Below are positions 1 to 64,000 of a stretch of DNA of 64,000 nucleotides, piece by piece. Each line of letters starts with the position of its first letter. Position 1 is the stretch's first letter. The position numbers were made by a program, and so were the translations under genes. The notes beneath the pieces were generated by a model. That model was not told the DNA's origin, made no database searches, and saw nothing but the letters and a program-made list of their open reading frames with translations. The stretch is from Vreelandella halophila (GTDB lineage: Bacteria > Pseudomonadota > Gammaproteobacteria > Pseudomonadales > Oleiphilaceae). The stretch spans positions 62,001 through 126,000 of the forward strand of contig NZ_WMEX01000006.1 of the NCBI RefSeq assembly GCF_009856365.1, read 5' to 3'.

Positions 1-71
1 GGCGCGGTTGCCAGTGTCAGTTTCAGAGACGAACTGCCGGCATTGATAATGAGCAGGTGCTGTTGATCCAT
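1..71 (-). CDS. ackA: Acetate kinase, N-terminal fragment (runs off the window)
   Basis: Only the first 23 codons are present. Read on the minus strand from the ATG at 71 they give a start followed by LLIINAGSSSLKL, the N-terminal phosphate-binding signature of the acetate/propionate kinase (ASKHA) family. The enzyme interconverts acetyl phosphate plus ADP with acetate plus ATP, usually with phosphotransacetylase, in the cytoplasm. The gene lies 9 bp downstream of the stop of the GGDEF/EAL gene and on the same strand, so the two may share a transcript. The rest of the gene is outside the window, so integrity cannot be judged. Confidence 0.85.
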   Translation of the reverse strand, partial: MDQQHLLIINAGSSSLKLTLATA

Positions 72-80
72 GCCGGCATC

Positions 81-2483
81 CTAACCGTCCATGTGGTCGC
101 TGCACCAGAGCAGGAACTCGCGCTCATTGAGCGGATGGGTGAACAGGAAACCCTGGGCGTAGTCGCAGCGTTCCGTACTGAGGAATTCCAGCTGGTCCTG
201 GTATTCAACGCCTTCGGCGACCACCTTCAGCCCCAGGCTGTGGGCCATGTTGATGATGGCGCTCACCAGCGCGGTATCGTCGGAGTCACGGTTCAGGTCG
301 CCCACGAAGGATTTGTCGATCTTGAGCGTATCGAAGGGGTAATTCTTGAGATAGCCCAGGGCGGAGTAACCGGTTCCGAAGTCATCCACCGACAGGCGCA
401 CCCCCATTTCGTCGAGGTCGCGGAGCACGCGGTCCGTTTCCAGGTTGTTGTCCAGGATCAGCCGCTCGGTGATCTCCAGTTCAAGATACTGGCCTTCCAG
501 GCCGGTTTCCTGCAACGCGGCACTGACCGTTTCCACGAAATGCGGATCCCGGAACTGGCGGGGCGACACGTTCACCGCCATGATCACGGGGTCCCCCGTC
601 TGCTTCTGCCAGCGGCTGACCGTCCGGCATGCCTCACGGATCACCCAGCGGCCGATGGTGATGATGAGCCCGGTTTCCTCGGCCAGCGGAATGAAGCGGT
701 CCGGGGGCACCATGCCGAGGGTGGGGTTATTCCAGCGCAACAGGGCCTCAGCGCCCATGATGCGGCTGTCCCCGAGCCGCAGTATGGGCTGGAAGCGCAG
801 CTCGAATTCCTGCATTTCCAGTGCCCGCCGGAGCAGGCTCTCCGTCTGGAGTCGTTCCTGGGAGACTTCCTTCATCTCCGGCGCGAAGCGCTGGAAGGCG
901 CTCTTGCCCCGGTTCTTGGCCTCGTACATCGCCGCATCCGCGTTCTGCAGCAGGTTGGTGCTGTTCTCCCCGTCACCGGGATAGATGGCGATACCAATGC
1001 TGGTACTTACAAACACTTCCTGACCGGCGATATGGAACGGTGGCACGAAGGTCTGGAGGATACGTTCAGCTACCTGTTCAGTGGCCCCGGGGGAGGCCAG
1101 GGTGGGCAGGATGATCAGGAACTCGTCGCCACCGAGACGGGCAACGGTGCTGGTGCCGCGCAGACAGGCGGAGATCCGGCGCGAGGCCTCAATGAGCATG
1201 TTGTCGCCGGCATCGTGGCCCATGGTGTCATTGACGTGTTTGAAGTTGTCCAGGTCCAGGAACATGACGCCCACCATGGTCTGGTCACGCCGCGCCTGTG
1301 CCAGGGCCAGCTTGAGGCGGTCGAGCGCCAGCATCCGGTTGGGCAGGCCTGTGAGGATGTCGTAGTTGGCCTGGCGCAGGAGCTGCTGTTCGTAGCGTTT
1401 GCGGATGCTGATGTCCTCGCCGAGGATCAGGTAATGGGACGGGTGCTCGTCGGTATTGCGGATGGGGGTCACCACCACCTGTTCCCAGAAACGTTCGCCG
1501 TTGTCCCGCGTGCGCTGCATCTCGCCCTGCCAGACGCCTACCCGCTGGACCTGCAGACGGACGTTGTTCCACAGCTCACGGTTTTCCTCCTCACTGAGGG
1601 TATCCGCGGTGAGGAAGGCCGGATGGTGGTCGATAACCTCCTCCATACGCAGGCCGGTGAGCTGCAGGAACTTGTTGTTGGCGTATTCAATCTGCCAGGC
1701 GCGGTCGCAGATGATCACCGATGACGGGCTCTGTTCCAGGGCCAGGGAGAGCTTGCGGATTTCCGCCTCGTCCGCTTTCTGGCGCTCCAGGTCCTCGCGC
1801 ATGCGTTCGCGCATGCTGTTGATGGCTTCGGTGACATGGTCAAGCTCATCCTGGCGCCGGGAGGGTCGGGAATGCCGGTCCAGTAACAGGGGTTCGTCCA
1901 GATTCTGCAGCGTGAACCGGCGAGCGTAGTTCGCCATGGTGGTGAGGTGGCGTGCCACAAAATAGTGGAAGATCCAAAGCAGGAGCAGTGACAGGAAAAA
2001 GGTGCGCAGCGACTGGGTGGCAAGGATGACACGAACGTTGCGCCTGAGGTTCGCCCAGGCCCCTTTTAGGCTGGCGGTGACGGTCACATGCCCGAGGTTT
2101 TCGCCGTCATGATCGAGCTCGAATTCGTGGGTCGCCGTGCTGTTGTTCTCCGGAAGGCTCCCTGCGCGGATGACACCGTCAGGCTCCATTTCAACCTTTG
2201 CATGGGCAATGTCCGGCAGGCTGGTAATGCCTTCCAGCTGCACCTTGATCAGCTCCTGGTCGATGGCCCAGGCACTGCTCGCGAGGCTGTTGCGATAGCC
2301 TGTTTCGATTACGCTGAGACGCTGTTCGATGCTGGCGACATCCGAGCGATAGCTGACCCAGATCTGTACCGCCGCGGCAACCAGCGTGAAAATCGAGCTG
2401 CACAGCACGATCAGCCCCAACAGTCGCAGAGAGAGGGGCGAACGGATAATGGGACTCCGGGACCAGGACAGGGGATTATGCAT
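81..2483 (-). CDS. Membrane-bound PAS-GGDEF-EAL c-di-GMP protein
   Basis: An 800-residue bifunctional-type cyclic-di-GMP enzyme. In order it has a cytoplasmic N-tail, a membrane helix (about 18-43), a periplasmic sensor segment, a second helix (about 155-178), a HAMP-like linker, a PAS/PAC domain (about 245-365), GGDEF (about 380-545) and EAL (about 550-790). The cyclase motif RLGGDEF is intact. The inhibitory RxxD site five residues before it is not (RGTS). The phosphodiesterase domain keeps EALLR, DDFGTG and AEGVE, so both activities are possible. The frame is open further upstream, through tRNA-Glu, so the ATG at 2483 was chosen: it begins a normal cytoplasmic tail before the first helix. 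The signal sensed by the periplasmic part is unknown. Confidence 0.9.
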   Translation of the reverse strand: MHNPLSWSRSPIIRSPLSLRLLGLIVLCSSIFTLVAAAVQIWVSYRSDVASIEQRLSVIETGYRNSLASSAWAIDQELIKVQLEGITSLPDIAHAKVEMEPDGVIRAGSLPENNSTATHEFELDHDGENLGHVTVTASLKGAWANLRRNVRVILATQSLRTFFLSLLLLWIFHYFVARHLTTMANYARRFTLQNLDEPLLLDRHSRPSRRQDELDHVTEAINSMRERMREDLERQKADEAEIRKLSLALEQSPSSVIICDRAWQIEYANNKFLQLTGLRMEEVIDHHPAFLTADTLSEEENRELWNNVRLQVQRVGVWQGEMQRTRDNGERFWEQVVVTPIRNTDEHPSHYLILGEDISIRKRYEQQLLRQANYDILTGLPNRMLALDRLKLALAQARRDQTMVGVMFLDLDNFKHVNDTMGHDAGDNMLIEASRRISACLRGTSTVARLGGDEFLIILPTLASPGATEQVAERILQTFVPPFHIAGQEVFVSTSIGIAIYPGDGENSTNLLQNADAAMYEAKNRGKSAFQRFAPEMKEVSQERLQTESLLRRALEMQEFELRFQPILRLGDSRIMGAEALLRWNNPTLGMVPPDRFIPLAEETGLIITIGRWVIREACRTVSRWQKQTGDPVIMAVNVSPRQFRDPHFVETVSAALQETGLEGQYLELEITERLILDNNLETDRVLRDLDEMGVRLSVDDFGTGYSALGYLKNYPFDTLKIDKSFVGDLNRDSDDTALVSAIINMAHSLGLKVVAEGVEYQDQLEFLSTERCDYAQGFLFTHPLNEREFLLWCSDHMDG

Positions 2484-2626
2484 GGGGCGGCGGCTCGACT
2501 CCGGTTTGGTCGGGGTTGGGTTGCCGGACGTTAATACTATAGCAGTAAGGGCATGGGTCGTCGCCTGAGCCGGTGTGGCTGCGGACGGTGTGACTGAGAA
2601 GGGAGTAACAAAAAGGAGGGAAAAAA

Positions 2627-2701
2627 TGGCGTCCCGTAGGGGACTCGAACCCCTGTTACTGCCGTGAAAGGGCAGTGTCCTAACCACTAGACGAACGGGA
2701 C
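2627..2701 (-). tRNA. tRNA-Glu (UUC)
   Basis: A 75-nt cloverleaf on the minus strand with encoded CCA. The acceptor stem GTCCCGT pairs with ACGGGAC. The T arm carries GGTTCGAGTCC and the anticodon loop CTTTCAC gives anticodon UUC. It is preceded by a strong promoter. No hairpin terminator separates it from the GGDEF/EAL gene, only T-rich sequence. Confidence 0.97.
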
Positions 2702-2728
2702 GTGACGCCAATGCGTTACAGGATGCGC

Positions 2729-2757
2729 ACTTTAGGGAAGCCAGCGCGGGCTGTCAA
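2729..2757 (-). promoter_or_regulatory. Sigma-70 promoter of tRNA-Glu
   Basis: On the minus strand, TTGACA (2757-2752), a 17-bp spacer and TAAAGT (2734-2729) lie about 28 bp before the tRNA 5' end. The -35 element overlaps the last codons of the upstream secreted-protein gene, giving the tRNA its own start. Confidence 0.75.
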
Positions 2758-3356
2758 CCGTTATCTGAGTCGGATTGGGTAGCCGGGCCCCGGAGGCAGG
2801 CCTTGAAGGTTGTTCCGATCCCGCGTAGTACCGTTGCCGCATCCGTCTCCCGGTAGCGCTGGAACAGGGCCTCCGCGACCGGCCTGTGGCGGGGTGACAG
2901 CTGTTCGCGCACCTCCTCCAGCGCTCCACCGGCGAAGGCGGCCAGGGCGATTTCATAACGGATCTTGTTCTCACCGGCACAGCGGTAGAACAGGTCTTCC
3001 CGTGTTCCGGGCTCGGGCGCCCCGCGTGCCTCATGCACCTGGCGGGCGCAGCGGGCAAAGCGGGCATGGATGTTGGAGTAGGTGCCGGCCGGGCCGCCCT
3101 CATCCAGGGCCCTGTGCAGCTGATCTATACGCCGGGCACCGGCATCGCTCAGCCCGGGCAGGGTATCCCTCAGAATGGAAGGGGACAGGCCCTGCTCCAT
3201 GAGCTGCACGGAGGTGATGTACTGGCTTGCGATCAGGCCGCAGGCCTGATAGCTGGCTCCGTCGAAGGCCGTTCCGCTGTTCGCGCGCTCCGCGGTGGCC
3301 GGCAGGGCGAGGGCGACCAGCAGCCCCACCAGTATGAGCCGGCCCGCACGGGTCAT
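2754..3356 (-). CDS. Small secreted protein of unknown function
   Basis: A 200-residue protein that I do not recognise. It starts with a typical Sec signal peptide (MTRAGRLILVGLLVALALPATA, shown here only by its ends: basic MTR, hydrophobic core, cleavage near ATA-E at about 22). The mature part is mostly helical and has four cysteines spaced along it (near CGLI, CARQ, CAGE and CLRG), suggesting disulfides in the periplasm. Its ATG overlaps the stop codon of the YfcH-type gene by 4 bp, so the two are translationally coupled on one transcript. No enzymatic motif is visible. Confidence 0.75.
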   Translation of the reverse strand: MTRAGRLILVGLLVALALPATAERANSGTAFDGASYQACGLIASQYITSVQLMEQGLSPSILRDTLPGLSDAGARRIDQLHRALDEGGPAGTYSNIHARFARCARQVHEARGAPEPGTREDLFYRCAGENKIRYEIALAAFAGGALEEVREQLSPRHRPVAEALFQRYRETDAATVLRGIGTTFKACLRGPATQSDSDNG

Positions 3357-4252
3357 CCCACGGCCTCGGTCAGCGCCTGTTCCACACTGGGATACTGGAA
3401 CACGAACCCGGATTCCAGCAGCCGCGCCGGCCGTGCTTTCTGGCCAGTAAGCAACAGGCGCGCCATCTCCCCGAGTGCCAGCCTGAGCGCCACCGGTGGT
3501 ACCGGAAGGCAGGCGGGGCGATTCAGGACCTGTGCCAGCGCCCGGGTGAACTCGGCATTGGTTACGGGTTCCGGCGCGGTCAGGTTGAAGGCGCCACTGA
3601 GCTCGGGCGAATCAAGCAGGTGGATCAGCCCCTGAACCATGTCCTGCCGGTGGATCCACGGCATGTACTGGCGGCCATTGCCAAGGCGCCCGCCCAGTCC
3701 AAGGCGGAACAGGGGCAGCATCTGCTGCAGGAAGCCACCGTCACGGCCGATGACAAGCCCGGTACGCGACAGACAGACCCGGGTATCACCGCTCAGGCGA
3801 GTGGCGGATGCTTCCCATGCAGCACAGAGGCGGTGAGTGAACTCGTCACGGGGTTCCGTGGCCTCGGTGACATCCGCTTCGCCCTGGTCCCCGTAGTAGC
3901 CCACGGCAGACCCTGAAATCATGGCTTCCGGGAGGGCAGCGCGGCGCTGCAGCTGTGACACCAGCTCATCCGTAAAAGCGATGCGGCTGTCCCAGAGGGT
4001 CTGTTTGCGCTTCTGCGTCCAGCGTTTCTCGGCGATGCCTTCACCCGCGAGATTGATCACGGCATCAATGGTTGGGATGGTCGGCACTTCGTCCAGGCTG
4101 TGTATCACCTGGACGCGGCCGCAAAGGCGCTGGACTTCGGCGTCATCGCGCCGGCTCAGTACCGTCAGGCTGCGGCCTTCGTAGTGGAGCTGATGGCAGA
4201 GCAGCTGGCCGATAAAGCCGGTGCCGCCGGTAATCAGGATGTGCTGGTTCAT
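3353..4252 (-). CDS. yfcH: TIGR01777 / YfcH-type NAD(P)-binding epimerase-like protein
   Basis: A 299-residue extended short-chain dehydrogenase-like protein. The N-terminus ILITGGTGFIG is the Rossmann dinucleotide-binding motif. INLAGEGIAEKRW, SGSAVGYYGD and YMPWIHRQDMV are typical of the TIGR01777 (YfcH/SulA-like) family, which lacks the usual catalytic YxxxK. The substrate is unknown. The ATG at 4252 is preferred to the one at 4279 because GGGAG sits 6 nt upstream and the protein then begins directly at the Rossmann strand. It is divergent from the DUF924 gene and overlaps the secreted-protein gene downstream. Confidence 0.88.
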   Translation of the reverse strand: MNQHILITGGTGFIGQLLCHQLHYEGRSLTVLSRRDDAEVQRLCGRVQVIHSLDEVPTIPTIDAVINLAGEGIAEKRWTQKRKQTLWDSRIAFTDELVSQLQRRAALPEAMISGSAVGYYGDQGEADVTEATEPRDEFTHRLCAAWEASATRLSGDTRVCLSRTGLVIGRDGGFLQQMLPLFRLGLGGRLGNGRQYMPWIHRQDMVQGLIHLLDSPELSGAFNLTAPEPVTNAEFTRALAQVLNRPACLPVPPVALRLALGEMARLLLTGQKARPARLLESGFVFQYPSVEQALTEAVG

Positions 4253-4381
4253 AGGGTTCTCCCGCTGGGTTCGATCCATGCTGAACCGGTCTCAATAGTG
4301 GCATCGGCAGGGGCGGCAGGCCAGGAAAAGGTTCACGATTCCCGCATAGCCGCGCCTGCTGTACGTTGATATCCTCCTGTT

Positions 4382-4984
4382 ATGTTCGAATGGCCCTATA
4401 TTCTGGATTTCTGGTTCGGTCCCCTGGATGACGAAGGGGTGCCCGGCAAAGCGTACCGTGAACAGTGGTTCACCGAGAGCCGGCGTTTCGACCGGGCCAT
4501 GCGGCGGCGTTTCTCCTCCATGGTCCTGCTGGCTTCCGAGGAAGGGCTCGATCACTGGCGTAACGAGCCCGGTGGCGCCCTTGCCGAGATCCTGCTCCTG
4601 GATCAGTTCTCACGCAACATCTACCGCCGTACCGCCATGGCATTCCGCAATGATCCCCTGGCGCAGCGTCTGGCACGTGAAGGTGTGGCCCAGGGGCGTG
4701 AGCTCGCGCTCCCCCGCATCCAGCGGGCATTCTTCTATATGCCGTACCAGCACGCCGAGAACCGTGAAATCCAGCGCGAAGGGGTTGCACTCTATGAGCA
4801 GCTGGAGAAAACCGCGGAGGGGCGCCTGCGGGATGTGCTGAGCGCGTTCCACCGGAGTGCATGCGAACACGCGCAGATCGTCGAGCGTTTCGGGCGTTTC
4901 CCGCACCGCAACCAGGTACTTGGCCGCCGGAGCACGGCTGCCGAAGTGGCGTTCCTGGAAGGGGGCGCCACCTTCGGCCAGTAG
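4382..4984 (+). CDS. DUF924 family protein
   Basis: A 200-residue cytoplasmic protein starting ILDFWFGP and containing ILLLDQFSRNIYR, AFFYMPYQHAE and FGRFPHRN, the hallmark conserved blocks of the DUF924 family. That family has a TPR-like all-helical fold and no settled function. The length is normal and no residue is obviously missing. It is transcribed alone, divergent from yfcH and 174 bp before the sulfate transport operon. Confidence 0.9.
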   Translation: MFEWPYILDFWFGPLDDEGVPGKAYREQWFTESRRFDRAMRRRFSSMVLLASEEGLDHWRNEPGGALAEILLLDQFSRNIYRRTAMAFRNDPLAQRLAREGVAQGRELALPRIQRAFFYMPYQHAENREIQREGVALYEQLEKTAEGRLRDVLSAFHRSACEHAQIVERFGRFPHRNQVLGRRSTAAEVAFLEGGATFGQ

Positions 4985-5083
4985 ACGGTGGCGGCAGCAG
5001 GCAGCCCTATAACCGCCGGTTCCAATGAAAATCGAAAATCGTCTATGCAGGCCATTGTTGATTGATGCGCTGTCGCTTATTCT

Positions 5084-5114
5084 TTGCGCGCTCAATTAAA
5101 CCGCTCAATATACC
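5084..5114 (+). promoter_or_regulatory. Possible promoter of the sbp-cysTWA operon
   Basis: TTGCGC (5084-5089) and TATACC (5109-5114) are separated by 19 bp, wider than ideal, in an AT-rich pocket before sbp. The family is usually activated by CysB, but I cannot identify a CysB site with confidence. Confidence 0.3.
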
Positions 5115-5158
5115 TTTTGTGAATATCCTTTTCAGGACTAACCGGGAGTTTTCCGACG

Positions 5159-6190
5159 ATGCCCAATGATTCCGTAGTGACCCTGAAGGCCCGTTTGGGG
5201 CTGTGGTTCAGTGTGCTGGCGATGGCGCTTCTGCTGGCTGGCCCCGCCTCCGCTCAGGACCGGGAGCTTCTGAACTCCTCCTACGACATCGCCCGTGAAC
5301 TCTTCGCTGAGTACAACAAGCTCTTTGCCGAGCACTGGGAAGAGAAAACCGGCGAGACGGTCAGCATCAAGCAGTCGCATTCCGGTTCGTCCAAGCAGGC
5401 CCGTTCGATTCTGCAGGGCATGGATGCGGATGTGGTGACCTACAATCAGGTCACCGACGTGAACATTCTCGCTGAGCGCGGCAATCTGATCCCGGAAGAC
5501 TGGGCATCACGGCTGCCCAACAACAGCTCGCCCTACTACTCGACCATGGCGTTCGTGGTGCGCGAGGGGAATCCGAAGAACATTGAGAACTGGGATGATC
5601 TGGTGCGTGAGGACGTGGAACTGATCATGCCGAACCCCAAGACTTCCGGCAACGGCCGCTACTCCTATCTGGCCGCTCTGGGGTATGCCCAGAATGAATT
5701 CGGGGATGACCAGGAGCGGATCGATGGCTTCATGAGTGACCTTCTGGGCCATGTGAAGGTGTTTGACTCCGGTGGCCGCAGCGCCACCACCACTTTCGTC
5801 GAGCGTGGTCTGGGGGATGTGCTGATGACGTTCGAGTCCGAGGCAATGAACATCCCGGAGCTCAACCCGGAGGAGAACCTTCAGGTAGTGGTTCCCGAGG
5901 TGAGCTTCCTGGCCGAGTTCCCGGTTGCCTGGATCGATGAGAACATTGAGAAGAAGGGCAATGAGAAAGTCGCCAAAGCCTATCTGGAACATCTCTATTC
6001 CGAAGAGGCCCAGCGCATGCTTGCAGGCTTCAACTACCGGGTGCACAACGAGACCGTGAAAGAGGAAGTGGCGGATCAGTTCCCGGACGTGAAGCTGATG
6101 CCCATCCAGGAGATTGCCGGCGACTGGCAGAACGCCATGGAGACGCATTTCTCCAGTGGCGGCAAGCTGGATCAGCTTCAGCGCCGCTAG
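5159..6190 (+). CDS. sbp: Periplasmic sulfate-binding protein
   Basis: A 343-residue solute-binding protein of the sulfate/thiosulfate importer. A signal peptide ends at about residue 33 (GPASAQ-D). The mature protein opens with LLNSSYDIARELF and contains SHSGSSKQAR, DVVTYNQVTDV, NPKTSGNGRYSYLAA and the FPVAWID block, all diagnostic of Sbp/CysP. It captures sulfate in the periplasm and delivers it to CysTW. GGGAG stands 10 nt before the ATG. It heads a four-gene operon with 17 bp to cysT. Confidence 0.95.
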   Translation: MPNDSVVTLKARLGLWFSVLAMALLLAGPASAQDRELLNSSYDIARELFAEYNKLFAEHWEEKTGETVSIKQSHSGSSKQARSILQGMDADVVTYNQVTDVNILAERGNLIPEDWASRLPNNSSPYYSTMAFVVREGNPKNIENWDDLVREDVELIMPNPKTSGNGRYSYLAALGYAQNEFGDDQERIDGFMSDLLGHVKVFDSGGRSATTTFVERGLGDVLMTFESEAMNIPELNPEENLQVVVPEVSFLAEFPVAWIDENIEKKGNEKVAKAYLEHLYSEEAQRMLAGFNYRVHNETVKEEVADQFPDVKLMPIQEIAGDWQNAMETHFSSGGKLDQLQRR

Positions 6191-6207
6191 GAGTACCCGT
6201 CTGATCC

Positions 6208-7083
6208 ATGGCTGACACCGACCAATCGGTACGTCCGCGGCGCGCGGGCGTGCCTGTTTCCAGACGTGTGCTGCCGGGGTTCGGCCTGAGCCTCGGCGTT
6301 ACGCTGTTCTTCATCAGTCTTGTGCTGCTGCTGCCGATCTCCGGGCTGGTGATCCACACCGCGGGCATGGGCTGGGAGCAGTTCTGGTTTGTCGTGACCG
6401 ACCCACGGGTGGTGGCCTCCTTCAAGGTCACTGTTCTGGCGGCACTTGCGGCCTCGCTGTTCAACTGCGTGTTTGGTCTGCTGATGGCCTGGGTGCTGGT
6501 GCGCTATGAGTTCCCGGGCAAGCGCCTTCTGGATGCCATCATGGACCTGCCGTTCGCTCTGCCGACGGCGGTGGCGGGTATTACCCTGGCGACCCTTTTC
6601 GCGGAGAGCGGCTGGTACGGGCGCGTCCTGGCGGAGTTCGGCATCGAGGTTGCCTACACGCCGCTGGGGATTGTCGTGGCCATGGCCTTTACCAGCGTGC
6701 CCTTTGTGGTCCGCACGGTTCAGCCGGTGCTGGAGGAACTGCCGCCTGAGGACGAGGAGGCGGCGGTCAGCCTGGGTGCCTCCGACTGGACTGTATTCCG
6801 CCGCATTCTGTTCCCGGTGCTGTGGCCGGCGCTGGTGACCGGAGGTGGTCTGTCATTCGCGCGCAGCCTTGGCGAGTATGGCGCCGTTGTGTTCATTGCC
6901 GGCAACTCCCCCTATGTGAGCGAGGTGATCAGTCTGATGATCTTCGTGCGCCTTGAGGAATATGACTTCGCGGCGGCCAGCGCCATTGCGTCGGTTGTCA
7001 TGGGCGTGTCGCTGCTGTTGCTGCTGGCCATCAACGTCTGGCAGGGGCGTTACCTGAAGCGTCTGCACGGAGGTCGGGGATGA
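6208..7083 (+). CDS. cysT: Sulfate ABC transporter permease CysT
   Basis: A 291-residue inner-membrane permease with about six helices after a basic cytoplasmic N-tail. The region DLPFALPTAVAGITLATLF and the EAA loop EEAAVSLGASDWTVFRRILFP (contacting the CysA ATPase) are typical of CysT/CysU. It pairs with CysW to form the sulfate channel. Its stop overlaps the cysW start in ATGA, showing coupled translation. Confidence 0.95.
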   Translation: MADTDQSVRPRRAGVPVSRRVLPGFGLSLGVTLFFISLVLLLPISGLVIHTAGMGWEQFWFVVTDPRVVASFKVTVLAALAASLFNCVFGLLMAWVLVRYEFPGKRLLDAIMDLPFALPTAVAGITLATLFAESGWYGRVLAEFGIEVAYTPLGIVVAMAFTSVPFVVRTVQPVLEELPPEDEEAAVSLGASDWTVFRRILFPVLWPALVTGGGLSFARSLGEYGAVVFIAGNSPYVSEVISLMIFVRLEEYDFAAASAIASVVMGVSLLLLLAINVWQGRYLKRLHGGRG

Positions 7084-7916
7084 GTGCGAAGCATCACCGC
7101 GTCGGTGATGGACCTGTGATTCGCCGGATCCTGATCGGGCTGGCCGTGGTCCTGACTGCCCTGTTTCTGTTCATGCCGCTGGTGGTGATCTTTACCCAGG
7201 CTCTCGCCCAGGGGTGGGCCGGCTACATTGGCAACATCCTGGATGAGTACACGCTTCATGCCATCGGTCTGACCCTGTTTGTGGCGCTGCTGACTGTGCC
7301 GCTGAATACTGTGTTTGGGGTGTTTCTGGCATGGCTGGTGACGCGCTTCAGCTTTCCCGGGCGCCGGCTGCTTGCAACCCTGATCGACATTCCCTTTGCG
7401 GTGTCGCCGGTGGTCGCCGGGCTGCTGTATCTGCTGCTTTACGGCAGCAACGGCTGGGCAGGGCAGTGGCTCGGGCAGTATGACGTAGAGCTGATGTTCG
7501 CCTGGCCCGGCATCGTGATGGTGACGGTTTTCGTGACCTGCCCCTTCGTAGCCCGGGAACTGATTCCCCTGATGCAGCAGCAGGGCCGGGATGAGGAGGA
7601 GGCTGCAGTGGTGCTGGGCGCCAGCGGCTGGCAGCTGTTCCGGCGTGTCACGCTGCCCAACATCCGCTGGGCGCTGCTCTACGGGGTGATTCTCACCAAT
7701 GCCCGGGCCGTTGGTGAGTTTGGGGCAGTGTCTGTGGTTTCCGGCAGCATTCGTGGCGAGACCAACACGCTGCCATTGCATGTTGAGCTGCTGTACCAGG
7801 ATTACAACATTGTGGGGGCATTCACCGCGGCTTCCCTGCTGGCTGGCATTGCACTGATCACGCTGGCCGTCAAAACCATTGTGGAATGGCGTCAGAGTCG
7901 GTCTGAGGAGTTCTGA
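7080..7916 (+). CDS. cysW: Sulfate ABC transporter permease CysW
   Basis: A 278-residue second permease of the sulfate importer, with about six membrane helices. [17 protein letters not shown] and the EAA loop [18 protein letters not shown] match Cys[19 protein letters not shown] near the C-terminus is characteristic of the CysW branch. It overlaps cysT by 4 bp and cysA by one base (TGATG). Confidence 0.95.
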
Positions 7917-9019
7917 TGACGATCGAAATCGACGGGATCAACAAGTCTTTCGGACAGTTCCAGGCGCTGCGCGACATCGACCTGGCGATTCCGGACGGTC
8001 AGCTCACGGCGCTGCTGGGGCCTTCGGGCTCCGGCAAGACCACGCTGCTGCGCAGCATTGCCGGGCTTGAGAACCCGGACCGCGGGCGCATCCTGTTCAG
8101 CGGCGAGGATGTGACAGGCCTGCATGTGCGTGAGCGGCGTGTTGGCTTCGTGTTCCAGCACTATGCGCTCTTCCGCCATATGACCGTATCCGAGAATGTG
8201 GCCTTCGGACTGAAAGTGATGCCGCGCCGCGAGCGCCCCTCGAAACGGGAAATCCGCAGGCGGGTACGTGAGCTGCTGGAAATGGTCCAGCTCGATCACC
8301 TGGCCGGGCGCTATCCCGCCCAGCTCTCGGGTGGCCAGAAACAGCGTATTGCTTTGGCAAGGGCCATGGCCAAGCGCCCCGAGATCCTGCTGCTGGATGA
8401 GCCTTTTGGCGCCCTCGATGCGAAGGTCCGCAAGGAGCTCCGGCGGTGGCTGCGCTCGCTGCATGACGAGCTGCATTTCACCAGTGTGTTCGTCACCCAT
8501 GACCAGGAGGAGGCGCTGGAGCTCTCTGACCAGGTCGTTGTGATGCGTCAGGGGAGGGTGGAGCAGGTGGATTCGCCGCTGGCGCTCTATTCGCAACCGG
8601 ACAGCCGCTTTGTGTTCAATTTTCTGGGGCAGGTCAACGCGCTTTCCGGCGCGATCTCCGGGGGCGTGCTGCGTCAGGGAGAGGCCTGGGTGAGACTGCC
8701 CGAGAGCTGTGATGACGATGACGCTGAGCTCTACCTGCGCCCTCACGAAGTGAGGTTGACCCAGGAGCCGTCACGGGATGCCCATCTGCCATTCCGGATT
8801 GAGGCGATCAACGTCATCGGCGCCGAGGTGCGCGTCGAGCTCAGGCCGGATGGCTGGGAGTCCGAGGAACTCTGGGAAGTGGGCATCACCCACAGCGCGT
8901 TCAATGCCCGCCAGCCCAGGCGCGGCGACCGCTGCTACGCGGTGCCGGATGTGGGCCACCTGTTCTGCGATCACCTGAGTGAGCCGAAAACCCTGAGCTG
9001 GTATGAATCGGCCGGGTAG
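7916..9019 (+). CDS. cysA: Sulfate/thiosulfate importer ATPase CysA
   Basis: A 367-residue ABC ATPase. The Walker A motif GPSGSGKTT lies at 35-43, the signature LSGGQKQR near 137 and Walker B ILLLDEP near 157, followed by the D-loop and [10 protein letters not shown]. The C-terminal third is the regulatory TOBE-like domain seen in CysA (YLRPHEVRL). It powers sulfate uptake through CysTW. The operon ends here, tail to tail with the oxidoreductase gene only 1 bp away, and no terminator hairpin fits between them. Confidence 0.95.
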
Positions 9020-9020
9020 C

Positions 9021-10031
9021 TCACAGGTTCAGTACGATCTTGCCGACGTGTTGGGCGGAGGTCAGGTGGTTCAGGGCCTGCGTATACGCCATCCCGTCGA
9101 ACTCACGGTCGATGACCGGTGTGACTGCGTTGTGCTCAATGGCGTTGCAGAGGTGCTCCAGTGTGCTGGTAGGCCCCGCCGCGATACCGCGCACCCTGGC
9201 GTGGGCCTGAAGGATCTGTAGCGGGTTGATCTGCCCCTGTTTCCCGCCCAGGTACCCGATCACATTGATCTGGCCGCCGACGGCCAGGGCTGAGAGTGAC
9301 TGGGCGAAGGTGCCGGGGCCTCCCACCTCGAGGATGTGATCGACTCCATGACCGTCCGTCGCAGCGATGACCGCATCAGCCCAATCCGGCGTGCTGCGGT
9401 AGTTGATGGTTGCTGTGGCGCCATGGTGCCGGGCGAGTGCGAGCTTGGCATCGCTTGAGGACAGGACAATGGCCTGGGCACCGTGCATCCGCGCGATCTG
9501 GAGGGCAAACATCGAGACACCACCGGTGCCCTGTACCAATACCCGGTCACCCGCTCGGATGCTGCCTTCAGTGACCAGCGCCTGCCATGCGGTGACCCCG
9601 GCGCAGGGGAGGGTGGCGGCCTGGGCGAAATCAAGATGTGACGGGGCTTTGACCAGACCCTGCTGTGGTAGTACACGGTATTCGCTCAGCATGCCATCCA
9701 GTGGACCGCCGAGTGTTTCCGCGCGTAGTGAATCGGCCAGCGGCCCCGAGTGCCAGCCCTGCCAGAAACTGGCAATAACAGGGTCACCGACACGGAAGGC
9801 GCTGACACCCGGCCCTGTGTCCACAACCTCGCCAGCGCCATCCGAGAGCGGGATCAGACCAGGCCCGTAGACAGTGTGGTACTGGCCATTGATGACCTCC
9901 CAGTCGCGGTAATTGAGCGATGCGGCCCTGACCCGGATCAGCACTTCGCCATGGCCTGGGGTAGGGGTAGCGCAGGTGTGGGTTTCAAGGTTGTCCGTGC
10001 CGAATGATGAGCCGAGGCGGATCTGTTTCAT
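9021..10031 (-). CDS. Zinc-independent MDR-family NAD(P)-dependent oxidoreductase
   Basis: A 336-residue medium-chain dehydrogenase/reductase. The N-terminal GroES-like domain has SLNYRD where zinc alcohol dehydrogenases have the catalytic Cys. The GHE motif is replaced by PLSDGAGEV, so catalytic zinc ligands are absent. The nucleotide-binding motif is GTGGVS, followed by QIARMHGAQAIVLSSSDAK. This fits a quinone-oxidoreductase-like subgroup, but the substrate cannot be inferred. It stands alone, converging on cysA. Confidence 0.85.
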   Translation of the reverse strand: MKQIRLGSSFGTDNLETHTCATPTPGHGEVLIRVRAASLNYRDWEVINGQYHTVYGPGLIPLSDGAGEVVDTGPGVSAFRVGDPVIASFWQGWHSGPLADSLRAETLGGPLDGMLSEYRVLPQQGLVKAPSHLDFAQAATLPCAGVTAWQALVTEGSIRAGDRVLVQGTGGVSMFALQIARMHGAQAIVLSSSDAKLALARHHGATATINYRSTPDWADAVIAATDGHGVDHILEVGGPGTFAQSLSALAVGGQINVIGYLGGKQGQINPLQILQAHARVRGIAAGPTSTLEHLCNAIEHNAVTPVIDREFDGMAYTQALNHLTSAQHVGKIVLNL

Positions 10032-10279
10032 GATGGTGGTTCCCGTGTCGCGAATGAATGGAGCGGTTATACAGGTTGTTGTGCCGCCTGCGCCACTGAT
10101 CCAGCGTCTTCAGTACGCATGCTTCATGCCATTTTCCGGTTACCGGACTTCATCTGTGAAAACAGCGGGCTGTGGACAGTGAGGGCAGCGAGGGAAACGG
10201 TCCGGCCTTCAGGCCTGAAAGGCTGGGGTTCGAAATGAAACAGGACACCCTTTGCGGGTGGATAATCTGAAAAGATCTA
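10032..10279. other. Intergenic region upstream of tRNA-Gly
   Basis: About 250 bp without a convincing gene. It must hold the promoter of the minus-strand oxidoreductase. It contains a perfect 12-bp palindrome TTCAGGCCTGAA at 10208-10219 and a small hairpin CACCC-TTTGC-GGGTG just downstream. I cannot assign either to a regulator. Confidence 0.5.
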
Positions 10280-10307
10280 TTGACGCCCGGCTGCGCATGA
10301 GTACAAT
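10280..10307 (+). promoter_or_regulatory. Sigma-70 promoter of tRNA-Gly
   Basis: TTGACG (10280-10285), a 16-bp spacer and TACAAT (10302-10307) lie 42 bp before the tRNA 5' end. Confidence 0.7.
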
Positions 10308-10349
10308 ACACATCCGTTGTTGGGGACAAGGCAGCTCCCGACAGACAAG

Positions 10350-10425
<76 letters not shown>

Positions 10426-10438
10426 GATTCCCCTCAGA

Positions 10439-10468
10439 AGCCCGGCCCAGTGCCGGGCTTCTGTGTTT
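10439..10468 (+). terminator. Terminator after tRNA-Gly
   Basis: The stem AGCCCGGC/GCCGGGCT has a 5-nt loop and is followed by TCTGTGTTT. The T tract is imperfect, so read-through into cheV is possible. Confidence 0.65.
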
Positions 10469-10533
10469 CCGGCCCTCCGCTGCGTTCACTGAGCTACACT
10501 GTGCGGAGAATTCCTTGCCCTTCGGAGGCTCCT

Positions 10534-11466
10534 ATGGCAGGACTGCTCGATAACGTGGACCAGCGCACGCGTCTGGTTGGGCGCAACCGGCTGGAACTGC
10601 TGTTGTTCCGGCTTCATGGCCGCCAGCTGTTTGCGATCAATGTGTTCAAGGTCCGCGAAGTCATCCGCATGCCGAAACTCACGGCGATCCCGCAACGGCA
10701 TCCGGTCGTGGAGGGTGTGACCCATCTCCGTGGTACCACGGTTCCGGTGATCAACCTGGGGGCGGCCATTGGCATGAAACCCCAGGAGGTCAGCGACGAC
10801 GCAAGCCTGATCATCACCGAGTACAACCGCCGGACCCAGGCGTTTCTGATTGGCGGGGTCGAGCGGATTCTGAACATGAACTGGGAAGAGATTGAATCAC
10901 CGCCGAAAACCACGGGGCGGGGGCATTATCTGACCGCGATCACCCGCCACGAGGAGAAGCTGGTGGAGATCATTGATGTGGAAAAGGTGCTGTCCGAGAT
11001 CGTGCCCTATACAACCTCGCTTTCCGAAGGACTGGTGGATGACGAAGTGATCGCCACGGCTCAGGGCAAGCGGATCCTGGTGGTGGATGATTCCCCGGTG
11101 GCGCTGAACCAGGCGCGTGATACCATCGAGCAGCTTGGTATCGAGGTGGTTACTGCGGGCAATGGCGCCGAAGGGCTTGCACGGCTGCAGGCCATGGCAC
11201 AGAACGGCGAAATCGACCAGCTTCTGATGGTGATCACCGACGCCGAAATGCCCGAAATGGATGGCTACCGCCTGACCACCGAGATCCGTGAGGATTCACG
11301 GCTGAAGCATCTGCATGTGGCTCTGCATACCTCGCTGAGCGGGGATTTCAACCAGGCCATGGTGGACCGCGTCGGCTGTGACGACTTTCTTTCCAAGTTC
11401 CGCCCTGACGAACTGGCGGAGCTTGTCCAGAACTATCTGCGCAAGGTGTCTGACACTAATTCATGA
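10534..11466 (+). CDS. cheV: Chemotaxis coupling protein CheV (copy 1)
   Basis: A 310-residue CheW-REC fusion. The CheW domain (about 15-160) includes LLLFRLHGRQLFAINVFKVREVI and HLRGTTVPVINL. The receiver domain (about 185-305) starts RILVVDDSP and has its phospho-acceptor Asp in ITDAEMPEMDGYRL. CheV couples chemoreceptors to CheA and can be phosphorylated, probably buffering the signal. The frame is open back into tRNA-Gly, but the ATG at 10534 with GGAGG five nt upstream is clearly the start. It overlaps uup by 4 bp. A paralog lies at 54671-55612. Confidence 0.93.
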   Translation: MAGLLDNVDQRTRLVGRNRLELLLFRLHGRQLFAINVFKVREVIRMPKLTAIPQRHPVVEGVTHLRGTTVPVINLGAAIGMKPQEVSDDASLIITEYNRRTQAFLIGGVERILNMNWEEIESPPKTTGRGHYLTAITRHEEKLVEIIDVEKVLSEIVPYTTSLSEGLVDDEVIATAQGKRILVVDDSPVALNQARDTIEQLGIEVVTAGNGAEGLARLQAMAQNGEIDQLLMVITDAEMPEMDGYRLTTEIREDSRLKHLHVALHTSLSGDFNQAMVDRVGCDDFLSKFRPDELAELVQNYLRKVSDTNS

Positions 11467-13412
11467 GTACCGTTCTCACACTGGATTCCATCCAGCTCGC
11501 CTTTGGCATGCAACCCCTTCTGGACGGCGCGAATCTGCGCATTGAGCGTGGCGAACGCGTGGCGCTGCTCGGGCGCAACGGTGAAGGGAAATCCACACTG
11601 CTGCGCCTGGTGACCGGCGAGCTGGAGCCGGACGCCGGCCAGGTTGTCGTGCCCGAGGGCATGCGGGTGGCCGAGCTGCCCCAGGAACTGCCCGAGAAGC
11701 GGGATCTGACCGCCTACCAGGTGGTGGCCCAGGCATTTCCGGAGACAGGGCGGCTTCTGGAGCGGTTCAATGAGCTTTCCATGACCGCCAGCAACGAGGA
11801 TGACCTGCAGCAGATGCAGCAGGTCCAGGAACGGCTCGAGGCACTGGATGGCTGGCTCTACGATCAACGCATCCGCACGGTCCTGGAGCAGTACCGGATC
11901 AACCCGGACGCGCGCCTGGATACGCTCTCGGGCGGCTGGCAGCGCCGTGTGCTGCTGGCAAAGGCCATGGTTACCGATCCCGATCTGCTGCTGCTTGATG
12001 AGCCCACCAACCATCTGGATGTGCCCGCCATCCAGTGGCTTGAAGGCGCGCTGGCCCAGTTCCAGGGCGCGGTTCTGTTCGTGAGTCACGACCGTGCCTT
12101 CATCCGTGCCATGGCCACCCGTATCATCGAGCTGGACCGCGGGGCACTGACGTCATGGCCGGGGAACTATGACCAGTACCTGGACGCCAAGGATAAGGCA
12201 CTGGCGGATGAAGAGCGCCAGCGTGCGGAGTTTGACCGCAAACTGGCTCAGGAGGAGCGCTGGATCCGTCAGGGGGTGAAGGCCCGCCGTACCCGTAACC
12301 AGGGCCGGGTGAAAGAGCTGGAGGCGATGCGGGCCGAGCGCCGCCAGCGCCGTGAACGCTCCGGTAAGGCGAAGATCGAGGTGGAGGATGCCGGTCGTTC
12401 CGGTAAGCTGATCGCCGAGGCCCAGCAGGCCGGCTTTGCCTGGAACTCGGAACAGCCGCTGATCCACAACCTGGATTTCATGCTGCTGCGGGGGGACAAG
12501 ATCGGCGTGATCGGCGAGAACGGCTCGGGCAAGACAACGCTGCTCAAGCTCCTTCTCGGCGATCTCGACCCCACCGAAGGCCAGATCCGCCGCGGCACGC
12601 GTCAGGAAGTGGCCTACTTCGACCAGCTGCGCGGCAAACTGGATCCGGAAAAGACCGCCTTCGAGAACCTCAGTGAGGGGCGTGAGACCGTTGAGGTGAA
12701 TGGGCGCAGCCGTCATGTCATGGGCTATCTGCAGGATTTCCTGTTCACACCGGAGCGGGCACGCACCCAGGTGCGGATGCTGTCGGGTGGTGAGCGGGCG
12801 CGTCTGCTGCTGGCGAAGCTGTTCAGCCAGCCCGCCAATATCCTGGTGCTCGACGAGCCGACCAACGACCTGGACGTGGATACACTCGAGCTTCTCGAAG
12901 CCCAGCTGGTGGAGTTCAAGGGGACCGTGATCGTGATCAGCCACGACCGGGAATTCCTCGACCATGTCGCCGGGAGCGTACTGTTTCTGGACGGCCTTGG
13001 TGGTGTGCACGAGACCATTGGTGGCTTCAGTGACTGGCGCCGTGAGGGCGGTCAGTTCCCGGCGGAACAGCCGGCAGTATCCGGAAGTGGAAGCGGGCGC
13101 CGCAGCGACTCCGGTGCAGGGGGCAACCAGTCCTCGGGCAGTCGCGCGGCGCCGACCTCGGGCTCAGGCTCAGGGTCTGGAGGGAATAAGCTCAGCTACA
13201 AATACAAGCTGGAACTGGAGCAGCTGCCACAGCGTATCCGGGACCTGGAGGCACGTATCGCGGAGCTGCACGAGCAGGTCTCGGAGCCGGATTTCTATCA
13301 GCAGGACAATGATACGGTCCAGCGGGCGCTTGGCGAACTCTCGGAGCAGGAGTCCGAACTTGAGTCCGCCATGGAGCGCTGGGTGGAACTGGAGGAGATG
13401 GCCAGCGGCTGA
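11463..13412 (+). CDS. uup: ABC-F ATPase Uup
   Basis: A 649-residue soluble protein with two ABC domains: Walker A GRNGEGKST near 37 and GENGSGKTT near 352, signatures LSGGWQRR and LSGGERAR, and Walker B motifs LLLLDEPTNHLD and ILVLDEPTNDLD. After a Gly/Ser-rich linker (about 540-580) comes a basic coiled-coil C-terminal domain (LEQLPQRIRDLEARIAEL), which separates Uup from other ABC-F proteins and binds DNA in studied homologs. The family has been linked to ribosome function and transposon precise excision. It is translationally coupled to cheV (ATGA). Confidence 0.92.
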   Translation: MSTVLTLDSIQLAFGMQPLLDGANLRIERGERVALLGRNGEGKSTLLRLVTGELEPDAGQVVVPEGMRVAELPQELPEKRDLTAYQVVAQAFPETGRLLERFNELSMTASNEDDLQQMQQVQERLEALDGWLYDQRIRTVLEQYRINPDARLDTLSGGWQRRVLLAKAMVTDPDLLLLDEPTNHLDVPAIQWLEGALAQFQGAVLFVSHDRAFIRAMATRIIELDRGALTSWPGNYDQYLDAKDKALADEERQRAEFDRKLAQEERWIRQGVKARRTRNQGRVKELEAMRAERRQRRERSGKAKIEVEDAGRSGKLIAEAQQAGFAWNSEQPLIHNLDFMLLRGDKIGVIGENGSGKTTLLKLLLGDLDPTEGQIRRGTRQEVAYFDQLRGKLDPEKTAFENLSEGRETVEVNGRSRHVMGYLQDFLFTPERARTQVRMLSGGERARLLLAKLFSQPANILVLDEPTNDLDVDTLELLEAQLVEFKGTVIVISHDREFLDHVAGSVLFLDGLGGVHETIGGFSDWRREGGQFPAEQPAVSGSGSGRRSDSGAGGNQSSGSRAAPTSGSGSGSGGNKLSYKYKLELEQLPQRIRDLEARIAELHEQVSEPDFYQQDNDTVQRALGELSEQESELESAMERWVELEEMASG

Positions 13413-13847
13413 TCAGCCGCCGATGCGCACCGCCAGCACGTCGCAGGGCGAGCCGTGCAGTACGGAGTTGGCGGTGGAGCCCAGCAACAGCTGGATACCG
13501 TGACGGCCATGGCTGCCGATCACGATCAGGTCGGAACCCCGTTCCTCTGCCTGCCGGCGTACTTCCGAGCCGGGCCGGCCAACCACCACGTGCCGGTTGT
13601 CGGGGCCAACTCCGTGCTCATCACCATAAGCATCCAGCTTGCTGCGTGCATTGTCTTCAAGCTGCTGCTGCAGGTCACTGAGATCCAGGGGCAGATCGCC
13701 GCCATAGGCGTAGCCCACGGGTTCCACCACATGCAGCAGATCCAGGGTTGCGGCGTTGCTCTCCGCCAGCCGTTTCGCCTTGCCCAGCACTTCCGGTGCC
13801 TCTTCGGTAAGGTCGATGGCAACCAGGATGCGTTGATAGTCACTCAT
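13413..13847 (-). CDS. Universal stress protein A family
   Basis: A 144-residue single-domain Usp. It starts YQRILVAIDLTEEAPEVL. The C-terminal VIGSHGRHGIQLLLGSTANSVL is the GxxGx9GS(T) nucleotide-binding signature of ATP-binding UspA-type proteins. GGAGGA lies 9 nt before the ATG. It is the downstream partner of the unknown periplasmic gene (23 bp gap) and abuts uup tail to tail. Confidence 0.92.
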   Translation of the reverse strand: MSDYQRILVAIDLTEEAPEVLGKAKRLAESNAATLDLLHVVEPVGYAYGGDLPLDLSDLQQQLEDNARSKLDAYGDEHGVGPDNRHVVVGRPGSEVRRQAEERGSDLIVIGSHGRHGIQLLLGSTANSVLHGSPCDVLAVRIGG

Positions 13848-13870
13848 GGTGGGTGTTCCTCCGTGGGTCT

Positions 13871-14734
13871 TCAGGCTGATTTGAGGCGTTCAATGGTCTG
13901 CTCCAGGCTCTCGATGATACTGGTGGAATAGCGGTTGATCACGAACGCCACGTTCTGTTCATCATATTCGATGTAGGAGCCACGGATGAAGCGCCATTTG
14001 CTGTTGACGTCCGACAGGGTGGCATCGATCTGCTGGTTGTCTCCTACACGCTCGCGGAGCTTCTCCAGGCTGCCCTCAAACTCCCTGGCCAGTTCGTCCA
14101 GTGGCTGCTCTGAATCGGCACCCTGGAAAACCTGGGCGACGGATGAGGAAGAGCGCGCTGAGTAGCGGGTGACCATCAGGGCCATGGTGATGGAGGCTTC
14201 CCGGGCGAGCTCCAGATCGGTGACGGTAGGGGTGGCCTCCTGGCCGGCCACCTGGTCATAGAGCTTTTCGGACAGCACGCTCAGGTTCTGCGCCTGGTTG
14301 GCCATGTCCGACAGCAGCCGCAGGTCCGGGTAACCGGAACCACGCACGTCCTCGATGTTGGTGTCCATCTGGTCCTCGAAGCTCGCATAGGCGCCGCGCA
14401 GGTCCTCGAGCTCGGAGCCGGTGAGCGATTCGCCGGCCAGTTCGCCGATCTCGCCGAGCAGGGCGTCCGAGCGTTCCATGTTATCGTTGATCTCGGAAAC
14501 CAGTTCCTCCTCAGGGTCCATGCTGTAGTTGTAGTAGTCGTTCAGGGCCATGAAGTTGCGCAGACGGAAGCGGTGAATCCGGTCAAGCAGCTGCTCCGCC
14601 ATGGCTTCGGTTTCGTTTTCCGCCTCGCTGCTGCCGTCCGCCTGCTGACTGTGGGCGGGCAGAGCGCCCAGCGCAAGAAGCGCCAGAGCAAGGAAGCTGG
14701 TCAGCAGACGTGTTCGAAGGGTGCCTGTCATCAT
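13871..14734 (-). CDS. Helical periplasmic protein of unknown function
   Basis: A 287-residue protein that I do not recognise. The signal peptide runs MMTGTLRTRLL through a Leu/Ala core to about residue 29 (LPAHSQQ). The remainder is acidic and almost wholly helical, without cysteine or a catalytic motif, and resembles a sensor or adhesin-like four-helix bundle. The frame is open upstream, but the ATG at 14734 (with a second ATG at 14731) starts the signal peptide, with GGAG 11 nt before it. It is probably co-transcribed with the uspA-family gene, which hints at a stress role by inference only. Confidence 0.7.
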   Translation of the reverse strand: MMTGTLRTRLLTSFLALALLALGALPAHSQQADGSSEAENETEAMAEQLLDRIHRFRLRNFMALNDYYNYSMDPEEELVSEINDNMERSDALLGEIGELAGESLTGSELEDLRGAYASFEDQMDTNIEDVRGSGYPDLRLLSDMANQAQNLSVLSEKLYDQVAGQEATPTVTDLELAREASITMALMVTRYSARSSSSVAQVFQGADSEQPLDELAREFEGSLEKLRERVGDNQQIDATLSDVNSKWRFIRGSYIEYDEQNVAFVINRYSTSIIESLEQTIERLKSA

Positions 14735-14903
14735 GTCGGGTTGGTCTCCGCCTTTGTTGTCTGTGTTCTGGATTCTGGCCACAGTGTAGCAAGCTTTCAC
14801 ATTCTTCCAATCCGCAGGGCGGCGCATCTGGGGGCCATGTCGCAGGATGGCGGTGAATAAACAAATTGACAAACGCTCGGTTTTTTTTCATCGTTGGCGC
14901 CGG

Positions 14904-14923
14904 ATTCAAACGACTGTATGAAT
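14904..14923. promoter_or_regulatory. PsrA-like fatty-acid-responsive operator upstream of fadB
   Basis: ATTCAAACGACTGTATGAAT is an imperfect 20-bp palindrome in which seven of the eight outermost pairs match. It closely fits the PsrA operator pattern (G/C)AAAC-N2-4-GTTTG(C/G), with one mismatch in the right half (GTATG). It is centred about 62 bp before the fadB ATG, a normal repressor position. PsrA itself is not in the window. Confidence 0.55.
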
Positions 14924-14975
14924 TTGGATCGCGCTACGGCCAGCGACGTACCAATCACAACCTGGAGAACAGTTG

Positions 14976-18331
<3,356 letters not shown>

Positions 18332-18351
18332 TCCGCTTCCAAGCCCTCTTG

Positions 18352-18376
18352 AGCCCGGCCACGCGCCGGGCTTTTT
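18352..18376 (+). terminator. Terminator of fadBA
   Basis: The stem AGCCCGGC/GCCGGGCT with a 5-nt loop is followed by five Ts. It is almost identical in its stem to the hairpin after tRNA-Gly. Confidence 0.88.
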
Positions 18377-18388
18377 GTTTGTGGTCAC

Positions 18389-18417
18389 TTGACCCGCCAT
18401 GACCCAATCCCTATATA
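18389..18417 (+). promoter_or_regulatory. Promoter of topA
   Basis: TTGACC (18389-18394), a 17-bp spacer and TATATA (18412-18417) lie 63 bp before the topA ATG, directly after the fadBA terminator. Confidence 0.75.
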
Positions 18418-18480
18418 TTGTCGCCACGTCCATGGTCGGCGCCATGGTCACCACACTGTTCTGAGGAAGATTTCGCTGTT

Positions 18481-21174
18481 ATGGGTAAAAGTCTGGTAAT
18501 CGTGGAGTCCCCCGCCAAGGCCAAGACCATCAATAAGTACCTTGGTGATGACTACATCGTGAAGTCCAGCGTGGGACATATCCGCGATCTTCCAGTGAGT
18601 GGTTCCGGCAACCGTAAAACGGACCCCAAGGAGCGTGCCCGCCAGGCTGCGGAGACACGCAAGATGGATCCCGAGACCAAGGCCCGCTACAAGCAGCAGA
18701 AGGCCCATGATCAGCTGATCCGGCGCATGGGCGTGGACCCGGAGAACGACTGGGAAGCCCATTACGAGATACTCCCCGGTAAGGAGAAGGTGGTCAGCGA
18801 ACTGCAGCGGCTGGCGAACAACGCCGATGCGGTCTATCTGGCCACGGACCTTGACCGCGAAGGGGAGGCCATTGCCTGGCACCTGAAGGAGGCCATTGGC
18901 GGTGACGACGACAAGTACCGTCGCGTGGTGTTCAATGAGATCACCAAGCGTGCCATCCAGGGGGCCTTTTCCGAACCCACGGACGTGGACACTCACCGGG
19001 TTGAGGCACAGCAGGCACGCCGGTTCCTGGACCGTGTGGTGGGCTATATGGTCTCGCCGCTGCTGTGGAGCAAGATTGCCCGTGGTCTTTCCGCGGGGCG
19101 CGTCCAGTCCGTGGCAGTTCGGCTCATCGTTGAGCGCGAGCGTGAGATCCGCGCCTTTGTACCCGAGGAATACTGGGAGCTGGATACACTGCTGACACCG
19201 CCTGAGCAGAAGAGTGTGGGCATTCCGTTCGAGGTGGCAAAGTATGGCGACAAGCCCTACAGGCCCACGAACGAGCAGCAGAGCAATGAGCATGTTGAGC
19301 GCCTGAGGGCACTGGCGGAGGATGAGCAGGCCTTCCGCGTGGCCAAGCGCGAGGACAAGCCCACCAAATCCCGGCCCTCGGCCCCGTTCATTACGTCCAC
19401 GCTGCAGCAGGCGGCAAGTAACCGCCTTGGTTTCAGCGTGAAGAAAACCATGACGCTGGCCCAGCGCCTGTATGAGGCCGGCTACATTACCTACATGCGG
19501 ACGGATTCGACCAACCTGAGTCAGGATGCGATCCAGTCCGCGCGCGGTTATATCCAGGCCAGTTTCGGTGATGATTACCTGCCCGAGAAGCCGCGCTATT
19601 ACACGTCCCGTGAAGGGGCCCAGGAAGCGCACGAAGCGATTCGACCGTCGGACGTCAAACACCGGGCCCAGGACATCAGCGGTCTGGAGAAGGACGCCGA
19701 ACGGCTCTACGACCTGATCTGGCGCCAATTCGTGGCCTGCCAGATGACTGACGCCGAGTTCCTGAGCACATCCGTGACCGTGGTCGCAGGGGATTATCAG
19801 CTGAAGACCCGGGGCCGGATCATCCGGTTTGATGGTTTCCAGAAGGTGGCGCCGTCCTCCGGGAAGAAGGACCAGGATGTGGTGCTTCCGGATATTGCCG
19901 AAGGCGACCGCCTGATCCTGAGCGAGCTGACTCCGAGCCAGCACTTTACCAAGCCAACGCCACGCTACACTGAGGCGTCGCTGGTCAAGGAACTTGAAAA
20001 GCGCGGGATCGGACGGCCCTCAACCTATGCCTCCATCATCTCGACGATCCAGGAGCGCGGCTATGTGCGCCTGGAGAACCGGCGTTTCTATGCGGAAAAG
20101 CTGGGGGACATTGTTACGGACCGGCTGAACGAATCCTTCTCCAACCTGCTGGATTACGATTTCACGGCACGCATGGAGGAGGAACTCGACGAGGTTGCCG
20201 AGGGCCGGGAGGACTGGAAGCAGGTTCTCAATGAATTCTACGAGCGCTTCTCGAAGCAGCTCCAGCAGGCGGAGTCCACGGACGGTGGCATGCGCACCAA
20301 CGCGCCTACGGACACGGACATCGAGTGCCCGGACTGCGGCCGGCACATGCAGATCCGTGTTGCCAGCACCGGGGTCTTTCTGGGGTGCTCCGGCTACTCG
20401 CTGCCGCCCAAGGAGCGCTGCAAGAAGACCATCAACCTGATTCCCGGTGACGAGGCGGTCAGCGCGGATGAGGATGACGACGGCGAGGGTGAATCCCGCC
20501 TGCTGCGCGAGAAACACCGCTGCCCGAAATGTGGCACGGCCATGGACAGCTACCTGATCGATGAGACCCGCAAGCTGCACGTGTGCGGTAACAGCCCGGA
20601 TTGTGATGGCCAGGAGCTGGAGTACGGCAGTTTCCGCATCAAGGGCTATGAGGGCCCGACGCTGGAGTGCGACAAGTGTGGCAGTGAGATGCAGCTCAAG
20701 AGTGGGCGTTTCGGGAAGTATTTCGACTGCACCAATTCGGAATGCAAGAACACGCGGAAACTGCTGCGCAATGGGGAGCCGGCGCCCCCCAAGATGGACC
20801 CGATCCCGATGCCGGAACTTCAGTGCCAGAAGGTGGACGACACCTATGTACTGAGGGATGGCGCCTCAGGCCTGTTCCTGGCCGCCAGCCAGTTTCCCAA
20901 GAACCGCGAGACGCGGCCGCCGCTGGTGAGCGAGATCAAGCCACATGCCGCGGAGCTGGATCCCAAGTACGCCTACATACTGGATGCGCCCGAGCGTGAC
21001 CCGGAGGGGAACCCGACAACGGTGCGCTACAGCCGTAAGACCAGGGAGCAGTATGTGGCATCTGAAAAGGAGGGTAAGGCGACCGGGTGGCAGGCCTACT
21101 ACCGCAACGGCCGGTGGGAGCCCCAGGAGAAGAAGAAATCCGGAGGCCAGGGCGGCAAGCGCAAGGCCAGCTGA
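18481..21174 (+). CDS. topA: DNA topoisomerase I
   Basis: An 897-residue type IA topoisomerase that relaxes negative supercoils. The Toprim domain begins at [14 protein letters not shown]. The active-site Tyr is Y338 in [13 protein letters not shown]. The C-terminal part has three tetra-Cys zinc ribbons (CPDCG...C, CPKCG...C and CDKCG...C), then a tail ending in Lys-rich [10 protein letters not shown]. The ATG at 18481 is preferred to an upstream in-frame TTG because MGKSLVIV is the usual N-terminus. It has its own promoter and is followed by a REP doublet instead of a simple terminator. Confidence 0.97.
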
Positions 21175-21179
21175 AGGTG

Positions 21180-21271
21180 CCGTAGGAGCCTGCCTTGCAG
21201 GCGATCAAAGGTATCGCGAGCGAGGCTCGCTCCTACGGTGTATGTGGTAGGAGCCCGCCCTGCGGGCGATC
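21180..21271. repeat. REP elements (inverted doublet plus a third copy)
   Basis: There are three copies of a REP-like palindrome starting GTAGGAGC: plus at 21182-21206, minus at 21214-21238 and plus at 21247-21271. Each ends in a short GC-rich hairpin and GCGA. The first two face each other and their outer 10 bp are perfectly complementary (CCGTAGGAGC/GCTCCTACGG), so they can fold into one long cruciform or hairpin. This is the arrangement of REPINs known from Pseudomonas. Here it may also end topA transcription. Confidence 0.85.
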
Positions 21272-21283
21272 CGTGGTACGGGG

Positions 21284-22156
21284 TCAGGAGTTTGCCCGCA
21301 GCCGCTCCAGAAGCGCTGAGGTATCCCAGCGTCCCCCGCCCAGGTTCTGCACGTCTGAGTAGAACTGGTCGACCAGTGCGGCAACGGGCAGGCTGGCGCC
21401 GTTGTTCCGGGCCTCCGCAATGCAGATGCCCAGGTCCTTGCGCATCCAGTCAACTGCAAAGCCGTGGTTGTACTCTCCCTCGATCATGGTCTGGGCGCGG
21501 TTATCCATCTGCCAGGACTGGGCCGCACCGCCACTGATGGCCTGCACAACCGATGCCGGGTCAAGCCCCGCCTCCTCGGCGAAATGAAGCCCTTCCGAGA
21601 GCCCCTGCAGAAGACCGGCGACGGTAATCTGGTTCACCATCTTGGTGAGCTGGCCATGACCCGCTTCCCCCATGTAATGCACGGCCTTGCCGTAGCAGTT
21701 GAGCACGGGCAGGGCCCGGTCGAAGGCGCCACGTTCGCCACCGCACATGATGGTCAGCTGGGCGTTTTCGGCACCCTTCTGGCCGCCGGAGACCGGCGCG
21801 TCCACCCAGCTGTGCCCGGCCTTGGCCGCCTGTTCCGCCAGTTCCCGGGTAACACTGGCTGACGCCGTGGTGTGGTCGATCAGAAGCGCGCCCTCAGGAG
21901 CATTAGCAATGATGCCGTACTCGCCGGTGTAGAGCGCTCTCAGATCCGGATCCGCCCCCACGCAGGTAACGACGGCATCCGCATCCACCACGGCCTGCCA
22001 AATACCTTCTGCGGTCTCGCCGGGGTAGCAGCGGGCCCAGTCCTGTGCCTTTTCTTCCGTGCGGTTGTAGACCCGCACACTGAATCCGTCATGCCGGGCC
22101 AGGTGCCCGGCCATGGGAAAACCCATGACCCCGAGTCCAATGAAAGCAATCTGCAT
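21284..22156 (-). CDS. 3-hydroxyisobutyrate dehydrogenase-like NAD(P)-dependent oxidoreductase
   Basis: A 290-residue beta-hydroxyacid dehydrogenase. The N-terminal FIGLGVMGFPMAGHL is the Rossmann signature. DAPVSGGQKGAENAQLTIMCGG is the substrate-binding block. The catalytic Lys is in GHGQLTKMVNQ. The family oxidises 3-hydroxyisobutyrate, tartronate semialdehyde, glyoxylate-type and related acids, and the exact substrate is not readable here. It lies downstream of gltA on the same strand but beyond the gltA terminator. Confidence 0.88.
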   Translation of the reverse strand: MQIAFIGLGVMGFPMAGHLARHDGFSVRVYNRTEEKAQDWARCYPGETAEGIWQAVVDADAVVTCVGADPDLRALYTGEYGIIANAPEGALLIDHTTASASVTRELAEQAAKAGHSWVDAPVSGGQKGAENAQLTIMCGGERGAFDRALPVLNCYGKAVHYMGEAGHGQLTKMVNQITVAGLLQGLSEGLHFAEEAGLDPASVVQAISGGAAQSWQMDNRAQTMIEGEYNHGFAVDWMRKDLGICIAEARNNGASLPVAALVDQFYSDVQNLGGGRWDTSALLERLRANS

Positions 22157-22182
22157 GGGACGCTGCCTCCTCCTGCATCCTG

Positions 22183-22214
22183 AAACGAGAAAACCCGCTC
22201 GGGAGCGGGTTTTC
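22183..22214 (-). terminator. Terminator of gltA
   Basis: A 12-bp perfect stem GAAAACCCGCTC/GAGCGGGTTTTC with a 2-nt loop. Read on the minus strand the last arm supplies a TTTT run followed by TCGTTTC. It sits 11 bp past the gltA stop. Confidence 0.85.
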
Positions 22215-22224
22215 GGGGGTGCTG

Positions 22225-23499
22225 TTACTCGCTGGGATAGTCGCGCTTGGTATAGCCGCTGTAGAGCTGGCGCGGCCGACCGATGCGGTAGTTGCCGCTG
22301 ACCATCTCGTTCCAGTGGGAGAACCAGCCAATCGTGCGCGAGAGCGCGAAGATCACTGTGAACATCGAGGTCGGGATGCCGATGGCCTTGAGGATGATCC
22401 CGGAGTAGAAGTCGACGTTCGGGTAGAGTTTGCGCTCAATGAAGTACTCGTCTTCCAGAGCGATCTGCTCGAGGCGCTGGGCAATCCGAAGCAGCGGGTC
22501 ATTCTCAAGCCCCAGCTCCTGAAGTACCTCGTGGGCGGTGTCGCGCATAACCCGGGCGCGCGGATCAAAGTTCTTGTAGACCCGGTGGCCGAAGCCCATC
22601 AGGCGGAAGGGGTCGTCCTTGTCCTTGGCCCGCTCGACGCAGTGTTCGACGTTGGATTCATCACCGATCTCGTTGAGCATGTTCAGGACCGCCTCATTGG
22701 CACCGCCGTGTGCCGGCCCCCAGAGGGCTGCAATGCCCGCCGCGATGACCGCGAAGGGATTGGCGCCGGTGGAGCCCGCGAGGCGGACCGTTGAGGTGGA
22801 GGCGTTCTGCTCATGGTCCGCGTGCAGGATGAAGATCTTGTCCATGGCCTTGGCCAGGACCGGGTTCACCTTGTATTCCTCACAGGGTACGCCGAACATC
22901 ATGTACAGGAAGTTCTCGGCATAGCCCAGATCGTTGCGCGGATACATGAAGGGCTGGCCGATCGAGTACTTGTAGCACATGGCCGCGATGGTCGGCATCT
23001 TGGCGATCAGACGGTGGGCCGCAACTTCGCGCTCGTGCACGTCGGTAAGGTCCATGGTGTCGTGATAGAAGGCGGAGAGTGCCCCGACCACGCCGACCAT
23101 GATGGCCATCGGGTGCGCGTCGCGGCGGAACCCGTTGAAGAAATGGCTCATCTGGTCGTGGATCATGGTGTGATTGTTGACGGTGCGGCGGAAGCGTTCA
23201 TTTTCTTCGGCGGTGGGGAGTTCGCCGTGGAGCAGCAGGTAACAGACTTCGAGGTAATCGGCGTTGTTGGCCAGCTGCTCGATGGGGTAGCCGCGATGCA
23301 GGAGAACCCCGTTCGCCCCGTCGATGAAGGTGATCTTCGATTCGCACGCGGCGGTGGAAACAAAACCGGGGTCGTAGGTGAACCAGCCTTCCGTGACCAG
23401 ATTTCTCACATCAATCACATCAGGGCCCTGTGTACCGGAATAGACCGGAAGTTCCAGGGTTCGGCCTCCGACCGAAAGCGTTGCTTTCTCGTTGGACAT
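22225..23499 (-). CDS. gltA: Citrate synthase (type II, hexameric class)
   Basis: A 424-residue enzyme that condenses oxaloacetate and acetyl-CoA to citrate. The catalytic residues are in place: His in [15 protein letters not shown], His in GPAHGGANE with MGFGHRVYK, and Asp in YPNVDFYSG. The N-terminal beta-strand domain typical of the NADH-sensitive gram-negative form is present. It is divergent from sdhCDAB, sharing a 387-bp regulatory region. Confidence 0.97.
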
Positions 23500-23647
23500 G
23501 GTGTTCTCCTGTCAGTTCAGCAAACCAGTGCTGGAGATGACGCACAGCGAACCCAAGTATCGCAGAAGATTGACCCGGACGTCACGGATCAGGCGTCGGG
23601 GTGGGCCAGTCGGCGGGATCGCTTCTAACGCCTTCGCGGTTCGCGAA

Positions 23648-23675
23648 AATATAGGGCGGTGTTACCAATTGTCAA
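23648..23675 (-). promoter_or_regulatory. gltA promoter
   Basis: On the minus strand, TTGACA (23675-23670), a 16-bp spacer and TATATT (23653-23648): a near-consensus sigma-70 promoter about 150 bp before gltA. Confidence 0.8.
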
Positions 23676-23717
23676 TCTGTCTGTTACCTGCGGGCCGCTG
23701 GAGGTCCTCTTGCCGGT

Positions 23718-23746
23718 TTGTAATCACCGGGGGCAGTCTCTATAAT
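23718..23746 (+). promoter_or_regulatory. sdhCDAB promoter
   Basis: TTGTAA (23718-23723), a 17-bp spacer and a perfect TATAAT (23741-23746). It probably drives the long sdh-suc transcript. Confidence 0.8.
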
Positions 23747-23886
23747 TCCAAGCCCGTAGACGGGAGCCCGCCAGAGACGGCGGTTCTAACCCGCCCGCTG
23801 ATCAGAACGATGATCCACCAACACACTGTGCCCGGCTGTCGGGGCCGACCGACACCGCCCGGCGCACCAGACAGGGGTCAGGAGCC

Positions 23887-24261
23887 GTGACGACCAAACG
23901 ACCGGTTAACCTAGAAATCAGCACCATCCATTTTCCCATTCCCGCCATTGCCTCAATCCTGCATCGAATTAGCGGTATTGTGGCATTCGTCGGGATCGCA
24001 TTCCTTCTCTATGGCCTCGACCAGTCATTGGCCGGTGAGGCCGGGTTCGCGGCCGTGGCGGAGCTCATGACGCACCCGCTGAGCAAGCTGGTGGTCTGGG
24101 GCACGCTATCGGCGCTTGCCTACCATCTGGTGGCGGGTATCCGTCACCTGGTCATGGATATGGGCGTTGGGGAGACGCTTGAGGGCGGTCGACTCAGCAC
24201 CAAGATCACCTTTGTGGTCTCTGCCGTACTGATTGTTCTGCTGGGAGTCTGGATATGGTAA
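23887..24261 (+). CDS. sdhC: Succinate dehydrogenase cytochrome b556 subunit
   Basis: A 124-residue membrane anchor of complex II with three helices. SILHRISGIV is the conserved quinone-site block, and the heme-ligand His lies in AYHLVAGIRHLVMDMG. With SdhD it anchors SdhAB to the inner membrane and passes electrons to ubiquinone. The start is GTG, with AGGGG about 9 nt upstream. The stop overlaps the sdhD start by 7 bp. Confidence 0.95.
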   Translation: MTTKRPVNLEISTIHFPIPAIASILHRISGIVAFVGIAFLLYGLDQSLAGEAGFAAVAELMTHPLSKLVVWGTLSALAYHLVAGIRHLVMDMGVGETLEGGRLSTKITFVVSAVLIVLLGVWIW

Positions 24262-24602
24262 AGAGTGTCACCAACCTCGGGCGCACCGGTGCCTATGACT
24301 GGCTGATGCAGCGCGTATCAGCCGTGGTGCTGGCGCTGTATACCCTGTTTCTGACGGGGTTTGTGCTGGGGTCGTCCGATCTCGATTACGCACAGTGGGC
24401 CGGCCTGTTCGACCAGATGTGGATGCGCATCTTCAGCCTGCTGGCGCTGATCTCGCTGGGTATCCACTCGTGGGTCGGTCTCTGGACGGTCACTACCGAT
24501 TACATCAAGCCGACAGCGCTGCGGTTTGTCATCCAGGCCGGCTGCGGGCTGATCATGTTTATCTACCTCGTCTGGGGTGTCGAGATTCTCTGGGGGCTCT
24601 GA
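24255..24602 (+). CDS. sdhD: Succinate dehydrogenase membrane anchor subunit SdhD
   Basis: A 115-residue three-helix protein. It starts VTNLGRTGAYDWLMQRVSAVVLALYTLFL, and the heme/quinone region ISLGIHSWVGLWTVTTDYIKP matches SdhD. It overlaps sdhC by 7 bp and precedes sdhA by 3 bp, so subunit translation is tightly coupled. Confidence 0.95.
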   Translation: MVKSVTNLGRTGAYDWLMQRVSAVVLALYTLFLTGFVLGSSDLDYAQWAGLFDQMWMRIFSLLALISLGIHSWVGLWTVTTDYIKPTALRFVIQAGCGLIMFIYLVWGVEILWGL

Positions 24603-24605
24603 ATC

Positions 24606-26378
24606 ATGTCCAATCTTAGAACCATGTCGTTTGATGCACTCGTGATCGGTGGTGGCGGTTCCGGTCTGCGGGCCGCGCAGCAGCTGACTCAGTCCGGCAT
24701 CAACACAGCATGCATCTCGAAAGTCTTTCCGACCCGGTCGCATACCGTCTCCGCCCAGGGTGGCATTACCTGTGCCATTGCCAGTGCGGATCCGAACGAT
24801 GACTGGCGTTGGCACATGTATGACACCGTCAAGGGCTCCGACTACATCGGGGATCAGGAAGCCATCGAGTACATGTGTTCCGTCGGCCCGCGTGCCGTCT
24901 ATGAACTGGAGCACATGGGGCTGCCGTTCTCCCGTTTCGAGAATGGCCGTATCTACCAGCGGCCCTTCGGCGGTCAGTCCAAGGAATACGGCAAGGGCGG
25001 TCAGGCGGCGCGCACCTGCGCGGCAGCGGACCGTACCGGCCACGCACTGCTTCACACCCTCTACCAGGCGAACCTGCAGGGCGGCACCACCTTCCTGAAT
25101 GAGTGGTATGCCGTCGATCTGGTGAAGAACCAGGATGGGCAGGTGGTGGGTGTCATCGCCATCGAGATGGAGACTGGCGAAGTCGTCTACATCAAGTCCA
25201 AGGCCACGGTACTGGCAACCGGCGGTGCTGGCCGCATCTACGCCTCCACCACCAACGCCCTGATCAACACCGGTGACGGCGTGGGCATGGCCCTGCGGGC
25301 CGGTATTCCGGTTCAGGATATGGAGATGTGGCAGTTCCACCCCACTGGTATCCATGGTGCGGGCACTCTGGTGACCGAGGGTTGCCGTGGCGAGGGCGGT
25401 TATCTGGTGAATTCGGAGGGCGAGCGCTTCATGGAACGCTATGCCCCGAACGCCAAGGATCTGGCCGGTCGCGACGTTGTGGCCCGGTCCATGGTTCTGG
25501 AGATTCTGGAAGGTCGTGGTTGTGGCCCCAACAAGGACCATGTCTACCTCAAGCTCGACCACCTTGGCGAGGAGACACTGAATCTGCGCCTTCCGGGTAT
25601 CCTGGAGCTTTCCCGGACCTTCGCGCATGCGGATCCGGTGAAGGAGCCGATTCCGGTGGTGCCGACCTGCCACTACATGATGGGCGGCCTGCCGACCAAC
25701 ATCGGCGGTCAGGTGATGACCCAGGACGCCAGTGGCAATGACCAGCCCATTGAAGGGCTCTTTGCCTGCGGTGAGGCGGCCTCGGTATCCGTACACGGTG
25801 CCAACCGCCTGGGCGGCAACTCCCTGCTGGATCTGGTGGTGTTCGGCCGTGCCGCGGGCCTGCAGATCGAAAAGCAGCTGCGCGAGGGCGGCGACGCCAT
25901 GGAGGCGAGTGAAAGCGACATCGAGCGCGCCATGGCGCGTCTGGATCGCCTCAACAGTGGTGAGGGCACCGAGCGTGTCTACGATGTCAAGAAGGAACTC
26001 CAGGACACCATGCAGCTTTACTTCGGGGTTTTCCGCGATGGCGAACCCATGGAGAAAGGCCTCAGAATTCTGGATGAGATCGGCGAAAAGATCCGCAACA
26101 CGAAACTCGAGGACACCAGCAACGCCTTCAACACCGCCCGTGTCGAAGCGCTGGAACTGGAAAACCTCTACGAGGTTGCGTACGCAACGGCGGTATCAGC
26201 CATTGAGCGGCGTGAAAGCCGTGGCGCCCACGCGCGGAACGACTACACCGAGCGTGACGATGAACAGTGGCTGAAGCACTCCATCTACTTCCCGCTTGAA
26301 AAGCGGTTGGGGCAGCGTGAGGTCAACTTTGCGCCGCGCTCGATGGATGCATTCCCGCCGACAGTCCGGAAGTACTAA
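24606..26378 (+). CDS. sdhA: Succinate dehydrogenase flavoprotein subunit
   Basis: A 590-residue catalytic subunit that oxidises succinate to fumarate. The FAD-binding motif is [12 protein letters not shown], and the His that binds FAD covalently is H46 in [17 protein letters not shown] and the active-site Arg/His blocks ([25 protein letters not shown]) are intact. Length is normal. No SdhE flavinylation factor is encoded beside it. Confidence 0.97.
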
Positions 26379-26393
26379 TAAAGAGGTGTTGTG

Positions 26394-27098
26394 ATGCTGG
26401 TCAGTCTCTATCGATACAATCCTGAAACGGACAATGTGCCGTACATGCAGGACGTCGAAGTTGAGCTTCCGGAAGGCAAGGATCTGATGGTTCTCGACGT
26501 GCTGCACATGATCAAGGAGGATGATGTCAGTGTGGCATTCCGTCGTTCCTGCCGTGAGGGCGTCTGCGGCTCGGACGGGATGAATATCAACGGCATGAAC
26601 CGGCTGGCGTGCGTCACGCCGGTGTCGGAAGTTGTTAAGAATAACAAGCTGGTACTGCGCCCGCTGCCGGGGCTGCCCGTGGTACGGGACCTGGTGGTGG
26701 ACATGTCGATCTTCTACCAGCAGTACGAGAGGATCCAGCCGTACCTGATCAATGATAATCCGGAGCCCGCCATCGAGCGTCTCCAGTCCCCCGAGGACCG
26801 GGAGAAACTCGACGGGCTCTATGAGTGTATTCTATGCGCCTGCTGCTCAACGGCCTGCCCGTCGTTCTGGTGGAACCCGGACAAGTTCGTTGGCCCTGCT
26901 GGGCTGCTGCAGGCGTATCGTTTTCTGGCGGACAGCCGTGATACGGCGACCGCGGAACGTCTCGATAATCTGGATGACCCGTTCAGTGTATTCCGCTGCC
27001 GCGGGATCATGAACTGTGTGAGTGTCTGCCCCAAAGGACTGAACCCGACACGTGCAATCGGCCATATCCGTACTATGCTGATGCAGCGCACAACCTGA
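26394..27098 (+). CDS. sdhB: Succinate dehydrogenase iron-sulfur subunit
   Basis: A 234-residue electron-transfer subunit. It has the [2Fe-2S] site CREGVCGSDGMNINGMNRLAC, the [4Fe-4S] site CILCACCSTACP and the [3Fe-4S] site CRGIMNC...CPKG. The third Cys of the 2Fe-2S cluster is Asp-substituted (CGSDG), as in E. coli SdhB. A GTG lies one codon upstream; the ATG at 26394 is chosen because AGAGG is 7 nt before it. Confidence 0.96.
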   Translation: MLVSLYRYNPETDNVPYMQDVEVELPEGKDLMVLDVLHMIKEDDVSVAFRRSCREGVCGSDGMNINGMNRLACVTPVSEVVKNNKLVLRPLPGLPVVRDLVVDMSIFYQQYERIQPYLINDNPEPAIERLQSPEDREKLDGLYECILCACCSTACPSFWWNPDKFVGPAGLLQAYRFLADSRDTATAERLDNLDDPFSVFRCRGIMNCVSVCPKGLNPTRAIGHIRTMLMQRTT

Positions 27099-27131
27099 TT
27101 ATTGCGACACAGTTCACGCCAGAAGACGCTC

Positions 27132-27159
27132 AGGGCGGCCCGCAGGCCGCCCTTGGTTA
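27132..27159 (+). terminator. Hairpin between sdhB and sucA
   Basis: A 9-bp stem AGGGCGGCC/GGCCGCCCT with loop CGCA, followed only by TGGTTAAT. Without a proper T tract it may be a partial terminator or an RNA-processing hairpin that sets the sdh:suc ratio. Confidence 0.5.
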
Positions 27160-27265
27160 ATGCGCGTCACGGCAACACCGTGTCGCGCAAGGGCACGCGG
27201 CCGGAGCTCAAAAGGCCAGGGCCGCGTTTGCTGACACGAAGTCCAGTCAGAGGCGAGCGAGTGCC

Positions 27266-30103
27266 ATGCATGAAAGCATAATGGAGCAGCTGTGGCGGAC
27301 GTCCCACCTGCAGGGTGGGAATCTGGCTTACGTTGAGGATCTGTTCGAAACCTACCTCAAGGATCCCAACGGCGTTCCGGAAGAATGGCGGCGTTATTTT
27401 GACCAGCTTCCGGGAATACCAGGCGACCACAGACCCGATGTTCCACACCGAGAAATCCGAGACCAGTTCCGATACATTGCCCAGAACCAGCGCCGTTACT
27501 CTCCCGCCCGGGGCGCTCCCTCTTCCATCTCCAAGGCCGAAGAAAAGCAGGTCCGCGTTCTCCAGCTGATCAATGCCTATCGTTTCCGTGGCCATCAGAA
27601 TGCGGACCTGGATCCCCTTGGGCTGCTGAACCGGCCCAAAGTGAAGGATCTCGATTTCCGCTATCACGAGCTGGATGATGACGATCTGGATGTGGAATAC
27701 CAGACCGGGTCGCTGTTCTTCGGCTCTGAGCGGATGAAGCTGCGGGATATCATCGATGGGCTGGAGCGCACCTACTGCAGTACCGTGGGCGCCGAGTACA
27801 TGCACATTGTGGATACCACGGTGAAGCGTTGGTTCCAGCATCGTCTGGAGAGCGTGAAGTCGCACCCCAACTATGAGACGAAAACCCGGCTGAACCTGCT
27901 GGAGCGGCTCAACGCTTCCGAAGGTCTGGAGAAGTATCTTGGTTCCAAGTACCCGGGGACCAAGCGGTTTGGGCTTGAAGGCGCGGAATCGCTCACACCC
28001 TGTGTCAGCGAGCTCATCCAGCGCGCTGGTTCCTACGGGGCGCGCGAGATTGTCATTGGCATGGCCCACCGGGGCCGGCTCAACATCCTGGTCAATACCC
28101 TCGGGAAGAACCCCAGGGAGCTGTTTGATGAGTTTGACGGCAAGGTGACCATGGACGAGGGCTCAGGGGACGTGAAATACCACCAGGGCTTCTCCTCCAA
28201 CGTGATGACCCCCGGTGGCGAGGTCCACCTGGCGTTGGCCTTCAACCCGTCGCACCTGGAGATCGTGACCCCGGTAGTGAGCGGCTCAGTCCGTGCACGC
28301 CAGGCACGCCGCGAGGATGAGACGGGGCAGCAGGTGCTGCCGATCGCGATCCATGGTGATGCGGCCTTTGCCGGCCAGGGCGTGGTCATGGAGAGCCTCC
28401 AGATGTCCCTGACACGGGGCTTCGGCATTGGCGGCACCGTTCACATCGTGGTCAATAACCAGATCGGGTTCACCACCAGCCATCGCCTGGACGCGCGCTC
28501 AACCGAGTACTGCACCGATGTGGCGAAGATGGTCCAGGCGCCGATCCTGCATGTGAATGGCGATGATCCCGAGGCGGTGCTCTATGTGACCCAGCTCGCC
28601 ATGGATTACCGCAACGAGTTCGGCCAGGACGTGGTCATTGACCTGGTGTGCTACCGCCGGCGCGGCCATAACGAGGCGGATGAGCCTTCCGCCACGCAGC
28701 CGCGGATGTACGAGAAGATCCGGAATCACCCCACGACCCGTGACCTGTATGTGAAGCAGCTCGTCAATGACGGGACCATCCAGGAGCAGGACGCCAAGAA
28801 GCTGTTCGAGGAGTACCGCGATAAGCTGGACAACGGCGACCATGTGGTGGACGCCCTGGTCAAGGAACCCAATACCGATCTCTACGTGGACTGGACACCC
28901 TACCTGGGTCATGAATGGACGGCGCGGTGCAAGACCAGCGTACCCATGAAGACCCTGCAGGCGCTGGGCCGCCGGATCTCGACGGTACCGGAAGGATTCA
29001 CGGTGCAACGCCAGGTCAAGAAGATCATGGAGGACCGCGGCAAGATGACGCAGGGCGCGTTACCGTTGAACTGGGGTTACGCGGAAACGATGGCGTACGC
29101 CACGCTGCTGAACGAGGGGCATCCGATCCGCTTCACCGGCCAGGATTCACGCCGCGGCACCTTCTCGCACCGTCATGCGGTTCTGCACAACCAGAAGGAC
29201 GGCAGCGAATACGTGCCGCTTGAGCACGTCCGGGATGACCAGCCGCGCTTCGAGATCTACGACTCTCTGCTCTCGGAGGCGGCAGCAGTGGGCTTTGAAT
29301 ACGGTTATGCCACGACCACGCCCACAACGCTGACCATCTGGGAAGCGCAGTTCGGTGACTTCGTCAATGGCGCGCAGGTGGTGGTTGACCAGTTTATCAC
29401 CAGTGGTGAGCACAAGTGGGGGCGGCTCTGCGGGCTGACCCTGCTTCTTCCCCATGGCTATGAGGGCCAGGGGCCCGAGCATTCTTCCGCGCGGCTTGAG
29501 CGGTTCCTGCAGCTTTCAGCGGAGCACAACATCCAGGTCTGCGTTCCGACCACGCCGTCCCAGGTGTTCCACATGCTCCGCCGTCAGGTGAAACGGCCTC
29601 TGCGCAAGCCGTTGATCGCGCTGACGCCTAAGAGCCTGCTGCGTCACAAGGAGGCGGTGTCCTCGCTGGACGACCTGTGTGAGGGCACTTTCCGCACAGT
29701 CCTGCCTCCGAAGGAAATGCCGGACCCGCGGAAAGTTAACCGTTTGATCATGTGCAGCGGCAAGGTCTATTACGACCTGCTTGAGAAGCAGCGTTCCGAC
29801 GGGCGGGAAGACACGCTGATCGTGCGGATCGAACAGCTCTATCCGTTCCCGCACGATGATCTGGACGCGGTGCTGGCACCCTATACCGGCATCGAGACCG
29901 CGGTCTGGTGCCAGGAGGAGCCCATGAATCAGGGCGCCTGGTATTCCAGTCAGCACCACATGCGGCATGCACTGGATCGCACCAGGAAGAAGCCGAGACT
30001 GCAGTACGCGGGGCGCAAGGCGTCGGCAGCGCCAGCCTCTGGTTATCCAAGCGTACACGCCCAGGAACAGAAACAACTCGTTGAAGACGCATTCTCCGTC
30101 TGA
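27266..30103 (+). CDS. sucA: 2-oxoglutarate dehydrogenase E1
   Basis: A 945-residue thiamine-diphosphate enzyme that decarboxylates 2-oxoglutarate and transfers the succinyl group to SucB. The N-terminal E2-binding helix is followed by the conserved KQVRVLQLINAYRFRGHQNADLDPLG block (quoted only to locate it at about 90). IGMAHRGRLNIL and HGDAAFAGQGVV form the substrate and thiamine site, and NNQIGFTT follows. Length is normal. It lies 167 bp after sdhB with a hairpin between, and is followed by sucB after 26 bp. Confidence 0.97.
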   Translation: MHESIMEQLWRTSHLQGGNLAYVEDLFETYLKDPNGVPEEWRRYFDQLPGIPGDHRPDVPHREIRDQFRYIAQNQRRYSPARGAPSSISKAEEKQVRVLQLINAYRFRGHQNADLDPLGLLNRPKVKDLDFRYHELDDDDLDVEYQTGSLFFGSERMKLRDIIDGLERTYCSTVGAEYMHIVDTTVKRWFQHRLESVKSHPNYETKTRLNLLERLNASEGLEKYLGSKYPGTKRFGLEGAESLTPCVSELIQRAGSYGAREIVIGMAHRGRLNILVNTLGKNPRELFDEFDGKVTMDEGSGDVKYHQGFSSNVMTPGGEVHLALAFNPSHLEIVTPVVSGSVRARQARREDETGQQVLPIAIHGDAAFAGQGVVMESLQMSLTRGFGIGGTVHIVVNNQIGFTTSHRLDARSTEYCTDVAKMVQAPILHVNGDDPEAVLYVTQLAMDYRNEFGQDVVIDLVCYRRRGHNEADEPSATQPRMYEKIRNHPTTRDLYVKQLVNDGTIQEQDAKKLFEEYRDKLDNGDHVVDALVKEPNTDLYVDWTPYLGHEWTARCKTSVPMKTLQALGRRISTVPEGFTVQRQVKKIMEDRGKMTQGALPLNWGYAETMAYATLLNEGHPIRFTGQDSRRGTFSHRHAVLHNQKDGSEYVPLEHVRDDQPRFEIYDSLLSEAAAVGFEYGYATTTPTTLTIWEAQFGDFVNGAQVVVDQFITSGEHKWGRLCGLTLLLPHGYEGQGPEHSSARLERFLQLSAEHNIQVCVPTTPSQVFHMLRRQVKRPLRKPLIALTPKSLLRHKEAVSSLDDLCEGTFRTVLPPKEMPDPRKVNRLIMCSGKVYYDLLEKQRSDGREDTLIVRIEQLYPFPHDDLDAVLAPYTGIETAVWCQEEPMNQGAWYSSQHHMRHALDRTRKKPRLQYAGRKASAAPASGYPSVHAQEQKQLVEDAFSV

Positions 30104-30129
30104 CGGGTACTGACAAGTAAGGAAGAGCA

Positions 30130-32894
<2,765 letters not shown>

Positions 32895-32928
32895 CCGGCG
32901 CAATCTCCAACACAACAGGTTGTGATCT

Positions 32929-34098
32929 ATGAATCTGCACGAATATCAGAGCAAACAGCTCTTTGGGGAGTACGGCCTGCCCGTCTCCGAGGGCGTGGCC
33001 TGTTCCAACGCTGATGAAGCGGTGGCAGCTGCCGACAAGATCGGCGGTGACGGCTGGGTGGTCAAGGCCCAGGTGCACGCGGGTGGCCGCGGCAAAGCCG
33101 GCGGGGTGAAGCTGGCCAAGTCAAAGGACGAGATCCGTGCCTTTGCCGACCAGTGGCTGGGTGAACGCCTGGTGACCTTCCAGACGGATGAGAAGGGCCA
33201 GCCGGTCAACCGGATCCTGGTCGAGTCCCTGACCGACATCAACCAGGAACTCTATCTGGGCGCGGTCGTGGATCGCGGCTCTCGCCGGATCGTCTTCATG
33301 GCCTCCACCGAGGGTGGTGTCGAGATCGAGAAGGTCGCCGAGGAAACCCCGGAAAAGATCCTCAAGGCAACGGTTGACCCGCTGGTGGGCGCGCAGCCCT
33401 ATCAGGCGCGTGAGCTGGCTTTCGGACTGGGCCTTCAGGGTGACCAGATCAAGCAGTTCACGAAGATCTTCCTGGGGCTGGCTAAGCTGTTTGAGGACAA
33501 GGATCTGGCGCTGATCGAGATCAACCCGCTGGTGATCACCGATCAGGGCAACCTGCACTGCCTGGACGCCAAGGTGGGCGCGGACGACAACGCCATGTAC
33601 CGCCAGAAGCAGCTTGCCGAGATGCGCGACCTCTCCCAGGAGGACGAGCGCGAAGCGCATGCGGCCGAGTGGGACCTCAACTATGTGGCGCTCGATGGCA
33701 ACATCGGCTGCATGGTTAACGGCGCCGGTCTCGCCATGGGCACCATGGACATCATCAAGCACCATGGTGGCCAGCCGGCCAACTTCCTGGACGTCGGCGG
33801 TGGCGCGACCAAGGAGCGCGTGGCCGAGGCGTTCAAGATCATCCTTTCCGATGACACCGTGAAGGCCGTTCTGGTCAATATCTTCGGTGGTATCGTGCGG
33901 TGCGACATGATCGCCGAGGGCATCATGGGTGCGGTTGAAGAGGTGGGCGTTACGGTTCCCGTGGTGGTCCGCCTTGAGGGCAACAACGCCGAGAACGGAC
34001 GCCAGAAGCTGGCGGACAGCGGCCTCAACATCATCGCGGCAAGCAGTCTGACCCAAGCCGCCGAAAAAGTCGTTGCCGCAGCCGGAGGTGAAGCATGA
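32929..34098 (+). CDS. sucC: Succinyl-CoA synthetase beta subunit
   Basis: A 389-residue ATP-grasp subunit. It opens [19 protein letters not shown], followed by the nucleotide-binding [14 protein letters not shown] and the C-terminal [16 protein letters not shown]. With SucD it converts succinyl-CoA to succinate with nucleotide triphosphate formation. It overlaps sucD by ATGA. Confidence 0.97.
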
Positions 34099-34967
34099 GT
34101 GTACTGGTGAACAAGGAAACAAAGGTGATCTGCCAGGGCTTCACCGGGGCCCAGGGGACCTTTCACAGCGAGCAGGCGCTGGAGTACGGTACCAATCTGG
34201 TCGGCGGCGTGAGCCCGGGCAAGGGCGGCACCGAGCATCTGGGGCTGCCCGTTTTCAATACGGTGCGCGAAGCGGTTCAGAAGACCGGCGCGACCGCGAC
34301 CGTGATCTACGTGCCCGCCCCCTTCTGTAAGGATGCGGTGGTCGAGGCAGCGGATGCCGGCATTGAGCTGGTGGTCTGCATCACTGAGGGCATCCCGACG
34401 CTGGATATGCTCTACGTGAAGGAATACGTGGATCGCAAGGGTGTGCGCATGATCGGCCCGAACTGCCCCGGCGTCATCACGCCTGAGCAGTCGAAGATCG
34501 GCATCATGCCCGGCTACATCCACAAGCCCGGCAAGGTTGGCATCATCTCGCGCTCCGGTACGCTGACCTACGAAGCGGTCAAGCAGACCACTGACTACGG
34601 CTTTGGCCAGTCCACCTGTGTGGGCATCGGCGGCGACCCGATTCCCGGTTCCAACTTCATCGACATGCTCGAGCTGTTTGAGAAGGATCCGGAGACCGAG
34701 GCCATCGTCATGATCGGTGAGATCGGTGGTACCGCTGAGGAAGAGGCGGCTGCCTACATCAAGGAGAACGTGAGCAAGCCGGTGGTTTCCTACATCGCGG
34801 GCGTGACCGCGCCTCCCGGTAAGCGGATGGGCCACGCCGGTGCCATCATTGCCGGTGGCAAGGGCACGGCGGACGAGAAGTTCAGCGCCCTGCACGATGC
34901 GGGCGTGCATACTGTGCGCAGCCTGGCCGACATCGGCAAGGCCATCAAGGAGGCGACGGGCTGGTAA
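34095..34967 (+). CDS. sucD: Succinyl-CoA synthetase alpha subunit
   Basis: A 290-residue CoA-binding and phospho-histidine subunit. It has [14 protein letters not shown] at the N-terminus, the CoA site [10 protein letters not shown], and the phosphorylated His in [17 protein letters not shown]. Length is normal. It is the last gene of the TCA operon, followed by a strong terminator. Confidence 0.97.
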
Positions 34968-34990
34968 GACTGCCGGCCTGTACGCGCCAT

Positions 34991-35017
34991 AAAGCCGACC
35001 TGCGGGTCGGCTTTTTT
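34991..35017 (+). terminator. Terminator of the sdh-suc operon
   Basis: The stem AAGCCGACC/GGTCGGCTT has a 4-nt loop and is followed by a T run (TTTTTT in total). Confidence 0.92.
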
Positions 35018-35023
35018 CGTTGA

Positions 35024-35052
35024 TTAACCCATGAACGTTTCGTGCGTATAAT
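35024..35052 (+). promoter_or_regulatory. Promoter of trpS-scpAB-rluB
   Basis: TTAACC (35024-35029), a 17-bp spacer and a perfect TATAAT (35047-35052), 34 bp before the trpS start. Confidence 0.65.
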
Positions 35053-35085
35053 CATGCCAGACCCTGAACCAATGAGGAGACCGGA

Positions 35086-36303
35086 TTGACTTCCGTTGAA
35101 CCCCAGCAACGCATCCTTTCAGGGATGCGGCCCACAGGCCGGCTTCATCTGGGCCATTATCACGGTGTACTGGCCAACTGGGCCCAGCTCCAGCACGAGT
35201 ATGAGTGTTTCTTCTTCGTCGCGGACTGGCATGCGCTGACCACCATGTACGAGGACCCGTTCACCATTGAGGAGAGCATCTGGGACATGGTGATCGATTG
35301 GCTGGCGGCGGGCGTCAATCCGGGGTCCTCGACCCTGTTCATCCAGTCCCATGTGCCGGAGCATGCGGAGCTGCACCTGCTGCTGTCGATGATCACGCCC
35401 CTGGGCTGGCTGGAGCGGGTGCCGTCCTTCAAGGACCAGCAGGAGAAGCTCAAGGAAAAGGATCTGGCGACCTATGGGTTCCTCGGGTATCCATTGCTCC
35501 AGAGCGCGGATATCCTGATGTACCGGGCGGGGCAGGTGCCCGTGGGCGCGGACCAGGTTTCCCACGTGGAGATCACGCGGGAAGTGGCGCGGCGGTTCAA
35601 CCACCTGTATGGCCGTGATCCGGGCTTTGAGGAACAGGCCGAGGCGGCGATTGCCAAGATGGGCAAGAAGAACGCCAAACTCTACCGCAGCCTGCGCCGT
35701 CGCTTCCTGGAGCAGGGCGATGAGGAGGCGCTGGAAACGGCCCGGGCGCTGCTCAAGGAGCAGCAGAATATCTCGATCGGGGATCGCGAGCGGCTCTACG
35801 GCTACATCGAGGGTGGCGGCAAGGTGATCCTGCCGGAACCCCAGGAGTTGCTGACCCCTGAGGCTCGGCTGCCGGGAACGGACGGGCAGAAGATGTCCAA
35901 GTCCTACGGCAACACCATCTTCATGCGTGAGGAGCCGGATTCGGTCAGCCAGAAGATCCGGACCATGCAGACAGACCCGGCACGGGTGCGGCGCAGCGAT
36001 CCGGGGGACCCGGAAAAGTGCCCGGTTTGGGACCTGCACAAGATCTATTCCGACGACAGTACCCGAGAATGGGTCTGGAACGGCTGTCGCAACGCGGGCA
36101 TCGGCTGTATCGATTGCAAGAAACCGCTCGAGGAGAAGGTGATCGAGGAGCAGAAGGACTTCCGGGAACGCGGCCGCGAATACGAGAATAACCCGGACCT
36201 GGTGCGCTCAATCCTGGACGAAGGCCGTGAGCGGGCTCGCGATGCCGCACGGGATACCCTGCAGGAAGTGCGGCGCGTTATGGGGCTGGAATACCGTCGA
36301 TGA
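35086..36303 (+). CDS. trpS: Tryptophanyl-tRNA synthetase
   Basis: A 405-residue class I synthetase. The HIGH-like motif is HLGHYHG within MRPTGRLHLGHYHG, and the KMSKS motif is GQKMSKSYGN near 267. It is longer than the about 334-residue E. coli enzyme and belongs with the longer TrpS form found in Pseudomonas relatives. The start is TTG at 35086, supported by GAGGAG 6 nt upstream; a nearby ATG at 35072 runs into a stop. It overlaps scpA by ATGA. Confidence 0.92.
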   Translation: MTSVEPQQRILSGMRPTGRLHLGHYHGVLANWAQLQHEYECFFFVADWHALTTMYEDPFTIEESIWDMVIDWLAAGVNPGSSTLFIQSHVPEHAELHLLLSMITPLGWLERVPSFKDQQEKLKEKDLATYGFLGYPLLQSADILMYRAGQVPVGADQVSHVEITREVARRFNHLYGRDPGFEEQAEAAIAKMGKKNAKLYRSLRRRFLEQGDEEALETARALLKEQQNISIGDRERLYGYIEGGGKVILPEPQELLTPEARLPGTDGQKMSKSYGNTIFMREEPDSVSQKIRTMQTDPARVRRSDPGDPEKCPVWDLHKIYSDDSTREWVWNGCRNAGIGCIDCKKPLEEKVIEEQKDFRERGREYENNPDLVRSILDEGRERARDAARDTLQEVRRVMGLEYRR

Positions 36304-37127
36304 CCACGGAAGCGGAAACCGGCACCGAGGGCGAGCAGGTCTCGCCCGATCGGGAGGCGCTGGCAAGGGTGGCCGGCGAACCGGTCCATGATCTGCCCCA
36401 GGACCTCTACATCCCGCCGGATGCATTGGAGGTCTTCCTGGATGCCTTTGAGGGTCCTCTGGACCTTCTGCTGTATCTGATCCGGCGGCAGAATATGGAC
36501 ATTCTGGACGTGGATGTCAGCGCGATCACCGATCAGTACATCGATTACATCGCGCTCATGGAGGCGATGCGGTTTGAGCTGGCGGCGGAGTACCTGGTGA
36601 TGGCGGCCACCCTGGCCGAGATCAAATCCCGCATGCTGCTGCCACGTCAGACCGAGGAAGAGGAAGAGGAGCACGACCCGAGAGCCGAGCTCATCCGTCG
36701 TCTTCAGGAGTACGAGCGCTACAAGATGGCGGCTGAAGACATTGACGCGCTGCCGCGGCGGGACCGGGACTTCCATCTGGCGGGAGCGAAACCCCCGGAA
36801 ATGCCCGAACGCCAGGTCCATCCGGATGTAAGCCTGCGGGAGATGCTGCTGGCGCTGAGGGGGGTGCTGGAGCGCGCGGATCTGTACGAGCACCATCAGG
36901 TCGAGCGCGAGCAGCTATCCACCCGGGAACGGATGGCCAGTATTCTGGATCAGCTGTCCGGCGACAGCTTTGTGCGTTTTGAGACGCTGTTTTCACCGGA
37001 AGAGGGCCGCCTTGGTGTGGTCGTGAGCTTTATTGCCACCCTGGAGCTGATTCGTGAGCAGCTGGTGGAGGTGGTGCAGTCGGAGCCGCTGGCGCCGTTG
37101 CATATCCGTGCGAGAGGGAGTGCCTGA
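36300..37127 (+). CDS. scpA: Condensin subunit ScpA (kleisin)
   Basis: A 275-residue kleisin linking Smc heads. The conserved block DAFEGPLDLLLYLIRRQNMDILDV and AAEYLVMAATLAEIKSRMLLP mark the N-terminal Smc-neck-binding region (about 60-125). The acidic middle leads to a C-terminal winged helix ending in FIATLELIREQLVEVVQ. It overlaps trpS by 4 bp and scpB by 1 bp. smc is about 3.4 kb downstream. Confidence 0.93.
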   Translation: MTTEAETGTEGEQVSPDREALARVAGEPVHDLPQDLYIPPDALEVFLDAFEGPLDLLLYLIRRQNMDILDVDVSAITDQYIDYIALMEAMRFELAAEYLVMAATLAEIKSRMLLPRQTEEEEEEHDPRAELIRRLQEYERYKMAAEDIDALPRRDRDFHLAGAKPPEMPERQVHPDVSLREMLLALRGVLERADLYEHHQVEREQLSTRERMASILDQLSGDSFVRFETLFSPEEGRLGVVVSFIATLELIREQLVEVVQSEPLAPLHIRARGSA

Positions 37128-37759
37128 TGGACGAGGAGAGCATCGACCAGGTTCAGCGCATTGTCGAAGGCGCCCTTATGGCGGCCGGGAAGCCGCTCAG
37201 TGTGGATCAGCTGCAGGCTCTGTTCGACGAACATGAGCAACCCACACGCACGGTTCTGGAACACGTGCTTTCACTGATTGAGCACGCCTGTGAGGGGCGG
37301 GGGTTTGAGCTCAGGAAAGTGGCCTCCGGGTGGCGCTTCCAGGTGCGGGAATCGCTTTCGCCCTGGGTGAGCCGTCTCTGGGAGGAGAAACCCCAGCGCT
37401 ATTCGCGCGCCCTGCTGGAGACGCTGGCACTGATCGCCTATCGCCAGCCCGTCACCCGGGGCGAGATCGAGGAGGTGCGCGGGGTCACGGTGAATACCAA
37501 CATCGTCCGGACCCTGCTGGACCGTGAATGGATCCGGGTGGTGGGCCAGCGTGATGTGCCGGGCCGCCCCTCGATGTACGCGACGACGAAACAGTTCCTG
37601 GACTACTTCAACCTGCAGTCACTGGACGAACTGCCCAGCCTTGCGGAGGTCCGTGATCTCGAGACCATCAGCCGCGAGGTGGAAGACCGGCTTCAGGAAG
37701 AGCTGGCACTGGACGAATCCAACGGCAATTCCCAAGAGGATGCGGAGACGAATGAATGA
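37127..37759 (+). CDS. scpB: Condensin subunit ScpB
   Basis: A 210-residue protein with two winged-helix domains (about 10-80 and 85-165). [21 protein letters not shown] and [25 protein letters not shown] are the family signatures, and the tail is acidic. It binds ScpA as a dimer and regulates the Smc ATPase in chromosome segregation. It is coupled to scpA (TGATG) and rluB (ATGA). Confidence 0.94.
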
Positions 37760-38685
37760 GTGATTCCGGTCACACCCCCAACGAGACCGGCGAGCGTCTC
37801 CAGAAGCTGCTGGCGCGTGCCGGCCTGGGGTCAAGGCGGGCCATTGAAGGCTGGATCAGCCAGGGGCGCGTGCAGATCAATGACGAGGTGGCCCAGCTGG
37901 GCGCCCGGGCTACCGCACAGGATGAGGTGCTTGTGGACGGGCGCAGCGTGGACCTTGGCGCGGCGGCCTCACCCACCAGGCGGGTCATCGTCTACAACAA
38001 GCCCGAAGGCGAGGTGACCACCCGGGATGACCCGGAGGGGCGGCCCACGGTCTTCGATCGCCTGCCGCGGCTCACCGGGGAACGCTGGATTGCCGTGGGA
38101 CGTCTGGACATTTCCACCAGCGGGCTTCTGCTGTTCACAACAGACGGGGAGCTGGCGAACCGTCTGATGCATCCCTCCTGGCAGGTGGACCGTGAGTACG
38201 CCGTGCGTATTTTCGGTCAAGTGGACGATGATATGGCCGAACGTCTGGTCAACGGCGTGACGCTTGAGGATGGCGAGGCCCGTTTCACGGATCTCGTGTA
38301 CTGGGGCGGTACCGGTCACAACCACTGGTACTACGTGGCCATCATGGAAGGGCGTAACCGTGAGGTGCGGCGGCTCTGGGAGTCCCAGGGGGTGCAGGTG
38401 TCACGGCTCAAGCGCGTCCGTCATGGTCCGATCTTTCTGCCCAGCCGGCTGAGTGCCGGGCGCTGGGAGGAGCTTGAGCAGGCGGATGTGGATACGCTCA
38501 GTGATTCCGTCGGGCTTGATCGGGTGCCCGTCAAATCTCCGACACCCACCGAAAAGCACCGGCTGCGCCGCCTCAAGCGCAAGCGGCCGTCCAGGCCCGA
38601 TGATCGGAGGTCCGCCAAGCCTGCAGAGAAAGGGCGTGGCGGCACCAAAGGTCGCCAGGGAAAGGGGCGCCGCTCTAGAGGCTGA
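37756..38685 (+). CDS. rluB: 23S rRNA pseudouridine synthase RluB
   Basis: A 309-residue RsuA-family enzyme, expected to form pseudouridine 2605 of 23S rRNA. It has an N-terminal S4 domain ([21 protein letters not shown], about 13-60), then the catalytic domain with Asp in [12 protein letters not shown] (about 118) and REYAVRI and [12 protein letters not shown] motifs. A long Lys/Arg-rich tail (about 255-309) is typical of RluB. Its last 11 bp overlap the convergent diguanylate cyclase gene. Confidence 0.93.
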
Positions 38686-39634
38686 CGGCGTTATCCACGC
38701 CCTCAGTGCCCTCGCCGGCAATCCGGACCCTGTCGCGACCGCTGTTCTTGGCGGCGTACAGGGCGCTGTCCGCCGCCCTCAGGAGATCATCCACGCTGTC
38801 ATCACCGCCCAGCGTGGCAACTCCGATGGATGCGGTGATCGAAAGGGCCCGCTCAGCGTACTGCATGGGCTTTTCCCGAAACGCTCGCCGCAGCCGCTCC
38901 GCTACCAGATGGGCGGCTTCCTGGGCCGTATGGGGCAGTACAACGGCGAATTCCTCGCCACCATAACGGAACCCCTGGTCGCAGGAGCGGATCTGGGTTT
39001 CGATCCGTTCGCCGACCAGTCCGAGGATCTCATCGCCGGCCGCGTGGCCGAGGGTGTCATTGATCTGCTTGAAGTGGTCCAGGTCCACCAGCAGCAGGCT
39101 CAGGGGCTGGTCGTAGCGGCGGGCCTGCTCCACGTGGTTGTCCAGTGTCTCGTCCAGGGCGCGGCGGTTGCCCATGCCGGTGAGGCCGTCGGTCATGGCG
39201 GATTCCAGGGCCTCCTGGTAGCGCCATCCGTTGCGCAGGGGCTGGATGAGCACGCCGATGGCCTGCTCAATGAACATCAGTTCGTCATCCCGGAAGCGAT
39301 CACGACGGTCCAGCCGCAGGGAGCCCAGTTCCTGGCCGCGCAGGGACAGGTTGTAGCAGCAGTGATGGGGGCCGCCTGAGCCCAGCAGATAACCGAAGTC
39401 GCCGCCGCTGCGCGAGCGCCGGTAGGCCAGGGCAGCAAAGGGAACCACCTGGTTGAGCTCCTCGGCGAATATATCCAGCATGGCATTGAGGTCCAGTGTC
39501 TGATGCAGACGGCTGCACAGCACGGTAAGCCGATTGCTGTTGTCCTGCCATTCATCGATGATCCGCACGTTCTCAGCGGCATCACGGGCCTGCTTCAGGT
39601 CAATGGGGCGGGCGTTGCCGGTTACCTTTTTCAT
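38675..39634 (-). CDS. Diguanylate cyclase with N-terminal GAF-like domain
   Basis: A 319-residue soluble cyclase. The first 150 residues resemble a degenerate GAF sensor ([24 protein letters not shown]). The GGDEF domain (about 150-310) has [14 protein letters not shown], the active site RYGGEEF and an intact inhibitory I-site RSCD exactly five residues before GGEEF. It should make c-di-GMP with product inhibition. It overlaps rluB tail to tail and has no EAL partner. Confidence 0.92.
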
Positions 39635-39860
39635 GCCTTACTCCGGTTCCAGATCTCTGACAGGTGGTCGTAAGCGAAATCCGTGCCGATATCCCATAAA
39701 GCTTTAAAAACAGTAATCTGTAGCTCTTCCGATGAGCGTCAGGTAGTGGCGCTGGCCGTTGTGGCAAAAAAATGACGGCAGGCTGTGGCCGCGTGTCCCA
39801 TTGTCGGGCTGTTGTGATATGATCCTCACGCTCACACAGGGAAGGGGTAGGTAGCCCACT

Positions 39861-40550
39861 ATGCAATTCCAGGCGCCGGAAAGTCTCTCCGAACAGATTG
39901 CCCAGCATATCGGGCGCCAGATCATCACGGGTGCTCTGCGACCTGGTGAACGCATCCAGGAGCTCAAGGTGGCCGGGGAGCTGGACGTCAGCCGCGGATC
40001 GGTGCGCGAGGCGCTTCTGATTCTGGAGCGCCGACACCTCATCCGCATCTACCCGCGCAAAGGGGCTGTGGTCTCCGGCATGACACCGGAACTGGTGAAC
40101 AGCCTCTATGACATCTACCTGAATCTGCTCGAGATGCTGGCCGACCGTTTCATGGCCCGGCGGACGGAAAACGATGAGCAGCCGCTTCTCCAGGCCATCC
40201 ATCAGCTCTGTCGCCGTCTCAGTGGTGATCCGTCTGAGGTGGGCGAGGTGATTGATGGTGGACTGGAGGTGATGCGCCGGTGCTACCCCGTGGTGGCCAA
40301 TCCCTATCTGGAGGAAACACTGGAGAACTTCCGGCCCGCGATCAGTCGCACCTATTATCTTGTGCTGGCGAATGATCCGGGGGAAATGCAGGTCTCGAGA
40401 ACCTATTTCCAGCGCATCGCGGATCGCGTCGAGGCGGATGACCATCAGGGTGTGACCGAGGTGATCCGGGCTTTCGGGGAACACCAGCGTGAAGTGGCTC
40501 TCCAGGCGCTGGCCCGGGATGAATCGCTCACCGTCGAACCCGCCAGCTGA
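39861..40550 (+). CDS. GntR-family regulator with FCD-type effector domain
   Basis: A 229-residue transcription factor. The N-terminal winged helix (about 8-72) reads LSEQIAQHIGRQIITGALRPGE and DVSRGSVREALLILE. The C-terminal all-helical domain is of the FadR/FCD type, which binds organic acids in known members. The effector is unknown. It sits 11 bp before smc on the same strand, an association also found in Pseudomonas, so both may be co-transcribed. Confidence 0.88.
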   Translation: MQFQAPESLSEQIAQHIGRQIITGALRPGERIQELKVAGELDVSRGSVREALLILERRHLIRIYPRKGAVVSGMTPELVNSLYDIYLNLLEMLADRFMARRTENDEQPLLQAIHQLCRRLSGDPSEVGEVIDGGLEVMRRCYPVVANPYLEETLENFRPAISRTYYLVLANDPGEMQVSRTYFQRIADRVEADDHQGVTEVIRAFGEHQREVALQALARDESLTVEPAS

Positions 40551-40561
40551 GCCGGTCGACC

Positions 40562-43500
40562 ATGCGCCTGAAGTCCATCAAGCTCGCCGGCTTCAAATCC
40601 TTTGTTGAGCCCACCACGGTTCCCTTCCCCTCGAACATGACGGCGGTTGTGGGGCCAAACGGCTGCGGTAAGTCCAATATCATCGACGCTGTCCGCTGGG
40701 TCATGGGCGAGAGCTCGGCCAAGTACCTCCGTGGCGAGGCCATGAGTGACGTCATCTTCAACGGCTCAACCAGCCGCAAGCCTGTGGGCCAGGCCTCCAT
40801 CGAGCTGGTGTTCGACAACAGCGATGGCACCGCCCCCGGCGAATACGGCCGCTTCAACGAGATCTCCGTCAAGCGCCGGGTCACGCGCGAAGGCCAGTCC
40901 GACTATTTCATGAACGGCGCCAAGTGCCGGCGCAGGGACATTACCGACCTGTTCCTGGGGACCGGCCTGGGGCCGCGCAGCTACGCCATCATCGAGCAGG
41001 GCATGATCTCGCGCCTGATCGAGGCCAAGCCCGAGGAACTGCGCCACTACATTGAGGAAGCGGCGGGCATCTCGCGTTACAAGGAGCGCCGGCGCGAGAC
41101 CGAGAACCGCATGCGCCGGACCCAGGAGAATATCGACCGCCTGACCGACCTGCGGGATGAGCTTGACCGCCAGCTCCAGCACCTCGAGAAGCAGGCTGAA
41201 GCCGCCGAGAAATACCGGGCCCTGAAGCAGGAGGAGCGCCAGAAGCAGGCCGAGCTGGCGGTGCTGCGCTGGCGTGATCTGGATTCGTCCCTGCAGGAGC
41301 ATCGCAGGGCGATCAGCGAGGCTGAAACCGCCCAGGAAAAGGTGGTTACGGAACGCACCTCGCTGGAATCCGAACTGGAATCCCTGCGCCAGGAACACAG
41401 TGACCGCAGTGAGCGTTTCAACCAGGCTCAGGGCCGTTACTACGAGGCCGGTGCCGAGATCGCGCGTGTCGAGCAGAACCTGGAGAACCAGAAACGCAAT
41501 GCCCGCCAGGCAGCTGATGATCTGGAACAGGCCCTGGCCAGCCGCAAGGAAGTAGCCCGGGAACTGGAGCAGGACCAGGAGCGGCTGGATTCGGTGGCCA
41601 CGGAACTGTTGAACGTTGAGCCGGAACTGGAAACCGCCGAGGCTAAGGCCGAAGAGTACGGTGAACGGCTGGCCGAGGCGGAGAGCCGGATGCAGGACTG
41701 GCAGCAGCGCTGGGAGGACTTCAGCCAGCGTTCGGCGGATGACCGCCAGCAGGCGGAAGTGGGCCAGTCCCGGATCAAGGCCAGCGAGGACGCGCTGCTG
41801 AAACTCCGTGAGCGCCGCCAGCGGCTGGAGGAAGAGCGCGCAGCCCTGGATCACGACGACCGCTCTGGCGAGGAAGCCACGCTCGAGAACGAACGTGAGG
41901 AACAACAGGCGCGGGTTGAAGAGGCCCGGGAGCGGGTGGAAACCCATACCGAGCAGCTGGAGCGGGATCGCGAGGCGATTGAGCAGCTGGAGCCGGAGCT
42001 CAACGAGAAGCGCGGCCGCCTGCAGACACTGAACGGGCGTCTGGCCTCCGAGCAGGCGCTTCTGGAAGGGCAGCTGGGCGACAGTGATGAACGGCGCAGG
42101 GAGTGGATCAGCCAGCAGGGCTGGGACCAGGCCCGGCGGCTGGCCCAGACACTGGAAGTGAGCGAGGGCTGGGAAAAAGCGGTGGAAGCCGTACTTGGTC
42201 CACTGGCGCAGGCGCTGGTTCTGAACCCGGATGATTACGATGACGCTGTGCTCACGCAGGCCCCATCGGGACTGACCATTGTGCACACTTCCAGCACAGG
42301 TGCGGATGCAGGGCCGGGGACGCTGTTGGCGGAGGTCGGCCTTGGCGGGAGTGTTGCCGGTTGGCTGGATCGCGTCTGGTGCGCAAACGATCTCAATGAT
42401 GCGCTTGCCCGTCGCGGCGCCCTGGCGGATGGTGAATCCCTGGTCACCCCGGGCGGGATCTGGATGGGCCCTGAATGGCTGCGCCTCCCGGATGACGGTG
42501 ACGATGACACCGGTATCATCGAGCGCCAGAAGCGGGTTGAGGCGCTCGAAGAGGAATCCGCCTCACTGCAGGAAGCGGTGACCGAGGGGGAAGAACAGCT
42601 GCAGCAGTTGCGGGCCTCGCGTGATGAGACCGAGGCGGCGCTGGAGGAGGCCCGTGCGGCGCTGAGCGATGCGCGCGAATCCCTGTCCGCCACGGAATCC
42701 CGGCTCGAGGCCTTCCGCGCCCGCATGGAGCAGGTGCGTGAGCGGGCACGGCGGATCAGCGAGGATCTGGCGGATCTGGATGCCCAGGAAGCGGATGAGA
42801 ACGAGCGGCTGGAAGAGGCTCGCGCCAGCTGGCAGGAAGCCATGGACCGCATGAACGAGAATGCGGACTGGAAGGAGTCGCTTCTCAGCGAACGTGATGA
42901 CCTGCGCGCGAAGCTTGATGACGAGCGCCAGCAGGCCCGTCATGCCCGGGATCACCATCACCAGCTCCAGCTGCAGGTGCAGGACCTTAAGAACCGTAAG
43001 GAAGCCCTGGAGCAGACCCTGGAACGGATGAAGAGCCAGCAGGGGCGGCTGGACGAACGTATTGAGGTTCAGCGCGAGACCCGGGAGAACGCCGAGGCCC
43101 CGATCCAGGACCTGGAGATGGAACTGGAAGGGCTTCTGGAGCGTCGCGTGCAGGAGGAAGAGAAGCTCAATGAGGCGCGTGAGGCCCTGGATGCCATCGA
43201 TGAGCAGGTCCGGGACCGGGAGCAGCGCCGCGGCCAGGTGGAGCAGGACGTCCAGCAGGCGCGGGAGAAGCTCGAGAAGCTGCGCATGGATACTCAGGCT
43301 ATTGAACTGCAGGCCCGCCAGTACCTGGAGCAGCTTGAGGAACTGGAGGTCAGCCGGGAGACCGTGCAGGAAGGGCTTCCCGAGGACGCCACCGCCGAGG
43401 CATGGCAGCAGGAGCTCACCCGCATCGGCAACCGCATCCAGCGCCTGGGCGCCATCAACCTGGCCGCCATCGACGAATACCGGGTGGCGAGCGAGCGCAA

Positions 43501-44059
43501 GACCTACCTGGACGAGCAGGATCAGGATCTGCAGGAGGCTCTGGAATCACTGGAGTCCGCCATCCGACGGATCGACCGCGAGACCCGCGCCCGCTTCCGT
43601 GAGACCTTTGACGCCATCAACCAGGGGCTGCAGAACCTGTTCCCGCGGGTCTTCGGTGGCGGCAGCGCGCACCTGGAGATGACCGGGGATGATCTTCTGG
43701 AAACCGGTGTGGCGATCATGGCGCGGCCCCCGGGCAAGAAGAACACCACCATCCATCTGCTTTCCGGCGGCGAGAAGGCACTGACCGCGATCGCGTTGGT
43801 GTTCTCCATCTTCCAGCTCAACCCGGCTCCCTTCTGCATGCTCGACGAGGTGGATGCGCCGTTGGACGATGCCAACGTCGGCCGCTACGCGAAGATGGTG
43901 AAGGAGATGAGCGAGCACGTTCAGTTCATCTACATCACCCACAACAAGATCTCCATGGAGCTCTCCAATCAGCTCATGGGTGTGACCATGCATGAACCCG
44001 GGGTTTCCCGGCTGGTCTCCGTGGATGTTGAGGAAGCGGCGGTCCTGGCTGACAGCTGA
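40562..44059 (+). CDS. smc: Chromosome partition protein Smc
   Basis: A 1165-residue SMC ATPase. Walker A is GPNGCGKSN (31-39). Long acidic coiled coils (about 170-500 and 660-1000) flank a hinge (about 515-640, including VEAVLGPLAQALVL). The C-terminal head has the signature LSGGEKALTAIAL and Walker B FCMLDEVDAPLDD. It forms condensin with the ScpA and ScpB encoded 3.4 kb upstream. MukBEF is the alternative in enteric bacteria, so its use here is not expected. Confidence 0.96.
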   Translation: MRLKSIKLAGFKSFVEPTTVPFPSNMTAVVGPNGCGKSNIIDAVRWVMGESSAKYLRGEAMSDVIFNGSTSRKPVGQASIELVFDNSDGTAPGEYGRFNEISVKRRVTREGQSDYFMNGAKCRRRDITDLFLGTGLGPRSYAIIEQGMISRLIEAKPEELRHYIEEAAGISRYKERRRETENRMRRTQENIDRLTDLRDELDRQLQHLEKQAEAAEKYRALKQEERQKQAELAVLRWRDLDSSLQEHRRAISEAETAQEKVVTERTSLESELESLRQEHSDRSERFNQAQGRYYEAGAEIARVEQNLENQKRNARQAADDLEQALASRKEVARELEQDQERLDSVATELLNVEPELETAEAKAEEYGERLAEAESRMQDWQQRWEDFSQRSADDRQQAEVGQSRIKASEDALLKLRERRQRLEEERAALDHDDRSGEEATLENEREEQQARVEEARERVETHTEQLERDREAIEQLEPELNEKRGRLQTLNGRLASEQALLEGQLGDSDERRREWISQQGWDQARRLAQTLEVSEGWEKAVEAVLGPLAQALVLNPDDYDDAVLTQAPSGLTIVHTSSTGADAGPGTLLAEVGLGGSVAGWLDRVWCANDLNDALARRGALADGESLVTPGGIWMGPEWLRLPDDGDDDTGIIERQKRVEALEEESASLQEAVTEGEEQLQQLRASRDETEAALEEARAALSDARESLSATESRLEAFRARMEQVRERARRISEDLADLDAQEADENERLEEARASWQEAMDRMNENADWKESLLSERDDLRAKLDDERQQARHARDHHHQLQLQVQDLKNRKEALEQTLERMKSQQGRLDERIEVQRETRENAEAPIQDLEMELEGLLERRVQEEEKLNEAREALDAIDEQVRDREQRRGQVEQDVQQAREKLEKLRMDTQAIELQARQYLEQLEELEVSRETVQEGLPEDATAEAWQQELTRIGNRIQRLGAINLAAIDEYRVASERKTYLDEQDQDLQEALESLESAIRRIDRETRARFRETFDAINQGLQNLFPRVFGGGSAHLEMTGDDLLETGVAIMARPPGKKNTTIHLLSGGEKALTAIALVFSIFQLNPAPFCMLDEVDAPLDDANVGRYAKMVKEMSEHVQFIYITHNKISMELSNQLMGVTMHEPGVSRLVSVDVEEAAVLADS

Positions 44060-44070
44060 TGAACAAGCCG

Positions 44071-44086
44071 CAATGCCCCGGCATTG
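44071..44086. repeat. Inverted repeat between smc and zipA
   Basis: CAATGCC and GGCATTG separated by 2 bp form a 7-bp hairpin 11 bp after the smc stop. The following TCTTGACC is a poor T tract, so termination would be weak at best. Confidence 0.4.
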
Positions 44087-44176
44087 TCTTGACCGGGGTC
44101 ATTGCCTAAAGTGGCAGTCAAAACGGGCGCACCGGGATGCGCCGGGGGCACAACCCTTGAGGACAGATAGAGGATC

Positions 44177-47283
<3,107 letters not shown>

Positions 47284-47330
47284 CTGTGTCACAGAATCGT
47301 CAGCCGCCCCCTGAATCTGAGAACCAGTAC

Positions 47331-47352
47331 GGATCCGCCTTATGGCGGATCC
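47331..47352. terminator. Hairpin after ligA
   Basis: GGATCCGCC and GGCGGATCC with loop TTAT form a perfect 9-bp stem 47 bp after ligA. No T tract follows, so it may be Rho-assisted, or simply an inverted repeat. Confidence 0.45.
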
Positions 47353-47409
47353 CCTACCATGGACGACGTTTCGAGACCCGACGGCCCCCGACCCGGGAGA
47401 ATGTCATCC

Positions 47410-50133
47410 GTGAGTTTGAGCACGAACGCTGTTCCAGTGCGCCGTTCCCTTCAGGCGCTGCTTCTGGCCCTGACACTGCTTCTGATGGGGTGTGGGGATA
47501 CCAGTAATTCCCCGGAGGATCCGCGGATTCTCGGCTTTCCGCCCCAGGTGGCCTATCTGGGCGTGGACTACAATTACAACTTCGGCGCCGTGGGCGGCGA
47601 CAATCTCCTCAACTATTCGCTGGTCAACAACCCCTCCTGGCTGGCCCTGGAAGCGACCACCAACAAGGCCCGCAAGGGCATCGTCCTGAGAGGCGTTCCC
47701 GGTATTACTGGTGGGCGTGAAGGCGAGGACGACCTAGGGCAGTACGACAGCATCCGTATCGCCACCAATGACGGCAACCTGATCGGGGACAGCGAGTTCA
47801 GCGTCGAGGTGCGGCACAATCCGCTCGAAGTGGTTTCCGGTACGGTGACCGAAGGGGAGCCCTATGAACCTGAGGTGAGTAAGGATTCGGATGAGGTCTG
47901 TGAGGTTCCGGACATGAGCGTGAGCCCGGGTGTGACGGTTCATCACGAGAAACTTGTTTCAGAGAATACAAAGGTAACGGCGCCCAGCGATTATGGCAGT
48001 GGCTCCAAGGACTACCAGACCTATCGGGCCCTGGTCCGGGTGGATCTGGGACAGCCTTCGGTCGAGCCGGTTTCAGTCCGTTTCCGCATCCAGGGCCAGG
48101 AGCCGTGTAGCGCCGAGGACGAGGAGGAACTGCCCTGTGAGTACGAGGGCGGCAACCAGAATCGGGCGATCTATAAAGAAGATCTGATCCTGGATGGTAA
48201 CAACGCCTATGGGTCCGGGTTCCCGGAACCGCCCGAATACCTCGAGTACCTCTCTGAGGATGACGATGGGGGGACCGGGTTGCTTCATTTTGAAGCCGGG
48301 CAGACCACCTGCTTCATCCCGGTCTGGGTCCATGACGACCGTTTCGCCGAGAACACTGAATCCTTTGAGGTTGAGCTTCAGGAGGTAACGGAAGGCATTG
48401 CCAGCCTGAATGATAACGGCGCGGTGCGTACCCGGAGCATTCAGATTGAGGACAATACGCCTACGGCGGGTTTTGAGACGGAGAGTATTACGGTCAGTGA
48501 AAACGGGGGGCGGGAGGTAACGGCCACCCTGAATCGTTCCAATGACACCGGTGAAACGCTTTACGCGGCGGTTGAAGTCGTGGAGGTCACTGATGGTCCT
48601 TCCTGGCAGGTGGATCTCTGCCCTGAGCAGGGGAGCACCGACTGCGTCACGGCTAGTAAGACCACCAACAATGACTCGCTGGTTATTGCGTTTGATCCGG
48701 GAAGTGATGAGACGACTTTCTACGTGCAGGCGTCGACCAGTTCTGATGCCCCTCTCAAAGAGGAAATAATGCGGGAGCTTCAGTTTGACCAGAGCTTCCA
48801 GTACGGCCGCGAATTCGCGGCGGCGACCACGGACAGCACTGTGGAGACCTATATCAACGAATGGCCCGATGATGTGACGCAGAGTGAGCTTGGGTTCTCT
48901 GTTGATAGCTTGGTTGCCGGAGCCCTGGGGGAGGTCTATGTCGCGGGCGTTGACAGCTCCAGCGCGATCCGTCTTCAGAGCATCAACCGGCTTGGCAATC
49001 CCGATGTGAGTGGGGGTACGCAGAGTGATGTGGTGGCCCTTGGGGAGAACAGTGGTGTGGACAGTGGTGGCTGGCCCCAGACGTCGGACGCAATCCAGCT
49101 GGCCTTTGCGGGTGAGAATACTGGCACGACCGGCTCCCCACAGGTCACCCGCTACCTTGGTGTGGCTTATCCAACGGCTTCCGATAAGGGGATGGTGAAG
49201 CTTTTCCGCTCCACAATTTCCACGGGCGATTCCGATAATGACGGTAACGACGAGACGGTTCGCTCTGAAGAAGCCGAGGAGTTCCTCTGGCAGATGAACC
49301 CTGTTGCTGACGGGGTATGGGACCAGAAGGTGTTAGATGTGAACCAGGATGGAACCCTCTACGCGGGCGCTCTTGATAATGATTCTGTGCGCGTGACGCG
49401 CATTGATACTGGCGAGGAGGGTGACCCTGCGGAACCCGTTGCAGACCCGGCCTGGACGGAAAATCTGGAGGCCACCGACCCGCTGCTCAACGGGCTCTTT
49501 GACACCGACACAGCCGGCATCGTGGCTTTGGGAAGCGACAAGGGCGCGGTTGATCCCGGTACCAACATCGGCGGTGAGGACTTCTATCTGTTTTCGCGCA
49601 ATGCGGATGGTGGCGCCGTGAATGAGCGGGTCCAGTTCGGTACGGAGGGGGACGACAGGGCTGATCTTGCTGGGGCGGATGGAAACCGCTTCTGGCTGGC
49701 CGGCAACCAGGGTGGTCCCTATCAGGAGGATGGCTCAGGGGATTTTGAGGAAGACACGGACGGTTCCGCCGGGCCTTTCCTGATTGTCGTCAACAGCAAC
49801 GGTAACGTGCAGGGAGCGATCCATCCGGACATTCCTGAAGATCAGAATTGGCAGGTCAGTAACATTCAGGCCCTTGCGGTCTCCGGGAATGACGCCTTCA
49901 TCGCCGGGCAGACCGGGGATGACAGGGCCTACCTGATGGGCCTGCGTTACACCGGTTCCCAGTCCGGGGATGAACCATCGATTGAGCAGCGCTGGAGTGG
50001 CATTGTCGATGGTGCGAACGGGATCGTGGACATGGATAACTATCGTGACCGCAAGCTCTATCTGGTGCTGGAAACTGATGCCGGCCAGATGATCCGACCT
50101 TACGATCAGGTCGGCAATCCGCTGACGCAATAA
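47410..50133 (+). CDS. Large lipoprotein with Ig-like, Calx-beta-like and propeller-like regions
   Basis: A 907-residue predicted outer-membrane or surface lipoprotein with lipobox LLLMGC (Cys28). An Ig-like domain follows (about 35-110, with YNYNFGAVGGD and WLALEATTNKARKGI). Next come two Calx-beta-like modules (about 165-370 and 375-480; FIPVWVHDDRFAENTESFEVEL and TESITVSENGGREV). The C-terminal half repeats short strands of the type GEVYVAGVDSS, LYAGALDNDS and FWLAGNQGG, like a beta-propeller. It is very acidic. The GTG at 47410 has GGGAG 10 nt upstream; in-frame ATGs at 47401 and 47359 are less well spaced. Function is unknown. Confidence 0.75.
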   Translation: MSLSTNAVPVRRSLQALLLALTLLLMGCGDTSNSPEDPRILGFPPQVAYLGVDYNYNFGAVGGDNLLNYSLVNNPSWLALEATTNKARKGIVLRGVPGITGGREGEDDLGQYDSIRIATNDGNLIGDSEFSVEVRHNPLEVVSGTVTEGEPYEPEVSKDSDEVCEVPDMSVSPGVTVHHEKLVSENTKVTAPSDYGSGSKDYQTYRALVRVDLGQPSVEPVSVRFRIQGQEPCSAEDEEELPCEYEGGNQNRAIYKEDLILDGNNAYGSGFPEPPEYLEYLSEDDDGGTGLLHFEAGQTTCFIPVWVHDDRFAENTESFEVELQEVTEGIASLNDNGAVRTRSIQIEDNTPTAGFETESITVSENGGREVTATLNRSNDTGETLYAAVEVVEVTDGPSWQVDLCPEQGSTDCVTASKTTNNDSLVIAFDPGSDETTFYVQASTSSDAPLKEEIMRELQFDQSFQYGREFAAATTDSTVETYINEWPDDVTQSELGFSVDSLVAGALGEVYVAGVDSSSAIRLQSINRLGNPDVSGGTQSDVVALGENSGVDSGGWPQTSDAIQLAFAGENTGTTGSPQVTRYLGVAYPTASDKGMVKLFRSTISTGDSDNDGNDETVRSEEAEEFLWQMNPVADGVWDQKVLDVNQDGTLYAGALDNDSVRVTRIDTGEEGDPAEPVADPAWTENLEATDPLLNGLFDTDTAGIVALGSDKGAVDPGTNIGGEDFYLFSRNADGGAVNERVQFGTEGDDRADLAGADGNRFWLAGNQGGPYQEDGSGDFEEDTDGSAGPFLIVVNSNGNVQGAIHPDIPEDQNWQVSNIQALAVSGNDAFIAGQTGDDRAYLMGLRYTGSQSGDEPSIEQRWSGIVDGANGIVDMDNYRDRKLYLVLETDAGQMIRPYDQVGNPLTQ

Positions 50134-50145
50134 GCTCCCACCTGA

Positions 50146-50772
50146 TCAGATGGTGGTATGCAGGTGGTGCCCGTCTGCATAGAGGCGCAGGAAGTCCGTA
50201 CCCGTGACAATGCCTGCCGGCTGGTTGTTGTGGTTGATCACCAGCGCGGCGCTGAGTTCATGGCTGAGCATCTGCTGGGCCAGGTGGTGGGCATCCGTCT
50301 CCGGGGTGACGGTTATGAAGGCGGGGAGCTCACAGCCGGACAGGGGTGCATTCTCATCCATGCCTTCCCTAATCTGTTTCAGCACCCAGGTTTCATCGAT
50401 AAGGCCCGCCACTTCCCCGGCATCCGTGGTCACCACCAGGTGATGGACCAGATGCTGGGCCATGGCATCCAGAGCCATTCGCAGAGGTGCTTTGGCACTG
50501 ATGGTGTGGAGCGCCTGGGATGCAAGCCGGCTTGAAGGGAGGTAGGGAGACTCCGCATCCCCTTCACCGCTGGACTCCTCCTGGTACTCCTGCAGGGCGC
50601 GACGGACCTCGGGCTTCCCCTGGAATCGGGCCGGTTCCTCGGGCTGCTCCGTATTCGATGCCGTCCTGCGGATGGCATCGGTTTCGTCTGTGCCCTGGAC
50701 ACGCCTCGCCCGCAGCGCCTCGGGCAGGCGGGTGCCGACCGGGCGGCCGGGTTCTGCGATGTGAATGGCCAT
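50146..50772 (-). CDS. Tandem CBS-domain protein
   Basis: A 208-residue cytoplasmic protein. The first 80 residues are polar and probably disordered. Two CBS motifs follow (about 83-140: TISAKAPLRMALDAMAQHLVHHLVV; and about 145-205: FITVTPETDAHHLAQQMLSHELSAALVI). CBS pairs bind adenine nucleotides and regulate partners, but no catalytic domain is attached. It is convergent with the large lipoprotein gene. The role is unknown. Confidence 0.85.
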   Translation of the reverse strand: MAIHIAEPGRPVGTRLPEALRARRVQGTDETDAIRRTASNTEQPEEPARFQGKPEVRRALQEYQEESSGEGDAESPYLPSSRLASQALHTISAKAPLRMALDAMAQHLVHHLVVTTDAGEVAGLIDETWVLKQIREGMDENAPLSGCELPAFITVTPETDAHHLAQQMLSHELSAALVINHNNQPAGIVTGTDFLRLYADGHHLHTTI

Positions 50773-50840
50773 TGAGTCGTCCCCATTGATCCGTTTCCAA
50801 AGGTTATCGGCCGGTTCACGGAAAATTCAAGGAACCAGCG

Positions 50841-51956
50841 CTAACTCCTGGCGAATCGTTGAGGGCTAACACGTTGTGCCGTGTCCGCTGGAAGGGGGGA
50901 TGGGGTGCCTGAAACAAGGGCCGCGAGATGCGCCGCGAGCAGGGGGGCGTACATCAGACCCTTGCCGCCCAGGCCGGCAAGTACAAACCGGCCATTGAGC
51001 TGACCTGCCACAGGCATATGGTCCGGGGTGGTGCTCCGAAAGCCAACCCAGTGTCCGGAGCCCCGGTTCCCTTCCAGCTGGTTTGCAAGTGTCGGAAGCC
51101 AGTGGCCCAGGTTCTCAAGGTTGGCCTGATCGCTGAGGGGATCGGGTGTTTCCAGGTCGGAATCCCGGTCGAAGGTGGCACCCACACACAGCCGGCCACT
51201 GAATGGAGGCAGCGCATAACCTGCCCCGGCCAACGCTACATGGGGAGTGGATAAGAGGGTGGGCAGGGTGGTGAGCTGCCCTCTGATACGGCCCAGAGGC
51301 AGATCCGGTGCCCACTCGGTGGTTTGGGCGCCCGTGGCGACAATCAGGGTCGACGCCTCAAGGGTCTCTCCTTCCGGAAGGGCTACCTGCCAGGAATCCG
51401 CGCTGGCCTGAATCCGGTTCCCGTCCGCGGCTGCGGTGATCGTGCGTATCATCGGATGGCCGAGTGCGGCCTGGCGGAGCGCATCCACGCGTATATGCCC
51501 TCCGCCAGGGAACCAGAGCCCGGGTATCTCGAGCTCAAGCCCGCTCAGCAGCGAGGCCCGGTCACTGTCGACCGGTTCCAGGAAGTCCGGATCCCACTGG
51601 TTGCGGGCCAGGAGTTTCTGTTGCCGTTGCTGCTCCCTTTGGTTCCAGGCCAGGCTCAGTGTCCCGGTTGGTGACCAGAAATCGATCTCCGGATGCTGTG
51701 TCTGGAGGTGGGTGTAGAATTCCGAGGCGACCTGGAAAGCCTGATGGGCAAACCGGGTTTCCGGATTGTAGTCCACCGCCGGCTTCATGTAGAGCGCGCC
51801 CCGGCGTTCTGGGTCCGGCGGAGCGGGTGGGGCAGGATCCAGCACGGTTGCCTGTATGCCGCTCTCCGCAAGCCGGCGTGCCGCAAGGCTTCCGGCTACC
51901 CCGCCGCCGGCGATGATCACGCCCGGTTGTGGATCCGATGCATCATGAGAGGCCAT
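50841..51956 (-). CDS. FAD-dependent oxidoreductase resembling the MnmC C-terminal domain
   Basis: A 371-residue DAO-fold flavoprotein. The FAD motif is VIIAGGGVAGSLAARRLAE. ERRGALYMKPAVDYNPET..AFQVASEFYTHL, GHWVGFRSTTPDHMPVAG and the C-terminal SPQRFARS resemble the FAD half of MnmC, which removes the carboxymethyl group from cmnm5(s2)U34 in tRNA. The methyltransferase half is absent, as in stand-alone MnmC2 proteins. Another DAO enzyme (glycine-oxidase-like) is the main alternative. It is divergent from the MshEN-like gene, with a 105-bp gap. Confidence 0.65.
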   Translation of the reverse strand: MASHDASDPQPGVIIAGGGVAGSLAARRLAESGIQATVLDPAPPAPPDPERRGALYMKPAVDYNPETRFAHQAFQVASEFYTHLQTQHPEIDFWSPTGTLSLAWNQREQQRQQKLLARNQWDPDFLEPVDSDRASLLSGLELEIPGLWFPGGGHIRVDALRQAALGHPMIRTITAAADGNRIQASADSWQVALPEGETLEASTLIVATGAQTTEWAPDLPLGRIRGQLTTLPTLLSTPHVALAGAGYALPPFSGRLCVGATFDRDSDLETPDPLSDQANLENLGHWLPTLANQLEGNRGSGHWVGFRSTTPDHMPVAGQLNGRFVLAGLGGKGLMYAPLLAAHLAALVSGTPSPLPADTAQRVSPQRFARS

Positions 51957-52061
51957 TTGACGTTCCGTTACCTTTCATAAAGTTTAATTTCTGTACACGG
52001 ATCACAGGCCGCGCCACTATGATCCCGGATTTTCGGATTGCACAACAAGAGGGTGGCATCC

Positions 52062-52802
52062 ATGGCAACGCCCAGCTCCCAGCAGCTTGAGAAAAGCCGT
52101 CTCGGTCGGATCCTGGTCAATCGGGGCTACATCACCGACTATCAGCTCCAGGTGGCGCTGGAGGAACAGCGCGAATCCGGCGACAAGCTGGGTGCGATTC
52201 TCCTGCGGGCGGGCTGGCTTTCCGAGCGGGAGCTGCAGCGCACGCTGCGTCACCAGAACCGGTACCGTTATGCGGCAGCATTGACCGCCATGGTGATTAC
52301 GCCACTTCAGCCGGTGGCTGCACTGGCATCGCCTACTCCGGCGCTGCCTGCCAAGGGACCCCAGACCAGCAGCCAGCAGGTGCGCATTGACAGCGCCAGC
52401 ATGCAGCCTCTGAGTGAGAGTGAAATGGGGGGCGTTGTGGCCCAGGGGAGGGATACCTTCCCCGCGGGTGCGGTTCAGCTGTCCGCCATTCCGGCCTCCA
52501 ATGCAGAAGCCGAAGACCAGGCTCTGGATGCCCTTGAGTTTACCGCCCGCACTTTCCTGCCTGCCATGAATTTTCTGGATGCGGACGTGACGGTTACAGG
52601 CGTGGAGTTCGGGCCGGATGGTCCCGGATTTGCCGTTGGCGAACAGGGTGGTGTGAGTCTGGCCATGCCGACTCATATCCATGAGATCCGTATGGAAGGC
52701 ATCCGGGTGGAGGGTGCGCCCGCTTCCCATTCCATGGGGAACATCACCATGAGGAACATCCGCTTCTCCAGTGCCTCCAGCCTGACCATCAGGTCCCGCT
52801 GA
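52062..52802 (+). CDS. MshEN-type domain fused to an uncharacterised C-terminal region
   Basis: A 246-residue protein. Residues about 8-65 (LGRILVNRGYITDYQLQVALEEQRES...LGAILLRAGWLSERELQRTL) match the N-terminal MshEN/T2SSE_N module of type II secretion and type IV pilus ATPases, which binds c-di-GMP in some. A hydrophobic Ala-rich stretch follows (about 70-95). The rest holds LSESEMGGVVAQG and a beta-rich tail repeating short strands (ITMRNIRFSSASSLTI). No ATPase domain is present. The ATG at 52062 has GAGGG 8 nt upstream. Function is unknown. Confidence 0.65.
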   Translation: MATPSSQQLEKSRLGRILVNRGYITDYQLQVALEEQRESGDKLGAILLRAGWLSERELQRTLRHQNRYRYAAALTAMVITPLQPVAALASPTPALPAKGPQTSSQQVRIDSASMQPLSESEMGGVVAQGRDTFPAGAVQLSAIPASNAEAEDQALDALEFTARTFLPAMNFLDADVTVTGVEFGPDGPGFAVGEQGGVSLAMPTHIHEIRMEGIRVEGAPASHSMGNITMRNIRFSSASSLTIRSR

Positions 52803-52815
52803 GCCGGTTGTGGCA

Positions 52816-53307
52816 TCAGGCGCTGGCGAATACCTGGCTGTGGGTAAGGCTCTGGGATTCGCCGGTGCTTCCGTAAAGCGCCTGCTGTTGGTCCACTCCG
52901 CGGATGATATCCGAGATGCGGGATATGCGGCGCTGAAGGTGACCGAGGATTCGGCCATTGACGGCATTGCGGTGCTGGCATTCGCTGAGCTGCTTCTGGG
53001 CAGCTTCCCAGCGCTGCATCAGGAGTGAATCAGCGCCTGCCTGGTCACGGAGGTAATCGCTGACGGCCTGACCACTGTCCGGCCTGTATCCGAGCTGGGC
53101 AAGCAGGCGGATTTTCTGTTTCGCCCGTTCCCTGAGTGCATCAAGCAGTTCGTTTTTTTCACTGGTCGCCTGTTCCAGCTGCTGCATATCGTTGCCGGCC
53201 AGGGACCGGTGTTCCTGCTCCAGTACTTCGGCCAGCCGGGTGAGGTTGGCCTCGTCCTTTCTCAGCAGTTGATCCAGCGTTTCGAACGTTGTCTTGCGGT
53301 CAGTCAT
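52816..53307 (-). CDS. flgN: Flagellar export chaperone FlgN
   Basis: A 163-residue helical protein with long amphipathic helices (LLRKDEANLTRLAEVLEQEH and QLEQATSEKNELLDALRER) and the conserved C-terminal QHRNAVNGRILG, characteristic of FlgN. It chaperones the hook-filament junction proteins FlgK and FlgL. Located 6 bp after flgM, so both are on the same transcript. Confidence 0.9.
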   Translation of the reverse strand: MTDRKTTFETLDQLLRKDEANLTRLAEVLEQEHRSLAGNDMQQLEQATSEKNELLDALRERAKQKIRLLAQLGYRPDSGQAVSDYLRDQAGADSLLMQRWEAAQKQLSECQHRNAVNGRILGHLQRRISRISDIIRGVDQQQALYGSTGESQSLTHSQVFASA

Positions 53308-53313
53308 GGCGTT

Positions 53314-53637
53314 TTACCCGAAAATGCTGTCATCCACATCAAGCATTTTCTGGGCCAGTTTTTCGGCATCGACTGAGTAGGAACCGTCCTCAAGCGCTTC
53401 ACGGATGCGGGACACCTTGGCGTCGTCCACTTCCGGCTGCTGCTGGAGCGTCTGCTCTGCAGCCTTGATGTTGCGTGCGTCCGGGCTCAGGTCCACGCGG
53501 GTGCTCTCGCGCGCCTGTGAGCCGCCTTCCGCGGGCTGCTGTGGCGTTTTCTGCCCCTGGGCGTCGTCACGCTGCCGCAGGGTCTGTTTCTGGGTGTTGA
53601 GGGCGTTGTTGTTGGCCCCATTGAAATCGATTGCCAT
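53314..53637 (-). CDS. flgM: Anti-sigma-28 factor FlgM
   Basis: A 107-residue protein, disordered in its first half. The C-terminal ESTRVDLSPDARNIKAAE, VDDAKVSRIREALEDGSYSVDAEKLAQKML is the FliA-binding region. It holds sigma-28 until the hook is built and it is exported. The ATG at 53637 has GGGG 8 nt upstream; an in-frame GTG at 53646 is less likely. A sigma-28 promoter lies directly upstream, making the expected feedback loop. Confidence 0.92.
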   Translation of the reverse strand: MAIDFNGANNNALNTQKQTLRQRDDAQGQKTPQQPAEGGSQARESTRVDLSPDARNIKAAEQTLQQQPEVDDAKVSRIREALEDGSYSVDAEKLAQKMLDVDDSIFG

Positions 53638-53675
53638 GGCTTTCACCCCGTTCGGATCCGGATTCTCTGTGAATT

Positions 53676-53702
53676 GTAACGGCAGCGTGGCCGCAAACTT
53701 TA
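53676..53702 (-). promoter_or_regulatory. Sigma-28 (FliA) promoter of flgMN
   Basis: On the minus strand, TAAAGTTT-N11-GCCGTTAC against the consensus TAAAGTTT-N11-GCCGATAA: a perfect -35, 11-bp spacing and 6 of 8 in the -10. It lies 38 bp before the flgM ATG. Confidence 0.85.
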
Positions 53703-53773
53703 GCCTTGCGCGGCATTTTTTTCATCACCAGGCATGGAACTGCCGCTTTTCGGCATGATCCTGCCGCTTCCGT

Positions 53774-54505
53774 TCAGTTGATCGCGACCCGCCCGGGCTC
53801 GGTGATCCGGCCGCGGACCCGGCGCCCCGAGTTTTCGTTGATCACTGGAATCTGTTCGCCCACGCGGCCACTGCGCTCGGCCTTGCCTCGGGTTGTGATG
53901 GAGAAAGCATCGCTTCCTGCAGAGATGACTACGCGGTCGCCGCGCTCCACTGCCAGTGGTTTCTCGACCATGTGCGGCGTGATCGGGGTACCTGCGCGGA
54001 TGGTGCGTGTGGCCTGCATGCCGATCATGTGCTCGGGATCCCGGAACCCGTTGCGGCGCTGTTCGTTGAGGACCACCGGGCTTGAGCGCAGCATGTCCGG
54101 GCTGAGCCGTTCGCCACGGCCAATGGGCCGGTCCGCGACCCAGCCGTCCACCTGGATACGCACTGTCGCACTGAGAAAGATCCGCCAGGGTTGATCCCCC
54201 TGACAGCTGACCAGCAGCGTGGTGCGCGTGGAGCGTTCCGGGTCACCCGCGAATTCGACCCCCAGCGCCTGCGGGCAGCGGTTGAGCGAGAGTCGGTTGT
54301 CCACGCTGCCAATGTCGTATTCAACCTCGCGCCCCTTTGCAGCCTGTTCCTTTGCAAAGGATTCCAGGAAACCGTCCGCCGCGTCCGTGATGCGTTCAGC
54401 GGTGGTCTGCTCCGGTTCCGAAGCCGTTGCCACCCCCGGAAGCAGCATGGCAGCCAGGAGGAGATAGCGGAAAACCGGCATTGGATTGGCGTTGGCGATG
54501 CGCAT
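53774..54505 (-). CDS. flgA: Flagellar P-ring assembly chaperone FlgA
   Basis: A 243-residue periplasmic protein. The signal peptide ends about residue 29 (GVATA-S). The C-terminal SAF-like domain contains RPIGRGERLSPDML, RTIRAGTPITPHMVEKP, VERGDRVVI and a final RGRITEPGRVAI. It helps FlgI form the P ring. ATG at 54505 is used; TTG at 54514 with AAGGA upstream and a later ATG at 54481 are alternatives. It is divergent from cheV and 136 bp before flgM. Confidence 0.9.
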   Translation of the reverse strand: MRIANANPMPVFRYLLLAAMLLPGVATASEPEQTTAERITDAADGFLESFAKEQAAKGREVEYDIGSVDNRLSLNRCPQALGVEFAGDPERSTRTTLLVSCQGDQPWRIFLSATVRIQVDGWVADRPIGRGERLSPDMLRSSPVVLNEQRRNGFRDPEHMIGMQATRTIRAGTPITPHMVEKPLAVERGDRVVISAGSDAFSITTRGKAERSGRVGEQIPVINENSGRRVRGRITEPGRVAIN

Positions 54506-54670
54506 GGCGGTCAAAATGTCCTATCCTTGCGGGTAATCGGTGCCACGTTCGACCCGTGTCGGGGGTGGCACAACCCATACCGGCGAAAATCCGGCACAAG
54601 CCGGACGTTGTTCGCATTCTTCCGTTATGAAATGCAACAACCATGCCGGCTCATTATGACGGGCAGGACT

Positions 54671-55612
54671 ATGGCGGGACTACTCGACAACGTGAATCAA
54701 CGTACCCAGATGGTGGGGCAGAACCGGCTCGAACTGCTGCTGTTCCAGCTCAAGGGGGAGCAGTTCTACGGCATCAATGTGTTCAAGGTCCGGGAAGTGC
54801 TTCCCTGCCCGGCATTGACGGCAATTCCGCACAGCCACCCTGTGGTCCGGGGGGTTTCCTACGTGCGGGGTGAGACGGTGCCGATCATTGATACCGGTAT
54901 GGCCATCGGCAGACAGCCGATTCCGGATGAGGAACTGTCAGAGTCGCTGGTGATCGTGTCGGAATACAACCGCAAGACCCAGGGGTTTCTTGTGCGCCGG
55001 GTGGAACGGATCGTTAACCTCAACTGGGAAGATGTGCACCCGCCACCCAAACGGGCCCGGGCGGAGTACCTCACGGCGGTCACCGAGCTTGAGGGAAAGC
55101 TCGTGGAGATCCTGGACGTGGAGAAGATCCTGGCGGAGGTGTCGCCCATTGATGACAGCGTGAGTGAATCCTTCCAGTCGACGCTGGATACCAGCGGTGA
55201 TGCGGCAATGCGTGTGCTGGTCGCGGACGATTCCTCCGTGGCGAGAGGGCAGATCAGGCGCTGCATGGAAGCGGTCGGGCTTGAGGTCGTCATCTGCAAT
55301 GATGGCCGCGAGGCGCTGGAATACCTGGAGTCACTGGTTGCGGATGGCAGCCCAATCCACGATCATCTGGCACTGATGATTTCCGATGTGGAGATGCCGG
55401 AAATGGACGGTTATACGCTGGTGACACACTGCAAGGACAATCCAGCTCTGGCTCCCCTGTATATCATGCTGCATTCGTCGCTCAGCGGTGTGTTCAATCA
55501 GGCCATGGTCCAGAAGGTCGGTGCTGATGAATTCATGGCCAAGTTCAATCCCAACGAGCTTGCGGAGCGGGTTATGGCAGTCATGGACAAGCAACAGCAC
55601 ATGCCGTCCTGA
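54671..55612 (+). CDS. cheV: Chemotaxis coupling protein CheV (copy 2)
   Basis: A 313-residue CheW-REC fusion like the copy at 10534. It starts MAGLLDNVNQRTQMVGQNRLE (first residues shared with copy 1), has the CheW domain with LLFQLKGEQFYGINVFKVREVL and a receiver starting MRVLVADDSS with Asp in ISDVEMPEMDGYTL. It precedes cheR by 17 bp, as in Pseudomonas-type flagellar clusters. An in-frame ATG at 54656 is a possible alternative start. Residue differences between the copies are spread throughout, so the duplication is old. Confidence 0.93.
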   Translation: MAGLLDNVNQRTQMVGQNRLELLLFQLKGEQFYGINVFKVREVLPCPALTAIPHSHPVVRGVSYVRGETVPIIDTGMAIGRQPIPDEELSESLVIVSEYNRKTQGFLVRRVERIVNLNWEDVHPPPKRARAEYLTAVTELEGKLVEILDVEKILAEVSPIDDSVSESFQSTLDTSGDAAMRVLVADDSSVARGQIRRCMEAVGLEVVICNDGREALEYLESLVADGSPIHDHLALMISDVEMPEMDGYTLVTHCKDNPALAPLYIMLHSSLSGVFNQAMVQKVGADEFMAKFNPNELAERVMAVMDKQQHMPS

Positions 55613-55629
55613 CGGAGACGCCGACACCG

Positions 55630-56460
55630 ATGAGTTCCGAGATCAGCCAGGAGGACTATCGCGCCTTCAAGGAGTTCCTGCAGGATGCCTCCGGCATTCT
55701 GTTGGGGGACAACAAGCAGTATCTGGTGAAAAGCCGTCTGCGGCGGATCATGACGGAGAACCGGTTCAACAGTCTTGGCGAGCTGGTTCAGCGCCTGCGT
55801 AAGCAGCCGCGCAGCGAACTGCGCGAGACCGTGATTGACGCCATGACCACCAACGAGACGCTCTGGTTCCGGGATACCCACCCGTTCCGCATTCTCGAGG
55901 AGCGGCTTCTGGGGGAGATGGCTGCGGAGAGCTCCAGCCAGCCCCTGCGGATCTGGTCAGCTGCCTGCTCGACCGGGCAGGAGCCGTACTCCATTGCGAT
56001 GGTGATTGACGAGTACCGGCGCCGTAACCCCGGCCGCCTGCGCCGCCCCGTGGAGATCATCGCCACGGACGTGTCCAAGCCCGTGGTGGACGCGGCAAAG
56101 GACGGTATCTATGAACTGCTGGCCCTAGGGAGAGGTCTGTCCGCGGATCGTCAGAAGCATTACTTCACCCAGCTTCCGTCCGGGAGTTGGCAGGTCCGCA
56201 AAGAAATCCGTGACATGGTGACCTTCCGCGAACACAACCTGCTGGAGCGGTTCGGTTCCGGCAGGTTCGACATTGTCTTCTGCCGGAATGTGCTGATCTA
56301 TTTCTCCAGTGATCTCAAGCACGACATCCTGGTACGCACCCACGGCATACTGAAGCGCGGTGGCTACCTGATCCTGGGTGCCTCCGAGTCGCTCAACGGG
56401 CTCAACCAGTACTACGAAATGGTCCAGTGCCGGCCGGGAATCATTTACCGCGCCAAGTGA
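55630..56460 (+). CDS. cheR: Chemoreceptor methyltransferase CheR
   Basis: A 276-residue SAM-dependent enzyme that methylates glutamates on chemoreceptors. The N-terminal helical domain (about 1-75) includes SRLRRIM. The methyltransferase has MTTNETLWFRDTHPF, IWSAACSTGQEPYSIAM (SAM site), IIATDVS and FDIVFCRNVLIYF. Length and motifs are normal. It follows cheV after 17 bp and ends before tRNA-Ser. Confidence 0.96.
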   Translation: MSSEISQEDYRAFKEFLQDASGILLGDNKQYLVKSRLRRIMTENRFNSLGELVQRLRKQPRSELRETVIDAMTTNETLWFRDTHPFRILEERLLGEMAAESSSQPLRIWSAACSTGQEPYSIAMVIDEYRRRNPGRLRRPVEIIATDVSKPVVDAAKDGIYELLALGRGLSADRQKHYFTQLPSGSWQVRKEIRDMVTFREHNLLERFGSGRFDIVFCRNVLIYFSSDLKHDILVRTHGILKRGGYLILGASESLNGLNQYYEMVQCRPGIIYRAK

Positions 56461-56463
56461 GTG

Positions 56464-56492
56464 TTGCGTTCGGGCCACGTTTTGCGTACAGT
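56464..56492 (+). promoter_or_regulatory. Promoter of tRNA-Ser
   Basis: TTGCGT (56464-56469), a 17-bp spacer and TACAGT (56487-56492), 52 bp before the tRNA. Confidence 0.7.
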
Positions 56493-56544
56493 CTGCGCCC
56501 ATCAAACGCGGCGGGCCCTACAGCCCACACGCGTACCGATCAAA

Positions 56545-56633
<89 letters not shown>

Positions 56634-56639
56634 ATACAG

Positions 56640-56665
56640 AACCCGGCCATGTGCCGGGTTTTTTT
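56640..56665 (+). terminator. Terminator after tRNA-Ser
   Basis: Stem AACCCGGC/GCCGGGTT with a 5-nt loop and a following T run. It touches the stop codon of the convergent ATP-grasp gene. Confidence 0.9.
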
Positions 56666-57617
56666 ATGTCGGGATCTTCTCCCCGAACTCCGCCATGGCC
56701 ATCCCCGCCCGTGCCTCAGCGCTGTCCGGGATGTTCTCCTGGGCCTCAATCCACTGAAGCCGGGGCAGAAGTCCCTTGCCATTGGCAATCTGGATGGCCA
56801 GGCCAGGCCGGGCGTTGAGCTCCAGCATCAAAGGCCCCCGGTTGCGGTCGACCACGATGTCGGCGCCCAGATACCCGAGTCCGGTCAGGTCATGGCAGCG
56901 GGCGGCGAGGGTGAGGAGGTTCTGCCAGTCCGGGATGGCGATACGGTTCAGGTCAACGCCGGTGTCCGGATGGCTGTGTACGCGCCTGGAGTGCTGTACC
57001 GCGTGTATGCAGCGGCCACTGGCCAGGTCCAGCCCGACGCCGATCGCGCCCTGGTGCAGGTTGGCTTTGCCGTCGCTGGCATGGGTTGAGAGCCGGAGCA
57101 TGGCCATTACCGGTATCCCGCGGAAAATAATGACGCGGATGTCCGGGACGCCCTCGACGGACAGGGACTCGAAGTAGGGGTCCGCCTCGATAAGGTCCTC
57201 GATGATGACCGAGTCGGGGGCGCCGGCAAGGGAGTGCAGGCCTGCAAGAATGTTGGAGCAGTGACGCTGCAGGCTACCCAGCGTGAGGGCCTGTCCGGAT
57301 GCCTTCAGGAACTGCTCGCCGTCGCGCTCCCGGATGACCATAATGCCTTTGCCGCCGGCCCCACGGGAGGGTTTGATGGCGAAACGCTCGAGTCCCCCGA
57401 GGCGCTTACCCAGATCGCGGACGCCATGCTGGGTATCGATGACATCGCGCAGGGTGGGTGTAGCCACCCCGTGCAGCATGGCCCGCTCCTTGGTGAGCTT
57501 CTTGTCGTCCACCAGCGGATAGAGGCGGCGCTCGTTATACCTGGAGATATAGGACACATTCCGGCGGTTCATGCCCAGCAGGCCATGGCTCCGGAGTGTG
57601 GCGGGAGACACCAGCAT
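56664..57617 (-). CDS. ATP-grasp ligase, RimK-related (alpha-L-glutamate ligase-like)
   Basis: A 317-residue ATP-grasp enzyme. RYNERRLYPLVDDKKLTKE at the N-terminus, FAIKPSRGAGGKGI (ATP-binding, about 79-92), IIEDLIEA, DIRVIIFRG and the metal-binding end LMLELNARPGLAIQIAN place it in the RimK-related group called alpha-L-glutamate ligase-like. Such enzymes join an acyl phosphate to an amine, often forming peptide or isopeptide bonds. The substrate is unknown. Its ATG shares one base with the stop of the membrane gene upstream, so it is the third gene of a coupled operon. Confidence 0.88.
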   Translation of the reverse strand: MLVSPATLRSHGLLGMNRRNVSYISRYNERRLYPLVDDKKLTKERAMLHGVATPTLRDVIDTQHGVRDLGKRLGGLERFAIKPSRGAGGKGIMVIRERDGEQFLKASGQALTLGSLQRHCSNILAGLHSLAGAPDSVIIEDLIEADPYFESLSVEGVPDIRVIIFRGIPVMAMLRLSTHASDGKANLHQGAIGVGLDLASGRCIHAVQHSRRVHSHPDTGVDLNRIAIPDWQNLLTLAARCHDLTGLGYLGADIVVDRNRGPLMLELNARPGLAIQIANGKGLLPRLQWIEAQENIPDSAEARAGMAMAEFGEKIPT

Positions 57618-59140
57618 CAGTCCTTCTCCACCATCGAACGGAAACGGTAAAGCTCGGACAGCTTGTAGCCCGTGTACTGCCCGACGAGCAGGATCAGCGC
57701 GAGAATGATCAGGTGGACCTCAGGGAAGTTGAAGGTAAGGTGTCGGACTGTCGCCAGCTGCATGAGCCCATAGGCGGCAATGGCCACCAGCAGGCTGCCA
57801 CCGCCCTGTATGGCGACTTCCCGGGCCCCCTGTTCCTCCCAGATCACCGACATCCGCTCGATGGTCCAGGCAATGATGATCATCGGGAAGAAGGTGATGG
57901 TCATCCCAAGGTTGATCCCCATTTCATGGCCAAAGACACTCAGCAGACCTGTCAGCAGCACCACAAGTACGATCATGGCGGCGATCCGGGCCACCAGCAG
58001 GAGGTTGAGGCGTGACAGATACCCTCTCAGGAGCAGTCCCAGCCCGACAATGGTCAGGAAGGCGGTGAGCCCCGGCAGCAGCGTTGTCTGGATGAAGGCC
58101 AGGGCAATCAGAACCGGCATGAAGGTGCCGGATGTGCGGATGCCGATCACGATCCGCATGAAGGCCACAACCAGGGCGCCCAGGGGCAGCAGCAGGAGGA
58201 GCTTCAGCATGCCCTGTTCCTCGATCGGCAGCTGGTAGAGGCTGATGTAACCCAGAGGCTGGTCGGCCGAGGTCTGGCTCTGGGCGAGGTCGAGGGCGGG
58301 AATGCTCTGGCGCATCATCGAGAAGCGCACCTGGGAGTTCTGCCCGCCCATGACATCCAGAACGGGCCCGCTGGTGCGGTGCCAGACCAGGGTATTGGGC
58401 GTGATGCCCTGCTGGCCACCGCGCTCCAGGTCATAGAGATGCCAGGAATCCTCGATGTAGACGTCCACCAGCGGCTGGAGGCTCTGGTTGCGGCGGGCAT
58501 CCTCCAGCTTCAGGCCCATGGCGAGACGGGCTGGGACACCGGACTGGTTGAGAAGGCGGACAACCAGCTGCTGGGGTGAGTGCTGGTCCAGCAGCAGTGC
58601 CGCGTTCTGGTCGTTGGGGCTCTGGACTGCCTTGATCAGTTCCCGGGTCAGGCTCGCCGGTGTACTGGAGCGCCGCCGGGCTGTTTCCAGCAGGTCGGCG
58701 GCGGCTGTGGCCTGGGGCTCCTCCCAGATGATCCGTTGGGGGTTAGAGGGAGCCTCGGTGTTGCCGCTGGGGCGGGGCGTTCCGTTCTTGCCCGGAGCGA
58801 ACTGAACCTTGTAATAGAGGGTCTGGGGGCCCGTCGCTTGCCGCTTGGACCATTCGCCACGACGCCCCGTGGATTCAATGATGCGCGAGAACCCGTAACC
58901 CGGAGAGGCGGCCTGTTCGGAAATGATACGGTAACCCGGTGGGTCATTCGGGAGGCTCAGGCTTGCCAGTGTCTCGTCTCCCAGGGCGACGAAATCGATG
59001 CGTGCCTCCACCAGCCAGACTGGCTTGTCGTTTGCCGGCAGCAGGGGAATCCCCAGGCGGTCATGCCGCAGCCACATCATTGACACACCAATGATGATCA
59101 GCACCGATACAGCGAGGAAGAAAAGTGGCTGTTGCCTCAT
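57617..59140 (-). CDS. Inactive transglutaminase-like / 7TM membrane protein
   Basis: A 507-residue membrane protein. An N-terminal helix (about 6-24) leads to a periplasmic part that contains a transglutaminase-like fold (about 155-275; LVVRLLNQSGVPARLAMGL and DSWHLYDLERGG). The catalytic Cys before the GVPAR helix and the usual His are not seen, so this domain is probably inactive and may only bind a peptide. About seven helices follow from about 318 (MLKLLLLLPLGALVVAFM onward). It overlaps the protease-like gene by 4 bp. Confidence 0.88.
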   Translation of the reverse strand: MRQQPLFFLAVSVLIIIGVSMMWLRHDRLGIPLLPANDKPVWLVEARIDFVALGDETLASLSLPNDPPGYRIISEQAASPGYGFSRIIESTGRRGEWSKRQATGPQTLYYKVQFAPGKNGTPRPSGNTEAPSNPQRIIWEEPQATAAADLLETARRRSSTPASLTRELIKAVQSPNDQNAALLLDQHSPQQLVVRLLNQSGVPARLAMGLKLEDARRNQSLQPLVDVYIEDSWHLYDLERGGQQGITPNTLVWHRTSGPVLDVMGGQNSQVRFSMMRQSIPALDLAQSQTSADQPLGYISLYQLPIEEQGMLKLLLLLPLGALVVAFMRIVIGIRTSGTFMPVLIALAFIQTTLLPGLTAFLTIVGLGLLLRGYLSRLNLLLVARIAAMIVLVVLLTGLLSVFGHEMGINLGMTITFFPMIIIAWTIERMSVIWEEQGAREVAIQGGGSLLVAIAAYGLMQLATVRHLTFNFPEVHLIILALILLVGQYTGYKLSELYRFRSMVEKD

Positions 59141-59952
59141 TCTTCACCCTCGATGCTGCCGGCGGCCTCTTTCAGTTTATCGGGGTCACTGAGTATGAAC
59201 TGTCGTGATACATCCACCGTGAACAGGTCCCTGAGGATGTTGCGCCCGATCAGGGCAGGGTAGGTCAGGCGTTCCCGGTTGCTCAGGGTGAACTCCGCAA
59301 CCCGCTCAATCGAGCCGATGCGGTACTGGAGTTCAATCACTGCGCGCCTTTCATTCTCATCAGTGGATGCCTGGATGATCTCCACGAACCGTGACACCGG
59401 GCGTTCCAGTTCCATGGCGCCGCGGTCTGCGAAATGCTCGCCCGCCAGTGTGAAGCGGACATAGTCATCACCGTCGCGCTCAAAGAACTCGATATCCCTG
59501 GCGTCCAGGGATGAGGTATTGGCACCGGTGTCGATCCTCGCCTCAAAAAGATGGTCCGGGGGCAGCAGGCGGATGCCCTCCACCGAACCGATGGTCGTGA
59601 GTCCGGAGCACTGTTCGTTCCCGTTGGCCGGGCCGGTGTTCAGGATCGGGCAGGTGTCGCCATCGTTGTTGGTGCTGCGGGATGCAAGATGACGGTTGGT
59701 GACGCTGCGCAGCCGCTCCATCTGGTCCTGAACATTGGCGAACCCCTGCTGCTGCTGTTCCGCCACGTTCCTGTTTCCGCTCAGCAGGGCGTTGAGCAAT
59801 ACCTGCTGGGAGGCCAGTTGATCCTGCTGTTGCGCCAGCTGCGTCTTGAGCACCCTGAGGTCACTTTCCGCTGTGGAGGAGGAAGTAAAGTGGGTACAGC
59901 CGGCGCTTATCAGCGCCGCCAGTAAAATCAGGATGCGTGGCGCAGCTGGCAT
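59137..59952 (-). CDS. Retropepsin-like (RimB/PF05618-type) lipoprotein
   Basis: A 271-residue lipoprotein with lipobox LISAGC (Cys19). A coiled-coil, Gln-rich stretch follows (about 29-90). The C-terminal domain (about 120-260) has the aspartic-protease motif RIDTGANTSSLDA (Asp141) and the second hydrophobic-Gly motif ALIGRN (233-238). Databases often call this family ATP-dependent zinc protease, but the visible motifs are those of retropepsins. AGAGGA lies 5 nt before the ATG. It leads the three-gene operon. Confidence 0.85.
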   Translation of the reverse strand: MPAAPRILILLAALISAGCTHFTSSSTAESDLRVLKTQLAQQQDQLASQQVLLNALLSGNRNVAEQQQQGFANVQDQMERLRSVTNRHLASRSTNNDGDTCPILNTGPANGNEQCSGLTTIGSVEGIRLLPPDHLFEARIDTGANTSSLDARDIEFFERDGDDYVRFTLAGEHFADRGAMELERPVSRFVEIIQASTDENERRAVIELQYRIGSIERVAEFTLSNRERLTYPALIGRNILRDLFTVDVSRQFILSDPDKLKEAAGSIEGEE

Positions 59953-59993
59953 GGGGGTCCTCTATGCTGTGGTAATGTCCGTTAGACATGGGG

Positions 59994-59999
59994 AGTATA
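59994..59999 (-). promoter_or_regulatory. Possible -10 box of the protease-like/7TM/ATP-grasp operon
   Basis: TATACT on the minus strand 42 bp before the operon ATG. No good -35 is at the right distance (best is CGTCAA), so the site is tentative. Confidence 0.3.
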
Positions 60000-60032
60000 G
60001 AGGCTGCACCTCTGTTTGACGATGGTTACCGC

Positions 60033-60062
60033 TTGAAGCGCGGGTTACGGCGGTGATAGACT
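60033..60062 (+). promoter_or_regulatory. Promoter of the 4.5S RNA gene
   Basis: TTGAAG (60033-60038), an 18-bp spacer and TAGACT (60057-60062) with an extended -10 TG one base before. Transcription would begin near 60069, leaving a short leader before the RNA. Confidence 0.55.
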
Positions 60063-60108
60063 CCGCGGTCTCAGCGCAGGCGGGATCAGCCGCCGGACTG
60101 AGCGCGAT

Positions 60109-60217
60109 GGTGGTCCTGCTGGTGCCTTCGCAACGATAAACCGTGAACCCGGTCAGGCCCGGAAGGGAGCAGCCGTAGCGGTGGATTCGTGTGCCGGAGT
60201 GTCGCTGGCAGGCCACC
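60109..60217 (+). ncRNA. ffs: 4.5S signal recognition particle RNA
   Basis: The core GGTCAGGCCCGGAAGGGAGCAGCC region (about 60147-60172) includes the GGAA tetraloop and the asymmetric loop that binds Ffh. The outer ends GGTGGTCCTGC and GCAGG-CCACC pair. A T run (60222-60227) after the 3' end serves as terminator. The exact ends are approximate. It lies directly before dnaX, as in Pseudomonas relatives. Confidence 0.9.
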
Positions 60218-60263
60218 CCCAGTTTTTCCTTTCCCGAGCTTTGCTCCCCGGCCAGCCCTCTGC

Positions 60264-60292
60264 TTGCCAGCCCAAGATAAGGCCGTGATAAG
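60264..60292 (+). promoter_or_regulatory. Possible promoter of dnaX-ybaB-recR
   Basis: TTGCCA (60264-60269), a 17-bp spacer and GATAAG (60287-60292), 30 bp before dnaX. The -10 is weak. Confidence 0.4.
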
Positions 60293-60321
60293 GTATCCCA
60301 TCAGATAATGGATGGTCCGGC

Positions 60322-62094
60322 ATGACGTATCAGGTACTTGCGCGCAAATGGCGCCCTTCCCGGTTTCAGGATCTTGTTGGTCAGGAGCACGTGCTCAGGG
60401 CGCTCGTGCACGGGCTGGATCAGGATCGGCTGCATCAGGCGTTTCTGTTCACCGGTACCCGGGGCGTGGGCAAGACCACGATCGGCCGGATTCTGGCGCG
60501 GTGCCTGAGCTGCGAGCAGGGCGTCAGCTCCAATCCCTGTGGCGAATGCGACAGCTGCCGTGAAATCCAGGATGGGCGGTTCGTCGACCTGATCGAGATC
60601 GACGCCGCCTCCCAGACCCGCGTGGAGGACATGCGTGAGCTGCTGGACAACGTCCAGTACGTGCCAACCCGCGGTCGCTTCCGCATATACCTCATTGACG
60701 AGGTCCACATGCTCTCCAGCCACAGCTTCAACGCGCTGCTGAAGACACTGGAGGAGCCGCCCGACCACGTTAAGTTCCTGCTCGCCACTACTGACCCCCA
60801 GAAGCTGCCGGTCACGATCCTGTCGCGTTGCCTGCAGTTCAATCTCAAGCGCCTGGGGCCGGAACTGATCGTATCCCATCTGGAGCACATCCTGGCCCAG
60901 GAAGGTATTGAGTATGAGAACAGTGCCCTCTGGCTTCTGGGGCGTGCCGCCGATGGCAGTATGCGCGATGCCCTGAGCCTGACCGACCAGGCGGTGGCAT
61001 TCAGTGGCGGACGCCTGGAATCCGAGAGCGTCAGCCGGATGCTGGGCACCCTCGACCGGGCGGACATCTTCAGTATGCTGGATGCCCTGGTCCAGCGAGA
61101 TGGCCAGACGCTGCTCAGGGAGGTAAACCGGATCGCGGAGTACGCACCGGATTACAGCGCGGTACTGGCGGACATGCTGGATGTGTTCCATCGAATCTCC
61201 CTGGAGCAGGCGATTCCCGGGAGCAATGACAACAGCCAGGGAGACCGGGAACAGGTCCGGACCCTGGCAGGTCAGTTGAGCGCGGAAGATGCCCAGCTGT
61301 TCTACCAGACGGCGTTGACCGCCCGGCGGGATCTGGCGATCACGCCGGATGCGCGCATGGGCTTTGAGATGGCACTTCTGCGCATGCTCGCTTTCCGGCC
61401 GGAGCCGGTTGCGACCCCACCGCAGGGTGGCCGCTCGGAGCCGGCGGCGGAGGCATCGGGCGCTCCCGCCGGGGAACCGGTATCCCCGCCGGAGCCCGAA
61501 CCAGAACCCCAGCCCCAGCCTGAACCCGCTCCCGAGCCCGAACCAGCGCCGGATCCGGTGCCTGAACCAGAGCCGCCCATTCCTGAGGACGAGGCGGACC
61601 GGAATGCCGGGGAGGCATCACCAGCCACGGAGGCGCCCGAGACGTCGGCTGTCACCCCGGAGCCCGGTGTGGCGTCCGGTTTCGACTGGTGCCGTGACTT
61701 CGATCAGCTCCCCCTTCAGGGCATGCCGGCGACGCTGGCCGCGAACGCGGCCTGCCATGAGGAAGAAGGGGCCTGGGTTCTGACGCTGGCCGCCGGGCAT
61801 TACCAGCTGCTGCATGAGCGTCACCAGCAACGGATCCGTGAGGCTGTTGGGGCTGTGGTCGGCAGTACCATTACCCTGGTCTTCCGTGAGGGTGAGCCGG
61901 GCCAGGCAACCCCGGAAACCCACCGGCAGGCGCAGATGGAAGAGGCGCAGGCGAATGCCGTCAGCGCCATTCACGGGGATCCCGTGGTGCAGCAGATTGT
62001 GGAGCGTTTCGGCGGCCAGGTTATTGAAGACAGTATAAAGCCTCCGCAGGCTTCGCCAGCGGCGGCATCAGACAGCAGAGAGGTGGCACGATGA
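60322..62094 (+). CDS. dnaX: DNA polymerase III subunit tau (gamma/tau)
   Basis: A 590-residue clamp-loader ATPase. Walker [10 protein letters not shown] (45-53), a four-Cys zinc module (CLSC...CGECDSC), Walker [11 protein letters not shown] and sensor [21 protein letters not shown]. Domain III is followed by a Pro/Glu dipeptide-rich linker (about 385-425) and the C-terminal polymerase-binding region. I saw no A-AAA-AAG slippery site, so the shorter gamma product may not be made. It overlaps ybaB by ATGA. Confidence 0.95.
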
Positions 62095-62414
62095 AGGGTG
62101 GCATGAACGACATCATGAAGCAGGCGCAGCAGATGCAGGAGGACCTGCAGAAGGCGCAGGAAGAGATTGCCAAGGCTGAGGTTACTGGGGAGTCCGGTGC
62201 CGGCATGGTGAAGGTGACCATGAACGGGCGCCATGATGTGCGTAACGTGGACATTGATCCATCCCTGATGGACGAGGACCGCGAGGTTCTGGAGGACCTG
62301 ATGGCGGCGGCGGTGAACGATGCCGTACGCCGTGTCGAGGAATACCAGAAGGAGAAGATGGGCAACATGACCCAGGGCATGGGCATGCCCCCCGGTTTCA
62401 ACATGCCGTTCTGA
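62091..62414 (+). CDS. ybaB: YbaB/EbfC nucleoid-associated protein
   Basis: A 107-residue DNA-binding dimer. [29 protein letters not shown] and the C-terminal [15 protein letters not shown] are family hallmarks, and the tail is Met-rich ([14 protein letters not shown]). It sits in the conserved dnaX-ybaB-recR trio and overlaps dnaX by 4 bp. Confidence 0.95.
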
Positions 62415-62426
62415 GCCGGAGGGCCC

Positions 62427-63029
62427 ATGAGTCTGAGTCCGCGTCTTGAGGCGCTGATTGATGCATTACAGTGCCTGCCCGGTGTGGGACGCAAGTCCGC
62501 CCAGCGCATGGCCTTCCAGCTCCTGGAGCGCGATCGTGCTGGGGCTGGCGCCCTGGCACGCCAGCTTGACGACGCCCTGGCCAACATCGGTCGCTGTGAG
62601 CGCTGCCAGACCTTTGCCGAGGACGCCCTGTGCCCGGTCTGTGCCGATGACAGGCGGGACAGTTCGCTGATGTGCGTGGTGGAATCGCCCGCCGATCTCG
62701 CCGCTATTGAGCAATCAGGGGATTACAGGGGCTACTACTTTGTACTGCTGGGGCATCTGTCTCCCATTGATGGCATAGGCCCCGAGGATATTGGGGTGGA
62801 TCAGCTGCTGGCCCAGATCCATGAACGGGGGGTGACGGAACTCATCATGGCCACCAACGCTACCGTTGAGGGCGATGCCACCGCCCATTACATCGCGGAC
62901 CGTGTGGATCCGGAAACAGTTACGATCACCCGGCCTGCCCAGGGTCTTCCCGTGGGAGGTGAGCTGGGCGGTGTCGATGGCGGTACGCTCAGTCATGCCC
63001 TGCGGGGCCGCCGGCCTTTCGCCGGGTAG
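62427..63029 (+). CDS. recR: Recombination protein RecR
   Basis: A 200-residue repair protein. A helix-hairpin-helix ([17 protein letters not shown]), a four-Cys zinc finger (CERC...CPVC, about 57-72) and a Toprim domain ([13 protein letters not shown]...[19 protein letters not shown]) are in the usual order. It loads RecA at gaps with RecO and RecF. It is 12 bp after ybaB. Confidence 0.96.
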
Positions 63030-63040
63030 TGGAGTCACTC

Positions 63041-64000
63041 ATGGATCAACCCAACCCGGATCAGGCCGCCTGGCTGGATACCCCGCAACAGTTGGATGAC
63101 TGGCTGGCTGATCTGCCGCCGGAGCATCCGGTTGGCATGGACTCCGAGTTCGAACGGGTGACCACCTTCCATGCGATCCCGGGTCTGATGCAGCTGGCCG
63201 CAGCAGGGGAGGTTGCGCTGGTTGAACCCGGGGCTGCCGAGGGCTCCGGGGTGCTGCGCAAGCTGTTGGAGGATGCGGACCGCTCGAAACACCTTTATGC
63301 CATGAGTGAGGACATCGAACTGTTCCGGGACTGGCTCGGTGTGCGTGTTCGTGGCGCACTGGATCTGCAGCTGGCGGCGGCTTTTGCCGGCCATGGTATG
63401 TCCGTGGGCTATGCCAGGCTTGTCGAATCCTGTCTCGGGGTGGCCCTGGGCAAGGGCGAAACCCGGTCGGACTGGCTGGCACGCCCGCTGTCCGATGCCC
63501 AGCTGTACTATGCCGTGGCCGATGTTCACTACCTGCGCCCGCTCCATGAGCAGCTTATGGAGCAGGTTGCGGCCAGAGGCTTCCAGGAGGCGCTGGCCGA
63601 GGAGAGCCGGACCTGGTGCGAACGTCAGAGCGTTGCTGATGCGCCTGAATCCTACTATCTGAGACTTACCGGGGCCTGGCGGCTGCGCCCGGGCAATCAG
63701 GCCGTACTGCGGGCGTTGTGCACCTGGCGTGAGCATCGGTGCCGGGAACTGGACCGTCCGCGTGGCCGGGTCATTGAGGACCGGCTTCTGATCCGCCTGG
63801 CCGAAGCGGTGCCGCGCAGCCGTAAGGCGCTCGCGGCCATAGAGGATATGCCCAGCGGGGTCGTGCGGCGTGAGGGTGATGCGCTTCTGGCGGTCATCTC
63901 AGAGGTGGTTGAGGGCCCGGAGCAGTCCCTAGAGCCCATACCGGCCCCTTTGACCCGCAGTGAGAAGAATCATTACCGAAACGTAAGGCGGATTCTGGCC
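63041..64000 (+). CDS. rnd: Ribonuclease D (C-terminus beyond the window)
   Basis: The first 320 codons of a DEDDy exonuclease that trims tRNA 3' ends; the frame is open to the last base. Exo I is MDSEFERV with Asp and Glu, Exo II includes LYAMSEDIELF, and Exo III is YYAVADVHYL. An HRDC domain (RLRPGNQAVLRALCTWRE) follows. The usual length is about 370-380 residues. GGAG lies a few nt before the ATG and it follows recR by 11 bp. Confidence 0.92.
   Translation, partial: MDQPNPDQAAWLDTPQQLDDWLADLPPEHPVGMDSEFERVTTFHAIPGLMQLAAAGEVALVEPGAAEGSGVLRKLLEDADRSKHLYAMSEDIELFRDWLGVRVRGALDLQLAAAFAGHGMSVGYARLVESCLGVALGKGETRSDWLARPLSDAQLYYAVADVHYLRPLHEQLMEQVAARGFQEALAEESRTWCERQSVADAPESYYLRLTGAWRLRPGNQAVLRALCTWREHRCRELDRPRGRVIEDRLLIRLAEAVPRSRKALAAIEDMPSGVVRREGDALLAVISEVVEGPEQSLEPIPAPLTRSEKNHYRNVRRILA

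Follow-up and report, generated by a model that had tools for sequence, protein, structure and literature searches.

The window analysed here, a stretch of 64,000 nucleotides of Vreelandella halophila DNA, carries an rlo operon (rloA-rloB-rloC), a gene group known since 2025 from Pseudomonas aeruginosa. The operon itself is a known one; what is new is the lipoprotein subtype. The window is a member of a widespread subtype, in which RloA is probably a lipoprotein, is predicted to contain a long helix and does not have the disulfide cysteines known from the published protein.

The three genes are adjacent on the minus strand in the order rloA-rloB-rloC, the arrangement that defines the rlo operon. 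The first, rloA (59137-59952; 271 aa), encodes a retropepsin-like aspartic protease that is probably a lipoprotein (PF05618, with PDB matches 9g59 and 9g58); rloB (57617-59140; 507 aa) encodes an inactive transglutaminase followed by seven transmembrane (7TM) helices (PF14400 and PF14402); and rloC (56664-57617; 317 aa) encodes an alpha-L-glutamate ligase-like ATP-grasp protein (PF14397 and TIGR02291). All three begin with ATG. In the open reading frame listing of the window, rloA and rloB overlap by 4 bp (59137-59140) and rloB and rloC by 1 bp (57617), in agreement with an earlier, sequence-only reading of this DNA, and identical overlaps occur in the nearest relative (L074). The closest named relatives of the RloB protein are those of Halovibrio salipaludis (96%) and Vreelandella utahensis (93%). 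That unrelated genes are neighbours by chance was ruled out by the conservation of the trio and by the linkage of RloB and RloC across genomes; such adjacency is implausible because the curated families score above cut-off and the trio is conserved in relatives. The genome that contains the window amounts to 3.34 Mb in 19 contigs. A tRNA-Ser (56545-56633) converges with rloC, and a small SRP RNA (60117-60213) lies on the opposite strand, upstream of rloA. A sigma-70-like promoter site upstream of rloA (59994-60022, minus strand) is a weak lead at chance level, the single site comparing with 1.0 expected from shuffles.

The genes rloA, rloB and rloC were named in P. aeruginosa, together with solved RloA structures (mBio 2025; PMC12239564). 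In Pseudomonas, survival in low salt, cell shape, biofilm and sensitivity to beta-lactams are under the control of the Rlo system, and RloA cuts poly-glutamate of 8 or more glutamates in vitro. When rloB or rloC is deleted in the rloA-triple mutant, growth on salt-free medium is restored completely and the other defects in part; the rloB and rloC single mutants have defects of their own. The portions of the article drawn on here name no natural substrate (PMC12239564), and the words “lipoprotein” and “coiled” do not occur in its main text. The sequence-only reading had held that a shared role of the three families was not established, and in this it was overtaken by the 2025 report, which at the same time bears out its proposal of a single pathway connected with osmotic or envelope stress. 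Elsewhere, a Shewanella screen linked an inactive transglutaminase to vesicle overproduction (PMC12096838), and a suppressor screen recorded transposon hits in PA1766-PA1768 (PMC7314104).

Like the rlo operons of P. aeruginosa and P. fluorescens, that of the window combines the three families in the same gene order, with a 7TM region joined to a degenerate transglutaminase, a DTG retropepsin fold and conserved basic poly-glutamate contacts. It differs from them in that its RloA is longer (271 aa), is probably a lipoprotein, contains a predicted helix of 64 residues and has no cysteine pair, and in that both its RloA and its RloB fall under the NCBIfam Rlo cut-offs.

The protease domain of RloA (residues 119-250; 59203-59598, minus strand) was delimited by Pfam, an AlphaFold2 model and PDB matches. 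The protein scores 110.5 bits against PF05618 (cut-off 27), and in the PDB it matches the RloA2/RloA structures 9g59 (at E 2.5e-13) and 9g58 (at E 3.1e-12). As expected of an rlo operon, a retropepsin fold is accompanied by a DTG motif followed by Ala (DTGA, residues 141-144); Asp141 (59530-59532, minus strand), which the sequence-only reading had singled out, is the D of this motif. The N-terminus is hydrophobic, with a putative export signal and the lipobox LISAGC, in which Cys19 (codon 59896-59898, minus strand) is the probable lipid-anchored residue. This cysteine is invariant in 39/39 aligned RloA sequences, and the lipobox of the L074 RloA reads IAGC; the window sequence itself fails the strict lipobox pattern, with Ser at position -3. 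The protein is thus probably a lipoprotein, as the sequence-only reading also had it, judging from these N-terminal features. Downstream of the putative anchor, AlphaFold2 predicts a single 64-residue helix (residues 28-91; 59680-59871, minus strand), a possible stalk, followed by a low-confidence segment (residues 93-115) and a confidently modelled protease domain. A coiled-coil stalk was considered in view of the one long helix in the model, but the heptad test on the window sequence was not significant (p 0.134); we therefore refer to a helix only.

The disulfide cysteine pair of periplasmic RloA, present in the Pseudomonas-type rows of the alignment, is missing in the window, where no Cys follows the DTG motif. 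Of the poly-glutamate contacts of Pseudomonas RloA, K46, R92, R114 and R137 align with R139, R188, R203 and R226 of the window, the first having changed from Lys to Arg; K95 and K97 are not conserved in the window alignment. The window RloA also falls below the NCBIfam cut-offs for RloA3 (97.5/210 bits), RloA2 (85.8/250) and RloA1 (77.3/280), the RloA1 and RloA2 models, like that for RloB, being of the narrow “exception” type.

These features recur well beyond the window. Of the RloA-type proteins that were the best hits at RloB loci, 155 in all (the RimB-type L188 and L234 and the fragment L232 being flagged), 92 carry a strict lipobox at least 80 residues ahead of the DTG motif, with a median Cys-to-Asp distance of 114 (122 in the window RloA). 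The protease domain lacks Cys in 90 of these 92, as it does in the window, and contains at least two Cys in 46 of the remaining 63. In a tree of 54 RloB rows, the window falls inside an 18-row branch (support 100/100), in which 16 rows bear the strict lipobox; the other two are the window and L195, whose RloA is short. The lipoprotein subtype was found at Vibrio, Aeromonas, Shewanella, Marinobacter and Halovibrio loci. Our literature searches turned up no paper on this subtype or on the intact-triad RloB relatives described below; Iyer et al. (2009; Mol Biosyst 5:1636) may describe such gene neighbourhoods.

RloB scores 169.3 bits against PF14400 and 340.1 against PF14402 (cut-off 25 each), and matches the NCBIfam RloB model NF052267 from end to end at 300.5 bits, below its cut-off of 900. 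The model of the protein consists of one N-terminal helix, a beta-rich domain and then the membrane helices. Structure comparison assigned residues 39-280 (58301-59026, minus strand) to the transglutaminase fold (VIA-align Z 14.0 to 3isr and 6.8 to TgpA, 6g4h). The Cys/His/Asp catalytic columns of intact relatives read gap (Gln in alignment A1)/Gln/Asp in the window, so that only the Asp of the active triad is kept; the membrane protein is therefore an inactive transglutaminase, as had been read from the sequence. TgpA and other bacterial transglutaminase-fold domains (6g4h, 3isr, 9crn) share the fold of the putative periplasmic domain; RloB differs in having lost Cys and His. The membrane part of TgpA presumably also differs from that of RloB. 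The 7TM region (PF14402; residues 259-503; 57632-58366, minus strand; G000:C16:119632-120366) gave only AcrB-type matches with the full RloB model (maximum Z 5.7, across some 100 residues), the background level of helical bundles, and no clear match to a known transporter fold. The model suggests a cytosolic C-terminus, which agrees with the fusion of the ATP-grasp domain to that end in L069.

RloC exceeds both of its family cut-offs (PF14397, 295.5 bits vs 31.4; TIGR02291, 413 vs 314.2) and retains the RimK-like stretches DIR, NLHxG and LELNxxPG. The Pseudomonas study (PMC12239564) supports the earlier suggestion of peptide-type bond chemistry. The resemblance to RimK ends well short of membership: RloC reaches 29.8 bits against the RimK model TIGR00768 (cut-off 143.4) and RloA 55.9 of 200 against the RimB model, by which assignment to RimB-RimK was ruled out. 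RimB-RimK, a cytosolic pair involved in glutamylation of ribosomal S6, likewise joins a retropepsin to an ATP-grasp ligase, and differs from the window in its location and in having no 7TM partner. The window's own genome also carries a RimB-RimK pair (L073).

Linkage was assessed in 185 genomes of the class, with over-cut-off matches to PF14402 taken as RloB and to TIGR02291 as RloC. RloB occurred in 38 genomes, RloC in 32 and PF05618 in 90. Every RloC genome also had RloB (32/32), and 37 of the 38 RloB genomes had PF05618 (the exception is G071); PF05618 was found without RloB in 53 of 90 genomes, being common there because RimB belongs to the same family. A co-occurrence check proposed with the sequence-only reading thus held for RloB and RloC and failed for the protease family taken as a whole. 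Hypergeometric and Fisher values ignore shared ancestry and were not used as proof. Among the best 80 of 577 named loci, which were ranked by RloB similarity and are thus close relatives by selection, RloC adjoins or follows RloB in 80/80 (as two open reading frames in L143), and RloA lies ahead of RloB in 79/80 (L146 is cut by the contig). RloB and RloC are nearly inseparable. A “no RloC” call at L034 was an artefact of an over-long open reading frame, and the “RloC” scored at L059 is RimK, the contig ending past rloB. A single in-frame RloB-RloC fusion was found (L069); as it occurs in only one genome (G181), and the one family mate searched (G571) has an ordinary unfused rlo operon, fusion was rejected as a general trait.

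The catalytic triad was then compared with the presence of RloA in all 40 matches from the 185-genome set, the window among them, in 40 of a further 62 genomes and in the 80 named loci. In total 159 RloB sequences were aligned; L072, whose match was under cut-off and which had no RloB by the model applied here, was excluded. RloA was counted as nearby within 700 bp on the same strand or 1500 bp on the opposite strand. Cys, His and Asp are intact in 9/159 RloB, with RloA nearby in 0/9 and RloC adjacent in 9/9, one of them fused. RloB without the triad (lost, or the domain absent) has RloA nearby in 143/150 loci; the other seven are L047, L063, L070, L146 (contig end), L188, L189 and L201, of which L188 and L189 are 7TM proteins without a transglutaminase domain. 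A later draw of 369 genomes gave 38 new genomes with a match, from which every new match below 200 bits was fetched, together with four more (14 genomes); it added four intact-triad loci, again with RloA nearby in 0/4 and RloC in 4/4. The 13 intact-triad loci (L065, L067-L069, L183-L187 and L227-L230) share with the window the 7TM and ATP-grasp core, adjacent or once fused, and differ from it in keeping the triad and in having no RloA at the locus. Pfam scans identified TPR proteins at L067-L069, and at L068 a weak outer-membrane-barrel match below cut-off.

Genome-wide, RloA is absent from 11 of the 13 intact-triad genomes, some of which are incomplete (79-100%): seven lack PF05618, and four have the RimB type only, with RimK beside RimB in two of the four. 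The other two (G033 and G684) have an RloA, each beside a second, triad-less RloB. Since intact-triad RloB is never beside RloA and occurs mostly in RloA-less genomes, RloA may have replaced a transglutaminase-like activity of RloB, as judged from sequence comparison. Such exceptions seem to have been known before, as suggested by the Pfam wording “usually fused to an inactive transglutaminase”. In three genomes with triad-less RloB (G055, G368 and G601) RloA is encoded elsewhere, unlinked, and in four more (G167, G120, G658 and G727) none was found genome-wide, which means that some genomes do without RloA. In the 54-row tree, the rows with an intact triad make up a single clade (100/97); the node that joins it to L070 and L071 (91/95) carries a warning of possible long-branch attraction. 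The comparative evidence is limited by clade, and one or two events may account for the pattern.

Eight triad-less RloB genes lack RloC (L070, L071, L231-L234, L236 and L237); L235 was kept out of this group, its contig ending inside RloB, and the tree covers L070 and L071 alone among the eight. Five of them (L071, L231, L233, L236 and L237) have RloA next to RloB and oppositely oriented, and the fetched stretch of three (L233, L234 and L236) contains a true RimK, which exceeds the NF007764 cut-off. RimK is also found near RloB at L059 and L188.

The mechanism that we put forward, with as much doubt as confidence, is that in the lipoprotein subtype RloC makes a glutamate chain, RloB passes or presents it and RloA cuts it outside. 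RloC, as a RimK-related ATP-grasp enzyme in the cytosol, would make or attach an oligo-glutamate-like chain; RloB, with its 7TM region and dead transglutaminase, would pass or present this product on the periplasmic side; and RloA, presumably held by its lipid and helical stalk, would cut the delivered product in the periplasm. Lacking RloA, a cell would accumulate the RloC-RloB product, to the harm of its envelope in low salt. In the sister group that keeps the triad and is missing RloA, the activity would reside in RloB itself, RloA being its putative replacement. The agreement with the published operon in families and gene order, the poly-glutamate cleavage and suppression genetics of Pseudomonas, the four retained poly-glutamate contacts, the RimK-like stretches of RloC, the linkage and the triad/RloA pattern support this order of events. 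It is weakened by the demonstration of poly-glutamate cleavage in another subtype, the loss of the K95 and K97 contacts, the distance of RloC from the RimK models, the background-level structural matches of the 7TM region, the defects of rloB and rloC single mutants, the four genomes with triad-less RloB in which no RloA was found, and the grouping of the intact-triad rows in one clade, whose lack of RloA may go back to a single event. A broader and more tentative proposal is that RloB-RloC form a core for synthesis and export of a glutamate polymer, with exchangeable processing by an active RloB transglutaminase or by RloA, whose stalk would reach toward RloB; RloA in trans would then follow triad loss in RloB.

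The sequence-only reading had envisaged an envelope peptide that is cleaved outside, sensed through the 7TM protein and rebuilt inside. A related signalling relay, in which RloA frees a periplasmic peptide, the dead transglutaminase is its receptor and RloC, controlled by the 7TM region, would modify a target in the cytosol, for example a protein of cell-wall synthesis, appears doubtful to us. In its favour, a 7TM protein that carries a pseudoenzyme domain could plausibly serve as a receptor, the phenotypes in Pseudomonas implicate the cell wall, and RloB and RloC are inseparable. However, the protease-less Pseudomonas mutant is rescued when rloB or rloC is lost, so that the output of RloC and RloB harms the cell that lacks RloA; this fits RloC and RloB acting before RloA, and for this reason making, passing and cutting is favoured over a sensing loop. 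The triad kept in the same domain of relatives likewise suits processing over sensing. It is unlikely that RloC instead glutamylates a carrier, such as an envelope protein or peptidoglycan precursor, which RloB hands over and RloA trims, with no free polymer involved. The authors of the Pseudomonas study left post-translational poly-glutamylation open, and cell shape and beta-lactam sensitivity are altered there, but the operon encodes no carrier, and their proteome search for acidic stretches yielded no cleavable substrate, although modified proteins were outside its reach (PMC12239564). Least of all do we expect that the lipoprotein RloA acts on a substrate other than poly-glutamate and shares with the published subtype only its partners. 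Its lack of disulfide cysteines, long helix, missing K95 and K97 contacts and low scores against the NCBIfam RloA models (at best 97.5 bits vs 210) would suit such a divergence, against which stand the four retained basic contacts and the conserved operon order and partners.

The lipoprotein subtype bears on the site of cleavage within the envelope. The intact-triad relatives represent a second class of enzyme, expected to act on the same product, and the true RimK next to some RloB genes that lack RloC is a further pointer to glutamate chains; with both, the question of the substrate can be addressed using purified proteins. What deserves to be followed up is the possible replacement of a transglutaminase site by a retropepsin.

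Among the fetched loci of relatives, several of those whose RloB transglutaminase domain retains an intact Cys-His-Asp triad encode further proteins. A protein of ~630-810 aa is found at L065, L067, L068, L069, L183, L186 and L187, and was identified by Pfam as a TPR protein in L068 and L069; an exported ORF of ~390-400 aa lies 3' of the ATP-grasp gene in L065, L067, L068, L183, L186 and L187. These proteins perhaps form an export system for the product. At L069, RloB (triad intact) and the ATP-grasp enzyme are fused in a single in-frame ORF of 838 aa (L069:3476-5992), a fusion absent from the single family mate of this locus that was searched.

The retropepsin-like RloA of L041 (L041:5947-6735) carries DPG in place of DTG, together with further active-site changes, and is perhaps an inactive protease; it is the sole PF05618 match in its genome (G179). 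In the window, a divergent ORF lies at 60322, and the stretch that separates it from rloA contains a bacterial small SRP RNA (60117-60213).

RimK and RimK-like genes also occur near rlo loci. Three of the eight loci that lack RloC contain a true RimK near RloB (L233:2600-3505, L234:6887-7792 and L236:4109-5026). In all four fetched loci of one family, rloA is directly preceded by a second, weakly RimK-like ORF (349-354 aa, 40-46 bits; L196:7058-8107, L197:1535-2587, L198:7390-8454 and L199:36-1100). L188 and L189 encode a 7TM protein without the transglutaminase domain, followed by RloC; searches of their genomes revealed a RimB/RimK pair and no clear RloA. The window's own genome likewise codes for a RimB-RimK pair (L073:4085-5455), and the rlo and RimB-RimK systems thus coexist in this bacterium.
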